Assembly: GCF_014193515.1 (NCBI RefSeq)
Contig: NZ_BLXX01000008.1
Location: 124,001 to 188,000, forward strand
Reading direction: 5' to 3'
Length of the DNA: 64,000 bases
Source: Geomonas silvestris
GTDB lineage: Bacteria; Desulfobacterota; Desulfuromonadia; Geobacterales; Geobacteraceae
Positions 1 to 64,000 of the stretch are shown piece after piece. The position numbers were made by a program, and so were the translations under genes. The notes beneath the pieces are model-generated. The model searched no databases, was not told the origin of the DNA, and saw nothing but the letters and a program-made list of their open reading frames with translations. Position 1 is the stretch's first letter. Every line of letters starts with the position of its first letter.

Positions 1-2
1 CC

Positions 3-125
3 TTGCTGGCCCTGGGGATGGACACCTCGCTGGGGATTCCGGCGGAACGTGTGGCCGAGGCGTACCGCTCCAGCATTTCCGGGGCGCGCAGCGGTATCGT
101 CATCAATGCGAGGGATTTTGCCTGA
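3..125 (+). CDS. C-terminal fragment of a protein, possibly a short-chain dehydrogenase
   Basis: The window opens inside a gene. One frame is open from base 3 to a TGA at 123-125 and gives the last 40 residues, ending SGIVINARDFA. A glutathione peroxidase with its own ribosome binding site follows 14 bases later, so the two may share a transcript. The tail resembles the end of Rossmann-type short-chain dehydrogenases, but too little is present to assign a function. The start lies outside the window. Confidence 0.5.
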   Translation: MLALGMDTSLGIPAERVAEAYRSSISGARSGIVINARDFA

Positions 126-139
126 CTGGGAGGGAGCAG

Positions 140-628
140 ATGCAGGAACGGGAGAGTATCTACGACATCGAGGTGACGAGCCTCGAAGGCGAGCGCCAGA
201 CCCTGGAGCAGTACCGCGGCAAGGTGCTGCTCATCGTCAACGTGGCCAGCAAGTGCGGCTTCACCCCCCAGTACGCGGGGCTGGAAGAGCTCTACCGCAG
301 CTACCGCGACCGGGGTCTGGTGGTGCTCGGCTTTCCCTGCGACCAGTTCGGGCACCAGGAACCGGGAGACGCCGAGGAGATCCGCTCCTTCTGCTCCCTC
401 ACCTACCAGGTGAGCTTCCCGATGTTCGCCAAAATCGAGGTGAACGGCCCGGGGACCCACCCGCTCTACCGGCTGCTCAAGTCGGCACAGAAGGGGCTTT
501 TGGGGAGCGAGGCCATCAAGTGGAACTTCACCAAGTTCCTGGTGGACCGCGGCGGAGAGGTGGTGCAGCGCTACGCGCCGACCGCTACCCCGGAAAGCAT
601 CGCAAAGGATATCCTCCCCCTGCTCTAG
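140..628 (+). CDS. Glutathione peroxidase-family thiol peroxidase
   Basis: A 162-residue protein of the usual length for bacterial glutathione peroxidases. It reduces peroxides using thiols, in bacteria more often thioredoxin than glutathione. The peroxidatic residue is a cysteine (about C39, in NVASKCGFTPQ), not selenocysteine. The second family block appears as FPCDQFG, where N is more usual than D, and the tryptophan block as WNFTKFLV near residue 131. No signal peptide is visible, so it should be cytoplasmic. GGGAGG lies just before the ATG at 140. It may be co-transcribed with the truncated upstream gene. Confidence 0.93.
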   Translation: MQERESIYDIEVTSLEGERQTLEQYRGKVLLIVNVASKCGFTPQYAGLEELYRSYRDRGLVVLGFPCDQFGHQEPGDAEEIRSFCSLTYQVSFPMFAKIEVNGPGTHPLYRLLKSAQKGLLGSEAIKWNFTKFLVDRGGEVVQRYAPTATPESIAKDILPLL

Positions 629-853
629 CGGCGTGCGTAAGGAGCCGGGGCAGGCACCATTATTTTTCTTGCATTAGATTTTCGGGTGATTTAATCTGGC
701 AAACTTAGAGTCATCTTACGACCGAATCAGCATTTTACCCACAGGCAGGAGAGAGACAGCACAGCCACCACGGCTTCAACGTATCAAGCCAGCTACCGTG
801 CACGGGGTTTCTCTGCAGCAGACCAGATTCAGCAAACGAGGTCTTCGCGTGAC

Positions 854-1375
854 ATGAAACAGATTTGTGCGTGGTGCGGCAAGAAATTGAGTGAGAGCGA
901 CAGCTCGGGCAAAGGCATCTCCTACGGCATCTGTCTTCCCTGTGCCAATGCGGTCATCATCAACATCCCCAACGACCTCCGGAAATTCCTGGACCTGATT
1001 TCCATCCCGGTACTGCTGGTAAGTTTCGAGGGCATCGTCAAGACGGCAAACGACAAGGCCCTGAGCCTGCTCGGCAAGGACGCCTCCCAGTTTGCCGGGC
1101 ACCGCGCCGGCGAAGTCTTCGAGTGTGCCTACTCGCGGCTCCCCGGCGGCTGCGGCAACACCTACCACTGCTCCGGTTGCGTGATCCGGCGCTCGATCCT
1201 GGAGACGCATGCGACCGGAGCGCCGCAGGTCCGGGTACCGGCGACGCTCATGCAGCACGCTCCGGATCACCCCCAGGAGGTCCGTTACCTCGTCTCCACC
1301 GAGAAGTTCAGCGACTACGTCTTGTTGAAGATCCACGGTGACGAACCGGGTCCCGGCCCCACGTTGGGCTACTGA
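854..1375 (+). CDS. Zinc-finger-like plus PAS-domain protein
   Basis: A 173-residue protein of a type common in Geobacter. Two CxxC pairs (C5/C8 and C27/C30) form a probable N-terminal zinc knuckle. Residues of about 45-115 read as a PAS fold (VLLVSFEGIVKTANDKAL). A second cysteine group (about C91, C100, C106, C109) sits inside or just after the PAS core and could bind metal or a redox cofactor. There is no output domain, so it probably works through a partner, possibly the convergent chemoreceptor. Both genes share a bidirectional terminator. The biological role is unknown. Confidence 0.75.
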   Translation: MKQICAWCGKKLSESDSSGKGISYGICLPCANAVIINIPNDLRKFLDLISIPVLLVSFEGIVKTANDKALSLLGKDASQFAGHRAGEVFECAYSRLPGGCGNTYHCSGCVIRRSILETHATGAPQVRVPATLMQHAPDHPQEVRYLVSTEKFSDYVLLKIHGDEPGPGPTLGY

Positions 1376-1398
1376 AACACCTTTTTCGCACCAAAAAA

Positions 1399-1436
1399 AG
1401 ACGGCGCAACCTGATGTGGTTGCGCCGTCTTTTTTG
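1399..1436. terminator. Bidirectional rho-independent terminator
   Basis: A perfect 12-bp stem (AGACGGCGCAAC pairing with GTTGCGCCGTCT) with an 8-base loop. It is flanked by A-runs on one side and T-runs on the other, so it can end both the PAS gene and the convergent chemoreceptor gene. Confidence 0.93.
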
Positions 1437-1457
1437 TCTAGTGCTGCCGCAGGACCG

Positions 1458-2582
1458 TCAGCTGCGGGAGATCTCTTCCAGGTTGCTCGCGATGATCGTG
1501 GCAGTCGCGGCCTGCTCTTCCGAGGCGGTCGCGATCTGGGAGATCACCGTTTCGATCAGCTCGATGGAACCCACGATGTTGGTGAGCGCCTCGTCCGCCT
1601 GTTGGGAGAGACTCTCGCCTATCTCGGCCTCGGCCTTCCCCTTCTCGATCGATTCCACCGCAAGACCCGTTTCCTTCTGGATCTCGTTCACCATGAGGCG
1701 GATCTCCTTGGTGGAGGCCACGGTCCGGTCCGCGAGGCTGCGCACCTCGTCGGCCACCACCGCGAAGCCGCGCCCCTGCTCGCCGGCGCGCGCCGCCTCG
1801 ATGGCCGCGTTCAGGGCCAGAAGGTTGGTCTGGTCGGCGATATCGTTGATGACGCTGACAAACTCGCCGATCTTCTCGGACTTGGCCCCCAGGCTCCTGA
1901 CGATGACGGCGGAGTTGCGCACGATCTCCGCCACCTTCTGCATCTCGAGCACCGCCTGGTTCACCACCTGCTGCCCTTCCCGCGCGCTGTTGGCGACGTT
2001 ACTTGCCGAATCCGAGGCGTTGGTGGTGTTGTGGGCGACCTCGTTGACGGTGGCGCTCATCTCCTCCATGGCGGTCGCTATCTGCGCCACCTGGATCTCA
2101 AGGTACTCCTTGCGCTGCTTCTGCTGGTCGGTCATCGCCTCGATGCGCTTTTCGGCGGTGATGTCGCTCCAGCAGGCCATGTAGCAGATCACCTTGTTCG
2201 GGTTGAGCTGGTCCCAGATCGGGTAGGCCGTGGTACGCAAGGTGCGCTCGCCGATGGGGATTTCGGCGCGGTGCGGCATATCGTTGCGCGGCGCGGCGAA
2301 GATCTTCCTGATGCGGGCCGGGTCCTTGTGGAACTGGTGGATCGAGTTCCCGGCCGCCTGGGCGACGTCCGCCCCGCGCAACCCGGCATTGAGTTCGCCG
2401 CGGTGTTGGCTGAACAGCTCTTTGGACCGGCTGTTCATGTAAAAGATCTTGTTCTCCGGCGTGGTGTCGCAGAGCATGACGATGTTGTCGACGTTGTCGA
2501 ACATCTGCAGCAGCTTCGCGATCTCCGCCTTTTTCTCCTCCAACTCCTGGATGTTGAACCCTCCGAAAAGTCCCATCAGCAT
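1458..2582 (-). CDS. Soluble PAS-containing methyl-accepting chemotaxis protein
   Basis: A 374-residue cytoplasmic chemoreceptor. There is no transmembrane segment or HAMP domain. Residues of about 25-140 form a PAS sensor ([13 protein letters not shown], then [14 protein letters not shown]). Residues of about 150-374 are the coiled-coil signalling domain with the conserved hairpin tip ([20 protein letters not shown], then [15 protein letters not shown]). The protein stops right after NLEEISRS, so the C-terminal helix is short and there is no CheR-tethering pentapeptide. ATG at residue 3 (MGLFGGF) is an alternative start. It probably joins a cytoplasmic chemosensory array. Confidence 0.93.
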
Positions 2583-2667
2583 TCTCCTTGATCGGTTTGG
2601 GTGGTCTCTAAGCTAACGAGAGGCCGCAGTGTTCGGTAACGCGCTCTGACATCCACCACTTCGGATG

Positions 2668-2723
2668 CAGGAACACTCCTACAGCTTTTTTCGGCAGGCT
2701 CGCAAAAAGCTTGAGTGTTTCCT
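2668..2723. repeat. Imperfect inverted repeat between two signalling genes
   Basis: CAGGAACACTC... and ...GAGTGTTTCCTG face each other across about 35 bases, with inner AGCTTTTT/AAAAAGCTT arms. It could fold downstream of the REC-PAS-GGDEF gene. The T-run lies inside the stem rather than after it, so it is not a standard terminator. Confidence 0.45.
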
Positions 2724-2781
2724 GCGGGTTCAGCAAAAAAAGCCGCCATGCGCCGCGCGGTACCGGTAGCAGCGCTGACCG

Positions 2782-4182
2782 TCACCAAACCGGCAGGGAG
2801 TCCGCATGGGCAACCGCCTCGGTTCCCGGTACTGCGCCACTGCGGGTAAGGCGCCTGGGTGGGTCGCCATGGGCCGGGTCGGGACTGAAAAAGTGGCAGC
2901 TGTTGCGTCCGAGTTGCTTGCTGCAGTACATGGCGGTACCGGCCTTGAGGAGCTGCTGTTCCTTGGTCTCGCCATCTTCCGGAAAGAGGCTCACCCCGAT
3001 GCTGGCCCCCAGGAAGCAGACCTGCCCCTGCAGGTCGAACGGCTCGAGCAGTGCGCTGGAGATCCGCTCGGCTACGCGCGCAGCATCCTCCCGGCCGGCG
3101 ATTTTCGAGAGGATCACCACGAACTCGCCCCCGTCCAGGCGCGCCACCGTGTCGGTTTCCCGCAGGCACGACTTAAGCCGCACCGCAACCTCCTTCAGGA
3201 TCAGGTCACCGTAGTAGTGCCCGAACTCCTCGTTCGCCTCGCTGAAGCGGTCCAGGTCGATGAACAACAGGGCGAAGCGGGCCCCGTCGCGCTTCCCCTG
3301 CAGGATCAGCTGGTCCAGGCGGTCGTAGAAGAAGCTGCGGCTGGGAAGCGCGGTCAGCTCGTCGTAGTGCGCCATCCGCTCCAGGCGCTGCACTGCGGCC
3401 TTGCGTTCGGTGATGTCGCGAAAGATGATCTGGAAGGCGGGGCTTCCTTCCTGGCCGAAGGGGTGCGCGGTGACTTCGACGTCGACCGGTACGCCGTCCA
3501 GGCGGAGAAACTTCTCCTCCATCCAGGGGACCTCGATACTGCGCTCTTCCAGAAGCCGCAACCGTTCCAGGAACACCTGGTGGTAGTGCGGGTGGACGAA
3601 CTCCAGGATCTCTCTCCCCAACAGATCGTCGCTGCCGGATGCCGCAAGGATCTTGAGCCCTGCGGGGTTGATGTATTCAAAGCGCCCGTCCCGGTAAAGC
3701 GTGATGCCGTAGGGGGAAAGATCGACAAGGTCGCGGTAGCGCTCCAACTGCCGCAGCCCCGGACCCCGCCGAGGGCGCTCCAGGGCCTGGCCGAGCACCC
3801 CGGGGAGCATTTCCAGGTAGGTTTGCTGGTCATCGACCACCAGGTAGTCAACCGCCCCTAGTTTGAGCGCGGCGACCGCCACCGCTTCGCTTCCCTCCCC
3901 GGTGACCATGACGGCTGGGGGAGCCGGATCTCGATCCGCCAACCGGCGCAGCACCTCGAGCCCATCCAGGTTGGCGGGTCGGTACCCGAGCACGACGGCG
4001 CGGTAGCGTGCAGCTTTGAGTGCCTCGAAACATCCGTCGCTGTCGGCGACCGTATCGACGAGGTAGGAGAAGCGCTCCAGGTGGTGTTTCAGCAGGTGGG
4101 CGAGTTCGGCGTTGTTTTCGAGGTGAAGGATTCGGGTCGGCGTGAGGCTGCCAGAGTTGTGGCGCACATTGTCATGAAGCAT
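2782..4182 (-). CDS. Degenerate receiver - PAS - degenerate GGDEF protein with intact I-site
   Basis: The start chosen is ATG at 4182, with GGAG six bases upstream; the longer frame would begin with a TTG lacking a ribosome binding site. This gives about 466 residues. The N-terminal receiver-like domain has RILHLENN where acidic residues are expected, VVLGYRP where the phospho-acceptor Asp should be, and DYLVV where the conserved Lys should be, so phosphorylation is unlikely. A PAS domain ending QIIFRDITERK follows. The GGDEF domain begins MAHYDELTALPSRSFFYDRL, but the signature reads DGGEF, losing a catalytic acidic residue. The inhibitory-site motif RETD sits exactly five residues before it. 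I infer a c-di-GMP-binding effector rather than a cyclase. Confidence 0.85.
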   Translation of the reverse strand: MLHDNVRHNSGSLTPTRILHLENNAELAHLLKHHLERFSYLVDTVADSDGCFEALKAARYRAVVLGYRPANLDGLEVLRRLADRDPAPPAVMVTGEGSEAVAVAALKLGAVDYLVVDDQQTYLEMLPGVLGQALERPRRGPGLRQLERYRDLVDLSPYGITLYRDGRFEYINPAGLKILAASGSDDLLGREILEFVHPHYHQVFLERLRLLEERSIEVPWMEEKFLRLDGVPVDVEVTAHPFGQEGSPAFQIIFRDITERKAAVQRLERMAHYDELTALPSRSFFYDRLDQLILQGKRDGARFALLFIDLDRFSEANEEFGHYYGDLILKEVAVRLKSCLRETDTVARLDGGEFVVILSKIAGREDAARVAERISSALLEPFDLQGQVCFLGASIGVSLFPEDGETKEQQLLKAGTAMYCSKQLGRNSCHFFSPDPAHGDPPRRLTRSGAVPGTEAVAHADSLPVW

Positions 4183-4418
4183 GTCATTCTCCAACCGGTG
4201 CAACTGCTGCAGGCGCGATGCTGCCGGGCCCAGACGAACATCAGGCGCGGTTTTCCAGGTTAACAATCTATCGGCGAATTCCGTCAGAGCTTGAGCGGAT
4301 TTAGCCGGGGAGAGCGTTAGAAAAGGTTGCAGTCGGGAGAGCCTAGCAAGAACGGATCGTTGCGGGAGGATGTAGTGCCGGGGTGGAACGGGGGGGAAGC
4401 GTCAACGCCTGGCGAGCC

Positions 4419-4634
4419 TCAGTCGGGAGCGCAGCGCTCGAACCTCGGAACGGCTCGCCCCTCCACCAGCACCGACTCGAGAAACATCTCCAGGGGGCGT
4501 ACCCATAGCCCCTGGTCGCCGTAGAGTTGCTGGTACACCACCATCAGTTCCTCGGTTTCGCTGTGGCGGGCAACGCCGATCACCTGGTAGGAATTGCCTT
4601 TGTAGTGCCGGTACCGGCCGGGTTGCAGGTGCAT
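4419..4634 (-). CDS. DUF1653 domain protein
   Basis: A 71-residue small protein with the DUF1653 pattern: GRYRHYKGNSYQVIGVARHSET near the start and VVYQQLYGDQGLWVRPLEMF in the middle. The family is widespread, small and probably cytoplasmic, with no established function. AAGGAT lies upstream of the ATG at 4634. It follows the homocysteine methyltransferase-like gene on the same strand after about 90 bases and may be read with it. Confidence 0.85.
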   Translation of the reverse strand: MHLQPGRYRHYKGNSYQVIGVARHSETEELMVVYQQLYGDQGLWVRPLEMFLESVLVEGRAVPRFERCAPD

Positions 4635-4722
4635 GTGTCTTGATCCTTAACGTCGTTGGGTCTGGAGCTGTTGAATCGCAGGGTCGTCGATAACGGGGTC
4701 CGCTTGCGGCAGGGCTCCCTCA

Positions 4723-5688
4723 TCACGGTTGAATGACAGCGCCCTGCTCGACCAGGTAGCGCGCGAGGCTTTCGATGTGCCGGTCGTCGGTGCCGCAGCA
4801 ACCGCCCAGCAGCTGCATCCCCAGGTCCCGACGCAAGGCGGCAACCGAACGCCCGAAAAGTTCCGGGTCCTCCTCGATGAGCTCTGCGCTGTTGTCGAGT
4901 TCTTCGGGGGAAAGAGCCGCCGTGTTCGCCAAAAGTCCGACGACGCGCTCCCGAACCAGATCCGACGAGCCCTCAGGGTCGAGGAGCGCGCGGCGGAAAA
5001 CGCTGGCGTGGGTGCAGTTGATCAGGTAGGCGAGCGGCCTGTGCGGCGAGGAGGCGTCAACCGTGCGGACCGCCTCGTCGAGCGGCGTGCCATCCAGCAG
5101 GGTTCCCGCAGGGCGCGCCACGAAACTGACGATGTAGGGGAGCCCGGTTGCCGCCAGAGCCTGCGCCAGCCCGGTCGCCTCGCTCAAAGCCGGCAGCGTC
5201 GAGGCGAGCAGCAGATCCACTCCGGATGCCGAGAGCTGCGCTGCCTGCCAGCCGTGGAACTCGCGCGCTTCCGCTACCGTGAGCGCCTGATCGGGTCGGT
5301 AAGCGTCGCCGGAACAGCTGAGCAGCCCGCAGATGTACACCCGCTCGGCAAAGGCGCCGCACCCCTTCCTCAACTGGTCCAGGAACCTGAAGTTGTCACC
5401 GTTCACATCCCTGTCCTTAAGGCCGGCCGCAGCGATCCGCTCGCGCGAGGCGCGCCAAGTCGGGGTGGAGAGCAAAAGCGGCAGGCCGAAGCGACGCGCA
5501 ATAGCCAGATATCCGCCACTGATCTCCGCCAGGGCCCGCCTCCCCTGCTCCAGGTAGACGAGATGGGAATTGACCAGGTGCGGGTCCAGCTCGATAGCAG
5601 GATCGCGCCGCAGCCTCTCGATCACCGCCCCTTCCCCCAAGATGCAGCGCCCTTGGTGAAGCAGCTCGCTCAAACTGGTAACGGACAT
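4723..5688 (-). CDS. Homocysteine S-methyltransferase-family protein
   Basis: About 321 residues from ATG at 5688, which has GGGAG five to seven bases upstream; a longer in-frame start exists at 5754 but has no such site. The family transfers methyl groups from S-methylmethionine, S-adenosylmethionine or methylated corrinoids to a thiol bound to zinc. The predicted zinc ligands are present: a Cys in LINCTHASVF and the pair in LLGGCCGTDDRHI near the C-terminus. There is no cobalamin or folate domain, so it is not a full MetH. The true substrate cannot be read from the sequence. Confidence 0.85.
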   Translation of the reverse strand: MSVTSLSELLHQGRCILGEGAVIERLRRDPAIELDPHLVNSHLVYLEQGRRALAEISGGYLAIARRFGLPLLLSTPTWRASRERIAAAGLKDRDVNGDNFRFLDQLRKGCGAFAERVYICGLLSCSGDAYRPDQALTVAEAREFHGWQAAQLSASGVDLLLASTLPALSEATGLAQALAATGLPYIVSFVARPAGTLLDGTPLDEAVRTVDASSPHRPLAYLINCTHASVFRRALLDPEGSSDLVRERVVGLLANTAALSPEELDNSAELIEEDPELFGRSVAALRRDLGMQLLGGCCGTDDRHIESLARYLVEQGAVIQP

Positions 5689-5810
5689 GACGACTCCCGC
5701 AGAGAAATTGCATGAGTTATCGAGTGAAAAAAACTGCAAACTAGTGCTCAACAATTAGGATCTGGCGCCGAAAAGCAATCAGTAGCTTAAGTTCAGTCCC
5801 GGAGGGCCCC

Positions 5811-6269
5811 ATGTCTGTCATTGAATGGAACGATTCGTACGCTGTTGGCTTACCTGAAATCGACGAACACCACCGGCACCTTTTGAGCCTGTTCGACAAG
5901 ACCTACCAGCTCTTCCTGGAAAAGAAACACAGGTCGGAGTTGGAAGAGGTCATCGACGAACTGATCAATTACGCCACCTACCACTTTGCCGTTGAAGAAC
6001 GCCTGATGGCAGAGTACCGCTACCCGCAGCGCTCCGCACACCAGCAACTGCACGCATCCTTCATCGACCGGATCACGACGCAGCAGCTCGATTTCTACTC
6101 GGGACGAACCACTCTCGCCCTGGAGCTGGTCGTCATGCTGCGCGACTGGATCCTCAACCACATCCTCGAAGCGGACCGCGCCTTCGCGGTGCAGATCCAC
6201 GCCTGCGAACCAGCCCCTGCAGAAGAGACCGAATCCAACCAGGCGGTGGGCGTCGTTATCACGCTGTAG
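5811..6269 (+). CDS. Bacteriohemerythrin
   Basis: A 152-residue single-domain hemerythrin that carries O2 on a carboxylate-bridged di-iron site. All ligand motifs are visible: IDEHHRHL near residue 21, H58-FAV-E62, the pair in SAHQQLHASF, and the final NHILEADRAF. A short acidic tail of about 20 residues follows the fold. GGAGGG precedes the ATG. It stands alone between unrelated genes. A related but altered copy lies at 34830 under riboswitch control, and the contrast between the two is useful. Confidence 0.95.
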   Translation: MSVIEWNDSYAVGLPEIDEHHRHLLSLFDKTYQLFLEKKHRSELEEVIDELINYATYHFAVEERLMAEYRYPQRSAHQQLHASFIDRITTQQLDFYSGRTTLALELVVMLRDWILNHILEADRAFAVQIHACEPAPAEETESNQAVGVVITL

Positions 6270-6386
6270 CGCACACGGTTCAGCGCGATTTTCACGCCTG
6301 CATGAATCGTAGGGGCGAATAATCATTTCGCCCGGCGCGCGGCACCTGGTATCGGCAGCTCAGCTCGTAGCAGCTTCCCCCTCACC

Positions 6387-6417
6387 CCTCCCCTCTCCCG
6401 CCAGGGGAGAGGGGAGG
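6387..6417. repeat. Perfect pyrimidine/purine hairpin element
   Basis: CCTCCCCTCTCCC is followed after a 4-base loop by its complement GGGGAGAGGGGAGG. It lies downstream of the hemerythrin gene and upstream of the glycyl radical enzyme stop. There is no T-run, so it looks like an intergenic repeat (REP-like) more than a terminator. Similar C/G-tract elements occur at 50030-50133. Confidence 0.6.
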
Positions 6418-6478
6418 TAAAAGCCCAGGCGTCAGATGGTTGCTTTGGTCGCCCTCCGGAACATCTCGAGCACCTTCC

Positions 6479-8839
6479 CTAGAGCGAGGTGTGCTCGGTC
6501 CTTTCGATGATCTCGTTCTGCAGCGCGGCGCTCAGGTCGCAGAAGTAGTCGCTGTAGCCTGCCACCCTGACGATCAGGTCGCGGTGCTCGCTGGGATGCT
6601 CCTGCGCCCTGCGCAGCGTCGCTACGTTCACCACGTTGAACTGAACGTGGTGCCCGTCCATCTTGAAGTAGCTGCGCACCAGCCCCGCCAACGCGTCGAT
6701 CCCCCCCTCCCCTGCCAGCATCCCCGGTGAAAACTTCAGGTTCAGGAGCGTCCCGCCGCTGCGGATGTGGTCCATCTTCCCTGCCGAGCGGATCACCGCG
6801 GTCGGCCCGTTGCGGTCGGCCCCCTGCACCGGCGAGATCCCTTCGGAAAGCGGCGTGCCGCTCAGGCGCCCGTCCGAGGTAGCGCCGGTCACCGAACCGA
6901 AATAGACATGGCAGGTGGTCGGCAGCATCTCGATCCGGTAGACGCCCCCCTTGGTGTTGGGCTTGCCGTCCACCTCGTTGAAGAAGGCGTCGAAGACGCG
7001 GCGCATGAGGTCATCGGCGTAATCGTCGTCGTTGCCGTACTTGTGGGTCTTGTGCAAAAGGCGCTGGCGCAGCGGCTCGTCGCCGGCGAAATTCCGGTCG
7101 AGCGCGCCCGCCAGGTCGGCGAGGGAAAGCTGCCCCTCGTCGTAGACCAGCTGCGCGATGGCGGAGAGCGCGTCGGTGATGCTGCCGATCCCCACCCCCT
7201 GTATGAAGCTGTTGTTGTAGCGCGCGCCGCCGGCGTTGTAGTCGATGCCGCGGCTCACACAGTCGTCGGTGAGCACCGACAGAAACGGCGCCGGCATGAG
7301 GCGGGTGTAGATCATCTCGATGAGCCGGTTGCCGCGGATCTTGATCCCGATGAAGTGGGCGAGCTGCTGCCGGAAGGCCTCGAAGAGCTGGTCGAAGCTC
7401 GCGAAGCCGGCCGGATCTCCGGTATGCGGCCCCAGCTGCTCGCCGCTCGCCGGATCGAGGCCGTCGTGCAGGGCCAGTTCCAGGAGCTTCACCAGGTTGA
7501 AGTAGCCGGTGAGGATGTAGGCCTCCTTGCCGAAGGCGCCGACCTCCACGCAGCCGCTGCACCCCCCCGCGCGGGCGTCGACCAGGGTTTTCCCCTGGCG
7601 CAGCTGTTCCTCCACCACGCTGTCCGCGTTGAAGATGGAGGGGAAGCCGTACCCCTTGCGCACCACCCTCAGCGTGTGCTTCAAGAAGGCGTCGGGCGAC
7701 TTGCGGGAGAGCTGGATGTTGCTCGAGGGCTGCAGCAGGTGCATCTCGTCGATGATGTCCAAAAGCAGGTGCGACACCTCGTTGCTGCCATCGGAGCCGT
7801 CGGGCAAGAGTCCGCCCAGGTTTATGTTGGCGAAATCGGTGTAGGTGCCGCTCTCGGCCGCAGTCACGCCCACCTTGGGGGGCGACGGGTGGTTGTTGAA
7901 CTTGACGAAAAAGCACTCGAGGAGCTCGCGCGCCGCCTCGCGGGAGAGCGTCCCTTCGGCCAAGCCTTGCTCGAAGAACGGGATGAGGTGCTGGTCCAGG
8001 TGACCGGGGCTGAAGGCGTCCCAGCCGTTCAGCTCGGTGATCACGGCCAGGTGGCAGAACCAGTAGGACTGCAGCGCCTCCCAGAAATCGGTCGGGGCGT
8101 GCGCCGGCACCCAGCGGCAGTTGGCGGCGATCTTCATAAGCTCCCGCTTGCGCACCGGGTCGCTTGTGGCAGCCGCGGTACTCTCGGCGAGTTTCGCGTG
8201 GCGCTCGGCGAAGAGGATCACGGCATCGCAGGAGATGTCCATCGCCTTCAGCTCTTCGCACTTGTCGTAGGCCAGCGGGTCGTTCTGGTAATCGAGTTCC
8301 GCCAGGGAACCGGCGATATCCTTTTTGAAGTCGAGCAACCCCTTGCGGTAGATCTTGTCGTCCAGGACGGTGTGCCCCGGGGCGCGCTGCTCCATGAACT
8401 CGGTGAAGATCCCCAGACGGTAGGCCTGGTGCCACTCTGCAGGGAGGGCTGCGAAGATCTTCTCCCGAAGCGAGCGGCCGGTCCAGTACGGGATGACCGT
8501 CTCGGCATAGGCTGAGAGACAGGCGTCGTCCACCCGGTAGCTCGTCTTGGGGCGCGAGTTGAGGATCTTCAGGTCCTCGACCGAGTGGCAGGTCAGTTCG
8601 GGATAGGTCGGCACCAGCTTGGGAGCGGGGCCGCGCTCGCCGACGACCAGCTCCCCTTCCCCCAGGTAGATCGCCTTCTTCTCGCAGAGGTGGTAAAACG
8701 ACTTGGCCCGCAAGACCGGAACCGACCAGCGCCCCTCGTTCTCCCGGTAGAATTCGGTAAGCAAGAGTGCGCGCTCGGCCGAGATCGCCGGTTCCGCGGC
8801 CAGACTTTCCTCGCGCAGTCGACTGGTTCTTCCTGTCAT
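6479..8839 (-). CDS. hypD: Glycyl radical enzyme, probable trans-4-hydroxy-L-proline dehydratase
   Basis: A 786-residue oxygen-sensitive radical enzyme. The radical glycine is G761 in IVRVAGYSDYF, and the catalytic thiyl cysteine is about C430 in GGCSGCVEVGAFGKE. From memory it matches the Clostridioides difficile hydroxyproline dehydratase closely along its length: EFMEQRAPGHTV, TELNGWDAFSPG, LLQPSSNIQLS, KEAYILTGYFN and EMLPTTCHVYFG all carry residues that line the substrate pocket of that enzyme. HypD would convert hydroxyproline to pyrroline-5-carboxylate. An extra Cys replaces the usual Thr two residues before the Ser-Gly-Cys catalytic motif. A GGAGGG site precedes the ATG. The activase gene ends four bases upstream, so the pair forms an operon. 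No proline or pyrroline-5-carboxylate reductase gene is nearby. Confidence 0.85.
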   Translation of the reverse strand: MTGRTSRLREESLAAEPAISAERALLLTEFYRENEGRWSVPVLRAKSFYHLCEKKAIYLGEGELVVGERGPAPKLVPTYPELTCHSVEDLKILNSRPKTSYRVDDACLSAYAETVIPYWTGRSLREKIFAALPAEWHQAYRLGIFTEFMEQRAPGHTVLDDKIYRKGLLDFKKDIAGSLAELDYQNDPLAYDKCEELKAMDISCDAVILFAERHAKLAESTAAATSDPVRKRELMKIAANCRWVPAHAPTDFWEALQSYWFCHLAVITELNGWDAFSPGHLDQHLIPFFEQGLAEGTLSREAARELLECFFVKFNNHPSPPKVGVTAAESGTYTDFANINLGGLLPDGSDGSNEVSHLLLDIIDEMHLLQPSSNIQLSRKSPDAFLKHTLRVVRKGYGFPSIFNADSVVEEQLRQGKTLVDARAGGCSGCVEVGAFGKEAYILTGYFNLVKLLELALHDGLDPASGEQLGPHTGDPAGFASFDQLFEAFRQQLAHFIGIKIRGNRLIEMIYTRLMPAPFLSVLTDDCVSRGIDYNAGGARYNNSFIQGVGIGSITDALSAIAQLVYDEGQLSLADLAGALDRNFAGDEPLRQRLLHKTHKYGNDDDYADDLMRRVFDAFFNEVDGKPNTKGGVYRIEMLPTTCHVYFGSVTGATSDGRLSGTPLSEGISPVQGADRNGPTAVIRSAGKMDHIRSGGTLLNLKFSPGMLAGEGGIDALAGLVRSYFKMDGHHVQFNVVNVATLRRAQEHPSEHRDLIVRVAGYSDYFCDLSAALQNEIIERTEHTSL

Positions 8840-8843
8840 CGCA

Positions 8844-9758
8844 TTACCCTCCGATGTTCGTGGTACAGCCGTGATCCCTGAAGATCCGGGCGAAGTTCTC
8901 CAAGGCTTCCGGTGCGGGTGGCGTCACGCCGGTCCGCGCCTGGAGAGGCAGCTCTTTGCCGTAACGTTCCGGCTTCCCCGCCCAGGTCTCGTGGTAGGGG
9001 AGCAGCCAGACCTGGCGCACGGCGTGGCGTCCGGCCACGGCCCGGGCGAGCAGCTCCATCTCGGCCGGGTCGTCGTTGAAACCGGGGACCACCGGGATCC
9101 GGATCCAGATGTTGCGGTGCAGCGCAGCGAGGCACTCCAGGTTCTTAAGGATCTGGCGGTTGTCGACGCCGGTCCCCTCGAGGTGCCGGGCGGGATCGAT
9201 GCATTTGAGGTCGTAGAGGAAGAGATCGACCAAGGGGGCGACCTCGAGAAGCGCGTCGGGGCAGCAAAGGCCGGCGGTGTCGACGCAGGTGTGGATCTCG
9301 CGGGAGCGGAACGCGGAGAGCAGCGCCTTCAGAAAGTGCGGTTGGGAGAGCGGCTCCCCCCCGGAGAAGGTGACCCCTCCGCCGGAGTCCTCGAAGAACA
9401 TCCGGTCCCGCAGCACCTGGGAGACCACGTCCTCCACCGACATGGTGCTCCCCACCACGCTGCGCGCCCCGGTCGGGCAGGCCGTGGAGCAGTCGCCGCA
9501 CAGGACGCAGTGCTCCCGCGGCTTGAGCCCCTCGTGGCAGGAGAGCAGGCAGGCGTCGCAGGCGATGCAGTACGAGGAGGAAATGGCGATTTCGGGGTGG
9601 GGGTCCTGGCTTTCGGGGTTGTGGCACCACCAGCAGCGCGCGGGGCAGCCTTTGAGAAAAACGGTGGTCCTGATGCCCGGACCGTCATGCAGGGAATAGC
9701 GCTGCAGGTTGAACACGGTACCGGTTGCCACTGGAGTTGCCTGACTGCCGTAGACCAA
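8844..9758 (-). CDS. Glycyl radical enzyme activase (radical SAM)
   Basis: A 304-residue radical-SAM protein that installs the glycyl radical on the dehydratase encoded four bases downstream. The radical-SAM cluster motif is GCPARCWWCHN (CxxxCxxC). It is followed by an eight-cysteine ferredoxin-like insert (CIACDACLLSC, then CVLCGDCSTACP) typical of activases other than the pyruvate formate-lyase type. SGGEPLSQP is the SAM-binding GGE block. The start is uncertain: the frame begins with TTG at 9758 without a clear ribosome binding site, and a GTG about 14 codons in (before FNLQRYSLHDGPGIRTT) is possible. Confidence 0.92.
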   Translation of the reverse strand: MVYGSQATPVATGTVFNLQRYSLHDGPGIRTTVFLKGCPARCWWCHNPESQDPHPEIAISSSYCIACDACLLSCHEGLKPREHCVLCGDCSTACPTGARSVVGSTMSVEDVVSQVLRDRMFFEDSGGGVTFSGGEPLSQPHFLKALLSAFRSREIHTCVDTAGLCCPDALLEVAPLVDLFLYDLKCIDPARHLEGTGVDNRQILKNLECLAALHRNIWIRIPVVPGFNDDPAEMELLARAVAGRHAVRQVWLLPYHETWAGKPERYGKELPLQARTGVTPPAPEALENFARIFRDHGCTTNIGG

Positions 9759-9780
9759 GGGGACACCTGTCGTTGGGGAG

Positions 9781-9853
9781 GAACCGTTGCGTCGATTGAA
9801 ACCGTTGAGTGGTTGGAAACCGTTTAGCTTGTTGAGGACCGTCGAGTGGTCGG
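9781..9853. repeat. Four degenerate tandem repeats of about 18 bases
   Basis: Units begin GAACCGTTGCG (9781), GAAACCGTTGAG (9798), GAAACCGTTTAG (9816) and GGACCGTCGAG (9836), each followed by a TGGTTG- or TTGTTG-like end. They lie just upstream of the activase start. They are too short and too divergent to be a CRISPR array. Confidence 0.6.
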
Positions 9854-9950
9854 AGGAGGGGTCGTTACGACTCCCTGCCCCATTGGCGGCAGAGCCGGTG
9901 CACTTAACGACTCAACCAGGTAACGCCTCTCAACGTTGTTTCCCAGCCGT

Positions 9951-10154
9951 TTAGTAGTGCGGCGGGGGTTCTTCCTCGGAAAGCGGCCGCAATTCGGAAG
10001 CCTGCATCCCCCGCAGGTGGTCCTTTATGATCTTCACGTCCAGCATCAGCCGGTCGATGCTGTTCTGCTGTGCGGTCACCACCTCGTTGAGCTGTTCTAT
10101 GACATGCCCCTGGTGCATGATCAGCATCTCCATATCGGTCAGGCGCTGCTCCAT
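9951..10154 (-). CDS. slyX: SlyX-like coiled-coil protein
   Basis: A 67-residue protein from ATG at 10154, which has GAGGAG six bases upstream; an ATG 14 codons earlier lacks one. It is almost entirely predicted coiled coil (heptads through QRLTDMEMLIMHQGHVIEQL) and ends in PPPHY, the hallmark tail of SlyX. The cellular role of SlyX is unknown. It lies alone between the glycyl radical operon and a divergent unknown gene. Confidence 0.85.
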   Translation of the reverse strand: MEQRLTDMEMLIMHQGHVIEQLNEVVTAQQNSIDRLMLDVKIIKDHLRGMQASELRPLSEEEPPPHY

Positions 10155-10379
10155 CTGTATCTCCTCGACGCGCACCCGAACCTGGTCGGAAGGCATCTGT
10201 CACTCGGTGGAAGGTAACTGGCAACCCCGCGGGAAAACTTCGCCAACCGGGGTTCAAGGTACAAATTTTAACCTGAATCTCACCGTTAGCCAAGACAAAA
10301 AACTTCAAAAAGAGAATGCATTCTGCTAAGTTCCCAGTACCGGTACCTATGAGAGATCGGGACAGGAGGAAGCACAGCA

Positions 10380-11048
10380 ATGCCTGATACGCCTAAGTCG
10401 AGTGGCGAGCGCCACATCGAGCAGATCATGGAACAACTCGAGCCGGGCTCGGACCGCTATGTCGTCCTGGACAAGGCCAAACAGTTCAAGTCGTCCTGGG
10501 TTGAACTGGGCGAGAAGCTCTTGCAGGTGAACAACAAGGGACACTTCCGGGAGTGGGGTTATGGGAGCTTCGAGGAGTACTGCGTGCAGGAGATCCGCAT
10601 CAAGCGGGGGACGGCCGAGAAGCTCACCATGGCCTACCGCTTCATGGAGAAGGAGGAACCGCAGCTTTTGGCGCCGCGCCAGGAACTGAAGCCGCTCCCC
10701 GACTACCGCTCGGTCGACCTCCTGCGCCAGGCCAAGGAGGAGAAGGGGTTCTCCGACGAGGAGTACGGCGAGCTCAGAAAGAGCATCGTCGAGGAGGAGC
10801 GCAGCCACCCGACCGTCCTGAAGAAGTTCAAGGAAGTGGCGGCCCTGCGCGAGGAGCCGAACCCGCTCGCCCCCCTGAAGGCGACGCTTTCGGCGGCGCG
10901 CCGCCTGGAGTCGTCGCTGCGCTCGCTCGACGAGGTCCCCGCGGGGTTCCTCCCCCAGCTTTCCGAACTGATCACCCACCTGGAAAACCAGGTGGAGGCC
11001 GCAGGGAGCGACCCGCAGGGCGAAGCGGGGAATCTTAGGGAGATCTAG
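10380..11048 (+). CDS. Conserved helical protein of unknown function
   Basis: A 222-residue soluble, charged protein, which I do not recognise. GGAGGAAG precedes the ATG. Residues of about 35-90 (LGEKLLQVNNKGHFREWGY, then SFEEYCVQEIRIKRG) read like a helix-turn-helix or helical bundle segment. Such segments also occur in some phage or plasmid proteins. The C-terminal half is Glu/Lys/Leu-rich and probably coiled. There is no signal peptide or membrane segment. It is flanked by slyX (divergent) and a TSUP transporter (convergent) and has no clear operon partner. Confidence 0.7.
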   Translation: MPDTPKSSGERHIEQIMEQLEPGSDRYVVLDKAKQFKSSWVELGEKLLQVNNKGHFREWGYGSFEEYCVQEIRIKRGTAEKLTMAYRFMEKEEPQLLAPRQELKPLPDYRSVDLLRQAKEEKGFSDEEYGELRKSIVEEERSHPTVLKKFKEVAALREEPNPLAPLKATLSAARRLESSLRSLDEVPAGFLPQLSELITHLENQVEAAGSDPQGEAGNLREI

Positions 11049-11167
11049 CCAGGTTGCTTAAGGCGAATCCCCCCTGTCCCCCCCTTTTGCAAAGTGGGGA
11101 ACGTGTGGCCAGCCGCAGCGCTTCGTGGAATGGTGCCCTGACCTTCCCGGGAACTCCCGGAAGAACA

Positions 11168-11202
11168 CAAAAAAGGGGCGAGTCACTGGACTCGCCCCTT
11201 TT
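11168..11202 (-). terminator. Rho-independent terminator of the TSUP transporter gene
   Basis: A 14-bp perfect stem (AAAAGGGGCGAGTC/GACTCGCCCCTTTT) with a 4-base loop, followed on the minus strand by a T-run. It lies 10 bases past the stop codon. Confidence 0.92.
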
Positions 11203-11211
11203 GGTTACGCC

Positions 11212-11991
11212 TTACTTGTAGTTGTCGTAGAAGAGCTTGGCCGTCACCGCCAGGACCGAGCAGATGAAGACCGGCCGCACGAAGCTGGTCCCCTTCTTGA
11301 TCACCAGGCGCGCCCCGACCCGGGCCCCCACCGCCTGCCCTGCCCCCATCACCAGACCCGCCCACAAAAGCACGTGCCCGCCCCACACGAACACCACCAG
11401 CGACACGATGTTGCTGACGAAGTTGAAGAGCTTGGTATAACCGGTCCCCTTGCGCATGTCGAAGCCGAGCCCCAGCATGATCGAGATCACCCAGAAGGAA
11501 CCGGTACCCGGCCCGAGGAAGCCGTCGTAGAAGCCGAGCGTGAGCCCCGCCAGGAAGTAAAACCAGCGGCGCGGCAGGCGCGGGTGCACCTCCTCGGCCC
11601 CAAGCCTCGGGGTGAAGATGGTGTAGCAGAGGATGGCGAGGAGCAGAAAGGGGATGAACTTCTTCAAGAAGCCGGGATCGATCTGCTGCACCGTGTAGGA
11701 GCCGAGGATCGCGCCGAGCGTGGTCCAGAGCACGCCGGGACGGGCATCCCTGAGGTTCACGGTCCCCGCCTTGACGAAGTGGAACATGGCGCTCGCCGAG
11801 CCGAAACTGGCCTGGAGCTTGTTGGTACCCAGGGCGTACTGGGGGGGCACCCCGAGCCCCAAAAGGACCGGGATGGTGATGAGGCCGCCACCGCCGGCGA
11901 TGGAATCGATGAGTCCGGCGACCGCACCGGTGACAAAGAGAATGGGGAAAAGGGACGGGGCAATGGCTACTGCAGAAGAAGCAAACGTCAT
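11212..11991 (-). CDS. TSUP-family (TauE/SafE) anion transporter
   Basis: A 259-residue integral membrane protein from ATG at 11991 (AAGGAAG seven bases upstream; a longer frame begins at 12033). Seven or eight hydrophobic helices are visible. The two family repeats show as GLIDSIAGGGGLITIPVLL in the first half and GFYDGFLGPGTGSFW in the second. The family exports or imports sulfur oxyanions or organosulfonates, and the substrate cannot be told from sequence. The gene stands alone with its own terminator. Confidence 0.92.
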   Translation of the reverse strand: MTFASSAVAIAPSLFPILFVTGAVAGLIDSIAGGGGLITIPVLLGLGVPPQYALGTNKLQASFGSASAMFHFVKAGTVNLRDARPGVLWTTLGAILGSYTVQQIDPGFLKKFIPFLLLAILCYTIFTPRLGAEEVHPRLPRRWFYFLAGLTLGFYDGFLGPGTGSFWVISIMLGLGFDMRKGTGYTKLFNFVSNIVSLVVFVWGGHVLLWAGLVMGAGQAVGARVGARLVIKKGTSFVRPVFICSVLAVTAKLFYDNYK

Positions 11992-12068
11992 GGCACTTCC
12001 TTGTACGTGGTACCGCCAGCAGGTGCGCCGCACCGGGCGGCAGGTAGTTGATTGTGGCGGGCGTTGCG

Positions 12069-12102
12069 AAAAAAAGAATCCCCCTGAAGGCCAGGGGGAT
12101 TC
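12069..12102 (-). terminator. Rho-independent terminator after gmhB
   Basis: An 11-bp stem (GAATCCCCCTG/CAGGGGGATTC) with a 5-base loop, then eight or nine T residues on the minus strand. It ends the gmhA-gmhB transcript. Confidence 0.9.
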
Positions 12103-12130
12103 CGGTTCCGGTCTGCTGCCTGAAAACGTG

Positions 12131-12715
12131 TCAGTCGAGGCTGTCGGAGCCCTGCCGGTCGAGTTTCAAGATAGCCTCCGCCGCAGCCTGCAGGTCCGGG
12201 AAGACCGCTACCCCCTCGGGGAGTTTCGCCACCTCGTGGTTTCCGTAGCCGGTCAGCACCAGCATCGGCGTGCACCCGGCGGCGATGCCGGCCTCGATGT
12301 CGCCCAGCTTGTCGCCGATCATGAAGGAGGCGGCGAGGTCGATGTCCAGATCTTCGGCCGCCTGTTGCAGCATGCCGGGGAGCGGCTTTCGGCAGCCGCA
12401 GTCGGTGCGGTTGTCACCGGTGCCGTGCTCCGGGTGGTGCGGGCAGAAGTAGCAGGCGTCCAGCGAGGCGCCGAAGCTGGCGAGGTCCCGGTGCATGTGC
12501 TCGTGGATGTCCGCAAGGGCGGCCTCGTCGTAGTAGCCGCGGGCGATCCCCGACTGGTTGGTCACCACCACCAAAAGGTATCCCGCGTCCTTGAGACACT
12601 TCAGGGCCCAGGGGACCCCCGGGATCAACTGAAAATCTGCTGCCTGGCTTAGATACTCGACCTCGACGTTGATGGTACCGTCCCGATCCAGAAAAACCGC
12701 CCTGTGCTTTCCCAT
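12131..12715 (-). CDS. gmhB: D-glycero-beta-D-manno-heptose-1,7-bisphosphate 7-phosphatase
   Basis: A 194-residue HAD-superfamily phosphatase. The catalytic motif is FLDRDGTIN (D10 nucleophile, D12 acid), with VVTNQSGI as motif II and MIGDKLGDIEAG as the C-terminal Asp motif. The zinc-binding loop typical of GmhB is present: a Cys in CYFCPHHPEHG, then CGCRKP. It removes the C7 phosphate in ADP-heptose synthesis for LPS inner core. gmhA lies 78 bases upstream on the same strand, so this is a heptose pathway pair. Confidence 0.95.
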   Translation of the reverse strand: MGKHRAVFLDRDGTINVEVEYLSQAADFQLIPGVPWALKCLKDAGYLLVVVTNQSGIARGYYDEAALADIHEHMHRDLASFGASLDACYFCPHHPEHGTGDNRTDCGCRKPLPGMLQQAAEDLDIDLAASFMIGDKLGDIEAGIAAGCTPMLVLTGYGNHEVAKLPEGVAVFPDLQAAAEAILKLDRQGSDSLD

Positions 12716-12793
12716 CAGAAACCTGCTCGCCTTGAATCCGTCCGCAAGGCCGGTTGTGCCGGCGTGCCGGCAGTTGTCGGACCGCGCTACCCG

Positions 12794-13366
12794 CTACGTT
12801 GCGAAGAGCCGGCGCTCCACCAGGTCGCAGAGGATGTGAATGATGGTGATGTGACCTTCCTGGATGCGCGGCGTATCGTTGCTCGGCACGACGAGCGAGA
12901 GCTCGGCTACCCCCTTGATGCTGCCGCCGTCCTTGCCCAGAAGCGCAATGGTGCGGCAGCCGCGCTGGGCGGCGCACTCCAGCGCCAATTGGATGTTGGG
13001 CGAGTTGCCGCTGGTGGAGATGCCGAAGACCAGGTCACCGGCTTGGGCGTGCGCCTCCACCTGGCGCGAGAAGACCCGGTCGAAACCGTAGTCGTTGCCG
13101 ATGGCGGTGAGGGCCGAGGTGTCGGTCGAGAGTGCGATGGCCGGCAGCGCGCTCCGCTCCAGTTTGAAGCGCCCCACCATCTCGGCGGCGAAGTGCTGCG
13201 CGTCGGCAGCCGAGCCGCCGTTACCCATTACCAGCAGTTTCTTCCCGGCGCGAAAGCCGGCGCAGAGGATTTCCACCACCTCTTCGATCGTGGGCGTGAG
13301 ATCCCGCTCGATGGCGGCCATGACCTCGCAATGCCTCTGCAGCTGTATCCGGATTTCCTCTTTCAC
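12794..13366 (-). CDS. gmhA: Phosphoheptose isomerase
   Basis: A 190-residue SIS-domain protein that turns sedoheptulose 7-phosphate into D-glycero-D-manno-heptose 7-phosphate, the first step of ADP-heptose synthesis. The phospho-sugar loop is LVMGNGGSAADAQHFAAE and the second loop is FGISTSGNSPN. The late active-site region is QEGHITIIHILCDLVE, containing the conserved Glu and His. It lies upstream of gmhB and downstream of a GT2-like gene, all on the minus strand, suggesting one LPS-core transcription unit. Confidence 0.95.
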   Translation of the reverse strand: MKEEIRIQLQRHCEVMAAIERDLTPTIEEVVEILCAGFRAGKKLLVMGNGGSAADAQHFAAEMVGRFKLERSALPAIALSTDTSALTAIGNDYGFDRVFSRQVEAHAQAGDLVFGISTSGNSPNIQLALECAAQRGCRTIALLGKDGGSIKGVAELSLVVPSNDTPRIQEGHITIIHILCDLVERRLFAT

Positions 13367-13426
13367 CCTGCCTCCTGCCCGGACCGCCGGTCCCGTGCGT
13401 CTTACGTTGTACTTATGTCCCTCGGT

Positions 13427-14443
13427 CTACAGGTACCCTACCCTGATCCGTTCCGAGAGTTCCGTGAAGGGGAGATAGGCGACGTCCCAAGGGAAAGGGA
13501 TCCCGTCCACGGCGGCTACGGCCCGTATCCCGGGGTGCTCCACGGTGAGGTGTTCGTAGACCTTGCGCCTTCCCGATTCGGTGGAGAGCAAGGGGAGCCC
13601 GACCAGCCTGATGTTCTCGTGGACGTAGCCGAAGCCTTCCTGCTTGGCGGCCTTGTAGAGCGCCGCGGGAAGCAGGACGAAATAGCTGTCGCCGTGGCGC
13701 GCCCCCTTCAGGAGCCAGTCGAACTTCTGGCGCAACAGGGTTAGATCCACCCCCTTCGGAACGTGCAGCACGTAGCTCTGTCCCTCGCCCCAGCGCTCCC
13801 TGAAGACCTCCTGGCTGTGGTGCAGGATCTCCTCCCGGCGCCGCTCGGAGCCGAGTTGCACCTCTTCCTTGCAGGCCACCGCGGGTCCCGGAACCAGCCA
13901 GGTGTAGTACCCCTTGGCGCAGGCCCGCCGGGTGAAGTCCTTGAGGCACCAGGCCGCGCCGTCCAGCGTCTCGTCGAAGCCGCCGATCTCCTGGAAGAGC
14001 TCCCGCCTGATCACCAGTGCCGAGAAGTTCCCCGAGGCGATCTCCAGGGGCGTTTCGTACTCCGCGGCCGGCGGGGAGTGCTGCGGCACCAGGATCCCGG
14101 CGTCCTGGTGCGCCGCGGCGAAGGCCAAAAGCGGCTCGAGCCACCCCGCGCTTACCAGCGAGGTGCTCTTCAAAAGCGCGATGTACGGCGCCTCGGAGCG
14201 CTCCAGGCCGCGGTTGGCCGCGCGCACGAAGCCTATGTTGCTGTCGTCGCGCATCAGCAGGGCACGCTCGTCCAGACCGTCGGCGATCTCCTGCAGCAGG
14301 CGCTCGGTCTCCCGCTCGCTGCCGCAGTCCATCATGACGAAGCGGGCGTCCTGCGTGTAGTTGATCAGGTTGACCAGACAGTTTCGGGTATCGGCGGGCT
14401 TGTTCCAGACCGGGATAACTATGTCTATCGTGGCAACTGGCAT
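13427..14443 (-). CDS. GT2-like glycosyltransferase with altered DXD region
   Basis: A 338-residue protein with the GT-A fold pattern of family 2: IDIVIPVWNKPADTR at the N-terminus, RDDSNIGFVRAANRGLE around residues 65-82, and GGFDE near 160. Where family members usually read LLNxDT (metal and nucleotide sugar binding) this one reads LLKSTS (residues 91-95). The acceptor-side ED motif is also unusual (AWCLKDF). Residues of about 230-338 form an extra domain I do not recognise. The location beside gmhA/gmhB suggests LPS assembly, but activity is in doubt. Confidence 0.8.
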   Translation of the reverse strand: MPVATIDIVIPVWNKPADTRNCLVNLINYTQDARFVMMDCGSERETERLLQEIADGLDERALLMRDDSNIGFVRAANRGLERSEAPYIALLKSTSLVSAGWLEPLLAFAAAHQDAGILVPQHSPPAAEYETPLEIASGNFSALVIRRELFQEIGGFDETLDGAAWCLKDFTRRACAKGYYTWLVPGPAVACKEEVQLGSERRREEILHHSQEVFRERWGEGQSYVLHVPKGVDLTLLRQKFDWLLKGARHGDSYFVLLPAALYKAAKQEGFGYVHENIRLVGLPLLSTESGRRKVYEHLTVEHPGIRAVAAVDGIPFPWDVAYLPFTELSERIRVGYL

Positions 14444-14480
14444 GATGGGTCCTCAGAGTGCCAAAACCGGTAGGAAAACG

Positions 14481-14517
14481 AAAAGAAAGGACACCTGCCG
14501 AAAAGGCAAGGTGTCCT
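14481..14517 (-). terminator. Rho-independent terminator after mreB
   Basis: The AGGACACCTGCC and GGCAAGGTGTCCT arms pair with one bulge, followed on the minus strand by a T-rich tract. It lies between the mreB stop and the glycosyltransferase start. Confidence 0.85.
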
Positions 14518-14556
14518 CAGCCGTATCAAGGTAAAGACCGGGCTTGGCGGGTTTCA

Positions 14557-14587
14557 CTCAACCCCAACCTTAACCTCAACCTGCCTT

Positions 14588-14588
<1 letters not shown>
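14557..14588. repeat. Hexamer-based repeat (minus-strand GGTTGA/GGTTAA units)
   Basis: The plus strand reads CTCAACCCCAACCTTAACC then TCAACCTGCC. This is a run of six-base units that abuts the mreB stop codon. Very similar runs occur at 50216-50253 and 60453-60495. Confidence 0.65.
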
Positions 14589-15649
<1,061 letters not shown>

Positions 15650-15680
15650 TCATCCGGACCCTCGGCCCGATAAAGGACGA

Positions 15681-15709
15681 AATATAGCAAAAACTCCGCA
15701 CCCTTGCAA
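15681..15709 (-). promoter_or_regulatory. Sigma-70 promoter for mreB
   Basis: Minus strand: TTGCAA, 17-base spacer, TATATT. It lies about 50 bases upstream of the mreB start. Confidence 0.75.
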
Positions 15710-15775
15710 CAAAGAAAACCCGGTCTTACGCGAAGAGTCCTACAGGCGTCGTACGCGCCTAACCTCAATCTTCTC

Positions 15776-15804
15776 TTGCTTTTACCGATCACTTCCCTTA
15801 TTAT
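15776..15804 (+). promoter_or_regulatory. Sigma-70 promoter for the PpiD-like gene
   Basis: TTGCTT, 17-base spacer, TATTAT, about 60 bases upstream of the ATG at 15864. Confidence 0.7.
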
Positions 15805-15863
15805 TCGCAACTATTCTTTAATGGTCCCGTCCATACTTTTTGGTACAAAGGAGTCGAACTGCA

Positions 15864-17441
15864 ATGCTGGGAATAATGAGGAAGTATCAACAGTCCATCT
15901 TGATCAAATTGGTCTTCGGTATCATCGTGCTCTCCTTCATCGGCACGATTTTCCTGGTATGGGGCCGAGGCAGTGACAAGGCGGGCGGCCCGACCGGCTA
16001 TGCAGCAAAGGTCGACGGCACCAAGATCAGTCTCGACGATTTCCAGAGGAGCTACTACCGCACCCGCGGCATCTACGAGCAGATCTACGGCCGCTCCCTC
16101 TCCCCCGAGCTGGAAAAGACCATGGGGATCAAGAAGATGACCATCGACGGCCTGATCGATGCCGTCCTGGTCCGCAAGGCAGCCAAGGAGATGGGGATCA
16201 AGGTCTCCAAGGATGAAGTGGCCGCCGAGATCGCCAAGGTCCCGGCCTTCCAGAAAAACGGCGCCTTCGACTTCCAGCAGTACCAGCAGACCCTGAAGAT
16301 GAACCGGATGACCCCGGAGCAGTTCGAGGACGCGCAGCAGGAAGAGCTGCTGGTCCAAAAAACCCGCAACAAGATCAAAGACCAGGCGACGGTCTCCGAC
16401 CAGGAGATCCTCCAGGCCTTCAAAAAGCAAAACGACAAGATCGACCTGCAGTACGTCTCCTTCTCCCCCGCCGAGGTGAAGGGCGAGGTGAAGCTTTCCG
16501 ACAAGGACCTCGAGAGCTACCTGCAGGACCACCAGGCCGAGTTCAAGGCCCCGGAGCAGGTGGCCATCGCCTACGCCGTGGTCTCCCCCGCCCAGTTCGC
16601 CGCCAAGGCGAGCGTAACGCCGGAAGAGGCGCAGAACTTCTACCAGAAGAACATCGATCGCTACCAGGGCAAAGGTGGTATACTCCCGTTTGCCGAGGTG
16701 AAGGACCAGGTGACCGCCGACGCCGTCAAGGCCAAGGCCGCCAAGGAGGCCTATGAGAAGGCCGCCGACGCCGCCAACAAGTTCCGCACCCAGGGCGACC
16801 TGGATGCTGCCGCCGCCGCGCTGGGCGCCAAGGTCGAGAAGACCGGACTCTTCACCCTGCAGGCTCCCCCGGCACAGCTCTCCGGCGAAAAGGAGCTGGT
16901 GACCCGTGCCTTTGCCCTGAAGCTGAACGAACTGGGTAGCCCCATCGAAACCCCGAAAGGGATTTACCTGGTGAAGGTGACCGAGCGTAAGCCCGCCCAG
17001 GTCCCGCCGCTGGCCCAGATCAAGGGGGCCGTCGAGCAGAAGGCACGCGACGCCAAGGCCGCTGACCTTGCCAAGAAGAAGGCCGAGGATGCCCTGGCCC
17101 AGCTCGCCAAGGGTGGTGCGAACCTGAAGGCGACCGGCAGCTTCGGCTACGCGGCGACCGGTGTCATCCCGAACCTCGGGACCTCGCCGGAACTCATGGA
17201 CGCCGCCTTCACCCTGACCAACGCCGCACCGGTCGCCAAGCAGCCCATCAAGATCGGTGACCGCTGGTACGCCGTGAAGCTCAAGTCCCGCACCGAGGCC
17301 CCGACCACGGACCTCGCCCGGCAGTCCGGTACCATCAAGCAGAGCCTGCTGCCGAAAAAACAGCAGGAGGCGCTGGACACCTGGCTCAAGGGGCTCAGGT
17401 CCAAGGCGAAGATCGAGATCAACCCGTCGATCGTCGACTAG
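15864..17441 (+). CDS. PpiD-like membrane-anchored chaperone without visible parvulin domain
   Basis: About 525 residues from ATG at 15864 (AAAGGAG upstream; an in-frame ATG at 15840 lacks one). A cytoplasmic MRKYQQ stretch leads into one membrane helix (VLSFIGTIFLVWG), then a SurA_N-type helical domain with SLDDFQRSYYRTRG, as in PpiD/SurA periplasmic foldases. After YQKNIDRYQ the sequence passes straight to GGILPFAEVKDQV. The parvulin signatures (HIL, GGDLG, FG-HII) that should lie between these blocks are absent. The rest is Ala/Lys-rich and helical. I infer a periplasmic holdase for outer-membrane or secreted proteins without prolyl isomerase activity. Confidence 0.85.
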   Translation: MLGIMRKYQQSILIKLVFGIIVLSFIGTIFLVWGRGSDKAGGPTGYAAKVDGTKISLDDFQRSYYRTRGIYEQIYGRSLSPELEKTMGIKKMTIDGLIDAVLVRKAAKEMGIKVSKDEVAAEIAKVPAFQKNGAFDFQQYQQTLKMNRMTPEQFEDAQQEELLVQKTRNKIKDQATVSDQEILQAFKKQNDKIDLQYVSFSPAEVKGEVKLSDKDLESYLQDHQAEFKAPEQVAIAYAVVSPAQFAAKASVTPEEAQNFYQKNIDRYQGKGGILPFAEVKDQVTADAVKAKAAKEAYEKAADAANKFRTQGDLDAAAAALGAKVEKTGLFTLQAPPAQLSGEKELVTRAFALKLNELGSPIETPKGIYLVKVTERKPAQVPPLAQIKGAVEQKARDAKAADLAKKKAEDALAQLAKGGANLKATGSFGYAATGVIPNLGTSPELMDAAFTLTNAAPVAKQPIKIGDRWYAVKLKSRTEAPTTDLARQSGTIKQSLLPKKQQEALDTWLKGLRSKAKIEINPSIVD

Positions 17442-17552
17442 CCCTCACCTGTCGGACCACGAAAAATCGCACGTCACAGCAAGGTGGAGGATGCCCCGGC
17501 ATCCTTCACCTTTCACTTTTAGGCCCACGATGGACGCAAAAGGAGACACAGC

Positions 17553-18443
17553 ATGACGACACCGGTACTGAACACCGATTTTCCCGGCCTGAAACTCGCC
17601 GCACGCGGCAAGGTGCGCGACATCTACGACCTGGGCGAGCAGCTGCTCATCGTCACCACGGACCGGATTTCCGCCTTCGACGTCATCATGAACGAGGGGA
17701 TCCCCAACAAGGGGTATGTGCTCACCCAGATCTCAGCCTTCTGGTTCCGCCAGATGGAAGGGATCATCAAGAACCACATCATCTCCACCGAGGTGAAGGA
17801 CTTCCCGGCCGAGTGCCAGCCCTACGCCGACGTCCTGGCCGGGCGCTCCATGCTGGTCAAGAAGGCCCAGCCTTTGGCAGCGGAGTGCATCGTGCGCGGC
17901 TACATCTCCGGCTCGGGGTGGAAGGACTACCAAAAGACCGGCGCCATCTGCGGCATCCAGCTCCCGGCAGGGCTCAAGGAGTCCGACCGCCTCCCCGAAC
18001 CGATCTTCACCCCCTCCACCAAGGCGGAGCTTGGCACCCACGACGAGAACATCTCCTTCGAGCAGATGTGCGCGATCTGCGGCAAGGAGATCTCCGAGAA
18101 GGTGCGCGCGGTAACCCTCGACATCTACAAGAGGGCCCGCGACATCGCCGACGCCAAGGGGATCATCATCGCCGACACCAAGTTCGAGTACGGCATCTAC
18201 GAGGGTGAGCTCATCATCATCGACGAGTGCATGACCCCGGACTCCAGCCGCTTCTGGCCCAAGGAGAGCTACCAGCCGGGAGGCCCGCAGCCCTCCTTCG
18301 ACAAGCAGTTCCTGCGCGACTACCTGGAGACCCTGGACTGGGACAAGACCGCTCCGGCCCCGCCGCTTCCCGCCGAGATCGTCCAGAAGACCGGCGAGAA
18401 GTACATGGAAGCCCTGGTCAAGCTGACCGGAAAAGGGATCTAA
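17553..18443 (+). CDS. purC: Phosphoribosylaminoimidazole-succinocarboxamide synthase
   Basis: A 296-residue enzyme joining aspartate to CAIR in purine synthesis. Signature regions are [13 protein letters not shown] at the N-terminus, [36 protein letters not shown] and [20 protein letters not shown], ending with [20 protein letters not shown] precedes the ATG and a strong terminator follows. No other pur genes are adjacent. Confidence 0.98.
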
Positions 18444-18460
18444 TCCCCTCCCCTGCGCCA

Positions 18461-18492
18461 AAAAGCCCCGCTCAACCGGCGGGGCTTTTTTT
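18461..18492 (+). terminator. Rho-independent terminator after purC
   Basis: The AAAAGCCCCGC/GCGGGGCTTTT stem has a 7-base loop and an eight-base T-run. Confidence 0.93.
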
Positions 18493-18515
18493 TCACTTCC
18501 CATCCTGGAGGCACC

Positions 18516-19139
18516 ATGTTCAACAACCTGATCCTGGCAGTCGCCATCCTCGCCGCAGGGGCCGCTTCCCCAACCGAGATTGCCGTGGGGCGCTTCAGCG
18601 AGGGAGACCTTTCCGGCTGGACCGATCAGCCTTTCAAGGGGAAGACCAGCTACACCCTGGACAACGGTCACTTGAAGGCCCACAGCGTGAACGCCGGCTC
18701 GGGACTCATCAAGAAGTTCAGCGCCGACGTAAAACAGCTGCAGAAGCTCACCTGGAGCTGGAAGATCGATCACTCCCTGCAGCGTGAGGACATCGCCACC
18801 AAGAAAGGGGACGACTTCGCCGCGCGCATCTACGTGGTGTTCCCGCGCACCTTCTTCTGGCGCATGCGGGCCATCAACTACGTCTGGGCGCACAAGCTCC
18901 CCAAAGGTGGCGAGGCACCGAGCCCCTACACGTCTAATTCGCGGATCATAGCCGTGGAGAGCGGGAACGAGAAAGCGGGGAGCTGGGTTAGCGAGGAGAG
19001 GAACGTCTACGAGGACTACCGGAGGATCTTCGGGGAAGAGCCCCCCCGCTTGGGGGGGGTTGCCATCATGACCGACACCGACGACACTCACGATGAGGCC
19101 ACCGCCTGGTACGGTGACATCACCCTGAGTGCGCCCTGA
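18516..19139 (+). CDS. Secreted DUF3047 protein
   Basis: A 207-residue protein with a short N-terminal signal peptide (LILAVAILAAGAAS). The body follows the DUF3047 pattern: VGRFSEGDLSGWTDQPFKG, LTWSWKID, GDDFAARIYVVFPR, YVWAHKLPKG and VAIMTDTDDTHDEATAWYGD. It is probably a periplasmic beta-sandwich. The function is not known. It sits right after the purC terminator and converges on a YtxH gene with a 3-base gap and no terminator between. Confidence 0.87.
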   Translation: MFNNLILAVAILAAGAASPTEIAVGRFSEGDLSGWTDQPFKGKTSYTLDNGHLKAHSVNAGSGLIKKFSADVKQLQKLTWSWKIDHSLQREDIATKKGDDFAARIYVVFPRTFFWRMRAINYVWAHKLPKGGEAPSPYTSNSRIIAVESGNEKAGSWVSEERNVYEDYRRIFGEEPPRLGGVAIMTDTDDTHDEATAWYGDITLSAP

Positions 19140-19142
19140 AAC

Positions 19143-19505
19143 CTACCCTATCATCTTGGAGAGCCGGGAGCGCTCCCGTTCCAGGCGGTGCTCCCCGTCC
19201 TGGATCGCCTTCAAGAGCCCCTTCTTGGCGCTGTAGGCCATGTCTTTGCCCGTCTCGAGTATTTCCGAGGCGCGCTCGCCAACCGCTTCGGCCATGTCCG
19301 TCACCTGCTCGGTGAAGTCCTCGACGGCGTCCATGGCATTTTGAGTCTTACGGCGCGCCTTCTTGGCCATGCGCGCCACATCCTTGCGGGTCTTGTCGCC
19401 GCTTTGCGGGGCGTACAGAAGCGCTACCCCTGCTCCGATCAGGCCGCCTACCAGGAGCATGAGCGCCCCGACCATTGCACTGCTGCTTTCTTCTCTTTCC
19501 GACAT
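19143..19505 (-). CDS. YtxH-like membrane protein
   Basis: A 120-residue protein with one N-terminal membrane helix (MVGALMLLVGGLIGAGVALL) followed directly by the YtxH signature LLYAPQSGDKTRKDV. A long basic and amphipathic coiled helix makes up the rest. YtxH proteins are often stress-associated and the molecular role is unclear. GGAGG precedes the ATG. A shorter paralogue lies at 24393. Confidence 0.87.
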   Translation of the reverse strand: MSEREESSSAMVGALMLLVGGLIGAGVALLYAPQSGDKTRKDVARMAKKARRKTQNAMDAVEDFTEQVTDMAEAVGERASEILETGKDMAYSAKKGLLKAIQDGEHRLERERSRLSKMIG

Positions 19506-19692
19506 GGCGGGTCCTCCTTTCTCTATTGTTTGGGGTGAATTTCCTGCCCACCAATAGTACCGTATGTCCCCTCTTTGCCAAGTCCAGGTTTTGCTTCAAG
19601 CCGCAGGTGTTATCCCCTGCTTTCAGGGGGGGCACCAGGTGCGGCGCAGGGAGCTCCGGCCGGCAGCTCGGTCGTCCCGGGTTTTTAATGAT

Positions 19693-19720
19693 TTGAATCG
19701 CCAGGCTATACGTGTATAGT
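19693..19720 (+). promoter_or_regulatory. Sigma-70 promoter with overlapping TATACGTGTATA palindrome
   Basis: TTGAAT, 16-base spacer, TATAGT, about 40 bases upstream of the oxidoreductase start at 19760. A perfect 12-base palindrome (TATACGTGTATA) overlaps the -10 box and could be an operator. Confidence 0.7.
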
Positions 19721-19759
19721 CAAGTCGTTGGTATCTCTCATAGTCTCCCGAGGTTTTCC

Positions 19760-20860
19760 ATGACGATATACGACGTCTTGATTGTAGGTGGGGGGCCCGG
19801 CGGAGTAGCCGCGGCGTACCTGTGTCACAAGCGGGGCCTCTCCCACATCCTGATTGAATCAGGAAAGGCGGTCTTCCAGGGCATAGCCAACACCTATCCC
19901 GAGGGGAAGAACGTCTACCCTTCCAAACCAAAGGACAATCCCGAACCGTTCCTGGTCGAGGAGTTGCGGCCGCCGGACAAGCCGGTTGCGGTGGAGAAGT
20001 ACATCCAGTACGTGCAGCATTTCGTCCAGCACGAGGGGCTCAACGTCCAGACCGAAACCCAGTTCGAGGGGATCGAGGACGGCCGCGATTTCCTCAAGGT
20101 CGCGACCTCGCGCGGGGTGTACCAGGCACGCAAGGTGCTGCTTGCCTTCGGCAGCAACATCCCGCGGGAGCTTTCCGTGTACGGCGACGCCAAGATGGTG
20201 GCCAAGACCCTGGACGACCCCAAGAAGTACCTGGGGGTGCGCACCCTGGTGATCGGCGGCGGCAACTCGGCGGCGGACGTGATCATCTCCATCCTCAAGG
20301 AGAAGCGCAACGCCTGTGACAAGGAACCGATCTACTGGGCGCACGTGGCCGAGACCTTCGACGTGAACAAGGAGACCGCACAGCGGCTGGGCGAGGAGAT
20401 CCTTTTGGGGGGCAACATCCGCCTCATGCCGGGAGCGACCCCGAGGATCGGCGAGGTGGACGACGAGGGGGTGGACCGCCTGGTGATCCGGGTCAGCGAG
20501 GACAAGCTCCCCGGCGGCATCGAGCGCTACAACGCGATGAGCTTCCCGATGAAGAACGTGATCGCCTGCATCGGCAGCCAGGGTCCGCTCTCCATCTTCG
20601 ACTCGATCGGGGTGCAGACCATCGCCTGCGCCGAGGGGGTCTGCCAGGTGGCCAAGGAAGGGGACCGGCTGCTGCTGCTCACCGCCGATTTCGAGTCCAC
20701 CAGAAAGGGTGTCTACGTGATCGGCGGGGCCATCTCCCCCTCGTACATGCGCATCAGCAAGGGGGCGATCCAGGAGGAGAAGCACCCCAACCTGATCTAC
20801 ACGGCGATCAACGACGCGCACCACGTCATCGACGCCATCGCGGGAAAATTGCAGAAGTAG
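19760..20860 (+). CDS. FAD/NAD(P)-binding oxidoreductase, YpdA/thioredoxin-reductase-like
   Basis: About 366 residues from ATG at 19760. The FAD-binding motif is VLIVGGGPGGVAAAYLC and the NAD(P)-binding motif is LVIGGGNSAADVI. A late GxG-type block, KGVYVIGGAISPSYM, closes the FAD site. The redox CxxC of thioredoxin reductases is missing, as in YpdA-type disulfide reductases and ferredoxin-NADP reductase relatives. The electron acceptor is therefore unknown. The gene has its own promoter and terminator and stands alone. Confidence 0.85.
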   Translation: MTIYDVLIVGGGPGGVAAAYLCHKRGLSHILIESGKAVFQGIANTYPEGKNVYPSKPKDNPEPFLVEELRPPDKPVAVEKYIQYVQHFVQHEGLNVQTETQFEGIEDGRDFLKVATSRGVYQARKVLLAFGSNIPRELSVYGDAKMVAKTLDDPKKYLGVRTLVIGGGNSAADVIISILKEKRNACDKEPIYWAHVAETFDVNKETAQRLGEEILLGGNIRLMPGATPRIGEVDDEGVDRLVIRVSEDKLPGGIERYNAMSFPMKNVIACIGSQGPLSIFDSIGVQTIACAEGVCQVAKEGDRLLLLTADFESTRKGVYVIGGAISPSYMRISKGAIQEEKHPNLIYTAINDAHHVIDAIAGKLQK

Positions 20861-20946
20861 TCAATGATCAAAGGCAACAGCACGCGGGTGACGCGGACCG
20901 AACGGATTCACGCGGATACCGGCCAAAGCTCCTCGAGGAAATAAAC

Positions 20947-21008
20947 AAAAGGGATGAAGCTGATCGGAGACAGGACCTGCTCCCCGGTTCAGCGTTCATC
21001 CCTTTTTT
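20947..21008 (+). terminator. Long-stem terminator after the oxidoreductase gene
   Basis: AAAGGGATGAA-GCTGA pairs with TCAGC-G-TTCATCCCTTT across a 25-base loop, followed by a seven-base T-run. The loop is unusually large for a simple terminator. Confidence 0.75.
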
Positions 21009-21099
21009 TGTCGTTGGCGTTGCCTTTAGGTTCAGCCGGTGATCTTCAATCGGCGGAAATCAGCACATTCCGCGTCATCCCCGTTCTCGAGAAATCCGC

Positions 21100-21897
21100 T
21101 TACTGGTTCTTCATCTCTTCCCTGAGCCCCTCGATCACCGCTTTCACCTCGGCAATCATCTCCTGGGCCTGCGGCGAGCGCTCCTTTTTCAGGTACTGCT
21201 CGAAGTAGCCGATGGCGTCAGTCATGCGCTCCTGGTCGATGCAGATGTTCCCCAGGGTGAGGTAGCTCATGGTGAAATCCGGGTCGAGCCGGATCGCCTC
21301 CTTGGTCTCGCGCTCGGCGGACTCCAGGTCCTCCATGTCGTAGTAGAGCTCGCCCAGGTTGAAACGGGCGGTGGCGTCGGTCGGGTCGATCTCGATCCCC
21401 TTCTGGTAGGCGGCAATCGCCTTCTCGTTGTCGCCCAGCCCGTAGTACAGATCGCCCATCGCGTTCAGGGCGAAGACGTTCTTCGGCTCGATCTCCAGGG
21501 CCTGCTCGAAAGACTTAAGCGCCTCCTCGGCGCGCTCCATGGCGTTGTAGACCAGCCCCATACTGACATAGCCGTCGCACTCCTCGGGCTTGAGCTCGGT
21601 CACTTTCCTGTAGCAGGCCAGGGCATCCTTGTGCTTGCCCGCCTCGAAGTAGACATCCCCCAGCGCAGTGAACCCGTCCAGGTCGTTGGGAGCCAGTTCC
21701 AGCCCCTTCTTCAGTGCGGCGATGGCGTCGTCGGTCTTCCCCATTTCGGAGAGCGCTTCGCCCAGGTAGAAGTACCCCTCGGCATTTCCAGGCTCGAGCG
21801 CCATGCACTGTCTGAACATCTCGGCAGCCTTGGCATATTCGCCCGACTCCAGCTGTGCGATACCAGTTGCCAGGGTTTCGTCAAAACTCGTTTTCAT
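21100..21897 (-). CDS. Tetratricopeptide repeat protein
   Basis: A 265-residue protein from ATG at 21897 (GGAGG five bases upstream; a GTG two codons earlier is less likely). It is made of about seven 34-residue TPR units with the usual W/LG-Y-A-P spacing, for example AEGYFYLGEALSEMGKTDDA. There is no signal peptide, so it is a cytoplasmic scaffold or adaptor. It shares a short intergenic region with the divergent ptsP, and both have sigma-70 promoters there. The partner is unknown. Confidence 0.9.
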   Translation of the reverse strand: MKTSFDETLATGIAQLESGEYAKAAEMFRQCMALEPGNAEGYFYLGEALSEMGKTDDAIAALKKGLELAPNDLDGFTALGDVYFEAGKHKDALACYRKVTELKPEECDGYVSMGLVYNAMERAEEALKSFEQALEIEPKNVFALNAMGDLYYGLGDNEKAIAAYQKGIEIDPTDATARFNLGELYYDMEDLESAERETKEAIRLDPDFTMSYLTLGNICIDQERMTDAIGYFEQYLKKERSPQAQEMIAEVKAVIEGLREEMKNQ

Positions 21898-21933
21898 GCC
21901 CACCTCCGCCTTGCCTCATTATCATTGGCGCAC

Positions 21934-21963
21934 ACTATAACAGAGAAGTGCGGTATTTGCCAA
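21934..21963 (-). promoter_or_regulatory. Sigma-70 promoter for the TPR gene
   Basis: Minus strand TTGGCA, 18-base spacer, TATAGT. Confidence 0.65.
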
Positions 21964-21993
21964 CAGTTAGCGGTTAAAATAACATTAAAATAC

Positions 21994-22021
21994 TTCACAT
22001 TCCGGCCATGTGATCTATACT
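21994..22021 (+). promoter_or_regulatory. Sigma-70 promoter for ptsP
   Basis: TTCACA, 16-base spacer, TATACT, about 30 bases upstream of the ptsP ATG. Confidence 0.7.
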
Positions 22022-22050
22022 GCCAGAATCATACTACAAGGGGAGCACCC

Positions 22051-24396
22051 ATGCCGGAGGAAACCGGTGCGCAACTGGGATTGAGGACACTGGAAGACAT
22101 CAGTGCACTCATCCTGCAATCGCACGACCTTCAGGAAACCCTCGCCAACATAGTCAACCTGGTGGCAAAGAGAATGGCCACCGACGTCTGTTCCATCTAC
22201 CTTCTGGAAGAAGACGGGGAAACACTGAGACTGCATGCCACGCGCGGCCTGTCGCGCCTTTCGGTCGGCATCACCATGAAGATCTCCGAGGGTCTCACCG
22301 GCCTTGCCGTCGAGACCCGCGGCGTGGTGGCCACCGACAACGCGCCGCTGCATCCGCGCTACAAGTACTTCCGCCAGACCAAAGAGGAGAAGGTCCTCTC
22401 CTTTTTGGGGGTCCCCTTCTTCGAGCGCAACAACCCCATCGGCGTCATCGTCGTGCAAAACCGCGAGGCCCGCACCTTCACCCCCGCCGAGGTGAGCGCC
22501 CTCTCCACCATCGCCTGGCAGATCTCCTCCATCGTCTCCAACGCAAAGCTCCTCGACTCGGTGCGCAAAAAAGAAGAGGAGCGCGCCTTCTACGAGGCCG
22601 AGGTGGAGCGCCTCAAGCAGACGGGGGCGCCCCAGGAGTCCTCCCCGGCGAAACGTGCCAGCACCCGGCAGGCCATGCTGAGCGGCATCGGCATCGCCCC
22701 TGGCTTCTCGGCCGGCAAGGTCACCATCCTGAACCGCGGCAACAGCGCCCAACCGGTGGTGGAGCGTGCCCGGCCCCGCGCCGAGGAGCACAAGCGCCTC
22801 AAGATCGCCCTGGAAAAGGCGCGCATCCAGACCATCTACCTCGAGAAGCGGGTGAGCGAGATGCTTTCCGAGGCCGATGCCGCCATCTTCCACAGCCACC
22901 TGATGATCCTCGAGGACCGCGGTTTCGCCGGCAAGATCAGCTCGCTCATCGACGAGGGGCTCGGAGCCCAGCGTGCCGTGAGCGAGGTGGTCGGCCAGTA
23001 CGTCGCGGCCTTCTCGCAGATGGCCGATCCCTACCTGCGCGAGCGCTCCGCGGACATGGAGGACATCGGCCGCCGCCTGGTGGACGCCCTGAACGGCCAC
23101 CAGCGCAGCCCCGACAAGCTGCCGGAAAACCGCATCATCATCGCCCGCGAGCTGCTCCCCTCGGACCTCGCCACCATGGATCCCGGGAAGGTCATCGGCA
23201 TCGCAACCGAAAAGGGGAACCTGAACGCCCACGCCGCCATCATGGCCCGCGCCCTCGGGATACCGGCGGTATTCGGCGTCGAGGGGCTCCTCAAACAGGT
23301 GGGGGTGCGCAGCTTCGTGATCGTGGACGGCACCTCGGGGTGCGTCTACCTGAACCCGGACCAGAGCGTGAAACTAGAGTACCAGCGCCTGCAGGGGGAG
23401 TACGACCAGAAGCAGCGCGCCCTGGAGGGGATCCGCGAGCTCCCCGCCGAGACCCCCGACGGCTGCCGGGTGAACCTTTTGGCCAACATCGGCCTGTTAA
23501 GCGACGTCCGGGTGGCGCACCTAAACGGCGCCGAGGGGGTCGGCCTGTACCGCACCGAGTTCCCCTTCATGACCCGCCGCAGCTTCCCGGACCGGGAGGT
23601 GCAGGCCTCGGTGTACCAGAAGGTTCTGGAAGGGTTCCCGGGGATGCCGGTAACCATCCGGACCCTCGACATCGGAGGGGACAAGGGGCTCTCCTACTTC
23701 CCGCACCCCAAGGAGGACAACCCGTTTCTGGGGTGGCGCTCGATCCGGGTCTCCCTGGAGCGCCAGGACATCTTCCGGGAACAGCTGGCCGGGATACTCA
23801 TCGCCTCGCCGCACGGCAGGTGCAACCTGATGTTCCCGCTCATCTCGGGTGTCGACGAGGTGCGCACCATCAAGGGGATCCTCGAGGAGGTGAAAGAGGA
23901 GCTCAGGCGCGATGGCAAGCCGTTCGACGAAGAGGTCAAGGTGGGGATCATGGTGGAGCTGCCGGCTGCGGTGCTGGTGGCGGACCAGTTGGCCAGGGAG
24001 GTGGACTACTTCAGCATCGGCACCAACGACCTGATCCAGTACACCCTGGCCTGCGACCGGAACAACCAGAAGGTCAGGAAGTGGTACGACCCCTACCACC
24101 CGGCAGTCCTGCAGGCGATCAAGCGGGTAGCCGACGCCGCGGCAGGCGCGGGGATACCGGCCACGCTGTGCGGCGAGATGGCCGCGGAACCTATCAATGC
24201 GGTACTGCTCATGGGGATGGGGGTGCGCAGCTTCAGCCTGTCGGCGCCCTGCCTGCCACGCGTGAAGGAAGCGATCCGCCGCACCCCGCTGTCACGGGCG
24301 CGACGGATCGCAGATCGGGTGCTCGCCCTGGAAACGGCCCAGGGGATCAGGGGATATCTGGAGGGAGTGGAAAAGGAGCTCGGCGCGGAACCCTAG
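22051..24396 (+). CDS. ptsP: GAF-containing phosphoenolpyruvate-protein phosphotransferase (EI-Ntr)
   Basis: A 781-residue enzyme I of the nitrogen-type PTS. Its start is ATG at 22051 with AGGGGAG upstream. Residues of about 15-165 are a GAF sensor and a coiled linker follows. The swivelling domain carries the phospho-accepting His394 in LNAHAAIMARALGIPAV. The C-terminal PEP-binding barrel includes VGLYRTEFPFM, DIGGDKGLSYF and the catalytic Cys707 in LCGEMAAEP. It passes phosphate from PEP to NPr and EIIA-Ntr, usually as a regulatory relay rather than for sugar uptake. No npr or ptsN gene is in this window. Confidence 0.96.
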   Translation: MPEETGAQLGLRTLEDISALILQSHDLQETLANIVNLVAKRMATDVCSIYLLEEDGETLRLHATRGLSRLSVGITMKISEGLTGLAVETRGVVATDNAPLHPRYKYFRQTKEEKVLSFLGVPFFERNNPIGVIVVQNREARTFTPAEVSALSTIAWQISSIVSNAKLLDSVRKKEEERAFYEAEVERLKQTGAPQESSPAKRASTRQAMLSGIGIAPGFSAGKVTILNRGNSAQPVVERARPRAEEHKRLKIALEKARIQTIYLEKRVSEMLSEADAAIFHSHLMILEDRGFAGKISSLIDEGLGAQRAVSEVVGQYVAAFSQMADPYLRERSADMEDIGRRLVDALNGHQRSPDKLPENRIIIARELLPSDLATMDPGKVIGIATEKGNLNAHAAIMARALGIPAVFGVEGLLKQVGVRSFVIVDGTSGCVYLNPDQSVKLEYQRLQGEYDQKQRALEGIRELPAETPDGCRVNLLANIGLLSDVRVAHLNGAEGVGLYRTEFPFMTRRSFPDREVQASVYQKVLEGFPGMPVTIRTLDIGGDKGLSYFPHPKEDNPFLGWRSIRVSLERQDIFREQLAGILIASPHGRCNLMFPLISGVDEVRTIKGILEEVKEELRRDGKPFDEEVKVGIMVELPAAVLVADQLAREVDYFSIGTNDLIQYTLACDRNNQKVRKWYDPYHPAVLQAIKRVADAAAGAGIPATLCGEMAAEPINAVLLMGMGVRSFSLSAPCLPRVKEAIRRTPLSRARRIADRVLALETAQGIRGYLEGVEKELGAEP

Positions 24397-24629
24397 ATCC
24401 AGCAGTCGCCGCCGTCGTACCCCATGGAGTCGCCGCCGCCCTTCTTGCCGCGCAGCTTGGCGCTGCACCCCTTGAGCTTCTCGAGCGCGTCTTCTTTCGC
24501 CTCGCCCAGCTTTTCGCGGACCTCGCGACCGGTCTTCGGAGTGAAGAGCAGTGCAGCACCCGCAGCTACCGCGGCACCTGCTATGAACGCCAAAATTGCA
24601 GCCTGTTCGTTTCCGCATCTTTTCGACAT
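24393..24629 (-). CDS. Small YtxH-like membrane protein
   Basis: A 78-residue protein with one membrane helix (AAILAFIAGAAVAAGAALLF) and the YtxH signature LLFTPKTGREVREKLGEAK. It converges with ptsP, and the two stop codons share the palindrome CTAG at 24393-24396. The Gly/Asp-rich tail ends in DCWI. It is a shorter paralogue of the protein at 19143. Confidence 0.82.
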   Translation of the reverse strand: MSKRCGNEQAAILAFIAGAAVAAGAALLFTPKTGREVREKLGEAKEDALEKLKGCSAKLRGKKGGGDSMGYDGGDCWI

Positions 24630-24762
24630 GTGGGACTCCTTGTTATAATGAAGAGTATCTGCTCTAAAAGTTTGCTGTATTCTTTACCATATTCTTTCTC
24701 GCATTAAAACCCCCCAGATCATTTTTGTCCCCGCCGTTTCTTGGTCCCTGCCCATTTGTGCT

Positions 24763-24790
24763 TTGATTGCCCCTCGATCGGTGCTATCAT
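24763..24790 (+). promoter_or_regulatory. Sigma-70 promoter for the parvulin gene
   Basis: TTGATT, 16-base spacer, TATCAT, about 30 bases upstream of the ATG at 24820. Confidence 0.65.
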
Positions 24791-24819
24791 CCCCGAAAAT
24801 TTCCCTAAAGGAGACGTGC

Positions 24820-25863
24820 ATGTCCTTGAGAAAGACGGTTGTACCTCTTTATGCCGCACTGCTGTTATCCCTGTCCGCCGCGGCCGCGTTTGCCCAGGAT
24901 GCCCCCGCTCCGGCTGCCGAGCCGGCCAAAGCTGTCGCAGCCGCTCCTGCCGCTAAAACCGAGACCAAGACCTCTCCCAGCGATCCCGTGGCCCGGGTGA
25001 ACGGCAGCACCATCACCCGGCAGGAAATGGACCGCGCCGTGAGGGTCATGCTGGCCCAGAACCAGATCGATCCCTCCCAGCTTGCGCCCGAGCAGTTGAA
25101 GCAGGCCCAGGAGGTCGCCCTCGACCAGCTGATCGCGGCGGAGCTCCTGTTCCAGGAAGCCTCCAAGCACCCGGTCAAGGACATCGACAAGCTGGTCGAC
25201 GGCAAGATCGCCGCTAACCGTGCCAAGTTCTCGACGGACGCAGAATTCCAGAAGGCCCTCTCCAGCGTGGACATGTCGATGAACGACATGAAGGATTTCA
25301 CCCGTAAAGACATCCTGATCAGCAGCTTCATCGATACCGAGTACGCCGCCAAGCTCACCATAAGCGACGCGGACGCCAAGAAGTTCTACGACGAGAACCT
25401 GGATAAGTACTTCACCAAGCAGGAGAGCGCACGGGCCAGTCATATCCTGATCGGGGTCGACGACAAGGCTTCCGCCGAGGATCGCAAGAAGGCCAAGGAG
25501 AAGGCGGAGGCGCTGCTCAAGCGGATCAACGCCGGCGAGGACTTCGCGGCCATCGCCAAGGCCGAATCGAGCTGCCCGAGTGCCAGCCAGGGCGGCGACC
25601 TGGGCACCTTCGGGCACGGCCAGATGGTAGCCCCCTTCGAGCAGGCTGCCTTCGCCCTGAAGCCCGGACAGGTAAGCGAGGTGGTCGAGACCCAGTTCGG
25701 CTACCACATCATCAAGCTCACGGAGAAGCAGGAGGGCGGCAAGGAGAGCTTCGAGTCGGTGAAGGAGAAGATCACCGAGTTCCTCAAGCGTGAAAAGACC
25801 CAGAAGAGCGTGGTCGACCTGGTCACCAAGCTGAAGCAGTCCGGGAAGGTCGAGAAACTCTAA
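24820..25863 (+). CDS. Periplasmic parvulin-type peptidylprolyl isomerase
   Basis: About 347 residues from ATG at 24820 (AAAGGAG upstream). A signal peptide (LYAALLLSLSAAAAFAQ) is followed by an Ala/Pro-rich linker, then a SurA_N-like helical domain (VARVNGSTITRQEMDRAV). An intact parvulin domain at about residues 205-300 carries ARASHILIGVD, GGDLGTFGHGQMV and TQFGYHIIKL. It should catalyse cis-trans prolyl isomerisation of exported proteins. It differs from the PpiD-like gene at 15864, which lacks this catalytic domain. Confidence 0.95.
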   Translation: MSLRKTVVPLYAALLLSLSAAAAFAQDAPAPAAEPAKAVAAAPAAKTETKTSPSDPVARVNGSTITRQEMDRAVRVMLAQNQIDPSQLAPEQLKQAQEVALDQLIAAELLFQEASKHPVKDIDKLVDGKIAANRAKFSTDAEFQKALSSVDMSMNDMKDFTRKDILISSFIDTEYAAKLTISDADAKKFYDENLDKYFTKQESARASHILIGVDDKASAEDRKKAKEKAEALLKRINAGEDFAAIAKAESSCPSASQGGDLGTFGHGQMVAPFEQAAFALKPGQVSEVVETQFGYHIIKLTEKQEGGKESFESVKEKITEFLKREKTQKSVVDLVTKLKQSGKVEKL

Positions 25864-25964
25864 GGAGCGCTTGCGGCACCCCCTCCCCTTGCCGGAACTC
25901 ATCGGCAGATAGGGCGTGCCGCTTGAGTTTGCGGCGGCTGCATCACAAACTAAAGCACCAAAGG

Positions 25965-25996
25965 AAAAGGGCCCGGTCGCAACCGGGCCCTTTTCT
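25965..25996. terminator. Rho-independent terminator, usable in both directions
   Basis: The AAAAGGGCCCGGT/ACCGGGCCCTTTT perfect 13-bp stem has a 4-base loop and lies between the convergent parvulin and ferritin genes. Confidence 0.9.
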
Positions 25997-26025
25997 TGTT
26001 GGTCTTTCGATACTGAAGCGGCCGT

Positions 26026-26544
26026 CTAGGCGGCGCCGTTGGCAGGAGGCGGCACGAAGACCCGCGTCGCCATCTCGGCATCCAGCATGAGGAGCCCCTG
26101 ACCGTTGTCGCCGACCAGCTTCAGCTTGCCGATCAGGTCGCGATCGTTCTCCTCCTCCTCGATCTGCTCGGTTACGAACCACTGCAGGAAGATGTAGCTG
26201 GCGTGGTCCTTCTCGGTCAGCGCCAGGTCGGTGAGCTCGTTGATCGAAGAGGTGATGAACAGCTCGTGGGTGAGCGTCTTCTCCATCATGTCCAAGAGGT
26301 TCTTGAACTCGGCCGGAGGCGCAGCGATGGCTCCCAGTTCGACATGCTCGCCACGGCTGTTGATGAAGTTGAAGAACTTCATGGCGTGAACCATCTCCTC
26401 CTGGTACTGCACCATGAACCAGTTGGCAGCCCCCTTGAGACCGAGCGAGCCTGCATAGGAGGACATGGAAAGGTACAGGTAGGCGGAATAGATTTCATTG
26501 TTCAACTGCTTGTTCAGTGCATCCTTGAGCTTCTTGGTTAGCAT
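26026..26544 (-). CDS. Ferritin
   Basis: A 172-residue non-heme ferritin of normal length. Ferroxidase-site residues are visible in NNEIYSAYLYLSM (Glu of helix A), YQEEMVHAMKFF (Glu and His of helix B) and FVTEQIEEEEND (helix C/D Glu residues). It oxidises and stores iron in a 24-subunit shell. No haem-ligand Met typical of bacterioferritin is apparent. The tail after LDAEMATRVF is short. The gene is monocistronic, as expected for an iron-rich metabolism. Confidence 0.96.
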   Translation of the reverse strand: MLTKKLKDALNKQLNNEIYSAYLYLSMSSYAGSLGLKGAANWFMVQYQEEMVHAMKFFNFINSRGEHVELGAIAAPPAEFKNLLDMMEKTLTHELFITSSINELTDLALTEKDHASYIFLQWFVTEQIEEEENDRDLIGKLKLVGDNGQGLLMLDAEMATRVFVPPPANGAA

Positions 26545-26594
26545 CGTGATATTCCCCCTTGTGATTGCATGACTGCAGGCACGGATCTGAAAAC

Positions 26595-26622
26595 CGTTCT
26601 ACGTTCTACGTTCTACGTTCTA
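26595..26622. repeat. Seven-base tandem repeat (CGTTCTA)x4
   Basis: Four exact copies of CGTTCTA lie in the gap upstream of the ferritin gene and downstream of the slipin stop. Such short tandem arrays can vary in copy number by slippage. Confidence 0.85.
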
Positions 26623-26671
26623 AGCTCTTCTTCGTAGACTGCCGGCACTTCCGGGTAGTGCGCGTATCGTC

Positions 26672-27481
26672 TTAGACCTGCTCCGTGGCAGACGGCTTCC
26701 TGTCGGGGCCCTGCTTCCGAGGGAGGTCCCCTTCCAGGAACATCTTGATCATGTCGATCGGCACCGGAAAGATGGTGGTCGAGTTCTTCTCGGCGGCGAT
26801 TTCGGTGAGGGTCTGCAGATAGCGCAGCTGCAGGGACATCGGCTCCGCCGCCATGACCTGCGCAGCCTGGGCGAGCTTTTCCGAGGCCTGCAACTCGCCC
26901 TCGGCGTGGATCACCTTGGCGCGCCTTTCGCGCTCGGCCTCGGCCTGGCGCGCGATGGCCCGCTGCATCTCCTGCGGCAGGTCGATGTTCTTCACCTCGA
27001 CCAGGGTCACCTTTACGCCCCAGGGTTCGGTCTGCCGGTCGAGGATCTCCTGCAGCTCAAGGTTGATCTTTTCGCGGTTGGCCAAAAGTTCGTCCAGGTC
27101 GACCTGGCCGAGCACGCTGCGCAGCGTGGTCTGGGAGAGCTGGCTGGTCGCGTAGAGGAAGTTCTCCACCTCAACGACGGCCCGCACCGCGTCGACCACC
27201 CTGAAGTAGATCACCGCGGAGACCTTGACGGTCACGTTGTCGTGGGTGATCACGTCCTGCGACGGGACGTCCATGGCGACGATGCGCAGCGACACCCGGA
27301 CCAGCCGGTCGATACCCGGAATGATGAAGATGAGCCCCGGACCGCGCACCGACTTGACCCGCCCGAGCCGGAACAAAACGCCGCGCTCGTATTCCGGGAG
27401 CACCCGGATCGCGTTGGCAAGCAGCAGGATCAACAGGCCGGCGAGGACCAGAAAGGGAAACAGCCCGAATATGTCCAGCAT
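26672..27481 (-). CDS. Slipin (stomatin/SPFH family) membrane protein
   Basis: A 269-residue protein from ATG at 27481 (GAGGAGG upstream; a longer frame begins at 27532). One N-terminal membrane helix ([16 protein letters not shown]) is followed by the SPFH domain: [28 protein letters not shown] and [14 protein letters not shown] coiled region with [19 protein letters not shown] completes the family pattern. Slipins organise membrane microdomains and often pair with an NfeD protease partner, which is not adjacent here. Confidence 0.93.
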
Positions 27482-27616
27482 GATGGCCTCCTCGATACAG
27501 CTGCCAGTTTCTGAGCCCGGACAAGTATACACGCAAAGCCGCCGCCGTCAATTTGATACCTTGCCAAAACAGCGCATACATGTTATCAACAAAATCTAAC
27601 AATAGGACCGCCTGAT

Positions 27617-28996
27617 ATGAAAACAGCCACCAAAATCCTCCTCATAGAAGACGACCCGGGCAGCCGCGATGCCCTGATGGCCCTTTTGAAAGGGAGCGGC
27701 TTTGCCATGACCGAGAGCTCGAGCGGCAAGGAAGGGCTGCACCTTCTGACCGGCGAGCGCTTCGACATCGTCATCTGCGACCTGTTTCTCCCCGACATGA
27801 GCGGTATCGAAATCCTCACCCAGGTGAAGCTCGACTCGCCGCGCACCGAGGTCATCCTGATCACCGGTCACGCCTCCGCCGAGACCGCCGTGAAGGCGAT
27901 GAAGGAAGGGGCCTACGACTACATCACCAAGCCGCTCAACTTCGACGAGCTGCGCATCATCATCGACAAGGCCGTCGAGAAGGGGCAGCTTTTAAGCGAG
28001 AACGTCTACTTAAAGAAGCAGCTGCTCGACAAGTACGAGTTCTCCAACATCATCGGGAACTCCCAGGCCATGCAGGCGCTCTTCTCCCGGATGAAGCGGA
28101 TCATCAAGACCGATTCCACGGTGCTCATCCTGGGCGAGTCGGGGACCGGCAAGGAGCTGGTGGCGAAGGCGATCCACTTCAACGGCAACCGCAAGGACCG
28201 CCCCTTCATCGCCGTCAACTGCTCGGCAATCCCCGAAAACCTCCTGGAGAGCGAACTCTTCGGGCACGTGAAGGGGGCCTTCACCGGCGCCATCAAGGAG
28301 AAGGTCGGGAAATTCGAGGCCGCCCACCTGGGGACCATCTTCCTGGACGAGATCGGCACCCTCCCCATGCACCTGCAGACCAAGCTCTTGCGCGTCTTGC
28401 AGGAGCAGGAGATCGAGCGGGTCGGCTCGAACCGCCAGATCAAGCTGGACGTCCGGGTCGTCTCGGCGACCAACGTGAACCTCGAGGAGGAGGTGAAGCG
28501 AGGTAACTTCCGCGAGGATCTCTACTACCGCCTCAACGTCATTCCGCTCTTGCTCCCCCCCTTGCGCGAGCGGATCGAGGACATCCTGCCGCTCACCCGC
28601 CACTTCCTGGAGAAGAACTGCCGCGCCATGCAGCGCCCCATCATGCACCTCGAAAAAGAGGCGCTCGAGGCGCTCGAGGCCTACCCCTGGAACGGCAACG
28701 TGCGCGAGCTGGAGAACATCATGGAGCGCGTGGTGGCCCTCACCGAAGGGGACACCATCACGCTGCGCGACCTCCCCGGCAACATCGTGAAGGCATACCT
28801 GGAGCGTGCCGGTTCCCCGACCAGCGTCACCCCCCAGGGGATCGACATGGTGCAGGCCATCAACGACATCGAGAAGAAGATGATCAGCGAAGCGCTGCAG
28901 CTCTCCGGCGGCGTCAAGGCGCGCGCCGCCCTCATGCTGAGCATCAACCGCACCACCTTGGTGGAGAAGATGCGCCGGCTGGGTATGCCGCTGTAA
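27617..28996 (+). CDS. NtrC-family sigma-54-dependent response regulator
   Basis: A 459-residue transcription activator. The receiver is at residues 1-120 with phospho-acceptor D55 ([13 protein letters not shown]). The AAA+ domain has Walker [16 protein letters not shown], the sigma-54 contact loop GAFTGA and Walker B TIFLDEIG. The C-terminal Fis-type helix-turn-helix is [13 protein letters not shown]. It activates promoters read by sigma-54. No cognate kinase is adjacent on the same strand. The hybrid kinase operon at 29182-33487 converges on it, so pairing is uncertain. Confidence 0.96.
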
Positions 28997-29042
28997 CCGG
29001 CCGCGGCGGCTGCTTCTCACCGCCGGCTTCGGATACCACGAG

Positions 29043-29081
29043 AAAGGGGACTGGCTCTCAAGGCGCCTGTCCCCTTTTTTT
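29043..29081 (+). terminator. Terminator after the NtrC-type regulator
   Basis: The AAAGGGGAC/GTCCCCTTT stem has a 17-base loop and an eight-base T-run. Confidence 0.85.
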
Positions 29082-29120
29082 GGGTAACGACAACACGGCT
29101 CACTGCAGAAATCGGCACAC

Positions 29121-29156
29121 TAAAACAAAGGGGGCTTCCGCAAGGAAGCCCCCTTT
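29121..29156 (-). terminator. Terminator of the three-gene phosphorelay operon
   Basis: The AAAGGGGGCTTCC/GGAAGCCCCCTTT 13-bp stem has a 4-base loop, followed by a T-rich run on the minus strand. Confidence 0.9.
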
Positions 29157-29181
29157 TGCTGTTCCTGCCCAAGAGCGGGAA

Positions 29182-31254
29182 TCAGAGGTTCTGGGAGCAC
29201 CCCTTCAGGGTGGCACCGATGAGCTGCAGGCACTCCCTGAAATCGATCGGCTTGGAGAGGTAGGCATCCATCCCCGCCTGCAGGCAGCGGGTCTCGTCCT
29301 CCTTCAGTGCGTGGGCGGTCATCGCGACGATCGGGATGTGGCCGCCGCGCTCACGCTCCCGCGCCCGAATGGCAGCGGTCGCCTCGAAACCGTTTAACCG
29401 CGGCATCTGCACGTCCATCAGGATAAGCTGGTAAGGTTCGGCCTCCCACAACTCCACGGCCCTCTCCCCGTTCTCCGCAAAGACCACCTGGTACCCCGAG
29501 CGCTCCAGCATCGCCACCAGGACCTGGCGGATCACCTGGTCGTCCTCGGCAACCAGCAGCCTCGGCTTGCCAGCCGCAGGTTCGGTCGGCAGCGCGGCAG
29601 CCGCCGAAGCGGCCACGACCAGCGGTCCTTCGCCCCGGGGCGCCTCATGAAACGGCACCCGGCAGGTGAAGGTGCTCCCCTCCCCTTCCACGCTGGTAAA
29701 GGAGATGGTCCCCCCCATCCGCTCCACGATCTCCTTGCTGATGGCAAGCCCCAGCCCGGTCCCGCCGTACCTGCGCGAGTGCGACTCGTCGACCTGGCTG
29801 AACACCTGGAAAAGCAGATCCTCCTTGCTGCTCGGGATGCCGATACCGGTGTCGCTGACCACGAACCGGATCTCCTGCCTGCCGTCCGCGCGCCTGGCCC
29901 CCACGGAGACCCGCAGCCCCACCCGGCCCCGCTCGGTGAACTTCACGGCGTTGCCCACCAGGTTGGTGAGCACCTGGTTCAGCCGGGTCTGGTCCCCGAC
30001 GAGCAGCCCCGGGACCGCGTCGTCCACCGAGAACTCCAGCTTGAGCCCCTTGTTGCGGGCCACGGGAAGCAGCAGGTTGAAAGTGTTCTCCACGCAGGTG
30101 AGCATGCAGAAGGGCTTTTCTTCCAGGGTGAGTTTCCCCATCTCGATCTTGGTGAGATCGAGGATGTCGTTGAGGATGCGCACCAGGGCGCGCGCCGAGC
30201 TGTGTGCCGTCTCGATGTAGCTGCGCTGCTCGGCGTTGAGCTGGCCGGAGAGCGCCAGGTCCAACATGCCGAGCACCCCGGTCATCGGGGTGCGCAGCTC
30301 GTGGCTCATGTTGGCCAGGAACTGGCTCTTGGTCCGGGCGGCGGTCTCGGCGACCTCCTTGGCCTCCCTGAGCCCCTGCTCGAAGATCTTGCGCTCGGTG
30401 ATGTCATGGGCGATGTGCACCGAGCCGATGTGCTCGCCGTTTTCGTCCAAAAGCGGGGTGGTGGTCACCAGGAAGTCCCCGCCGAACTGTTCCAGGTGAA
30501 ACTCCCCCGTGTGGCTCAGGCCGTCTTCCAGGCTCTGGTTGTGCGGACAGCTCTCGGGGGGGAGCGTGGAGCCGTGCACCACCTCGTGACAGGGGAGCCC
30601 CACGCAGTCCTCCGGGGTGCGCCCCAAACGTCGGGCCATGGCGTCGTTCACCCTCAGCACCCGGTGCTGGTGGTCCAGAATCGCGATGAGGTCGGGGACG
30701 CTGGCGAAGGTGCGCTCCCACTGCTCCTTGATGCGCCGCATGGCGTCCTCGGCCCGCTGGCGCTCGGCGATCTCCACCCTGAGGGCCTCGTTGGCGTTGG
30801 TGAGTTCGACGGTGCGTTCGGCGATGCGCTCCTCGAGGTTGTTGTTGAGCTCGAGCAGCGCGTTCTCGGTGCGGCCGCGCTCGATGGCGTAGCGCACCGC
30901 GCGCAGCAAAAGCTCGCTCCCCACCTCCCCTTTTACCAGGTAATCCTGCGCCCCCTCGCGGATCGCCTCGAGGCCGGTCCGCTCGTCCTGGTTGCCGGTC
31001 AGCACGATGATGGGGAGTTTGGCCGCCTGAAAGCGCATGGCGCGGAAGGTCTCCATGCCGGTGCTGTCGGGAAGACCCAGGTCGAGGAGCACGATGTCGA
31101 AGTACTCGCGGCTCACCCGGTCGAGCGCCTCGCAGAGCCGCCCCACGCAGACCACCTCCCACCGCGTGGTCCCGTGCTCGGGCAACTGGAACAGCAAGAG
31201 GTCCGCGTCCCCCGGGTTGTCCTCGACCAAAAGCACCCGCAGCGATTCGCTCAT
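29182..31254 (-). CDS. Hybrid sensor histidine kinase (REC-PAS-HisKA-HATPase-REC)
   Basis: A 690-residue cytoplasmic hybrid kinase. An N-terminal receiver ([28 protein letters not shown]) leads by a coiled linker to a PAS domain ending AHDITERK. The HisKA box is [18 protein letters not shown] and the ATPase boxes include [10 protein letters not shown] and [15 protein letters not shown]-terminal receiver has [13 protein letters not shown]. It is the last gene of a three-gene operon, and its start overlaps the preceding response regulator's end by four bases. The input receiver could accept phosphate from the upstream kinase, making a relay. Confidence 0.95.
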
Positions 31255-31709
31255 CGTCTGTCCCCGTTGGGCGGCAGCACCACGATGCTCAGCCAGAAGT
31301 TCTCGATCGAGCGCACCACGTGCAGGAACTGGTTCAGATCGATCGGCTTGGTTATGTAGCAGTTGGCGTGCAGGTTGTAGGAGCGGTAGACATCCTCCTC
31401 GGCCTGCGAGGTGGTGAGGATCACCACGGGGATGCTCCTGAGCTCCGGGTCCGATTTGATCTCGGAGAGCACTTCGCGGCCGTCCTTGCGCGGCAGGTTC
31501 AGGTCGAGCAGGACCAGGTCGGGGCGCGGCGCGTTCTCGTACCCGGGCCCGCGCCGCAAAAAGGCCATGGCCTTCTCGCCGTCGTCAACCACGTGGAGGT
31601 TGTTGGAGAGCTTGCCGCTGTCCAGCGCCTCGCGCGCCAGGTCGGCGTCCCCGGGGTTATCTTCGACGAGCAGGATGGTGATCGGCTTGACCAGATGGTT
31701 GGGCGTCAT
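31251..31709 (-). CDS. Rcp1-like single-domain response regulator
   Basis: A 152-residue stand-alone receiver of the Rcp1 type: [20 protein letters not shown], phospho-acceptor Asp in [26 protein letters not shown] and the conserved Lys in [12 protein letters not shown]. There is no output domain. It overlaps by four bases with the kinase gene before it and the hybrid kinase gene after it, so translation is probably coupled. It likely carries phosphate between the two kinases. Confidence 0.95.
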
Positions 31710-33487
31710 AGAGCCTCCCGTTTCGGCAGGGTGAAGTAGAAGGTGGAGCCCCGGCCCGGCTCCGATTTGAACCAGATCCGGCCGCCGTGGCGCTCCACGA
31801 TCCGCTTGCAGATGGCGAGACCGATCCCGGTGCCGGGGTACTCCTGGCGCGAGTGCAGCCTCTGGAAGATGACGAAGACCTTTTCGGCGTACTGGGCCTC
31901 GACCCCGATGCCGTTGTCGCGCACCGCAAAGCGCCAGTCGTCCCCCAGGTCGCGCGCCGCCACCTCGATACGGGGGGCCTCGCTGCCGCGGAACTTGAGA
32001 GCGTTGCCCACCAGGTTCTGGAACAGCTGGACCAGCTGGGTCTGATCCGCAGGGACCTGGGGGAGCAGCTCGCAGTGGATCTCGGCCCCGCTCTCATCGA
32101 TGGCCGCCTTAAGGTTGTAGAGCGCCTCGCTGAGTGCCGTCTGCGCATCGCTCAGCTCGAAATCCTTGCCGCGGGTGCTGACCCGGGAGTAGGCCAAGAG
32201 GTCGTTGATGAGGCGTTGCATGCGCACCGCGCCGTCCACGGCGTAATCGATGAACTTGTGCGCCTTCTCGTCCAGCTCGCCATGGTAGCGCTGGGCCAAA
32301 AGCTGTGTGTAGCTCGAGACCATCCTGAGCGGCTCCTGCAGGTCGTGGGAGGCCACGTAGGCGAACTGCTCCAGCTCGCGGTTGGAACGCTCCAGTTCGC
32401 CAAGCGAGCGGGTGAGTTCTGCCTGACGCTCCTGCAACAGGTCCGAGGCCTGCACCAGGGCCTGGGCTACCGCCTCGCTCTCCCGGACCCCGAAGGTGTC
32501 GAAGTGGGTGACGAGCTCGCCGCGGCCGATGGCGAGCGCGGGGGCTACCAGGGCCTGGATCCCTTGGGTGATGCGGCGCGCGAACCCGAGGGCGAGCACG
32601 ATGCCGAAGAGCGAGATCAGGGTGGAACCGGCGACGGCCCAGCCGGTCCACTGGTAGATGGCATCCATCACCACCGATTTCGGCACCCCCACCACCACGT
32701 TCCAGCGCGAGAAGGTGGAGCGGCAGAAGCTGACCATGGCCTTTTGCCCCTCCACGTTGACGTATTCCGCCCTCCCCTCCTTGAGGTGGCTCAGTTTCTG
32801 GTGCAGGAGGTTGGCGCGCTTGCCGACGAAGCGCTCCGGGCTGCGCGAGCGGGCCACCACGACGTTGTTGCTGTCCAGGACCACCGAATACCAGTCGGCG
32901 GGGAGCGCCTGCTGGCGCAGTACCGCACCCAGCCGGTCCGAGGGGAAGGTCATGGCGAGATCGTAGACCACCTTGCCGTGATCGACCACCGGCACGTCGA
33001 TGCTCACCAGGGGGCGCTTGGTGAGGGCACCGAAGAAGAGGTCGCTTATGATCGGCTTCCCCTCCTGGAAGATGCGGCGCACCGTCTCCGGGTTGTTGCG
33101 GCGGGGAAGCTGGCTCCCGTAGGGGCGTGCCGAGTTCACCAGCTGCTGGCCGGTCGCGTCGGCGACGATGATGTCGGCCCCGGGAAAGGCCTGGAGCAGT
33201 TCTTTTACCTGGAGATGGACGGCGTGAAAATCGCCGGTGTCGAAGCTGGGAGAGGTGGAGAGGGCTACCAGGGCGGACTGGACGGAAGAGAGGTCCCGGT
33301 CCACCACCATGGCGAGCGAGCGCGCCGTCTCCTGCATGGTGCGGCTCACCTCGTCGCGTTTGTCCGTGTAGGCGTGGTAGACCAGCAGGCCGGAAACCAG
33401 CCAGACCGGCAGCACGGCTGCCAGGACCAGACAGGCGAGCTGGTAGCGAATCGTCGACGATCTTTTGATACCGGGCACAGGGGTCAT
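31706..33487 (-). CDS. Membrane sensor histidine kinase with cache-type sensor and HAMP
   Basis: About 593 residues from ATG at 33487 ([12 protein letters not shown]); the open frame runs on upstream to 33808, but that part is not gene-like. One membrane helix ([19 protein letters not shown]) is followed by a large periplasmic region of about 240 residues resembling a dCache sensor. A second helix ([17 protein letters not shown]), a HAMP-like segment and a coil lead to HisKA ([19 protein letters not shown]) and HATPase ([18 protein letters not shown]). The kinase core resembles phytochrome-type kinases that pair with Rcp1 regulators, matching the next gene. Confidence 0.93.
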
Positions 33488-34040
33488 GTCGCGCTCTGTT
33501 AATGGGTCCGGCACTCGCGGCCCGGATCGGAAGACCGTGGGGCACGAGGTCCGGCCGTGCGGGTCGCACCGGGGGCCACCTTTTTCATCCCTGCTGTAGC
33601 TTATCGGCAGGTTCTCCGAGCAGATAAAGAGCCGCGCCAGAAAATTCGGTACCTTGTCGTACTGCGCGGTGCCAGGTTCTCTCGAGCGCTTGGTGCGGGC
33701 CAGACAGGAGCAAAACCTGCCTGCCCCCTCTCCTCGCAGGTACTGACAAAAGCAGGGTTTTAGGGCGGTGAACCGGAGGATAGTACTGGTTAGTTCCGTG
33801 CATTTCAAGAACTGTTTTGTGTACGCGAGGCATCATTGAGTGGAGAAAACGTTTTATTAGTAGTTTCTTCGAGCATCATCAGTAAAAAAGAAACAGCAAA
33901 GCAGTTCCTTCGGACAGGGCACATCCTTCTTCTTCACGCCGGCCGCAACAACTTTTCTCTTTAGAACGGGGAGGTTCGACCGATGTATAAGTAAGAAAGA
34001 ACTGTCAGCGTCTTTGCATAGGGCAGCGGAAGGAGTACTG
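33488..34040. other. Gene-poor intergenic region between kinase and cheX
   Basis: A 553-base stretch between divergent genes. Open frames here are short, overlap each other and show no recognisable protein. It must hold the promoters of the kinase operon and of cheX. A weak sigma-28-like pattern (TTAGAAC ... GACCGATGTA) lies near 33961-33985. I see no riboswitch, tRNA or repeat in it. An untranslated regulatory RNA cannot be excluded. Confidence 0.5.
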
Positions 34041-34547
34041 ATGGCAATCAATCAAGAGGTCCTCGCTCAGCTAAATACCACCCAGACCGAGCTGTTAAGC
34101 CTTCTGGCGGAAGATGTGCGGGAGATCTTCACCACGATGGTCGGCATGGAGATCCCCCTGTGCGATTCGCTCTCCCTGGCCGATGCACGATTCAAAGGGT
34201 GCGTCAGCGCGATGATCCTTCTGAGCGGGAGTTACCAAGGCGTTGTCGGTTTCCATGCCACCCCGAGGGCCGCGATGGACATTGCGGGACAGATGCTGGG
34301 GATGGAGGTTGCGGAGGTGGACGCCGACGTGACCGACGCCCTCGGCGAGATCGCCAACATGGTCGGGGGATCCTTCAAGCACCATTTCGTCAACGACGGC
34401 CACGAGGTGCGCCTCATGCCGCCCACGGTGATCGACCGCAACGAGCAGTTCCGCCCCCCCGAAAGCGACGACGGCCTCTTGGCACTGCTTTTCGAGGCGG
34501 GACTGGAGCACATCCTTGTTACCGTACACCTGGAGGCCTGGAACTGA
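34041..34547 (+). CDS. cheX: CheX-like chemotaxis phosphatase
   Basis: A 168-residue protein from ATG at 34041 with GAAGGAG upstream. It has the CheC/CheX/FliY-family fold with one phosphatase signature, ALGEIANMVGGSFKHHF, carrying the conserved Glu and Asn that dephosphorylate CheY. One such motif rather than two is typical of CheX. It stands outside a chemotaxis cluster, beside two-component genes. It may act on response regulators other than CheY. Confidence 0.87.
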   Translation: MAINQEVLAQLNTTQTELLSLLAEDVREIFTTMVGMEIPLCDSLSLADARFKGCVSAMILLSGSYQGVVGFHATPRAAMDIAGQMLGMEVAEVDADVTDALGEIANMVGGSFKHHFVNDGHEVRLMPPTVIDRNEQFRPPESDDGLLALLFEAGLEHILVTVHLEAWN

Positions 34548-34587
34548 GTATCCGCTGTGAGAGAAAATGTACTACGTAAAAGTTGCA

Positions 34588-34616
34588 TTGACATAGCCAC
34601 TTGCTTGCGCTATCGT
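34588..34616 (+). promoter_or_regulatory. Sigma-70 promoter driving riboswitch 1 and hemerythrin
   Basis: Perfect -35 TTGACA, 17-base spacer, -10 TATCGT. Transcription would start about 25 bases before the GEMM aptamer, which fits it as the leader promoter. Confidence 0.82.
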
Positions 34617-34645
34617 TCCTGCACATAATCTGGAACAACACAGAT

Positions 34646-34755
34646 ACACGACAATACTAAACCATCCGCGAGGATGGGACGGAAAGCCTACAGGGTCTCA
34701 CCGAGACAGCCGGGTCGCCGAAATATCATCAGATATTGGCGACCCGGCTTTTTTT
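34646..34755 (+). promoter_or_regulatory. GEMM-I (GEMM-Ib type, cGAMP-I) riboswitch 1 with terminator
   Basis: The aptamer has a CGAC/GTCG P1 (34649-34652 with 34714-34717), AAACC, then P2 CCATCC-GCGA-GGATGG with its GNRA tetraloop (34662-34677). The GEMM core GGACGGAAAGCC and P3 GTCTC-ACC-GAGAC follow. The residue matching G20 of the Vibrio Vc2 c-di-GMP aptamer is A (34656), the change linked to 3',3'-cGAMP sensing in Geobacter. The expression platform is an 18-bp hairpin (arms 34708-34719 and 34738-34749) with an eight-base T-run. It contains the 3' strand of P1. Ligand binding should hold P1, block the terminator and switch the hemerythrin gene on. Confidence 0.92.
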
Positions 34756-34829
34756 GTGCCTTTTCACCCCGCCGGGACCCAACGCAAACTCTCGAGTTGT
34801 TGTCAAATTCGCACCACCGGAGAGGTCGC

Positions 34830-35261
34830 ATGCCTATTATTGAATGGAATGCAGGTTTTATGCTCGGCATTGGCGAAATCGACCAGCACCACAAGCAGCT
34901 GGTGCAACTGCTCAACGATACCTACGACGAGTTCCGTGCCGGTTCGAGGATCGGCATGCCGGTGATCGACCAGTTGATCGGTCACGCCGAGCGGATCTTC
35001 AGCCTCGAGGAACAGCTGATGCGCGAGAGCTGCTACCCGCAGTTGAGCGAGCACCTGACCGAGCACGAGGGGTTCAGCTGCAGGATCGAGGGGTTCAAGG
35101 CGAACTACACCAACAGCGAGGGGACCTCGATCGAACTGCTCTGGTTTTTGTGCAACTGGGTCACCCACCACTTGCGCGAGACCGACGCCGAACTGGCCCA
35201 GTTCCTCGAGGTGCGCAAGATCCAAAAGCGCCTCAAGAAACCGACCCTGCCGCCACGCTGA
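34830..35261 (+). CDS. Bacteriohemerythrin with an altered iron-ligand motif
   Basis: About 143 residues from ATG at 34830, downstream of riboswitch 1. The fold matches the hemerythrin at 5811: IEWNAGF, IDQHHKQL with the N-terminal His near residue 21, LSEHLTEHEGF, and the final THHLRETDAEL. In the second motif the sequence reads I56-F-S-L-E60, where the other protein has H58-F-A-V-E62, so one iron-binding His is replaced by Ile. A His at residue 52 is one helical turn away. O2 binding may be altered or lost. Expression is predicted to depend on a cyclic dinucleotide. Confidence 0.9.
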   Translation: MPIIEWNAGFMLGIGEIDQHHKQLVQLLNDTYDEFRAGSRIGMPVIDQLIGHAERIFSLEEQLMRESCYPQLSEHLTEHEGFSCRIEGFKANYTNSEGTSIELLWFLCNWVTHHLRETDAELAQFLEVRKIQKRLKKPTLPPR

Positions 35262-35291
35262 CCGCCCCGCCCCCGGGCGCCGAATCGGTCT

Positions 35292-35729
35292 CTAGTTGAT
35301 CGTCTTGGTTACCTCGTTGGAGCGGGGACTCTCGTACCCGGTAGCATCGTAGGTGGTAACCGAGAAGTAGTAGGTCCCCGGCGCCAGTCCGCTCACGGTG
35401 TACCCCTGCACCATTCCGACATCGAGCACGCTGCCGTAGGACCCCGATGCGCTGCCGTAGTAGACTTTGAAACCTGCCGCACCCTCTTGAGGCGGGTCCC
35501 AGGAGAGTTTGGCAGCGCCGCTTTGCACGGCCGAGCCCCCTGCCCCCGGTGCAGTGTCGCCCGGGGCGTTGACAGCACCGGAACCGTTAGAAGTACCGCC
35601 CGTTATCGAGGTCGTAGCCTCCCCCGAACCGCCCGCCGCAGCTCCCCCGCTCCCGCTCCCGCCGCACCCCTGACAGGCAAGCGCCAGGACCAGTACGGTG
35701 CCGGCCAGCACCATTCTCCTTTTCACCAT
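35292..35729 (-). CDS. Lipoprotein-like fibronectin type III protein
   Basis: A 145-residue exported protein controlled by riboswitch 2. The N-terminal basic and hydrophobic signal (RRMVLAGTVLVLALAC) is followed by a probable lipidated Cys19, although the lipobox is imperfect. Gly/Ser/Thr-rich linker residues 22-68 come next. Residues of about 70-145 form a single FN3 domain (AKLSWDPPQEGAAGFKVYYG, then LAPGTYYFSVTTYDATGYES). AAAGGAGG precedes the ATG. It is probably displayed at the cell surface. It converges on the hemerythrin gene with a 30-base gap. Confidence 0.88.
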   Translation of the reverse strand: MVKRRMVLAGTVLVLALACQGCGGSGSGGAAAGGSGEATTSITGGTSNGSGAVNAPGDTAPGAGGSAVQSGAAKLSWDPPQEGAAGFKVYYGSASGSYGSVLDVGMVQGYTVSGLAPGTYYFSVTTYDATGYESPRSNEVTKTIN

Positions 35730-35762
35730 TGCAACCTCCTTTACACGATTGGTGTAGCACGC

Positions 35763-35872
35763 AAAAAAGCCGGGTCGGAGTATCGTTCAGATAACTCGGC
35801 GACCCGGCTGTCTCGGTGAGACCCGTGGGCTTTCCGTCCCATCCTCGCAGATGGTTTAGTATTGTCGTCTAT
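35763..35872 (-). promoter_or_regulatory. GEMM-I (GEMM-Ib type, cGAMP-I) riboswitch 2 with terminator
   Basis: The minus strand carries an aptamer almost identical to riboswitch 1: P1 CGAC/GTCG, AAACC, P2 CCATCT-GCGA-GGATGG (one U-G wobble), GGACGGAAAGCC, and P3 GTCTC-ACC-GAGAC. The residue matching G20 is again A (35860). The terminator pairs AGCCGGGTCG with CGACCCGGCT, followed by six T residues, and uses the P1 3' strand. The logic is the same as riboswitch 1, an ON switch, here for the FN3 lipoprotein gene whose ATG lies 34 bases after the T-run. Confidence 0.92.
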
Positions 35873-35891
35873 CTATGGCCCGGCAATTTTT

Positions 35892-35937
35892 GGGTAAAGT
35901 ACCCTATATGTGCAGTTCAGTCAGTGACGGCCGTCAC
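35892..35937. promoter_or_regulatory. Two palindromes upstream of riboswitch 2
   Basis: GGGTA-AAG-TACCC (35892-35904) and the perfect 14-base palindrome GTGACGGCCGTCAC (35924-35937) flank a weak -10-like TATAGG on the minus strand. They sit where a repressor or activator of the FN3 gene would bind. Confidence 0.45.
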
Positions 35938-35982
35938 CGGAAAGGAAATTGCAAAAAAGGACAAGGTTGATCCAATAGCGAC

Positions 35983-36030
35983 AAAAAAACTGCGCCTGAT
36001 TGACAGAAAGTTCATCAATCAGGCGCAGTT
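35983..36030 (-). terminator. Rho-independent terminator after mscL
   Basis: A 16-bp perfect stem (AACTGCGCCTGATTGA/TCAATCAGGCGCAGTT) with an 11-base loop, then seven T residues on the minus strand. Confidence 0.92.
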
Positions 36031-36070
36031 ATGTCAGCAATCGAAAACGGTATTCAGTTAAATGGGCAGC

Positions 36071-36478
36071 TCAAGGCTGCTGAGAACCGCAGGCCTTGCA
36101 CCGGCGCGCCTCGAGTGGGATCCCCTCGAGGCACTCGGGGCAGTTCTTGGTCGGAGGGGGCGGCGCCGCCGGTTTGAGCAGCGCCTTGGTGACCATGAAC
36201 ACCACGAAGGCGATCAGGACGAAGTCGATGAACGTCCCCAGAAGGTGCCCGTAGGCGATGGCGCTCTCGGAGACCTTCCCCTTGGCATCGACCACGGTGC
36301 GCAACACCAGCTTGGCGTCGCGCCAGTCTCCGGCCGGGAGCAGGATTCCGATGACCGGCATGAGCAGATCGTCGACGACCCCGGAGACGACCTTGCCGGT
36401 GGCCGCGCCGATGATGACGCCGACCGCGAGCGCCAGCGCGTTGGACTTGGTGAGGAATGTCTTGAACTCCTGCAGCAT
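36071..36478 (-). CDS. mscL: Large-conductance mechanosensitive channel
   Basis: A 135-residue inner-membrane channel that opens under osmotic downshock. The start FKTFLTKSNALALAVGVIIG is the amphipathic helix plus TM1, and FIDFVLIAFVVFMVTK is TM2. The C-terminal cytoplasmic tail carries a CPEC...CKAC zinc-ribbon-like ending, seen in many proteobacterial MscL proteins. It may be co-transcribed with the OmpA-type gene 26 bases upstream. Confidence 0.97.
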   Translation of the reverse strand: MLQEFKTFLTKSNALALAVGVIIGAATGKVVSGVVDDLLMPVIGILLPAGDWRDAKLVLRTVVDAKGKVSESAIAYGHLLGTFIDFVLIAFVVFMVTKALLKPAAPPPPTKNCPECLEGIPLEARRCKACGSQQP

Positions 36479-36503
36479 GAGCTACCCTCCCTACCCTGCG
36501 AAG

Positions 36504-37511
36504 CTATTCGCAGATGAAATTGGCTTCGATGCGCCGGTTCTGCGCCTTACCTTCGGCGGTCTTGTTGGTGGCGCGGGGCTTGGTGGGGCCGTACCCCTTG
36601 GCCTGCAGGCGCTCCGGCGCGACGCCGAAGTTCTTGATCAGGTAGCTGCGCACGCTGTCGGCACGGCGCTGGGAAAGCTTCATGTTGCTCGCCTTGTCAC
36701 CCACGCTGTCGGTATGCCCCTCGATGACGCCGTGCGCCTTCGGAAACTCGGCCAGGAAGTCGGCCAGCTTCTTCAGTTCGTCGTGGTATTTCGGTTTGAC
36801 GTCCGACTTGTTGGTGTCGAACTGCACGTCGACGACCGTCGGGCTGCACAGTTTCGGGGGAGGAGCCACCACGACCGGGGCGGGCTGTGTTACGGCGACA
36901 TTCGCCGTGCTGACGGCGCTGCCGCCTGCGCCGCTGCAGCTCAGTTCGTAACGGGTCGCTTCCGCAGGGGTGATCTGCAGCGAGCCGCTGGTCTCAACCG
37001 CACCGATACCGGGAAGGATCTGGCAGCGGGTGGCGTTCTGGGAGTTCCAGGCGAGCGTCGCCGACTCTCCCTTTACGATGCTGGCCGGAGTGATGCTCAG
37101 GGCGTCGGTCGGTGCCGGCGCGGGGGCCGGTGCCACGGGGGCCGGTTTCGGTGCGGGGGGCGCGACCGGCGGCGGGACGACCTTGGCGGCCTGGGGCGGG
37201 CAGAGCGCCTGTGCCTTGGCGGTCGCCTCGTTGGCGAGGGCCACACCCTCTTCGGTGTGGCAGGCCCTGAAGACGTCGTAGGCCTTGTCACGGGCAGCCT
37301 CGGCGGCCTTGAACTCGGCGGGGCAGCTTTGATCCTTGCCGGCCTGGCGGGCCGCGTCCAAGGCGCGATCGGCCTGCTGCAGTTCCTGCCTGATCATAAG
37401 ACCGGGGACGTTGCCACGGTGCGTGTTCATCTCGTAGCTCGCACAACCGCCCAGAGAAATCGCAGACACCCCTAAGAGCATTACCGACAATACTTTTCCT
37501 GTGTGAGACAT
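36504..37511 (-). CDS. OmpA-family lipoprotein
   Basis: A 335-residue outer-membrane lipoprotein. The lipobox is SLGGC (Cys about residue 23). Residues of about 30-105 form a helical region. A Pro/Ala-rich linker (about 110-135) and a small Ig-like domain (SITPASIVKGESATLAWNS) follow. Residues of about 225-335 are the OmpA C-terminal peptidoglycan-binding domain (GVIEGHTDSVGD, LSQRRADSVRSYL, NRRIEANF). It should anchor the outer membrane to the wall. AGGAGG precedes the ATG, with a promoter at 37556-37583. Confidence 0.93.
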   Translation of the reverse strand: MSHTGKVLSVMLLGVSAISLGGCASYEMNTHRGNVPGLMIRQELQQADRALDAARQAGKDQSCPAEFKAAEAARDKAYDVFRACHTEEGVALANEATAKAQALCPPQAAKVVPPPVAPPAPKPAPVAPAPAPAPTDALSITPASIVKGESATLAWNSQNATRCQILPGIGAVETSGSLQITPAEATRYELSCSGAGGSAVSTANVAVTQPAPVVVAPPPKLCSPTVVDVQFDTNKSDVKPKYHDELKKLADFLAEFPKAHGVIEGHTDSVGDKASNMKLSQRRADSVRSYLIKNFGVAPERLQAKGYGPTKPRATNKTAEGKAQNRRIEANFICE

Positions 37512-37555
37512 GTTTTTCCTCCTATGACATTAAAACCAACAATAACAGCCCCAAT

Positions 37556-37583
37556 ACCATACTATTAGAAATTCCCTAGTCAA
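37556..37583 (-). promoter_or_regulatory. Sigma-70 promoter for the OmpA-type gene
   Basis: Minus strand TTGACT, 16-base spacer, TATGGT, about 45 bases upstream of the start. Confidence 0.7.
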
Positions 37584-37690
37584 GTTTTTCTTGTGATTTC
37601 AGCCAGTTTTAGGTGAAAGACTGGCTGGTTAATATGCCGGCACTAATACCGCGTCCACGAGGCACGTTACCGTCAGCGGGCTTCACGCAC

Positions 37691-37717
37691 AAAAAAACGG
37701 TTTCTCGAGAGAAACCG
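37691..37717 (-). terminator. Terminator of the tupABC operon
   Basis: The perfect 20-base palindrome CGGTTTCTCGAGAGAAACCG is followed by a seven-base T-run on the minus strand. Confidence 0.85.
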
Positions 37718-37822
37718 CCTGGTCAAAGCAGTGCCGGAGCTGAGGGATGGCTATGACTGCGCAGGCCCAAGGAGGCGACGGCGCCCGGCACCGGGTCGGG
37801 GGGCCGCCAAGGAAGGCGGCCC

Positions 37823-38917
37823 CTACCGTTTCGTGATGGGGTGCACGGAGCTCGCCTTGAAGGAGGCGAAGACCGTCCCCCCCTGAATAAGCCCGAGCTT
37901 TGCGAAGGACTCGCGCGTCACGTACGAGGTGAGCGGGAAACCGCAGTCGAGCCTGAGGCGCAAAAGCGGGCCGAAGGGGGCGGTCTCCACGATGCGGGCC
38001 TTGAAGACGTTGCGCGCGCTGGTCGAGTACGGCGGGTCGATGCTCACGGTCACGTTTTCCGGGCGGATGCAGCAGTAGGCCTCCTCGCCCGGTTGCTGCT
38101 CGCCGATGGCGTCGAGTTCGTGATCCCCCACCTTGAGGGTCATCTGCTGCTCGTGGTTCGCCAGCACCACCGCCTCGAGGATGGTCTCCATGCCGACGAA
38201 GTTCGCGACGAACTCGTTGACCGGCGCGTTCATGACCGCCGCCGGGGTGCCGTCCTGCACGATCGAGCCCGCGTGCAGCACCACCACCCGGTTCGAGAGC
38301 CTGAGCGCCTCGGACTGGTCGTGGGTAACCAGGATCGCCGCGATTCCCCGCTCCCGGATCACCCGGTCCATGTCCTCGGTGAGCGCCTGCCGGGTCGGCG
38401 GATCGAGGTTCGCGAACGGCTCGTCGAAGAAGATCAGTTCAGGTTCGACCGCGAAGGCACGCGCGAGGCTCACCCGCCGCGCCTCGCCTCCGGAAAGCTT
38501 GCGCGCCGAGCGTTTCGCCATCTCGACCAGCTTGAAGCGCTCGAGGTAGGCGTAGACCCGCTCTTTGAGCTCCCTCCCCCCTACCCCGCGGATCTTCAGC
38601 CCGCTCGCCACGTTCTCGTAGACCGTGGTGTCGAACAAAAGCGGCTCCTGCAGCACCATGGCGATCCTGCGCCTGAAGGCGAGCTGCGCCGCGGCGGAGT
38701 CGACCGCGCTGCCGCGGTAGCTCAGGGAAAAGCCGCCTCCGGCCTGGATGAGCCCCATGATGGCGAGCAGCAAGGTGGTCTTGCCCGCCCCGTTGGGACC
38801 GATCAGGGAGACGAAGTCGTGCTCGTTGAGCGAGAACGCCGGGATCTCGAGGATGGCGGCGCCGCCGCGCTGCACGGTGAGCCCGGAGAGCTCCAGTACC
38901 TTTGCCGGCGTGGTCAT
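37823..38917 (-). CDS. tupC: Tungstate ABC transporter ATP-binding protein
   Basis: A 364-residue ATPase. Walker A is GPNGAGKTT, the signature is LSGGEARR, Walker B is LIFFDEPFANLDP, and the H-loop is LVTHDQSEA. A C-terminal extension (about 235-364) resembles the regulatory TOBE/molybdate-binding region of ModC-type proteins. It energises import with the permease, whose gene overlaps by four bases upstream. The tungstate assignment rests on the binding protein at the head of the operon. Confidence 0.92.
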   Translation of the reverse strand: MTTPAKVLELSGLTVQRGGAAILEIPAFSLNEHDFVSLIGPNGAGKTTLLLAIMGLIQAGGGFSLSYRGSAVDSAAAQLAFRRRIAMVLQEPLLFDTTVYENVASGLKIRGVGGRELKERVYAYLERFKLVEMAKRSARKLSGGEARRVSLARAFAVEPELIFFDEPFANLDPPTRQALTEDMDRVIRERGIAAILVTHDQSEALRLSNRVVVLHAGSIVQDGTPAAVMNAPVNEFVANFVGMETILEAVVLANHEQQMTLKVGDHELDAIGEQQPGEEAYCCIRPENVTVSIDPPYSTSARNVFKARIVETAPFGPLLRLRLDCGFPLTSYVTRESFAKLGLIQGGTVFASFKASSVHPITKR

Positions 38918-39612
38918 CGAGGTCTCTCCCGGTGCTGGATCAGGGTCAAGAGGTAGTTGATCAGAAAACAGAAGAGCAAAAGGATCACCGAAAGCGCGAT
39001 GGCGATGTCGAAGTTGCCGCGCCCGGTCTCCATCACGGTCGCCGTGGTGAGCACCCGGGTGTACCCCTTGACGTTCCCCCCGACCATGATCGAGGCCCCC
39101 ACCTCGGAGATCACCCCGCCGAACCCGGCCATCACCCCCGCCATGAGCGGCAGCCTGGCCTCCTTGATCAGCATGAAGACCAGCTGGGTGCGCGTGGCGC
39201 CCAGGGCGAGGATCTGCAGCCTCAGGTTCGCCGGGAGGTTCTGCATGGCCGCGATAGTGATCCCCATGACGATGGGGGTGGCGATCACCGACTGGGCGAT
39301 GATGATGGCGCTCGGGGTGTAGAGGAGTTCCAGGAACCCCAGGGGGCCGTTACGCCAGAGCAGGATGGAGACGAAGAGTCCCACCACCACGGGGGGGAGC
39401 CCCATCCCGGTATTGACCAGGCTCACCAGGACCTTGCGCCCGGGAAAGCTGGTGAGGGCGATCACGGTGCCCAGCCCGATGCCGAGCACGAGGCTTATCA
39501 GCGTGGCGAGGCCGGACACCTTGAGCGAAAGCCAGGCGATCCCCAAGACCTCCCGGTCCAGGGTGAACAGGAGCCGGAAGGCCTGGAGTATGCCGTCGAG
39601 AATCAGATCCAT
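38914..39612 (-). CDS. tupB: Tungstate ABC transporter permease
   Basis: A 232-residue inner-membrane protein with about five or six hydrophobic helices. The ABC contact loop shows as LALGATRTQLVFMLIKEARLP (EAA-like, with the G near its centre). TGMGLPPVVVGLFVS is typical of molybdate/tungstate permeases. It lies directly between tupA (stop abutting the start) and tupC (4-base overlap). Confidence 0.93.
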   Translation of the reverse strand: MDLILDGILQAFRLLFTLDREVLGIAWLSLKVSGLATLISLVLGIGLGTVIALTSFPGRKVLVSLVNTGMGLPPVVVGLFVSILLWRNGPLGFLELLYTPSAIIIAQSVIATPIVMGITIAAMQNLPANLRLQILALGATRTQLVFMLIKEARLPLMAGVMAGFGGVISEVGASIMVGGNVKGYTRVLTTATVMETGRGNFDIAIALSVILLLFCFLINYLLTLIQHRERPR

Positions 39613-40479
39613 CTAGAGCCCCAGCGACTCCGGTTTCTTGCCGGCATCGGGGAAGAAGAGCGGCGAGCCGAACTCCTTGGTGCCGAAGCTCCCGACGATC
39701 CCCTGGGTCGCGGGGGCCACCATGAAGTCGCCGAACGCCTTGGCGCCGGCATGGTTCACCTTGGGCCACTTGGCCGGGTTCACCTCGATCACGTGATAGA
39801 TGTTGAGCAGCTTGGGCTCGCCGGCGACCAGGATCTCGAGCCCCAGGTGGCGCTTCTTGTTGAGTGCCAGGTAGGTGCCGCGGTCGGCGAGGAGGTAGCC
39901 GTGCTTCTCGGCGGCGACATTGAGGGTCTCACCCATCCCGAGGCCGGTCTGCTGGAACCACTTCTGCCCCTCGGGGGCGATGCTGGCCGCTTTCCAGAGC
40001 CCCTTCTCCTTGGCGTGGGTGCCGGAGTTGTCGCCGCGGGAGAGAAAGAGTGCGCCGGAGTGGGCGATTTTCTTGAGCGCCTCAGCGGCGCTTTTCGAAC
40101 CGCGGATCTTGGCGGGGTCGCTGGCCGGTCCCAGGATCAGGAAGTCGTTGTGCATGACGAGCCTGCGGTTCACGCCGAACCCCTGTGCCATGAAGGTCTT
40201 CTCGGCCTCCGGAGAGTGCACCAAGAGGACGTCGGCCTCCCCCTTCTCGCCCATCTTCATCGCCTGCCCCGAGCCGACCGAGATGGTCTTCACGAAGTAG
40301 CCGGTCTGTTTCTCGAACATCGGGACCAGTACGTCCAAAAGGCCGGAATCCTGGGTGCTGGTGGTGGTGGCAAGGATCAGGTTCTTCTGTGCCGGTGCGG
40401 CGCCAGCCGGCGCTATCGCCAGAACTGACAGCATCAGGCAGGTCACAAGGCCGGTCGCCAGTTTTGCAAAACGGTTCAT
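39613..40479 (-). CDS. tupA: Tungstate-binding periplasmic protein
   Basis: A 288-residue extracytoplasmic binding protein with a clear signal peptide (LVTCLMLSVLAIAPAGAAPA). The hallmark TupA motif ATTTSTQDSGLLD follows the cleavage site. Further family blocks are VGSGQAMKMGEKGEADVLLVH, SRGDNSGTHAKEK and YLLADRGTYLA. Tungstate feeds tungstopterin enzymes such as aldehyde oxidoreductases. GAGGAGG precedes the ATG, and a ModE-like palindrome lies 63-96 bases upstream. Confidence 0.95.
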   Translation of the reverse strand: MNRFAKLATGLVTCLMLSVLAIAPAGAAPAQKNLILATTTSTQDSGLLDVLVPMFEKQTGYFVKTISVGSGQAMKMGEKGEADVLLVHSPEAEKTFMAQGFGVNRRLVMHNDFLILGPASDPAKIRGSKSAAEALKKIAHSGALFLSRGDNSGTHAKEKGLWKAASIAPEGQKWFQQTGLGMGETLNVAAEKHGYLLADRGTYLALNKKRHLGLEILVAGEPKLLNIYHVIEVNPAKWPKVNHAGAKAFGDFMVAPATQGIVGSFGTKEFGSPLFFPDAGKKPESLGL

Positions 40480-40541
40480 GGTAGGTCCTCCTCACTACAG
40501 GGGAAATGATGGCCCGATCGGCTCGGGCTCCGGGTATGCAG

Positions 40542-40575
40542 CCACTCGTTATATCACAGACGTTACAGCGAGTGG
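40542..40575. promoter_or_regulatory. ModE-like operator upstream of tupA
   Basis: The outer arms CCACTCG and CGAGTGG are exact inverted repeats. Inside them the plus strand reads CGTTATA-N10-TACAGCG, the same 24-base spacing and nearly the same half-sites as the ModE operator of the E. coli mod operon as I recall it. A TATAAC -10-like box on the minus strand overlaps it, suggesting repression by an oxyanion-sensing ModE-type regulator. Confidence 0.65.
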
Positions 40576-40768
40576 TCGAAAAAGTGCGCGGGGTGGAGCG
40601 GGCCCTGCCGCGCCAGCCGCACTCTTACACGAAACTCCCCGCAGTAGAAAAGCCGCGGCGAATAACTAGCTGTTTTCCCGCGTCTGCCCATTCCGCCCGG
40701 TTCAGTTTAAAACAGGGCAGAGTATGATATCTTAGATCGGTCCAATTAAGACACAGGAGGGATCACCC

Positions 40769-42655
40769 ATGACAGAGCCGCAACGAAGACTACCCATCGG
40801 GGCCGAACCGGTGCAGGGGGGGGTGAATTTCCGGGTCTGGGCTCCCGACCACCAGAAGGTAGAGGCGGTCATCCACAACGAAGGGGAGGAGGATCCCTAC
40901 GAGTTCGCCTGCGAGCTGGCCAAAGAGGGTAACGGCTACTTCTCGGGTCTCTGTCCCAAGGCTGCGGCAGGTTCCTTGTACCGCTACCGCATCGACGACC
41001 GCGAAGCCTTTCCGGATCCCGCCTCGCGCTACCAGCCCGACGGCCCCCACGGTCCTTCGCGGGTGGTCGATCCGAAGTTCGAGTGGACCGACCAGGAGTG
41101 GCGCGGCATCGTGCGCGAGGGGCAGGTGATCTACGAGATGCACATCGGTACCTACACCAAGCAGGGGACCTGGAGTGCCGCAGCCGAGCAGCTCCCGGCC
41201 CTGGTCGAGCTGGGGATCACGGCGGTCGAGGTGATGCCGGTGGCCGATTTTCCCGGGAGGTTCGGCTGGGGTTACGACGGGGTGAACCATTTCGCGCCGT
41301 GCCGGCTCTACGGCGAGCCCGACGATTTCCGCCGCTTCGTGGACCGGGCCCATGCGCTGGGGCTCGGGGTCTTGCTCGACGTGGTCTACAACCATTTCGG
41401 CCCCGAGGGGAACTACCTTGAGCGCTTCTCGAGCTATTACTACGGCCCGAAGTCCAACGAATGGGGGCGGGCCATCAACTTCGACTCCGAGAACTGCCAG
41501 CCGGTGCGCGAGTTCTTCGCCAGCAACGCCGTCTACTGGATCGAAGAGTTCCACCTGGACGGGCTGCGTTTCGATGCCACGCACGCAATCAAGGACGAGT
41601 CGCCGGTGCACATCCTCGGCACGATCACCGAAAAGGTGCGCCAGGCTGCCGGCGGCCGTGCGGTCTTGCTGGTCGCGGAGAACGAGAGCCAGGAAACCGC
41701 CTGCCTGCGCCCCAAGGAGGAGGGCGGTTTCGGCATGGACGCGGTCTGGAACGACGACTTCCACCACTGCGCCCACGTGGCCCTCACCGGCTACCACGAC
41801 GCCTACTACTCGGAGTACTACGGCTCCCCCCAGGAACTGGTCTCCACGGCGAAGTGGGGATATCTCTACCAGGGGCAGCGCTTCTTCTGGCAGGGGAAGC
41901 GGCGCGGCACCCCGACGGTCGGCATCAGCCCGAGCTGCTTCATCAACTACACCCAGAACCACGACCAGATCGGCAACTCCGCCTGGGGGATCCGGCTGCA
42001 CAAGCTCACCAACCCCGCCTCGCTCAGGGCGATCACCACCCTCTTGATGCTCGCCCCCCAGACCCCGATGATCTTCCAGGGGCAGGAGTTTTCCTCCTCG
42101 AGCCCCTTTCTCTACTTCTCGGATCTGAACCCGGAGACCTCGCGCCAGGTCCACACGGGGCGCATCGTGTTTCTGAAGCAGTTCACCAACATCGACTCGC
42201 CCGAGGTGATCAGCACCATCGACAAGCCCTACGAGCTCGACACCTTCGTGCAGTCCCGGCTGGACCTCTCGCAGCGCGAGCGGCACTTCAAGGTGTACAG
42301 CCTGTACCGGGACCTGATCCGGCTGCGCCGGGAGGACCCGGTCTTCAGTACGGGGTACCTCTGCCGGATCGAAGGAGCGGTGCTCGGGCAGTTCGGCTTC
42401 CTTTTGCGCTACTTCCTGGACGACCAGCAGCGCCTCATCCTCATCAACCTGGGGCGTGAGATGCACTTAGCTCCCATGCCCGAACCGCTCCTGGCCCCTC
42501 CGCTTGGGTGCAGCTGGGAGCCTCTTTGGTCCAGCGAGAAGGTCGAATACGGCGGGTCCGGAACCCCCGCGCACCTGGAGACCGAGCGTTTCTGGCGGGT
42601 GCAGGGGAACGCCGCGGTGGTGTTCCAACCGGTCCCCGAAGGAGATGAGTCATGA
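40769..42655 (+). CDS. treZ: Malto-oligosyltrehalose trehalohydrolase
   Basis: A 628-residue GH13 enzyme. It has an N-terminal carbohydrate-binding domain (GVNFRVWAPDHQKVEAVI) then the catalytic barrel. Active-site blocks are VVYNHFGPEGNYL, the nucleophile Asp in DGLRFDATHAI, the acid Glu in LLVAENES and the Asp in NYTQNHDQIGN. IYEMHIGTYTKQGTW is a TreZ feature. It releases trehalose from maltooligosyl-trehalose. The partner TreY synthase is not in this window. The stop overlaps the next gene by four bases, giving a glycogen/trehalose operon. Confidence 0.92.
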   Translation: MTEPQRRLPIGAEPVQGGVNFRVWAPDHQKVEAVIHNEGEEDPYEFACELAKEGNGYFSGLCPKAAAGSLYRYRIDDREAFPDPASRYQPDGPHGPSRVVDPKFEWTDQEWRGIVREGQVIYEMHIGTYTKQGTWSAAAEQLPALVELGITAVEVMPVADFPGRFGWGYDGVNHFAPCRLYGEPDDFRRFVDRAHALGLGVLLDVVYNHFGPEGNYLERFSSYYYGPKSNEWGRAINFDSENCQPVREFFASNAVYWIEEFHLDGLRFDATHAIKDESPVHILGTITEKVRQAAGGRAVLLVAENESQETACLRPKEEGGFGMDAVWNDDFHHCAHVALTGYHDAYYSEYYGSPQELVSTAKWGYLYQGQRFFWQGKRRGTPTVGISPSCFINYTQNHDQIGNSAWGIRLHKLTNPASLRAITTLLMLAPQTPMIFQGQEFSSSSPFLYFSDLNPETSRQVHTGRIVFLKQFTNIDSPEVISTIDKPYELDTFVQSRLDLSQRERHFKVYSLYRDLIRLRREDPVFSTGYLCRIEGAVLGQFGFLLRYFLDDQQRLILINLGREMHLAPMPEPLLAPPLGCSWEPLWSSEKVEYGGSGTPAHLETERFWRVQGNAAVVFQPVPEGDES

Positions 42656-44709
42656 TCACGGTGACCCGCGAAGTGGCGATCGAAGCACCCGACGAGTCGA
42701 CCCGGACCCGGCAACTTCTGGAGCGCGAGTGGCTGGTGACCAACGGCCTGGGCGGGTACGCCTCGGGCACGGCGTGCGGCGCCCTGACCCGTCGCTACCA
42801 CGGACTCCTGGTGGCGGCCCTCCCCTCGCCGCTCGGGCGCACCCTGGTTTTGAACCGGCTCACCGAGGTGGTCCGTTTCGAGGACGGGCGCACCACCCAT
42901 TTCGGGGGGGACCAGAAGGAGGGCGGGGCGCTCGACTTCAAGGGGCTCGAGTACCTGGTCGGGTTCCGCCTGGAGGACGGTCTCCCGGTCTGGCGCTACC
43001 AGATGCACGGCGCCCTCATCGAGAAGCGCCTGGTACTGGTGCACAATCAGAACACGGTGCACCTCATCTACCGGCTCATCTCCGGCGCCGCACGGCTGCG
43101 CCTGAAGCTGCAGCCCTCCCTCCAGTTCCGGCCCCACGACGCCCCGGTCAACCAGACGCAGGATGAGCCCTACCTCTTCTCGGCCCTGGAAAACCGTTAC
43201 CAGGTCTCCGCCGGCGCGAACCAGCCGCACCTGCGCCTGGTGATTTCCGGCGGCCGGGGCACCTTCACCCTCGAGGAGAAGACGGTATCCAACATCTTCT
43301 ATGCCGTGGAGCACGCCCGCGGCTACGAAGACCTCGGGAGCCTCTGGAGCCCGGGCTATTTCGCCGTCGACCTCGTCGAGGGTGCCGACGCCTCCTTGAG
43401 CGCCTCCACCGAGAGCTGGGAGACCATCCGCGCCCTGCCGCCGGCCGAGGCCCTCGCCATGGAGCGGGAGCGGCGTGCCATGATGGTTGCGGCCGCCGCC
43501 CCGCCGATGCGAAAGGGAATCCCCGCGGAGCTCGTGCTGGCTGCGAACCAGTTCATCATCACCCCGGCGGGGCGTTACGAGGACCGGGTCAGGGCCCATG
43601 CCAGGGGCGACGAGATCCGCACCGTGATCGCCGGCTACCACTGGTTCACCGACTGGGGGCGCGACACCATGATCTCCTTGGAGGGGCTCACCCTGGTCAC
43701 CGGTCGGCACACCGAGGCCGGCTGGATCCTGCGCACCTTCGCCCAGTACGTGAAAGACGGGCTGATCCCCAACCTCTTCCCCGAGGGGCACAACGAAGGG
43801 CTCTACCATACCGCCGACGCGACGCTCTGGTTCTTCCACGCCCTGGGGCGCTACCTGGACTACACCGGGGACCGCACCACCTTGCGCCTCATGCTGCCGC
43901 AGATGCGCGAGATCGTGGAGCGCCACCTCGCCGGGACCGCTTTCGGGATCGGGGTGGACCGGGAGGACGGGCTGCTGCGCCAGGGGGCACCCGGCTACCA
44001 GCTCACCTGGATGGATGCCAAGGTGGGCGACTGGGTGGTGACCCCCAGGCGCGGCAAGGCGGTGGAGATCAACGCGCTTTGGTACAACGCGCTCAGGCTT
44101 CTGGCCAAGTGGCTCGCCGACGAGGGGGACCAGGGTGCTGCCGAGCGCCTGGAACGCCAGGCGGAGCAAACGCGTGCCTCCTTCAACAGGCGCTTTTGGT
44201 ACCAGGAGGGGGGCTACCTCTACGACGTGGTGGACGGCGAGTCCGGCGACGACCCCTCCTGCCGCCCCAACCAGCTATTCGCCATCGCCCTCCCCTACCC
44301 CGTGCTGGCGCCGGAGCGCTGGGAACCGGTGCTGGAAACGGCGCGCCAGCGACTTTTAACCCCCTTCGGAATGCGCACCTTAGCCCCGGGACATCCAGAC
44401 TACAAGACCAGCTACCACGGCGACCTTTTGGCCCGGGACGCAGCCTACCACCAGGGGACGGTTTGGCCCTGGCTGATCGGCCCCTTCGTGGACGCCTGGC
44501 TCAAACTGCACCCCGATCAGCACCGGGTGGCGCGCGGCTACCTGCAGAGCCTGGCGACCCAGCTCGACGAGCAGTGCATCGGCACCATCGGGGAGATCTC
44601 CGACGCCGACGAACCGCACACCCCGCGCGGCTGTGTGGCCCAGGCCTGGAGCGTGGCCGAGCTGTTGCGCTGCTGGCTTAAGTCCGAGCCGGAAACCTCC
44701 GGTTCATAA
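42652..44709 (+). CDS. Amylo-alpha-1,6-glucosidase, bacterial glycogen debranching enzyme
   Basis: A 685-residue protein. The N-terminal domain has the bacterial debranching-enzyme signature REWLVTNGLGGYASGT, followed by TRRYHGLLVAA. The C-terminal (alpha/alpha)6 barrel is GH133-like: YHWFTDWGRDTMISLEGLT, DGLIPNLFPEG, TWMDAKVGDWVVTPRRGKAV and HQGTVWPWLIGPFVDA. It removes alpha-1,6 branches. It is translationally coupled to treZ by a 4-base overlap, so the pair should turn glycogen into trehalose and sugars. Confidence 0.93.
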   Translation: MITVTREVAIEAPDESTRTRQLLEREWLVTNGLGGYASGTACGALTRRYHGLLVAALPSPLGRTLVLNRLTEVVRFEDGRTTHFGGDQKEGGALDFKGLEYLVGFRLEDGLPVWRYQMHGALIEKRLVLVHNQNTVHLIYRLISGAARLRLKLQPSLQFRPHDAPVNQTQDEPYLFSALENRYQVSAGANQPHLRLVISGGRGTFTLEEKTVSNIFYAVEHARGYEDLGSLWSPGYFAVDLVEGADASLSASTESWETIRALPPAEALAMERERRAMMVAAAAPPMRKGIPAELVLAANQFIITPAGRYEDRVRAHARGDEIRTVIAGYHWFTDWGRDTMISLEGLTLVTGRHTEAGWILRTFAQYVKDGLIPNLFPEGHNEGLYHTADATLWFFHALGRYLDYTGDRTTLRLMLPQMREIVERHLAGTAFGIGVDREDGLLRQGAPGYQLTWMDAKVGDWVVTPRRGKAVEINALWYNALRLLAKWLADEGDQGAAERLERQAEQTRASFNRRFWYQEGGYLYDVVDGESGDDPSCRPNQLFAIALPYPVLAPERWEPVLETARQRLLTPFGMRTLAPGHPDYKTSYHGDLLARDAAYHQGTVWPWLIGPFVDAWLKLHPDQHRVARGYLQSLATQLDEQCIGTIGEISDADEPHTPRGCVAQAWSVAELLRCWLKSEPETSGS

Positions 44710-44716
44710 GGCACAA

Positions 44717-44746
44717 ATAAAAAGGGGATGGCGTTGGCCATCCCCT
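44717..44746 (-). terminator. Terminator after mlaA
   Basis: The AGGGGATGGC/GCCATCCCCT stem has a 4-base loop, then a T-run on the minus strand. It also lies just past the debranching-enzyme stop. Confidence 0.85.
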
Positions 44747-44767
44747 CGTTCGTTCACCCTCTCCCAC

Positions 44768-45562
44768 CTACTGCTGGTTCGCTTTATCCTTTCCGGCCTT
44801 CCCCGATTCGATCTCCCGCTTCTCGTGGTAGATGAACCTGACCATATAGTACTCGAAGGGGAACCCGCTCTCGTAATAGCGGAAACTCTGCTGGTGCCTG
44901 GTGTCGATGGCGTTCAAGGTCTCGAGCCCCGCGGTAATGGCGAACTCGTTGTCCGCCCCCCTGAACGGGTCGACCAGGGTGTAGATCCCGTAGGTGATGC
45001 CGCTGTCCACCATGAGCCCGCCGGTGTCGCGGACCGACGAAGGACCGAAGATGGGGAGCACCAGGTACGGCCCCGAATCGACACCCCAGTAGCCGAGAGT
45101 CTTCCCGAAGTCCTGGTAGCTCCGCTCGAGACCGAGCTTGCTGGCGGGATCGAACAGGCCGCCCAAACCGATGGTGCTGTTGGTCAGGAAGCGCCCCAGG
45201 GTCTTGGCGGACTCTTTCCCCTTGAGCTGGAAGACGTTGTTGGTGAAATTGCGGACCTCGGCGAGGTTGTTGTAGAAGTTGGAGATGCGGTCCTGCAGGA
45301 ACACCGGGGTGACGAATTCGTAGCCGCGCACCGCGGGAAGGAACAGGTACTTGTCGAAGTAGAAATCGAACTTGTACATGTGCCGGTTGAAACCTTCCCA
45401 GGGGTCGTACACCACGGCGAACGGTTCGTCCCTCAGCTCCGAGATGCTGTGGCGCGGAGGGATTTCGCTGCGGATGTTGGCCCCGGAGCCGGCACATGCG
45501 GTGAGCGTCGCTACGACGCAGGCGATCAGGATCGCCCTGCACTTTATTCTGATGATTCTCAC
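44768..45562 (-). CDS. mlaA: MlaA-family outer-membrane lipoprotein (VacJ)
   Basis: A 264-residue lipoprotein (lipobox LTAC, Cys about residue 23) that removes mislocalised phospholipids from the outer leaflet of the outer membrane. Family blocks are YDPWEGFNRHMYKFDFYFD, NFYNNLAEVRNFTNNVFQ, RFLTNSTIGLGGLFDPAS and GPYLVLPIFGPSSVRDTGG. The Lys-rich tail is short. It follows an alpha/beta hydrolase gene by 15 bases. The MlaBCDEF parts are not nearby. Confidence 0.96.
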   Translation of the reverse strand: MRIIRIKCRAILIACVVATLTACAGSGANIRSEIPPRHSISELRDEPFAVVYDPWEGFNRHMYKFDFYFDKYLFLPAVRGYEFVTPVFLQDRISNFYNNLAEVRNFTNNVFQLKGKESAKTLGRFLTNSTIGLGGLFDPASKLGLERSYQDFGKTLGYWGVDSGPYLVLPIFGPSSVRDTGGLMVDSGITYGIYTLVDPFRGADNEFAITAGLETLNAIDTRHQQSFRYYESGFPFEYYMVRFIYHEKREIESGKAGKDKANQQ

Positions 45563-45576
45563 GAGGCCCCCCTCTC

Positions 45577-46920
45577 CTACTTGAAGAAATCGACCATGTA
45601 GGCCAGGTTTTCCTTGTACTCAAGGTTGCCCAGGTGGCCGCCACGCGGGTAGAACTTGGCGCGCTCGCCGAAGATCCCTTTCAGGTAGTCCCGATCCTCG
45701 GCAGTCAGGATGAAGTCGTTGTCGTTGGCCATGACCCCGAACTGGGAGGAGGATTTCAGATACCCTTCGATACTTCTCAGGTCGAAATAGGAGATCACCT
45801 GTTCCCTGGTGGCGCCCGGGTGGATCTCCTGGTAGTACGGGAGGAAGTATTCCTCGAAGTAGTCTAAGAAACTCAGGTGGCTTGAGACCATCAGGTAATC
45901 GAAGAGCGAGTCGCCCACCTTGAGCACCTTGTTCTTGGGGACGACGTAGCCGCTGTTGGTCATAACGTCCGAGGCGAAGATCATCCCGGCGAGATTGATC
46001 CGGAAGGTGAGGCCGATGAGCCCCGCCGCCTCAGCCGGCGAGAACACCTTCTCCTGGTAGACCGCGTACAGGAAGTTGTCGTCGATGCCGACGAAATTGC
46101 CGTAGTTGTAGAACTCGCTGAACTTGTAGAGCATCCGGTTGAAGAAGGCACCCAGCTTGCCGGAACCGCCCGGGATCTGGTTCAGGAGTTCCTCGATCCT
46201 GCTCGCCGAGTGAAAGACACTCACCGCCGGATCGATCATCAACACCTTCCTGAAGTTGAAGACCTTCCGTTCCCGGTCCAGGCGCGCCACGAAGGCGGCC
46301 TCGGTCCCCCCCAGGCTGTAGCCGCTCAGGTTGAACGAAGTGACTTCGATGTCCCCCTTCACCTTGCTCCAGGCAACCTCCATGGCGCGGTAGAGGTCCT
46401 CCGAGTCCTGGTAGAGATCGCCCGGTACCCTGCTGCGCGAGCCGGATATCACGAAGTTGGCATTGGTGGGGGACGGCAGGGTGATCACGTGAAAGCCGGC
46501 CTGGTAGAGCGCCTTCAGCATGCTGATCTGTACGGCGGCCCGGTCGCTCGCCCCGGTTCCGGCGATCAGGAAGACCAGCGGTGCCGGGTGCTTTTGGTAG
46601 GCGAAGGTGCAGCGCAGGCCGTCGTCGTAGAAGAAGATCGGGGGGCGGTCGCGGTCCGGGAAGATGTCGAGCACCAGGTTGCGCACCCTCATCTTGGTGG
46701 GGAGCGGGGGTCTGAGGTTGGCCGGCGTCCCCAGGATGGTGGCATCGTAAGCGCCGGCTATCGGGTAGCCGTACTCCTCGGCAGCCCAAAGCTGAAGCGG
46801 GGTCAGCAGCAGGCCGGCGAGCATAAAAACGCCAACCAGCCGGGCGAACGTACCCGGAGCCCGGTCTGCGGGTAGCTGCCCTGCGGATTGTAACCTAGGT
46901 GCCGGATTGCTTCGTTGCAT
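45577..46920 (-). CDS. Exported alpha/beta hydrolase next to mlaA
   Basis: A 447-residue protein with an N-terminal membrane or signal segment (LVGVFMLAGLLLTPLQLWA). The alpha/beta hydrolase core shows LVFLIAGTGASDRAA (oxyanion loop region), the nucleophile Ser in LSGYSLGGTEAAF, an Asp in MANDNDFILT and the His in YPRGGHLGNLEYKEN, so a full triad is plausible. It is probably periplasmic. Its 15-base spacing from mlaA suggests a role in envelope lipid turnover, perhaps as a lipase or esterase. The substrate is unknown. Confidence 0.82.
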   Translation of the reverse strand: MQRSNPAPRLQSAGQLPADRAPGTFARLVGVFMLAGLLLTPLQLWAAEEYGYPIAGAYDATILGTPANLRPPLPTKMRVRNLVLDIFPDRDRPPIFFYDDGLRCTFAYQKHPAPLVFLIAGTGASDRAAVQISMLKALYQAGFHVITLPSPTNANFVISGSRSRVPGDLYQDSEDLYRAMEVAWSKVKGDIEVTSFNLSGYSLGGTEAAFVARLDRERKVFNFRKVLMIDPAVSVFHSASRIEELLNQIPGGSGKLGAFFNRMLYKFSEFYNYGNFVGIDDNFLYAVYQEKVFSPAEAAGLIGLTFRINLAGMIFASDVMTNSGYVVPKNKVLKVGDSLFDYLMVSSHLSFLDYFEEYFLPYYQEIHPGATREQVISYFDLRSIEGYLKSSSQFGVMANDNDFILTAEDRDYLKGIFGERAKFYPRGGHLGNLEYKENLAYMVDFFK

Positions 46921-46989
46921 GGGACTCCCTCGTTTTTCGTGCCTGTCCGTTACCCGGTGTCCGGTTGCGGACCGGGCGCTTTGCCGACC

Positions 46990-47016
46990 AAAAAAAGGGC
47001 GTAGCTGACTACGCCC
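46990..47016 (-). terminator. Terminator after the BON lipoprotein gene
   Basis: The GGGCGTAG/CTACGCCC stem has a CTGA loop and a T-run on the minus strand. Confidence 0.85.
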
Positions 47017-47064
47017 CGTGCTCGGGTCCGTGATCTGCGGCGTTGCCGCAACGCGTTAACGAGG

Positions 47065-47385
47065 CTATTGCCCCTTGACGATCAGGTCGTTGTGCACCTC
47101 GGTGACCCCTTGGACGCCGCGGGCCAGTTCCTCGGCCTTACTCGCGTTGGCGGCGGAATTGACAAAGCCGCTCAGCTGCACTACCCCCTGGTAGGTCTTC
47201 ACGTTGATCTGCAGTCCCTTCAAGGCCATGTCATTCACTATAGCAGCTTTTACCTTACTGGTGATCACAGAGTCATCCACATACTGACCGGTACTCTCAT
47301 GGCTCTGTGTCGTGGTGCAGCCTTGGAAGGTGGCGAAGAGTGCCAGAACAGCCAGAAGTCGTGCGAAGCCGTAGATCGTACGCAT
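47065..47385 (-). CDS. BON-domain lipoprotein
   Basis: About 106 residues from ATG at 47385 (GAGAGGAG upstream; a frame start at 47442 lacks one). A signal peptide ends in LFATFQGC. One BON domain (about 35-104) reads YVDDSVITSKVKAAIVND, then INVKTYQGVVQLSGFVNS and GVTEVHNDLIVK. BON proteins such as OsmY bind membranes and respond to osmotic or envelope stress. It is monocistronic. Confidence 0.92.
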   Translation of the reverse strand: MRTIYGFARLLAVLALFATFQGCTTTQSHESTGQYVDDSVITSKVKAAIVNDMALKGLQINVKTYQGVVQLSGFVNSAANASKAEELARGVQGVTEVHNDLIVKGQ

Positions 47386-47474
47386 GGTGTGTCTCCTCTC
47401 CCTGATAGTTGGAATCTGAAGCAAATTAAAGATAACCAACATGTCTCCAGTGTCAAGCAGTACTCAGCCGCCCG

Positions 47475-47502
47475 TTGAATTGCGATGTAACGCCAGTATA
47501 CT
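47475..47502 (+). promoter_or_regulatory. Sigma-70 promoter for the Cys-repeat protein gene
   Basis: TTGAAT, 16-base spacer, TATACT, about 50 bases upstream of the ATG at 47551. Confidence 0.7.
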
Positions 47503-47550
47503 GGCAACGGCATTCGGCAGGCTGACAACAACAGCACAAGGAGGATCGAT

Positions 47551-47970
47551 ATGAGAACGCTTCTGGTCGCACTCAGTGTTGCCCTGCTCGCAGTGACCGC
47601 CAGTTGGGGAGCGGGGATCGACCTCGCCCTCTGCAAACCTGGTTCGGCCGTGAGCTACTTTCCCGACGGCACGGTGCAAAGCTGTCCCATGGGCGACGAC
47701 ACCGTGATCGACAACGTGAACTGCGCCCAGTACATGCCGGCTGTCGTCTATCAAAACGGCAGGCTGCGCAGTTGTACTACCCGCGACTATTTCGTGTACG
47801 ACACTATCACCTGCAACCAATACACGGTGGTCACCTTCTATCCCAGCGGGAAGCTTGATAACTGCACGCTGTTCGACCAGGCACACTTCGGCGACCGGAC
47901 CTGCGCCGAGTACCAGCCGGTGTTTCTCTACGAAAACGGCAACCTCAAGTCGTGCGGGACCCCGCCGTGA
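47551..47970 (+). CDS. Secreted protein of four 30-residue cysteine repeats
   Basis: A 139-residue exported protein that I do not recognise as a named family. A clean signal peptide (LLVALSVALLAVTASWGA) is followed by three full 30-residue repeats and a fourth of 22. Each has the pattern C-x-x-(Y)-...-Y/FYP-x-G-x-(L/V)-x-(S/N)-C, for example CNQYTVVTFYPSGKLDNC. The first and eighteenth positions of every repeat are Cys, giving eight evenly spaced cysteines that probably form disulfides in the periplasm or outside. The GxL core is like MORN/YwqK-type beta-hairpin repeats. AAGGAGG precedes the ATG. Confidence 0.85.
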   Translation: MRTLLVALSVALLAVTASWGAGIDLALCKPGSAVSYFPDGTVQSCPMGDDTVIDNVNCAQYMPAVVYQNGRLRSCTTRDYFVYDTITCNQYTVVTFYPSGKLDNCTLFDQAHFGDRTCAEYQPVFLYENGNLKSCGTPP

Positions 47971-48262
47971 TCGACGCTTAAGGGGGGGTGACGCAGAGGG
48001 CGTAAGGCTTGGGGAGCATGCGGGATCCGGGAAGCTCGAGAGCTCTCCGGATCAGCTACCACGAGGTCGCGGGACGTTCTTTAGGAAGATCGGGGAATCG
48101 GAAGTTCGGGGGCTGGCGGGCACTCGGGCCAGGGAGTGCGCGGGGTTGGCAGACGGCAGAGTAGACGGCAGATGGTAAACGGCTGGTGGGAAACAGGTCG
48201 GGGGCTTTCCCCGCGTTATCGAAGAGGCTGGCCACGGCGCGGGAGCCTCGGGCGGGCCAGGC

Positions 48263-49030
48263 TCAGCGCGTACCGTCCGCCAGACGCTTCATCACCTGCT
48301 GCATCTCGTTCCAGACCTGCCGTTTCAGCGAGACGTCGGCTACCAGGGCCTCTGCGTGCAGAGTCGGCATGAGAGGGATCCCCCCCAGGTTATGGAAACG
48401 GCCGCGCAGCTTGGCAATGGGATCGCGAGTTCCGAGTACAACCTGCGCCGCCGGTTCACCGAAGGCCACCACCGCTTCGGGAGCCACGGCCGCAATCCGG
48501 CGCAGCAGCTCCGTGCGCAAGGAGCCCAGCTCACCGGGCGAGGCAGCGGAAAAGGTGATCAGATATGCCTGGTCGCGGTCGAACCCCATCGCCTTGACGA
48601 TGTTGGCCAGCAACTCGCCGGCTGCCCCCTCGAACCCGTCGCCGGTCGTCACCACCAGAAGCCGGGCTTGCGGGTTCCCCATGACCGAACAGAACTCGGC
48701 AGCGGCTTCAAGCGGGCCCGCTTCGCTGCCGGCCGCAGGCTCCGTGGTCGGCGCAGCGGCGCTTTCGGCGCCAGCCGCGGCACCGGGGGGCGTCGTAGCC
48801 GTGGTGACAGGCGCAGCAGGGTTCCCGGTCTGCGGAGGCGCGGCAACCGTGACAGCCGGACCGGGTTGGGGCTGCACGCTCACGGAGGGCCCAGTCGGAG
48901 CGTTCTGCGCGGCCGGATCACCGTACTCCACCTCGTCGACCCCGGTATCCCGAAGCTCCTCGAGGTACCCCTTGAGTGCCTGCAGCAGAAAGTCTCTCTC
49001 GTCCACCCCGTGCGCCTGATGCATCCGCAA
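48263..49030 (-). CDS. Degenerate uracil-DNA glycosylase-like protein
   Basis: A 255-residue protein. After a short helical N-terminus (about 1-40) comes a Pro/Ala/Thr/Val-rich low-complexity linker to about residue 105. The C-terminal 150 residues follow the family-4 uracil-DNA glycosylase plan: GDGFEGAAGELLANIVKAMG where active enzymes read GxPFVGxAG, then EAVVAFGEPAAQVVLG, then LMPTLHAEALV in place of TxHPSYLL. The four Fe-S cysteines and several catalytic residues are missing. DNA repair activity is therefore unlikely. Role unknown. Confidence 0.75.
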   Translation of the reverse strand: MRMHQAHGVDERDFLLQALKGYLEELRDTGVDEVEYGDPAAQNAPTGPSVSVQPQPGPAVTVAAPPQTGNPAAPVTTATTPPGAAAGAESAAAPTTEPAAGSEAGPLEAAAEFCSVMGNPQARLLVVTTGDGFEGAAGELLANIVKAMGFDRDQAYLITFSAASPGELGSLRTELLRRIAAVAPEAVVAFGEPAAQVVLGTRDPIAKLRGRFHNLGGIPLMPTLHAEALVADVSLKRQVWNEMQQVMKRLADGTR

Positions 49031-49059
49031 ACCCCTTTACTTTTCGGCGGCCATTCACT

Positions 49060-49980
49060 ATGCTTTTTGGCATGTTTATACTTCTCAGCGCCGCCCTGTT
49101 ACTCGTCCTTGCCGTTCCCGACCACGCCTTCGCCTGGGGAGCCGGTATCCACCTGCAGCTCGGAATGCAGGTCCTGTCCCACCTGGAAGCTCTGGAACCA
49201 AGCGTCGCCGCCGTTATCGGCAGCCACCCCTACGACTTCCTCTACGGCACCATTGCCGCCGACATCACCATCGGGAAAAAGTTCACCCACTACCTGCAGC
49301 ACTGCCACCGCTGGGGGATCGGCCACAAGGTCCTCGACAAGGCGGGCGATCAGTCCCAGATTGCCTGTGCCTACGGCTACCTGAGCCACCTGGCGGCCGA
49401 CTGCATCGCGCACAACTACTTCGTCCCCTTCAAGGTGATGCGCAGCTTCTCCTCGCTCACCTTAAAGCACGCCTACTGGGAGATGCGCTTCGAGAACTAC
49501 GTGGACAAGGAGATCTGGGAAACCGGCAAGAAGGTTTCGCGCGAGCACTTCAGCAAGAACGACCAGCTCTTGCGCAGGGTCCTCTCGGATACCATCTTCT
49601 CCTTCACCACCAACAAGCGGATCTTCAACTCGATCCTGCTGGTAAGCCGCATGGAAAAGTGGCAGAGCCTCTTGCAGACCCTGTCCGATTCCTCCCGCTA
49701 CGTCCTTGAGGAGAGCGACCGGGAAGAGTACATGCAACTTGCGCAGGAAGCGGTGTTCGACTTCCTCAACAACGGAATCCAGTCACGCTACTTCCATGCC
49801 GATCCGACCGGCGAAAAGGCGCTCGCGGTGGCGGAAGCGGTCCGCAAGAACCTGCGCCTGCTCTACCGCAGCGGCAAACTCACCAAGGCCCAGGCCTACG
49901 CGGAACTCGAAGAGATCAAGGTGAAGTTAAGGGAAGCCATCTGCCAGCCGGAGCTATTGGGGCAGATCCTGTCGAGCTAG
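49060..49980 (+). CDS. Zinc-dependent phospholipase C-like protein
   Basis: A 306-residue exported protein from ATG at 49060; ATG at 49072 is an alternative, and neither has a strong ribosome binding site. The signal peptide ends DHAFA-WGAGIH, so the mature protein would begin with Trp, as in zinc phospholipase C/P1 nuclease enzymes where the N-terminal Trp binds zinc. Further ligand blocks are HYLQHCHRWGIGHKVLD and AYGYLSHLAADCIAHNYFVP. It may hydrolyse phospholipids or other phosphodiesters. The C-terminal 130 residues are helical and of unknown role. Confidence 0.82.
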   Translation: MLFGMFILLSAALLLVLAVPDHAFAWGAGIHLQLGMQVLSHLEALEPSVAAVIGSHPYDFLYGTIAADITIGKKFTHYLQHCHRWGIGHKVLDKAGDQSQIACAYGYLSHLAADCIAHNYFVPFKVMRSFSSLTLKHAYWEMRFENYVDKEIWETGKKVSREHFSKNDQLLRRVLSDTIFSFTTNKRIFNSILLVSRMEKWQSLLQTLSDSSRYVLEESDREEYMQLAQEAVFDFLNNGIQSRYFHADPTGEKALAVAEAVRKNLRLLYRSGKLTKAQAYAELEEIKVKLREAICQPELLGQILSS

Positions 49981-50029
49981 AGGACCTTCGTTTTGTATCA
50001 CCCGGAAATTCAGGAGAGCCGTTGACTTA

Positions 50030-50133
50030 GGTCCCCTCTCCCCCTGCGGAAGGGATTGGGTGAGGGGGAAGGCGCCATATCACTGCCGGTGGCAGCTTCA
50101 CCCACCCCCCGGCCCCTCCCGTCAAAGGAGGGG
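50030..50133. repeat. C/G-tract intergenic repeat with small hairpins
   Basis: Mirror-like C-rich and G-rich tracts (CCCCTCTCCCC ... GGGTGAGGGGG, then CCCCTCC ... GGAGGGG at 50113-50133) form imperfect hairpins. It resembles the element at 6387-6417 and is probably a dispersed intergenic repeat. Confidence 0.5.
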
Positions 50134-50215
50134 GAGATGTGATTCCCCCGAGATTCCGCGATGAACCTTCCCGTAGCTGAACTGCCCACCCCAGCGCCTC
50201 GGAAAGCTGCCGTTT

Positions 50216-50253
50216 CTCAACCCCAACCTCAACCTTAGCCTTAGCCTGCCTTT
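50216..50253. repeat. Hexamer-based repeat at the coaBC 3' end
   Basis: The plus strand reads CTCAACCCCAACCTCAACC then TTAGCCTTAGCCTGCC, a run of six-base units abutting and entering the coaBC stop region. It matches the runs at 14557 and 60453. Confidence 0.65.
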
Positions 50254-51437
50254 CTGAGCTGCTCGATCCGGTCCAGGATGATCCCGGCGAGTTCCTGCTT
50301 GCCGGTGAGCGGCACGTCCTCGAGGCGGCCGTCGGCGAAGAGGAGCTTCGCGATGTTGGTGTCGACGTTGAAGCCGGCCCCTTCCTGCGAGACGTCGTTG
50401 GCGACGATGAGATCGAGGTTCTTCCTGGTGAGCTTCGCCTTGGCGTTCGCCACCAGGTCGTCGGTCTCGGCGGCGAATCCCACCAGTACCTGCTTCCCCT
50501 TCAAGCGCCCCAACTCCCCCAGGATGTCCGGATTCTTCTCCAGCTCGATGACGATCTCCTCGGCCCCCTTCTTCACCTTCTGGCCGGCCCGCACCTTGGG
50601 GCGGTAATCGGCAACAGCTGCCGCCTTTACCACCACGTCGATCTGATCGAGCCGTGCCAGCACCGCCTCGCGCATGGCGGCCGCGCTCTGCACCCGCACG
50701 ACCTCGACACCATAAGGCGGCGCTATGGCGCAGGGACCGGTCACCAGGGTCACCTGGGCGCCACGCAGGCGCGCCTGGCGGGCGATGGCGTACCCCATCT
50801 TCCCGGAGGAATGGTTAGAGACGAAGCGGACCGGGTCGATCTCTTCCTGGGTCGGCCCCGCTGTCACCAGGATGCGGGTCCCGGCCAGTTTTTTCGGGGT
50901 AAGTGCTGCCAGCGCTTCCTCTAAGAGGAGTTCCGGCTCGGGAAGCTTCCCCTCCCCTTGGTAACCGCAGGCGAGCATCCCGCTGGCGGGCGGGACGATC
51001 AGGTAACCGTGCCGCTTGAGCTTTTCCTCGTTCTCCCGGTAGATCGGGTTCTGGTACATGTGCACGTTCATCGCCGGCGCGATGAGCACCGGGGCCCGGG
51101 TCGCCATGACCGTGGTGGTCAGGAGGTCGTCCGCGATGCCGTTGGCGATCTTGCCGATGAAGTTCGCCGTGGCCGGCGCGATCACGAACAGGTCGGCGCG
51201 CTCGGCGAGCGAGATGTGGCCGATATGCTGCTCGGAGATCAGGTTGAAGAGCTCGAGATGCACCGGGTTACCCGAGAGGGTCTGGAAGGTGAGCGGCGTC
51301 ACGAACTCGGTGGCGCCCCGGGTCATCACCACGTGGACCGCGGCCCCCGCCTTGGTCAGAAGGCGCAGGAGTTCCACCGCCTTGTACACCGCGATCCCCC
51401 CGGTCACACCGAGAACGATGGTCTTGCCTCGCAGCAT
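50241..51437 (-). CDS. coaBC: Phosphopantothenoylcysteine synthetase/decarboxylase (bifunctional)
   Basis: About 398 residues; ATG at 51437 is preferred because AGGGGG lies six bases upstream, against zero bases for the ATG at 51443. The N-terminal FMN-binding CoaC half shows GVTGGIAVYKAVELLR, the catalytic His in GHISLAERADLFVIAPATA, and the active Cys in SGMLACGYQGEGK. The C-terminal CoaB half shows ILVTAGPTQEEIDPVRFVSN and KAAAVADYRP. It makes phosphopantetheine from phosphopantothenate and cysteine for coenzyme A. An MBL-fold gene ends just upstream. Confidence 0.97.
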   Translation of the reverse strand: MLRGKTIVLGVTGGIAVYKAVELLRLLTKAGAAVHVVMTRGATEFVTPLTFQTLSGNPVHLELFNLISEQHIGHISLAERADLFVIAPATANFIGKIANGIADDLLTTTVMATRAPVLIAPAMNVHMYQNPIYRENEEKLKRHGYLIVPPASGMLACGYQGEGKLPEPELLLEEALAALTPKKLAGTRILVTAGPTQEEIDPVRFVSNHSSGKMGYAIARQARLRGAQVTLVTGPCAIAPPYGVEVVRVQSAAAMREAVLARLDQIDVVVKAAAVADYRPKVRAGQKVKKGAEEIVIELEKNPDILGELGRLKGKQVLVGFAAETDDLVANAKAKLTRKNLDLIVANDVSQEGAGFNVDTNIAKLLFADGRLEDVPLTGKQELAGIILDRIEQLRKAG

Positions 51438-51447
51438 GGTCATCCCC

Positions 51448-52077
51448 CTACTCGTTGAGGTACGGGTTGTAGCGCCGCTCCTGCCCGATGGTGCTGGAAG
51501 GGCCGTGCCCCGGCCAGACCACGGTGGTGTCGTCGAGCGGCATCAGTTTCTCGTTGATGGAGCGGATCAGCTGCTCGTGCGAGCCGCCGGGGAGATCGGT
51601 GCGCCCGACGGAATCGGCAAAGAGGGTATCCCCGGTGATGACCACCCCCTCGTTTCTCAACAGCAGGCAGCACCCCCCCTGGGTGTGCCCCGGGGTGTGC
51701 AGCACCTCGATGGTCCTCTTTCCGTAGCTCAGCTGCATGCCGTCGGTGAGGTAGCGGTCCGGAAGCGGGGAGTTCTCCACCACCAGCCCGTAGTTCTGGG
51801 CGGAGCGCGCCGCCATCTCGAGCAGCCGCAGGTCGCTTTGGTGGATCAGGAATTCCGCGCCGGTCGCCTCCTTCACCTGCCGGTTGCCGCCGACATGGTC
51901 GAAGTGACCGTGGGTGTTGATGAGGTACTTGATCTTGAGCCCGAGGCGGTTAACCGCGGCGAGCACCATGTCGCTGTCCGCACCGGGGTCGACCACCACC
52001 CCTTCCTTGCTCTGCTTGTCTCCCAGGATCAAGCAGTTAACCCCCAAGGGGCCGACCACGATCGTTTCCAAAAGCAT
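51448..52077 (-). CDS. MBL-fold hydrolase, glyoxalase II-like
   Basis: About 209 residues from ATG at 52077 with AAGGAGG upstream. The metal-binding motif THGHFDHVGG is intact, with further ligands in LHTPGHTQGG and VITGDTLFADSVGRTD and a final VWPGHGPSS. Length and blocks fit small glyoxalase II-like hydrolases. The second domain of classical GloB is absent, so the thioester substrate is unclear. It is followed closely by coaBC and preceded by a YhaM-like gene on the same strand. Confidence 0.92.
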   Translation of the reverse strand: MLLETIVVGPLGVNCLILGDKQSKEGVVVDPGADSDMVLAAVNRLGLKIKYLINTHGHFDHVGGNRQVKEATGAEFLIHQSDLRLLEMAARSAQNYGLVVENSPLPDRYLTDGMQLSYGKRTIEVLHTPGHTQGGCCLLLRNEGVVITGDTLFADSVGRTDLPGGSHEQLIRSINEKLMPLDDTTVVWPGHGPSSTIGQERRYNPYLNE

Positions 52078-52111
52078 CTGTTCCTCCTTCACCGGGTCGC
52101 GTAAGACCCGA

Positions 52112-53311
52112 TCAAAACACGTCAAAATCGTCTTTCAGGGCGGCGAACGGGCTGTTGCTGAAGCTCTTGCGTTCGCCGCGGGGCTGTTGGGGCCGCGGCG
52201 CCTCCTGCTTGCCCGCCGCTGCAGGCTGCTGCGGCGCTCTCTGAGAAGCAGTCTTAGCCGCCGCAGGCTCGGGGGACGGGACCGGATCGAGCGACGCCGG
52301 TTCCGGCTCCGGGCACTCCTCCGGACCTGCCGTGGGGAGGCAGTTCTCCTTGAAGAAGTAGCGGTCGTAGAGCCGGTGGTACGAGGTCCAGCGCGACGGG
52401 TTGTCCGGCTCCTTTTTGATGTGGGTCTTGATCCCGTTTATCTTGGAGTCCAGATCGTCCAGGTAGTTGAGGATGGTGGCCTCGACGGTCTTCGGTCGCT
52501 TCGGGGAGCCGTACTCGTACTGGCCGTGGTGCGACAACAGCATGTGCTTTAAAAGCATCCCGAGTTCGAAGGGGAACCCCGGCAGGCTCGCGATGCGCTC
52601 CTGCAGCATCTCGACCCCGATGGTGATGTGGCCGATCAGCTTCCCCTCGTCTGAGTAGTCGAAGGCGCGCAGGTAGGTCATCTCGCGCACCTTGCCGATG
52701 TCGTGCAACAGCGCGCCGACGACCAGAAGGTCCCGGTTCAGCCCCTCGTAGAGCGGCATGATGGCGTCCACCAGCTTGGCGACCGACAGGGAGTGCTCCA
52801 AAAGCCCCCCCAGGTAGACGTGGTGCATCCCCTTGGCGGCAGGGGCGATCCGGTACTGGGCCAAAAGCTCCGGGTCGGAGAAGAAGGCGGTCAACAGGCG
52901 CTTCAGGTCCGGGTCCGCGAGGGAGCCGACCAGCTGCCAGAGCTCCTCCACCATCTCGTTTATGTCGCGCTCGGTCTCCGGGAGGAAATCGGCAAGCTCC
53001 ACCGACTCCTCGGGGACCCGCTTCAGCTCGGAGAGGATCAGCTGCATCTTGCCAAGGTACACCGAGGCCTTGGCGCGCACCCCAAGAAAGTCGTTCTTGT
53101 CGAACATCTCGGCGATCTGGTCGGCGTTGTCCCAGACCTTGGCATCCACCTCGCCGGTCTTGTCCATGAGCTTCAAGGTGAGGTAGGGCTTGCCGTTTTT
53201 CGCCATGGCCATGATCTTGTCCTTGACGAGGTAGACCGACTCGACGATGTCGCGGTCCTTGATATCGGCGATGTATTTCTTTTTCAAAGGAAGCTCCTTG
53301 TCGATTATCAT
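52112..53311 (-). CDS. OB-fold plus HD-domain 3'-5' exoribonuclease (YhaM-like)
   Basis: About 399 residues from ATG at 53311; the frame is open much further upstream but without coding character. Residues of about 10-95 are an OB-fold (KPYLTLKLMDKTGEVDAKVW). Residues of about 150-310 form an HD phosphohydrolase domain with HHVYLGGLLEHSLSVA, LLHDIGKVREM and HMLLSHHGQYEYGSP. This domain order is that of YhaM/CBF1 nucleases. The last 70 residues are a Pro/Glu/Ala-rich tail not found in the Bacillus protein, as I recall it. Confidence 0.92.
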   Translation of the reverse strand: MIIDKELPLKKKYIADIKDRDIVESVYLVKDKIMAMAKNGKPYLTLKLMDKTGEVDAKVWDNADQIAEMFDKNDFLGVRAKASVYLGKMQLILSELKRVPEESVELADFLPETERDINEMVEELWQLVGSLADPDLKRLLTAFFSDPELLAQYRIAPAAKGMHHVYLGGLLEHSLSVAKLVDAIMPLYEGLNRDLLVVGALLHDIGKVREMTYLRAFDYSDEGKLIGHITIGVEMLQERIASLPGFPFELGMLLKHMLLSHHGQYEYGSPKRPKTVEATILNYLDDLDSKINGIKTHIKKEPDNPSRWTSYHRLYDRYFFKENCLPTAGPEECPEPEPASLDPVPSPEPAAAKTASQRAPQQPAAAGKQEAPRPQQPRGERKSFSNSPFAALKDDFDVF

Positions 53312-53409
53312 GTGGGGCGGTAGGCGGTTCTTCTCATTGTAACAGTTACCGCGTGTACCGCTCAATGGCTGCGCCCTTAACTGCCAGGAAAGCGGGCGCG
53401 GGCGCAGGG

Positions 53410-54987
53410 TCAGGGGGCTTCCAGCCCCAGGGCGGCCGCGATGGCGTCGGCGACCCGGATCCCGTCGAGGGCGGCACTCATGATGCCGCCGGCGTAACCC
53501 GCCCCTTCGCCGGTCGGGTAGAGCCCGCGGTGGGTGACCGACTGCAGGTCCTCGCCGCGCGGGATGCGCACCGGCGAGGAGGTCCTGGTCTCCACGCCGA
53601 TCAAGGTCGCCTCGGCGCTGATAAAGCCGCGCATCCGGTTTTCGAAATCGCGGATCCCCTCGCGCAGGGTCGCGGTGACCGGCGGCGGGAAGAGCCCGGA
53701 GAGCTCGCTCTCGGTGCAGCCGGGGCGGTAGCTGGTGGCAACTGTCCCCCTCCCCTGCCCCAGGAAGGCCAGGAGGTTCTGCGCCGGTGCCAGGTAGCCG
53801 CCACCGCCCGCCTCGAAGGCCCGCCGCTCCAAAAGGCGCTGGAACTCGACCCCGGCCAGCGGCTCGGCGCTGCCGAAGTCCTCGCGCCCCACCGTCGCCA
53901 CCAGGGCGCTGTTCGCGGAGGGGGAGTTGCGCCGGTAGCCGCTCATGCCGTTCACCACCACCCCGCCCGGCTCGCTGGCGGCGGCCACCACCACCCCGCC
54001 CGGGCACATGCAAAACGAGTAGGCGGAGCGCCCGGTCTCCCGGTTGTTGTAGGTAAGCGCGTACTCCGCGGGGGGGAGCGCCGGGTGCGGGTTGCGGCCG
54101 TACTGGATCTCGTCGATGAGCCTTTGGGGGTGCTCCACCCTGAGCCCGACGGCGAAGGGTTTCTGCTCGATCCGCACCCCCGCATCTAGGAGCATGGCGT
54201 AGGTGTCGCGGGCACTGTGGCCGGGCGCGAGCACCAGGAACTCGCAGGGGGACTCCTCGCCGCCGTTCACCCGGACGCCGGCAACCCGTCCCTTCTGGAA
54301 CTCGACGCCGCTTAACAGGCTCTCGAAGCGGATCTCGAAGCCGGCTGCGTTGAGCCGCTCCCTGATGCCGCGCACCACGGTGCGCAGCCGGTCGGTGCCG
54401 ATGTGCGGCTTCGCCGCGTAGAGGATCTCCTCGGGTGCCCCGAAACGCACCAGCTGCTCCAGGACGTAGCGGGTGTTGGGATCCTTGACCCGGCAGGTGA
54501 GCTTGCCGTCCGAGAAGGTCCCGGCGCCCCCCTCGCCGAACTGCACGTTGCTCTCCGGGTCGAGCTCCCCCAGGCGCCAGAAGCGCGCCACGTCGCGGGA
54601 GCGCTCGTCGACCGCGCGGCCGCGCTCCAGGATGGTGGCGCTGAGCCCGTACTCCGCCAGGCGCAGTGCCGCGAAGAGCCCGGCCGGCCCCATCCCGACG
54701 ACGACGATCCCGTCGCGGGGGGCAAGGCGCGGGAAACGCTTGGGTGTGACCGGCTCCAGCCGGGTCAGGTCCCCCCCGGTCTTCACCTTGTGCTCGTCTT
54801 TTAACGAGAACTGCACCGTGTAGACCAGCTTGATGCGCCCCTTCTTGCGGGCGTCCACCCCCTTGCGCACCAGGGTGAGCGAGGTGATCTCGGATTCGGC
54901 GACACGGGCGGCCCGGGCGACCAGGGGACGCAACAGGGCTTCCTCGTCACCGGGGTTCAAGGTGAGGTTACGCAACAGAAATGGCAT
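53410..54987 (-). CDS. Uncharacterised FAD-dependent dehydrogenase
   Basis: A 525-residue protein of the type often annotated as NAD(P)/FAD-dependent oxidoreductase. After about 90 residues of an N-terminal domain comes the FAD motif IVVVGMGPAGLFAALRLAE. Family blocks are FGEGGAGTFSDGKLTCR, LVLAPGHSARDTYAML, PFAVGLRVEHPQ, CMCPGGVVVAAASEPG and a closing PTGEGAGYAGGIMSAALDG. The substrate is unknown in all members I know of. It ends a minus-strand run that begins with the response regulator 11 bases upstream. Confidence 0.9.
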   Translation of the reverse strand: MPFLLRNLTLNPGDEEALLRPLVARAARVAESEITSLTLVRKGVDARKKGRIKLVYTVQFSLKDEHKVKTGGDLTRLEPVTPKRFPRLAPRDGIVVVGMGPAGLFAALRLAEYGLSATILERGRAVDERSRDVARFWRLGELDPESNVQFGEGGAGTFSDGKLTCRVKDPNTRYVLEQLVRFGAPEEILYAAKPHIGTDRLRTVVRGIRERLNAAGFEIRFESLLSGVEFQKGRVAGVRVNGGEESPCEFLVLAPGHSARDTYAMLLDAGVRIEQKPFAVGLRVEHPQRLIDEIQYGRNPHPALPPAEYALTYNNRETGRSAYSFCMCPGGVVVAAASEPGGVVVNGMSGYRRNSPSANSALVATVGREDFGSAEPLAGVEFQRLLERRAFEAGGGGYLAPAQNLLAFLGQGRGTVATSYRPGCTESELSGLFPPPVTATLREGIRDFENRMRGFISAEATLIGVETRTSSPVRIPRGEDLQSVTHRGLYPTGEGAGYAGGIMSAALDGIRVADAIAAALGLEAP

Positions 54988-54998
54988 GGGGATATCCG

Positions 54999-55403
54999 TC
55001 AGGCGGCACCGGCGCCGCGGCGCTTCCGATCCAGGAGCTGCTCGACGATGATGACGATGTCCAGGGGCTTGGTGGATTTGGGGATGTGCACCTTGGCGCC
55101 CATCTCGGGCTCCTGGTGTTCGTGCGGGGCTCCCTGGAACATGGAGGTAAGCAGGACGATGACCGGGTCGCGGTCGCCGGCCAGCCGGGAGATCTCCAGG
55201 CAGGTGCTGACCCCGCCCATACGGGGCATGACGAGGTCCGAGATCACCGCCTCGGGGAGGTGCTCGCTGAAAGCCTGCACCCCGGCCAGGCCGTCCGGTG
55301 CGGTGACCACCTCGAACCCCGCCTCGCTGAAGGCGTCGGAGAGGACTTTCAGGAAGAATTTATCGTCGTCGACGAGGAGAATCTTTCCCCGATGAGCAGT
55401 CAT
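54999..55403 (-). CDS. Single-domain response regulator
   Basis: A 134-residue receiver: ILLVDDDKFFLKVL, the phospho-acceptor Asp in AVISDLVMPRMGG, VLLTSMFQG and a Lys in HIPKSTKPLD. There is no output domain. It lies between a REC-histidine kinase gene (78 bases upstream) and the FAD protein gene (11 bases downstream). It is a likely phosphorylation target of that kinase. Confidence 0.93.
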   Translation of the reverse strand: MTAHRGKILLVDDDKFFLKVLSDAFSEAGFEVVTAPDGLAGVQAFSEHLPEAVISDLVMPRMGGVSTCLEISRLAGDRDPVIVLLTSMFQGAPHEHQEPEMGAKVHIPKSTKPLDIVIIVEQLLDRKRRGAGAA

Positions 55404-55481
55404 TTCGACCTCTAAGCCGCTAAGGATGGGCCATCATACAAAAATGCGGTCGAAAAGAAAAGGGGAAACGCCCCGGAAAGA

Positions 55482-56672
55482 CTACTGTGGGGTGAGCGGC
55501 AGGCGTACGGAGAAGGTGGTCCCTGACGAGTCGCTCTTCTCAACCTCGATCTTCCCCTTGTAGGTCTTCACGATGCGCAGCACCACCGAGAGACCCAGGC
55601 CGGTGCCGCGGCTGTTGGTGGTGAAAAAGGGGTCGAAGATGTTGGGGAGGTTCTCGGGCGGGATCCCGGGACCGGTATCCGAGACGCGCATGTTGATGTA
55701 GTGGTCGTCCTGGTCGAGCTGCACCGCGAGGGTACCCTCCTCCTCCATGACATGGATCGAGTTCAGGAAGAGGTTGGTGAAGATCTGCTCGATCTCCATG
55801 GGATCGGCCTTGATGGCCGGCGGTATGCTCCGGAAATCGGTGACCACCTTGATCTTCTTCTGGCGCAGCTGGGGCGTGAACGCCTCCAGGGTGTTCTCCA
55901 GGATCCGGTCCACCCGCACCTCGCTGATCTCAAAGCGCGGCCTTTTGGCGGCGTCCAAAAGTTTCCTCAAGATGCCGTCGATCCGGTCCACCTCTTTTAA
56001 GATCTTGTCCACGTAGTCCAGGCGCTCGGGGTCCTCGAGACCGCTTCTGATGAGCTGCACGAAAAGCGCGATGGAGTTGAGCGGGTTGCGGATCTCGTGC
56101 GCCATCCCGGCGGAGAGGTACCCAAGGGTAGCGAGCTTCTCGGACTGCACGATCTCGGCCTGGGCGCGGCGCAGCGCCTCGCTCTTCTCCTGCACCCGCT
56201 CCTCGAGGTCACGGTTCCACTGGGCGATCTCCGCCAAGAGGCGCTCGCGCTCGCTCAAAAGCGCGCGGTTTTGCAGCTCGACGGCGCGCAGCTTCAAGAC
56301 GCTCTCGATGCGCTCCACCATGTCCTGGTTGTTGAAGGGCTTCAGGATGTAGTCGGAGGCCCCGGCCTTCATGAGCTCGACGGCGATCTCCTCGCTCCCC
56401 TTGCCGGTGAACATGATGACGTAGGTCTCGGGGAAGCGCCGGCGGATCTCCTTCAAGGCCGTCAGGCCGTCCATGTCCGGCATCATGTAGTCGAGCAGCA
56501 CCAGTTCCGGACGCTCCGACTCGATGGTGGCGAGACCTTCCCGGGCGTTTAGGGCGGTGAAGATCTGGTAGCCGCGGTTTTTCAGGATGATGGCGGTCAG
56601 GTCGAGGATGACCTTCTCGTCGTCGACGATCAGCACCCGGCCGCGCGACTGTTTCTCAGGACTCGTGGTCAT
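55482..56672 (-). CDS. Receiver-coupled histidine kinase
   Basis: About 396 residues from ATG at 56672; a GTG five codons upstream is possible. The N-terminal receiver has [18 protein letters not shown] and [14 protein letters not shown] with [12 protein letters not shown] coiled linker leads to HisKA ([20 protein letters not shown]) and HATPase ([12 protein letters not shown], then [12 protein letters not shown] and [13 protein letters not shown]). It is cytoplasmic. The receiver-first layout means the kinase itself is controlled by phosphorylation. Confidence 0.95.
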
Positions 56673-56783
56673 TATGGTGGCTCTCACTTTGTTCGGAAGA
56701 TCCGGAACGTTTGAGTAGTCGTACTATGCAAGAAGCTGTAAGTCAAGCTTTCATCTGGCGGGGGGAGCGGCTCCCGGACTGGC

Positions 56784-56814
56784 AAAAAAAAGGGGCAGCT
56801 GTATGCCGCCCCTT
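56784..56814 (-). terminator. Terminator after the universal stress protein gene
   Basis: AAGGGGC arms form an imperfect stem-loop followed by an eight-base T-run on the minus strand, about 25 bases past the stop. Confidence 0.8.
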
Positions 56815-56837
56815 AAAGCTGTTGCTGCCCCCACGCA

Positions 56838-57281
56838 TCAGGGGAGTCTGACGGTCACCACCGGGCAGAGCGCCTTGCGCACCACGCGCTCGGCGGTCGA
56901 GCCGAACAGGAGGTGGTCGATGCCGCTTCTTCCCTGGGTCCCCAAAACGATGAAGGCGACCTGGTGCGTCTCCGAGTACTTGAGGATCTCCTCGAAGGGG
57001 ATGCCGGTGACGATGACCGAGTCGTAGTTGGCAAACTCGGCCATGTGGCTTTTGCAGAACTTCTCCATCATCTGCTGCGCCCCCTCCTCGATCTCCTTCT
57101 CCAGGTTCTCGAAGGAGACGTGCGGGACGTAGAAACCGCGCAGGTCCACCGGTTCGTTGATCACGTGCAGCACGGTGAGGCGGCTGCCGAACTTCTGGGC
57201 CAAGGCGAGCGCGTATTCGAAGGCGTGCTCGGAACTTTCGGAAAAATCGGTGGCAAAGAGAATCTTGTCGAAGCTGCGCAT
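56838..57281 (-). CDS. Universal stress protein (UspA family)
   Basis: A 147-residue single USP domain. It starts KILFATDFSESSEHAFEYAL and carries the ATP-binding motif GTQGRSGIDHLLFGSTAERV (G-x2-G-x9-G-S/T), so it is probably of the ATP-binding class. It follows a response regulator gene by 28 bases on the same strand. Usp proteins rise under starvation and redox or metal stress. Confidence 0.95.
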   Translation of the reverse strand: MRSFDKILFATDFSESSEHAFEYALALAQKFGSRLTVLHVINEPVDLRGFYVPHVSFENLEKEIEEGAQQMMEKFCKSHMAEFANYDSVIVTGIPFEEILKYSETHQVAFIVLGTQGRSGIDHLLFGSTAERVVRKALCPVVTVRLP

Positions 57282-57309
57282 CTGAACTTCCCCCTTTCGC
57301 GGGCCGTGG

Positions 57310-57774
57310 TCAGTGGCTCGTTTCCTTGAAAATCTTTTTCAGGATGGACTTCAACTCGTCTATTTTCACCGGCTTGTTGATGTACTCGAAGGCGCCCAGG
57401 TTCATCGCCTCGATGTACGATTCGACACCGCCGTAGGCCGTAATCATGATGACATTGGAGCGGGGGTAGCTGCGGTTCAACTCTTTTAAAAAGGTGATCC
57501 CATTCATCTCCGGCATGTTGATGTCAGTGACGATCAGGTTCACTTCCTGTTCACGCAGGTAGTTGAGGGCTTCGAAACCGTTGGCCACACTATCGACGTG
57601 GAACCCCTCCTTGGCAAGCAGGCGGGACAGTCCAATACGTGCGTTTTCTTCGTCATCCACAACCAATATACGTTTGGGCTGCTTTGCCAAGTGTGACTCC
57701 GGCCTTTGTAGTAATTTTGAACTGTTTGATTCTAGCACCGGCAGTTCACCTGTCAAGCTACCGACCCGATTCAT
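57310..57774 (-). CDS. Single-domain response regulator
   Basis: A 154-residue protein with GGAG seven bases before the ATG at 57774. A 32-residue N-terminal extension precedes the receiver: RILVVDDEENARIGLSRLL, phospho-acceptor Asp in LIVTDINMPEMNG, MITAYGGVES and the Lys in YINKPVKIDELK. It resembles the receiver of NtrC-type regulators but has no ATPase or DNA-binding part. It may be transcribed with the downstream usp gene. Confidence 0.93.
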   Translation of the reverse strand: MNRVGSLTGELPVLESNSSKLLQRPESHLAKQPKRILVVDDEENARIGLSRLLAKEGFHVDSVANGFEALNYLREQEVNLIVTDINMPEMNGITFLKELNRSYPRSNVIMITAYGGVESYIEAMNLGAFEYINKPVKIDELKSILKKIFKETSH

Positions 57775-57802
57775 AAAGCGCTCCGTTTGCCTGCGCTAAA
57801 AC

Positions 57803-58672
57803 CTACTCGTTCTTCAGTTCCACGTGGGCCGGCTTCCCCGACTCTCCCAGTTTGAGCGGGCGGCCGTTGAAGTCCCCCTCGGCGGCGGCGCCGTCTCCCA
57901 GGTCCACCACGAAGGAGCGCTTCCCCTTCCATTCGATGATGTCGCCGGCCTTCAGGTCGTAGCGCTGCGAGATGCTGTCGTCGATGGTGATGCTGAGCCA
58001 GCTGTCCTGGTTGAACTTGAGCCTCAGGACCCCGCCGTCGCGCTTGGCGGGGGTGCCGGCTGGTGCGGCGGCAGGAGCCGGTGCGCCCTGGGGAGCCTGG
58101 GCCTGGGACGGCGCGGGGGGCGCGGCCGGGGTTCCCGGAGCCAGCTGGGCGGAGCTGCGCGGCGGCTGCACCGGTTGGGCAGCCGGGGCCGGCGTGGGTG
58201 CGGGTGCGGCGGGAGCCGGCGCGGTCTTGGCCACTTGCGGTGCCGGCTTCTCGTCGCTTTCTCTGAAGAAGAAGGCGGCCACGATCACCAGGGCGAGGAG
58301 GACGACCGGCACCACCCAGCGGCCACCCCCGTCCAGGCGGGCGCGCTCCACCACCTGACGGGGACGCTCGGGTTCCGCCTTCGCCTCCGCCTGCCCCGCT
58401 GGGCGCGCACTGGGGAGTCCCGCTTCGTAGCGACGCACCGCCTCGTCCCCCGAGAGACCGAGGAACTGGGCGTAGAGCCTTAAAAACCCCTTGATGTAGG
58501 CCTGGTTGGGGAGCTTGTCGAACTGCCCCTGCTCGATGGCGACCAGGTAGCTCTTGCTGATCTTGGTGGTCCGGGACGCCTCGTCCAACGGGAGCCCGCG
58601 CGACTCGCGCACGCCGCGCAGGTAATCCCCTACCGGGAGTTCTGCGACCTGTTCTGCCTCTGGCTCGGACAC
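57803..58672 (-). CDS. rodZ: Cytoskeletal membrane anchor RodZ
   Basis: A 289-residue protein. The N-terminal helix-turn-helix domain (YLRGVRESRGLPLDEASR, YLVAIEQGQFDKLPNQAY) binds MreB in studied members. One membrane helix (WVVPVVLLALVIVAAFFF) follows. A long Pro/Ala-rich periplasmic linker (about 145-210) leads to a C-terminal DUF4115 beta domain (LKFNQDSWLSITIDD). It links the MreB filaments (mreB at 14588) to the wall machinery. It lies 7 bases after the pilF-like gene. Confidence 0.93.
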   Translation of the reverse strand: MSEPEAEQVAELPVGDYLRGVRESRGLPLDEASRTTKISKSYLVAIEQGQFDKLPNQAYIKGFLRLYAQFLGLSGDEAVRRYEAGLPSARPAGQAEAKAEPERPRQVVERARLDGGGRWVVPVVLLALVIVAAFFFRESDEKPAPQVAKTAPAPAAPAPTPAPAAQPVQPPRSSAQLAPGTPAAPPAPSQAQAPQGAPAPAAAPAGTPAKRDGGVLRLKFNQDSWLSITIDDSISQRYDLKAGDIIEWKGKRSFVVDLGDGAAAEGDFNGRPLKLGESGKPAHVELKNE

Positions 58673-58679
58673 GTTCGCC

Positions 58680-59423
58680 TCACTTGAGCAGGTCCAGGTA
58701 TTCCCTGGAGAGCTGCCCGATCTCGGAATCTGGAGCTATGCGGATCACTTCCTTGAAGGAGCGCTTGGCGCCGGCACTGTCCTTGAGCTTCACCTGGGCC
58801 AGTGCCAGGTAGTAGTGCGCGTTCGCGTAGCTTGCGTTCAACTGCAGGGCCTTGCGGTACTCGCCGACGGCAAGGTCGGGCTTGTCCATCGCGAAGTAGA
58901 CCCGCCCCAGGTACACCCTGGCGCGCGGATCGAGCGGATTTTTCCCCACCGCGCCGCGCAAAAGGGCAAGCGCCTGCTGGTGCTCCCCCTTCCCCAGGTA
59001 GGCGAGCCCCAGGTTGATCGAGGCGTTGTCCTGTCCCTGGTAGAAGATGTCGTCCTGCACCTTCTTGAACTGGACGATGGCATCGTCCCAGCGCTTCATC
59101 TCGAGGTAGTTGACCCCAAGGTTGTTGCGCACCTCCGAGAAGTCCGGCTTGAGCTCGATGGCCCGCAGGTACTTAAGCTCGGCCAAGTCGTAGCGCCCCT
59201 TGCGGAAGTAGGCGAGCCCCAGGTCGTTCAGGAGTGCTGGGTCTTTCGGGGTGAGCTTCTCCGCCTCACTGTATTCCACCAGCGCGGCGGTGAAGTTGTT
59301 TTCCGCATAGAAGGACTGTCCCATCTGATAGTGGTAGAGGGATTTGTTCTTGGCGGCCTGATTGACAGCGCATCCGGAAGCTGAAAGCAAACAGACGACG
59401 ATGAAGATGAATAAACGCGGCAT
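58680..59423 (-). CDS. PilF/PilW-like tetratricopeptide lipoprotein
   Basis: A 247-residue outer-membrane lipoprotein (lipobox SASGC, Cys about residue 18) with about six TPR units, for example LLNDLGLAYFRKGRYDLAEL. In many proteobacteria a protein of this make-up (PilF/PilW, the type IV pilus secretin pilotin) is encoded between rlmN and rodZ, as here. That synteny supports the call. Whether it acts in pili here is not shown by the sequence. Confidence 0.87.
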   Translation of the reverse strand: MPRLFIFIVVCLLSASGCAVNQAAKNKSLYHYQMGQSFYAENNFTAALVEYSEAEKLTPKDPALLNDLGLAYFRKGRYDLAELKYLRAIELKPDFSEVRNNLGVNYLEMKRWDDAIVQFKKVQDDIFYQGQDNASINLGLAYLGKGEHQQALALLRGAVGKNPLDPRARVYLGRVYFAMDKPDLAVGEYRKALQLNASYANAHYYLALAQVKLKDSAGAKRSFKEVIRIAPDSEIGQLSREYLDLLK

Positions 59424-59518
59424 GGCGCCTCACCTGAAAGATTCCCGCAAGTTCCGTCAAAAATTAACAGATCGGCGAAGTAATGTCAATGAAACCGCCT
59501 AAGTCCGGCCGGTCGGCC

Positions 59519-60436
59519 CTACAGCTCGGAGACACCTTCGAAGTGGGTCATCCGCTTGAAGCTGCGGTAGCGCGCCTCGATCTCCGGGTAGCTGAGGGTT
59601 TTCAGGCGGTCCAGGCTGAAGGCTTCGACGTTGAAGGAGGCCATCACGCTGCCGAACACCACCGCCTGGCGCACCCCTTCATCGGTGAGGTTACCGGTGT
59701 TGGCGAGGTACCCCATGAATCCACCGGCGAAGGTGTCGCCTGCCCCGGTCGGGTCGAAGACCTCCTCGAGCGGGAAGGCGGGGGCGGCGAAGACGGTGGC
59801 GCCGTTGAACATCAAGACGCCGTACTCGCCGCGCTTGACGATCAGGTTCTTGACCCCCATGTCGAGGATCTTGCGGGCGGCCCGCACCAGGTTCGCCTCG
59901 CCGGAGAGCTGGCGCGCCTCACCTTCGTTGATGATGAAGAAGTCGACACGGCTGATCACCTTCTTGAGCGCCTCGGGCTTGGAGGAGATCCAGAAGTTCA
60001 TGGTGTCGCAGGCGACGACCTTGGGTTTTTTGACCTGGTTCAGGACCTCCATCTGCAGTTCCGGATCGATGTTGGCGAGGATCAGGTACTCGGCGTCCGC
60101 GTACTGCTCCGGGATCACCGGCTTGAAGCTGGCGAAGACGTTTAAATGGGTCTCCAGGGTCTGCGCCTCGTTCAGGTCGTAGCCGTAGCGCCCTTTCCAG
60201 TGGAAGGTCTCGCCCGGGACCTTGGAGAGGCCGGTCAGGTCGATGTTGCGGGAGGTGAGGAAATCGGTGTGCTCCTGGGGAAAATCCTCCCCGACCACCC
60301 CCACCAGGTTCACGTCGGTGAAAAAGCTCGCCGAGGTGGCGAAATAGGTCGCGGAGCCGCCCAAGACGCGCTCACGCACGCCGAAGGGGGTCTCCACGGA
60401 ATCGAGTGCTACGGAACCGACCACAAGTATGCTCAT
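59519..60436 (-). CDS. PfkB-family carbohydrate/nucleoside kinase
   Basis: A 305-residue kinase. It starts ILVVGSVALDSVETPFG and has the substrate block RVLGGSATYFATSASFF. The ATP and catalytic motif is FDPTGAGDTFAGGFMGYL, where D is the base. The specificity is not readable. The neighbour mtnP suggests nucleoside salvage, perhaps adenosine or methylthioribose-related. The mtnP gene lies about 160 bases upstream. Confidence 0.9.
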   Translation of the reverse strand: MSILVVGSVALDSVETPFGVRERVLGGSATYFATSASFFTDVNLVGVVGEDFPQEHTDFLTSRNIDLTGLSKVPGETFHWKGRYGYDLNEAQTLETHLNVFASFKPVIPEQYADAEYLILANIDPELQMEVLNQVKKPKVVACDTMNFWISSKPEALKKVISRVDFFIINEGEARQLSGEANLVRAARKILDMGVKNLIVKRGEYGVLMFNGATVFAAPAFPLEEVFDPTGAGDTFAGGFMGYLANTGNLTDEGVRQAVVFGSVMASFNVEAFSLDRLKTLSYPEIEARYRSFKRMTHFEGVSEL

Positions 60437-60452
60437 ATGTCCTCCCGGAAAA

Positions 60453-60495
60453 TCAGGTTGAGGTTGTTAAAACAGGTTGAGGTTAAGGTTTGAGA
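60453..60495. repeat. Hexamer-based repeat between mtnP and pfkB-type genes
   Basis: The plus strand reads CAGGTTGAGGTTG ... then CAGGTTGAGGTTAAGGTTTG, two runs of GGTTGA/GGTTAA units. It is the reverse orientation of the runs at 14557 and 50216. Confidence 0.65.
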
Positions 60496-60597
60496 AAGAA
60501 CCCGCGATCGGGGCGGGGCTGGCAGGGATGGCGCGTCAGGGCGCAGCGCCCGCTCCCCTAGCCTACTTCGCAAGCGGGAACTCTCCATCCTCGGCGG

Positions 60598-61461
60598 CTA
60601 CTTCAGGTACTTCCCGAGCAGGAGGTCCAGGTTCTCTTTGGTCTCGACCGGGATCACCGAGGTGTCGCTGATCACCGCGTACTGCAGCGAGGAGGCGCAG
60701 GGGCAGCTGCGCTCGGCGGGGATCTGCCCCACCACCTTCTTGATGATCTGCTTCGCCATGGCGACGTTCGCCTTGATGATGGCGATGATCGCCTCCACCG
60801 AGACGTCCTCGTGGGCCTGGTGCCAGCAGTCGTAATCGGTCGAGAGCGCGATCACCCCGTAGCAGAGCTCCGCCTCGCGGGCGAGTTTCGCCTCGGTGAG
60901 GTTGGTCATGCCGATGATGGACGCCCCGAAGGAGCGGTAGAGGTGGCTCTCGGCGCGGGTCGAGAAGGCGGGGCCTTCCATGCAGACGTAGGTGCCCCCC
61001 TTGTGCACCGTGGCGCCGGCCGCCTGGGCCGCCTGGTAGAGCTTCTCGGAGAGCTCGGCGCAGACCGGGTCGGCGAACTGCACGTGCCCCACGATGCCGT
61101 TGCCGAAGAAGGTGTCCTTGCGGGAGCCGCGGGTGCGGTCGATGAACTGGTCCGGGATCACGATGTGCCCCGGGACGATCTCCTCCTGCAGGCTCCCCAC
61201 CGCCGAGACCGAGATGATCCGGGTCGCCCCCAGCTTCTTCATGCCGTAGATGTTGGCGCGGTAGTTCACCTCGCTCGGGGTGAAGCGGTGCCCCTTGCCG
61301 TGGCGGGGGAGAAACACCATGGGGACGCCGTCCAGCATCCCGGTGATGTAGTCGTCGCTGGGCCGGCCGAAGGGGCTGTCGACCGTTACCTGCTTGATAT
61401 CGGTCATCCCCTCCATTTCATAAAGCCCGCTGCCGCCGATGACGCCGATTACCTCTGCCAT
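60598..61461 (-). CDS. mtnP: S-methyl-5'-thioadenosine phosphorylase
   Basis: About 287 residues from ATG at 61461 (CAGGAGG upstream; the frame is open to 61533). It is a nucleoside phosphorylase of the MTAP/PNP hexameric or trimeric group. It opens VIGVIGGSGLYEMEG, with PRHGKGHRFTPSEVNYRAN, TYVCMEGPAFSTRAESHLYR, IIGMTNLTEAKLAREAELCY and STDYDCWH following. It splits methylthioadenosine (from polyamine synthesis or radical-SAM chemistry) into adenine and methylthioribose-1-phosphate. Specificity for MTA over other purine nucleosides is an inference. Confidence 0.93.
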   Translation of the reverse strand: MAEVIGVIGGSGLYEMEGMTDIKQVTVDSPFGRPSDDYITGMLDGVPMVFLPRHGKGHRFTPSEVNYRANIYGMKKLGATRIISVSAVGSLQEEIVPGHIVIPDQFIDRTRGSRKDTFFGNGIVGHVQFADPVCAELSEKLYQAAQAAGATVHKGGTYVCMEGPAFSTRAESHLYRSFGASIIGMTNLTEAKLAREAELCYGVIALSTDYDCWHQAHEDVSVEAIIAIIKANVAMAKQIIKKVVGQIPAERSCPCASSLQYAVISDTSVIPVETKENLDLLLGKYLK

Positions 61462-61549
61462 GCCAAGCCTCCTGAATAACGTAATAGAAAAAAGTAGCGT
61501 TAGGTACCTTTCGCGGCGTGGACGGTCGCCCACCCCGCCGCGAAAGGGG

Positions 61550-62587
61550 TTACTCCCCCTGCCCGATCAACTCGTCCAGGCGCCCCTTCAGCTGCCCACA
61601 GGCGGCCGAGATGTCCGAGCCGCGGCTGGAGCGGGTGATCACCGTGACGTTTTTGTCCAAAAGGTACTTGTGGAACCGGTCGATCGACTCCTGGGTGGGG
61701 CTTTTGAAGTCGCACCCTTCGTGCTCGTTGAAGGGGATCAGGTTCACCTTGGACGGGATGTTGCTGATCAGCCTTACCAGGCGCTTCGCGTCCTCCAGGG
61801 TGTCGTTTAAGTCACGGATCATGACGTACTCGATGGTGATCCAGCGCCTGGAGGGGAGCGGGAACGCCTTGCAGGCGGCGAGCAGCTCCTTGAGCGGATA
61901 GCGGCGGTTCACCGGCATGATCTGCGAGCGGACCTCGTCGGTGGTCGCGTTGAGCGATACCGCCAGGTTGACCGTCACGGCGCGCCCCAGCTCAGCCATC
62001 TGCGGCACGAGCCCCGAGGTGGATACGGTGACCTTGCGGGTAGAGAACTGGAAGCCGTCCGGGTCGGTGAGGATCTCCACCGCCGGGATCACCGCGGCGA
62101 GGTTCGCCAGAGGCTCCCCCATCCCCATGAAGACGATGTTTCGTACCGGGTCGTCGCGCTTCACGGCGCAGACCTGGTTCACGATCTCCGCGGTGGTCAG
62201 GTTGCGGGTCAGGCCGAAACAGCCGGTGAGGCAGAAGGCGCACCCCATGGCGCAGCCGACCTGGCTCGAGATGCAAAGCGTGTTGCGCCCCTCGTCCGGG
62301 ATCAGGACGCTTTCCACGCTCATGCCGTCGGAGAGCCTGAACAGGTACTTTTTGGTACCGTCGTCGGAGGCCTCGACCACCTCGGGGACCAGGTTCGAGA
62401 TCGTGGCCGTTTGCTCCAGGTGTGCCCGGAACTCCTTCGAGACGTTGGTCATCTCGTCGAACCCGGTCGCGTCCATCTGGTAGAGCCACTTGAAGATCTG
62501 CTTGGCCCTGAAACGCTCCTTGCCGAGTCCGGCGATGTAGCTTTCCAGGCCCTTCAGGGTGAAATTCTTGATATCGATTTTTTCCAT
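61550..62587 (-). CDS. rlmN: Dual-specificity RNA methyltransferase RlmN
   Basis: A 345-residue radical-SAM enzyme that methylates C2 of A2503 in 23S rRNA and of A37 in some tRNAs. The N-terminal accessory domain has [12 protein letters not shown]. The cluster motif is [16 protein letters not shown] (CxxxCxxC), followed by [11 protein letters not shown] and STSGLVPQM. The resolving Cys is expected in the late block EGCDFKSP or near the end in [10 protein letters not shown]. Synteny with ndk, pilF-like and rodZ genes is conserved in other proteobacteria. Confidence 0.97.
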
Positions 62588-62599
62588 GCGCTGAATATA

Positions 62600-62628
62600 G
62601 AAAAGGCCCTCCGCAAAGAAGGGCCTTT
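62600..62628 (-). terminator. Terminator after ndk
   Basis: The AAAGGCCCT/AGGGCCTTT stem has a 9-base loop and a short T-run on the minus strand. It lies between ndk and rlmN, so rlmN may need its own promoter or read-through. Confidence 0.8.
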
Positions 62629-62650
62629 GGTACCTCGTAGAGTGCCTGAT

Positions 62651-63064
62651 CTAGACCAGTTCGAGCTGGCTGAAGAAGTAGGGGATTTCGAACGCCGCGG
62701 ATTCCGGGGAGTCGGAGCCGTGCACGGTGTTCTCCTCGATGCTCACGCCCAGTTCCTTGCGGATGGTCCCCGCGTCGGCGTTGGCCGGGTTGGTGGCGCC
62801 CATCAGCGCACGCCAGTCGGCGATGGCGTTTTCCTTCTCGAGCGCGAGAACGATCACGGCGCTGCGGGACATGAAGCTGCAGAGGTCGCCGAAGAAGGGG
62901 CGCTCTTTGTGCACGTAGTAGAAGCCTTCGGCCTCGCACTTGGAGAGCTGGATCTTCTTCATGCCCACGATGTTGAAACCGGCCTCTTCGATCATGGCCA
63001 GTACCTTACCGGAAACCTTACGCTCCACTGCGTCGGGCTTGATGATTGCGAATGTTCTTTCCAT
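62651..63064 (-). CDS. ndk: Nucleoside diphosphate kinase
   Basis: A 137-residue enzyme that keeps NTP pools balanced. It opens [17 protein letters not shown], and the phospho-His lies in the block [14 protein letters not shown]. The other nucleotide-binding residues ([24 protein letters not shown]) are present. GGAGG precedes the ATG. It heads the ndk-rlmN-mtnP-pfkB-pilF-rodZ run on the minus strand. Confidence 0.98.
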
Positions 63065-63106
63065 AGGTTTGCCTCCAGGCTCAAATATGATTGTAAACGA
63101 CCGCTA

Positions 63107-63136
63107 TGTTTAGCATCTCGCCTCGCGGATTGTCAA
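63107..63136 (-). promoter_or_regulatory. Possible sigma-70 promoter for ndk
   Basis: Minus strand perfect TTGACA, 18-base spacer, weak -10 TAAACA, about 45 bases upstream of ndk. Confidence 0.45.
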
Positions 63137-63161
63137 GGCAAAACGGGAGGTTCCGCAGACG

Positions 63162-63197
63162 AAAAAAAGCCCACAGATCGCTCTGTGGGCTTTTTTT
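63162..63197. terminator. Bidirectional rho-independent terminator
   Basis: The AAAAGCCCACAGA/TCTGTGGGCTTTT 13-bp stem has a 4-base loop and A/T-runs on both sides. It ends the small lipoprotein gene. Confidence 0.92.
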
Positions 63198-63221
63198 GAA
63201 TCAGGCCAGGCCTGCTTCGAA

Positions 63222-63437
63222 TTACTTCTTCTCTGCCGGAGCAGCCGGGGCAGCCGGAGCGGCCGGAGCAGCTTTAGCAGAAGACATCGGAGCCTGAGCC
63301 GGTGCAGCCGGAGCAGCCGGTGCAGCCGGTGCAGCCTGCTCAGCAGCCGGAGCCGGAGCTTCTTCTTTCTTTTTGCAGCCAGCAGCGAAAGCGGTAGCCA
63401 GAGCCAAGCAGAGAGCCATAGAGATCAGTTTTTTCAT
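63222..63437 (-). CDS. Small Ala/Pro-rich lipoprotein
   Basis: A 71-residue protein with a signal peptide ending TAFAAGC, so it is probably lipidated at about Cys21. KKKEE follows, and the rest is nearly all Ala and Pro in AAP/APA repeats with a Lys tail. There is no folded domain; it is likely an extended periplasmic or outer-membrane tether. It has AGGAAAAGAGG upstream of the ATG and a strong promoter at 63516-63543, so it may be abundant. Confidence 0.85.
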   Translation of the reverse strand: MKKLISMALCLALATAFAAGCKKKEEAPAPAAEQAAPAAPAAPAAPAQAPMSSAKAAPAAPAAPAAPAEKK

Positions 63438-64000
63438 TGATTTTTTCCTCTTTTCCTTTGGAATTTACCATTACTGCGCACAGCGCATTTGGTTTTTGTG
63501 ACGTAACAAAGGGCGAATATACTAGCTTTCAGGATAAAGTCAATACTTTTTAAAGATGTTTTGTGCTTTTCTTTGGACAAAAATCTCCCATCCCCCGGCG
63601 CGAGCAGGATTTCGTTAGCTGTGCCGCGGAATTGCGCGGCACAGCAAGCGCTGCGCGGGATTCACTCTGAACCCTTGCGTTATACGGCGGCGCGCTCCAG
63701 AGGTGGTTTCCCCCGCTGGAGGGAGGGTTTCCGGCGGCGGCCGGGTGACAGAAAAACCGTTTACGAGATGTGTTTCGCTTTATGAATCTCCGGGAGCCCC
63801 CCGCTCCCCCCGCTCCCCCCTCGGAAACCTCCGGAAACCGACTTCGGCCCCGCCCCCCTTCCCACCGCTCATTAACCTGACGCCGCCAAGGGGTGCCGCG
63901 GTAAGCGGTTGCGGGCCGTTAAAACCCCGCATTCCCTCTTGTAAACAACGCACAAATATATTACCTTTGCTCAATTAAACAACGACTACCCATTAGAAAT
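63438..64000. other. Region with promoter only; no gene recognised
   Basis: A 563-base stretch to the window end. It starts AT-rich with the lipoprotein promoter, then becomes GC-rich from about 63590. Short open frames on both strands show no recognisable protein. From about 63900 it turns AT-rich again, which may mark the promoter of a gene beyond the window. Confidence 0.5.
63516..63543 (-). promoter_or_regulatory. Strong sigma-70 promoter for the Ala/Pro-rich lipoprotein
   Basis: Minus strand TTGACT, 16-base spacer, TATATT. An 80-base leader separates it from the ATG. Confidence 0.78.

What the first reader, a model, noticed from the sequence alone, without database searches (positions are those of the whole stretch)
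34588..35872. Two almost identical cGAMP-type GEMM-I riboswitches face each other around a hemerythrin and an FN3 lipoprotein
Each gene has its own aptamer plus terminator. Both aptamers carry A where the Vc2 c-di-GMP aptamer has G20, at 34656 and 35860. Published work on Geobacter GEMM-I RNAs ties that change to preference for 3',3'-cyclic GMP-AMP. The aptamers share about 70 nearly identical bases in opposite orientation, roughly 1.1 kb apart. This suggests a recent duplication or gene conversion and a co-regulated surface/O2-related module. No cGAMP synthase of the hybrid GGDEF type is in the window.
Basis: partly seen in the sequence, partly recalled or inferred. Interest (0 to 1): 0.88.

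Follow-up and report, generated by a model that had tools for sequence, protein, structure and literature searches.

The report
Two facing cGAMP-type riboswitches in Geomonas
Two RNA switches that very probably sense the bacterial signal molecule cyclic GMP-AMP sit in front of two neighbouring genes in a Geobacter relative; they belong to a well-known switch family, their likeness is ordinary family likeness rather than a recent copy, and the main new point is that a hemerythrin gene has been kept under this signal across most of the genus.

Summary
Both aptamers are significant RF01051 hits. Both carry A at the Vc2-G20 position (34656, 35860) and all 11 ligand contacts listed for the cGAMP riboswitch structure 4YAZ. 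Each has a terminator that competes with its aptamer, so both are best read as ordinary GEMM-Ib cGAMP ON-switches, for a bacteriohemerythrin and an FN3 lipoprotein. The genome, a Geomonas close to G. limicola, has 27 GEMM-I RNAs, 21 of this type, and a GacA-type Hypr synthase on another contig.

The hemerythrin aptamer is 77/77 identical to its G. limicola orthologue but 72/77 to its neighbour, and closest to the lead aptamer of a hemerythrin operon in other species. The facing pair occurs in 2 of 48 family genomes; this hemerythrin behind a GEMM-Ib leader occurs in 17 of 19 genus genomes. It lacks one canonical iron-ligand histidine, so 'O2-related' is uncertain. FN3 genes behind GEMM riboswitches are already in print. 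Ligand binding was not tested. New member of a known kind.

The parts
34588..34616 (+). sigma-70-like promoter of the hemerythrin unit (TTGACA-17-TATCGT)
   Evidence: 10 of 12 matches; 2 sites found in the region against 0.7 expected; same hexamers in G. limicola
34643..34727 (+). GEMM-Ib (cGAMP-type) aptamer of the hemerythrin leader, P1 included; A at the G20 position = 34656, C at the C92 position = 34718
34708..34755 (+). intrinsic terminator that reuses the aptamer 3' strand (hairpin 34708-34749, U-tract 34749-34755)
34830..35261 (+). single-domain bacteriohemerythrin, 143 aa, second canonical His ligand replaced by Ile56
35262..35291 (.). 30-bp gap between the two convergent stop codons, no hairpin with U-tract seen on either strand
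35292..35729 (-). FN3-domain protein with lipoprotein-like signal peptide, 145 aa
   Evidence: lipobox judged by eye against a recalled pattern
35763..35809 (-). intrinsic terminator of the FN3 leader (hairpin 35809-35768, U-tract 35768-35763)
35790..35873 (-). GEMM-Ib aptamer of the FN3 leader, P1 included; A at the G20 position = 35860, C at the C92 position = 35799

Best explanation
Two ordinary GEMM-Ib riboswitches, each controlling one gene at transcription. Without ligand, the 3' strand of the aptamer pairs with a downstream arm and forms a terminator. When 3',3'-cGAMP (made by the GacA-type enzyme encoded elsewhere in the genome) binds, the aptamer keeps that strand, the terminator does not form, and RNA polymerase reads on into the hemerythrin gene (+) or the FN3 lipoprotein gene (-). 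The two genes are thus members of one cGAMP regulon of about 21 aptamers and happen to lie tail to tail. The aptamers resemble each other because the subclass is very conserved, not because one was just copied from the other. Shown by sequence: family, contact residues, terminators, overlap of the two folds, conservation in G. limicola, presence of a Hypr-type GGDEF. Inferred: the ligand, the ON direction and the physiological role.
For: RF01051 hits. All 11 nucleotides listed as cGAMP contacts in 4YAZ (PMC7288161, passage) are present in both aptamers. The 21 GEMM-Ib aptamers of the genome support the fold: 5 pairs with changes on both sides (1 in P1, 4 in P2), 0 of 500 shuffles as high, slid controls 0-1. 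A script found a terminator made from the aptamer's 3' strand in 19 of 21; of the 2 misses, L014 has one on reading and L022 appears to lack one. A pilM cGAMP riboswitch works as such an ON-switch (PMC9262584, passages). A GacA-like protein with the Hypr serine (GHLIGS, GGDEY) is at G000:C10:179894-180364, best solved match 6d9m.
Against: No binding or termination was measured. In the predicted FN3 terminator the ligand-binding C (35799) is left unpaired, unlike in the hemerythrin leader. The P3 closing pair is A.C in both aptamers (6 of 21 share this), and P3 base pairs are only 82% kept in the set. One G. sulfurreducens GEMM-I (omcST) responds to both ligands, so A20 alone does not prove selectivity.
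Confidence: 0.86

Rival explanations
1. The two aptamers arose from one another by recent duplication or are kept alike by gene conversion.
For: 91-94% complementary arms in opposite orientation. Within G000 the FN3 aptamer's nearest relative is its neighbour (71/77 against 69/77 for the next).
Against: Orthologues are nearer than neighbours in both genomes: hem-hem 77/77, FN3-FN3 74/76, hem-FN3 72/77 in each, with shared diagnostic differences. The hem aptamer has four nearer relatives elsewhere in G000. It is the closest of 21 to the lead aptamer of the hemerythrin operon of other species (mean 0.964 against 0.916 for the FN3 aptamer). The 60 bases upstream and the leader beyond the terminator are unrelated.
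Confidence: 0.05
2. The aptamers sense c-di-GMP, or both dinucleotides, rather than cGAMP selectively.
For: Same Rfam family as the c-di-GMP class; a dual-sensing GEMM-I is known in G. sulfurreducens (omcST, PMC6456294 section 8); the genome has 34 GGDEF match rows (some two pieces of one domain), of which only one was read with the Hypr serine.
Against: A at the G20 position and the whole 4YAZ contact set. The aptamers are typical of the genome's 21 GEMM-Ib aptamers, and five separate aptamers with G at that position are available in the same genome for c-di-GMP.
Confidence: 0.1
3. The facing pair is a device: transcripts that read past the terminator-less junction carry the antisense of the other switch, so the two units interfere with each other.
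For: No hairpin with U-tract in the 30-bp gap (25 bp in G. limicola), and no run of five or more T on either strand from the stop codon to the opposite leader, in both species. The arrangement is conserved in G. limicola.
Against: The terminator scan is insensitive: it also missed both riboswitch terminators. Rho-dependent ends cannot be excluded. No RNA data. No facing GEMM-I pair within 5 kb was seen in the other 17 genus genomes (read by eye). Many convergent genes lack a clear terminator (general knowledge).
Confidence: 0.07

Closest known systems
GEMM-Ib / cGAMP (cAG) riboswitch, e.g. Gs1761 (pgcA) and pilM of Geobacter; Rfam RF01051
   Same: A at the G20 position, full contact set, P1-P2-P3 fold, terminator built on the aptamer 3' strand
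   Different: different genes controlled; two units convergent with about 1.1 kb between aptamers
GEMM-regulated FN3 protein genes: Gbem_1796, 1798, 1799 of G. bemidjiensis (PMC2996986, passages) and KN400_1971 of G. sulfurreducens (PMC13194489, passages)
   Same: FN3 protein, proposed surface protein, behind a GEMM riboswitch
   Different: in G. bemidjiensis a triplicated set; here a short protein with one fn3 domain facing a hemerythrin gene
Bacteriohemerythrin (NCBIfam NF033749)
   Same: single domain, above the curated cut-off (92.5 against 84 bits), six of seven canonical ligand positions
   Different: second His ligand is Ile; placed behind a cGAMP-type riboswitch
Hypr GGDEF GacA (GSU1658 / Gmet_1914)
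   Same: response-receiver domain at the N-terminus and GGDEF domain with serine in place of the usual aspartate
   Different: not in the window; activity untested

Membership tests
GEMM-I riboswitch (RF01051) | covariance-model score over the gathering threshold | tested here: met
   45.4 and 43.7 bits against 35
GEMM-I riboswitch (RF01051) | conserved P1/P2/P3 fold with covariation | tested here: met
   21 paralogues: 95.8% of cells paired, 5 pairs changed on both sides, 0 of 500 shuffles as high; P1 GAUA/UAUC to GGUA/UACC. The four P3 pairs counted have no two-sided change and are 82% paired.
GEMM-Ib (cGAMP) subclass | A at the Vc2 G20 position | tested here: met
   34656 and 35860
GEMM-Ib (cGAMP) subclass | all 4YAZ ligand-contact nucleotides (G8 A11 A12 U13 A14 C15 A41 A42 G74 C75 C76) | tested here: met
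   11 of 11 in both (list from the passage; sequences)
GEMM-Ib (cGAMP) subclass | selective binding of cGAMP over c-di-GMP | not testable with these tools
   needs in-line probing or ITC
GEMM-Ib (cGAMP) subclass | Hypr GGDEF (cGAMP synthase) in the genome | tested here: met
   L046, G000:C10:179894-180364, GHLIGS...GGDEY; motif read in 24 of the 30 GGDEF loci fetched; activity not tested
Transcriptional ON-switch | terminator mutually exclusive with the aptamer | tested here: met
   terminator 5' arm starts inside P3 (34708; 35809) and takes up the aptamer's 3' strand
Transcriptional ON-switch | ligand raises read-through | not testable with these tools
   needs single-round transcription or a gacA deletion
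O2-binding bacteriohemerythrin | seven iron ligands H,H,E,H,H,H,D (recalled; positions read from the DcrH alignment) | tested here: not met
   six of seven; the second His is Ile56 in the window and in G. limicola
O2-binding bacteriohemerythrin | family profile score | tested here: met
   NF033749 92.5 bits against 84; Pfam Hemerythrin 40.6 against 25.3
Bacterial lipoprotein with FN3 domain | fn3 domain over cut-off and lipobox | tested here: inconclusive
   fn3 31.0 bits against 25; lipobox (Cys18) judged by eye only; no NCBIfam hit

The most novel reading that the evidence does not exclude
The facing pair is a reciprocal antisense switch. With cGAMP high, both convergent units read through the terminator-less junction, and each transcript then carries the reverse complement of the other leader, which is also nearly that of its own (about 72 of 77 bases). 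The two cGAMP-induced genes would damp or exclude each other once both are strongly on. This layout is conserved in two species.
Probability: 0.07. Interest if true: 0.65.

Novelty: new member of a known kind. Interest (0 to 1): 0.3.

Why it matters
It places a hemerythrin in the cGAMP regulon of Geomonas and its nearest kin: in 17 of 19 genus genomes this hemerythrin clade lies behind a GEMM-Ib leader, as the tail of an operon in 15 and as a stand-alone unit in 2. The regulatory RNA has stayed with the gene across an operon rearrangement. If the ligand assignment holds, cGAMP control in these bacteria covers a diiron-type protein besides cytochromes, pili and surface proteins. The loss of an iron ligand in part of that clade makes it testable whether O2 binding is what is being regulated. 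The pair itself is ordinary.

Tried and rejected
Recent duplication / gene conversion: rejected. A wider 'module': CheX > hemerythrin >< FN3 < MscL was seen in G000 and G. limicola; in the other 46 family genomes no hemerythrin match (E up to 1e-15) lay next to an FN3 match (E up to 1e-8) in the listings. Hemerythrin relatives outside the genus behind a riboswitch: none found; the 8 more distant loci (L151-L158) gave no Rfam hit, and the 7 loci from other genera (L076, L078-L083) gave no R1 hit. Direction of the operon change: not resolved. In the rpoB-region tree the two stand-alone genomes form a clade (100/100) outside the group of 14 operon genomes (87/98); the order at the base, with the two genomes lacking the gene, is unresolved (G025 was left out as truncated, G036 had no match).

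Literature, open-access library only: hemerythrin with riboswitch and cyclic (6 papers), GEMM with hemerythrin (5 papers), hemerythrin/cGAMP/Geobacter (15 of 48 listed, none of them with all three), Geomonas with riboswitch (1 paper). Only the G. bemidjiensis paper among these looked relevant; its passages name eight hemerythrins and GEMM-linked FN3 genes but do not link the two. (GEMM-Ib or fibronectin) was badly posed and says nothing; one search replaced it. Kellenberger 2015, Nelson 2015 and Ren 2015 were not read; they may list such genes. No structure prediction was run.

Weaknesses: the promoter/terminator scan did not recover the two riboswitch terminators, so its silence about the gap is weak; the T-run check is the better evidence. 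Facing pairs were counted by eye from listings, in draft genomes and with at most 150 candidates scored per genome; the genus listing was cut and not used. In the first hemerythrin tree row L083 was in a wrong frame; it was dropped and the tree rebuilt; L075, L079 and L082 were in neither tree. A first script for GGDEF motifs found nothing because its pattern was too strict; it was replaced. The motif was read in 24 of 30 fetched GGDEF loci; L034, L036, L050, L054, L055, L056 and four match rows without locus were not resolved, so a second Hypr enzyme is not excluded.

Full report
What is there. At gathering score the window contains two Rfam hits, both RF01051: 34646-34722 (+) and 35870-35795 (-). 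With P1 included the aptamers run 34643-34727 and 35873-35790. The first lies before a 143-aa hemerythrin (34830-35261), the second before a 145-aa FN3-domain protein with a lipoprotein-like signal (35729-35292, - strand). The genes converge with 30 bp between the stop codons. Upstream is a CheX-like gene, downstream MscL and an OmpA-family gene. A sigma-70-like promoter precedes the hemerythrin leader at 34588-34616; the scan found none for the FN3 leader.

Ligand type. Both aptamers have A at the Vc2-G20 column (34656, 35860). A review table (PMC7288161, passage) lists the nucleotides that contact cGAMP in structure 4YAZ; all 11 are present in both aptamers. The genome has 27 RF01051 hits: by reading the alignment, 22 have A at this position (21 of the GEMM-Ib type plus L003) and 5 have G. 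Across the 21, the fold is supported by changes on both sides in 5 of 18 pairs, against a shuffle mean of 1.0, 0 of 500 shuffles as high, and 0-1 in slid controls. Binding was not tested here.

Mechanism. The terminator of each leader is made from the aptamer's 3' strand: 34708-34749, -30.6 kcal/mol, and 35809-35768, -24.9 kcal/mol. The full leader folds at -53.1 and -46.6 kcal/mol; with P1 enforced the folds give -30.3 and -27.9 kcal/mol, without counting ligand. This is the arrangement described for the pilM cGAMP ON-switch, where the terminator takes up C75 (PMC9262584, passages). In the hemerythrin leader C75 (34718) is paired in the terminator; in the FN3 leader it is left unpaired although the strand up to G74 is used. 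A script found such terminators in 19 of 21 GEMM-Ib leaders; L014 was missed by the script but has one on reading, and L022 seems to lack one.

The synthase. Of 34 GGDEF match rows in the genome, 30 came with loci and 24 of those could be read at the specificity position; one, L046 (G000:C10:179894-180364), carries serine (GHLIGS) with GGDEY in a 464-aa frame. Its best solved relative is 6d9m, an endolysin fusion with a response-receiver diguanylate cyclase whose sequence has the same serine; this fits the T4 lysozyme-Gmet_1914 construct of PMC6456294 (passages). The GGDEF domain of the window (2902-3372) has the ordinary D.

Are they a recent copy? No. G019 is taken to be G. limicola, because the named record L141 has the same match at the same coordinates. 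There the layout is the same. Hemerythrin aptamers of the two species are 77/77 identical, FN3 aptamers 74/76, and hemerythrin against FN3 72/77 in both, with the same diagnostic differences. In a comparison of 39 GEMM-Ib aptamers (21 of G000, 18 of G019) the best match of each of the two is its orthologue. Within G000, 11 of 351 pairs are more alike than this one and 9 tie; the hemerythrin aptamer is nearer to L024, L010, L025 and L026 than to the FN3 aptamer. The 60 bases upstream are unrelated between the two leaders.

Where the hemerythrin unit comes from. Of 48 family genomes, 26 have a hemerythrin match at E 1e-15. In 15 genus genomes the best one (42-50% identity) has a GEMM-Ib hit on the same strand about 1.4-1.5 kb upstream (15 of 15 loci L060-L074, most cut by the locus edge; whole positions). 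Of these 15, a motif scan tagged a DUF4382-type frame directly before the hemerythrin in 9; 3 of the 6 untagged were printed and show a frame of the same kind; L061, L073 and L074 were not looked at further. The four printed in full (L060, L062, L065, L072) also have a small secreted protein first. Pfam confirms DUF4382, and a Ysc84/SYLF protein behind the following riboswitch, for L065. Nine of nine named Geomonas, Citrifermentans and Geobacter sp. loci (L142-L150, probably in part the same genomes) show the leader upstream. In the window's genome the parts are apart, each with its own GEMM-Ib: the small protein (L024), DUF4382 (L025; no hemerythrin behind it), SYLF (L023) and the hemerythrin (L018). 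The hemerythrin aptamer is the closest of the 21 to the lead aptamers of the nine named operons (mean 0.964, maximum 76/77; L024 next at 0.952; FN3 aptamer 0.916). The window, G. limicola and operon hemerythrins form one group (95/97) against other hemerythrins. So riboswitch and gene have stayed together. Whether the operon was split or assembled is open. Of 19 genus genomes, 17 have this hemerythrin behind GEMM-Ib; in G026 and G027 no such case was seen.

The hemerythrin itself. Against DcrH (2avk and others) the second ligand His aligns with Ile56. The 11 other hemerythrins in the tree set have His there; of the 17 in the riboswitch-linked group, 12 have His, 3 Gln and 2 (window, G. limicola) Ile. 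The other six ligand positions are kept (ligand set recalled). An O2 role is therefore not safe.

The FN3 side. 24 of the 30 FN3 loci fetched, from the 28 of 48 genomes with a match, hold a GEMM-Ib hit; the window and G. limicola are among the 24. The association is thus general in the family. It was reported for G. bemidjiensis in 2010 (PMC2996986, passages) and for one G. sulfurreducens gene in 2026 (PMC13194489, passages).

The facing layout. RF01051 hits facing each other within 5 kb were seen only in G000 (this pair and L002/L003) and G. limicola (the same two); none in the 17 other genus genomes, the nearest being 5.2 kb in G012 (by eye). Neither species shows a hairpin with U-tract in the gap. 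Mutual antisense is possible but unsupported by any RNA data.

Verdict. A correct observation of two members of a known riboswitch subclass; the duplication story is wrong, the O2 story is doubtful, and the lasting point is the genus-wide link between cGAMP-type leaders and this hemerythrin.

Noticed in passing
L167 191-276 (+) and 2593-2509 (-) (G000:C18:50890-50975 and 53292-53208); L123/L119 in G. limicola: A second facing GEMM-I pair, before two homologous CxxCH lipoproteins. One aptamer has G at the G20 position; the other has A there with U before it, in a non-Ib background. Of its five nearest non-orthologous matches four keep G and one (L162) has C, so it looks like an independent switch toward the cGAMP contact set.
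   Followed up: partly
L162 1591-1505 (G003): A GEMM-I aptamer over the gathering score with C, not G or A, at the G20 position (read from the alignment): a possible further ligand variant.
   Followed up: no
L060-L074, L142-L150: Geomonas operon: GEMM-Ib, small secreted protein, DUF4382, hemerythrin, in many followed by another GEMM-Ib before a Ysc84/SYLF protein; scattered into separate GEMM-Ib units in the window's genome.
   Followed up: yes
A5 columns 38 and 78 (P3 closing position): In G000, C at the P3 closing position (6 of 21 aptamers, both window ones included) goes together with GAC rather than GGC before the GGAAAG core (7 of 21); L010 is the exception. Possibly a coupled tertiary contact.
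   Followed up: no
L006 and L007: Two GEMM-Ib aptamers on different contigs (C9, C11) identical over 78 bases: a better candidate for recent duplication than the window pair.
   Followed up: no
L166 453-869 (G000:C1:623282-623668): A second hemerythrin about 2 kb downstream of another GEMM-Ib leader (L019) on the same strand, with two other genes between; similar spacing in G. limicola.
   Followed up: partly
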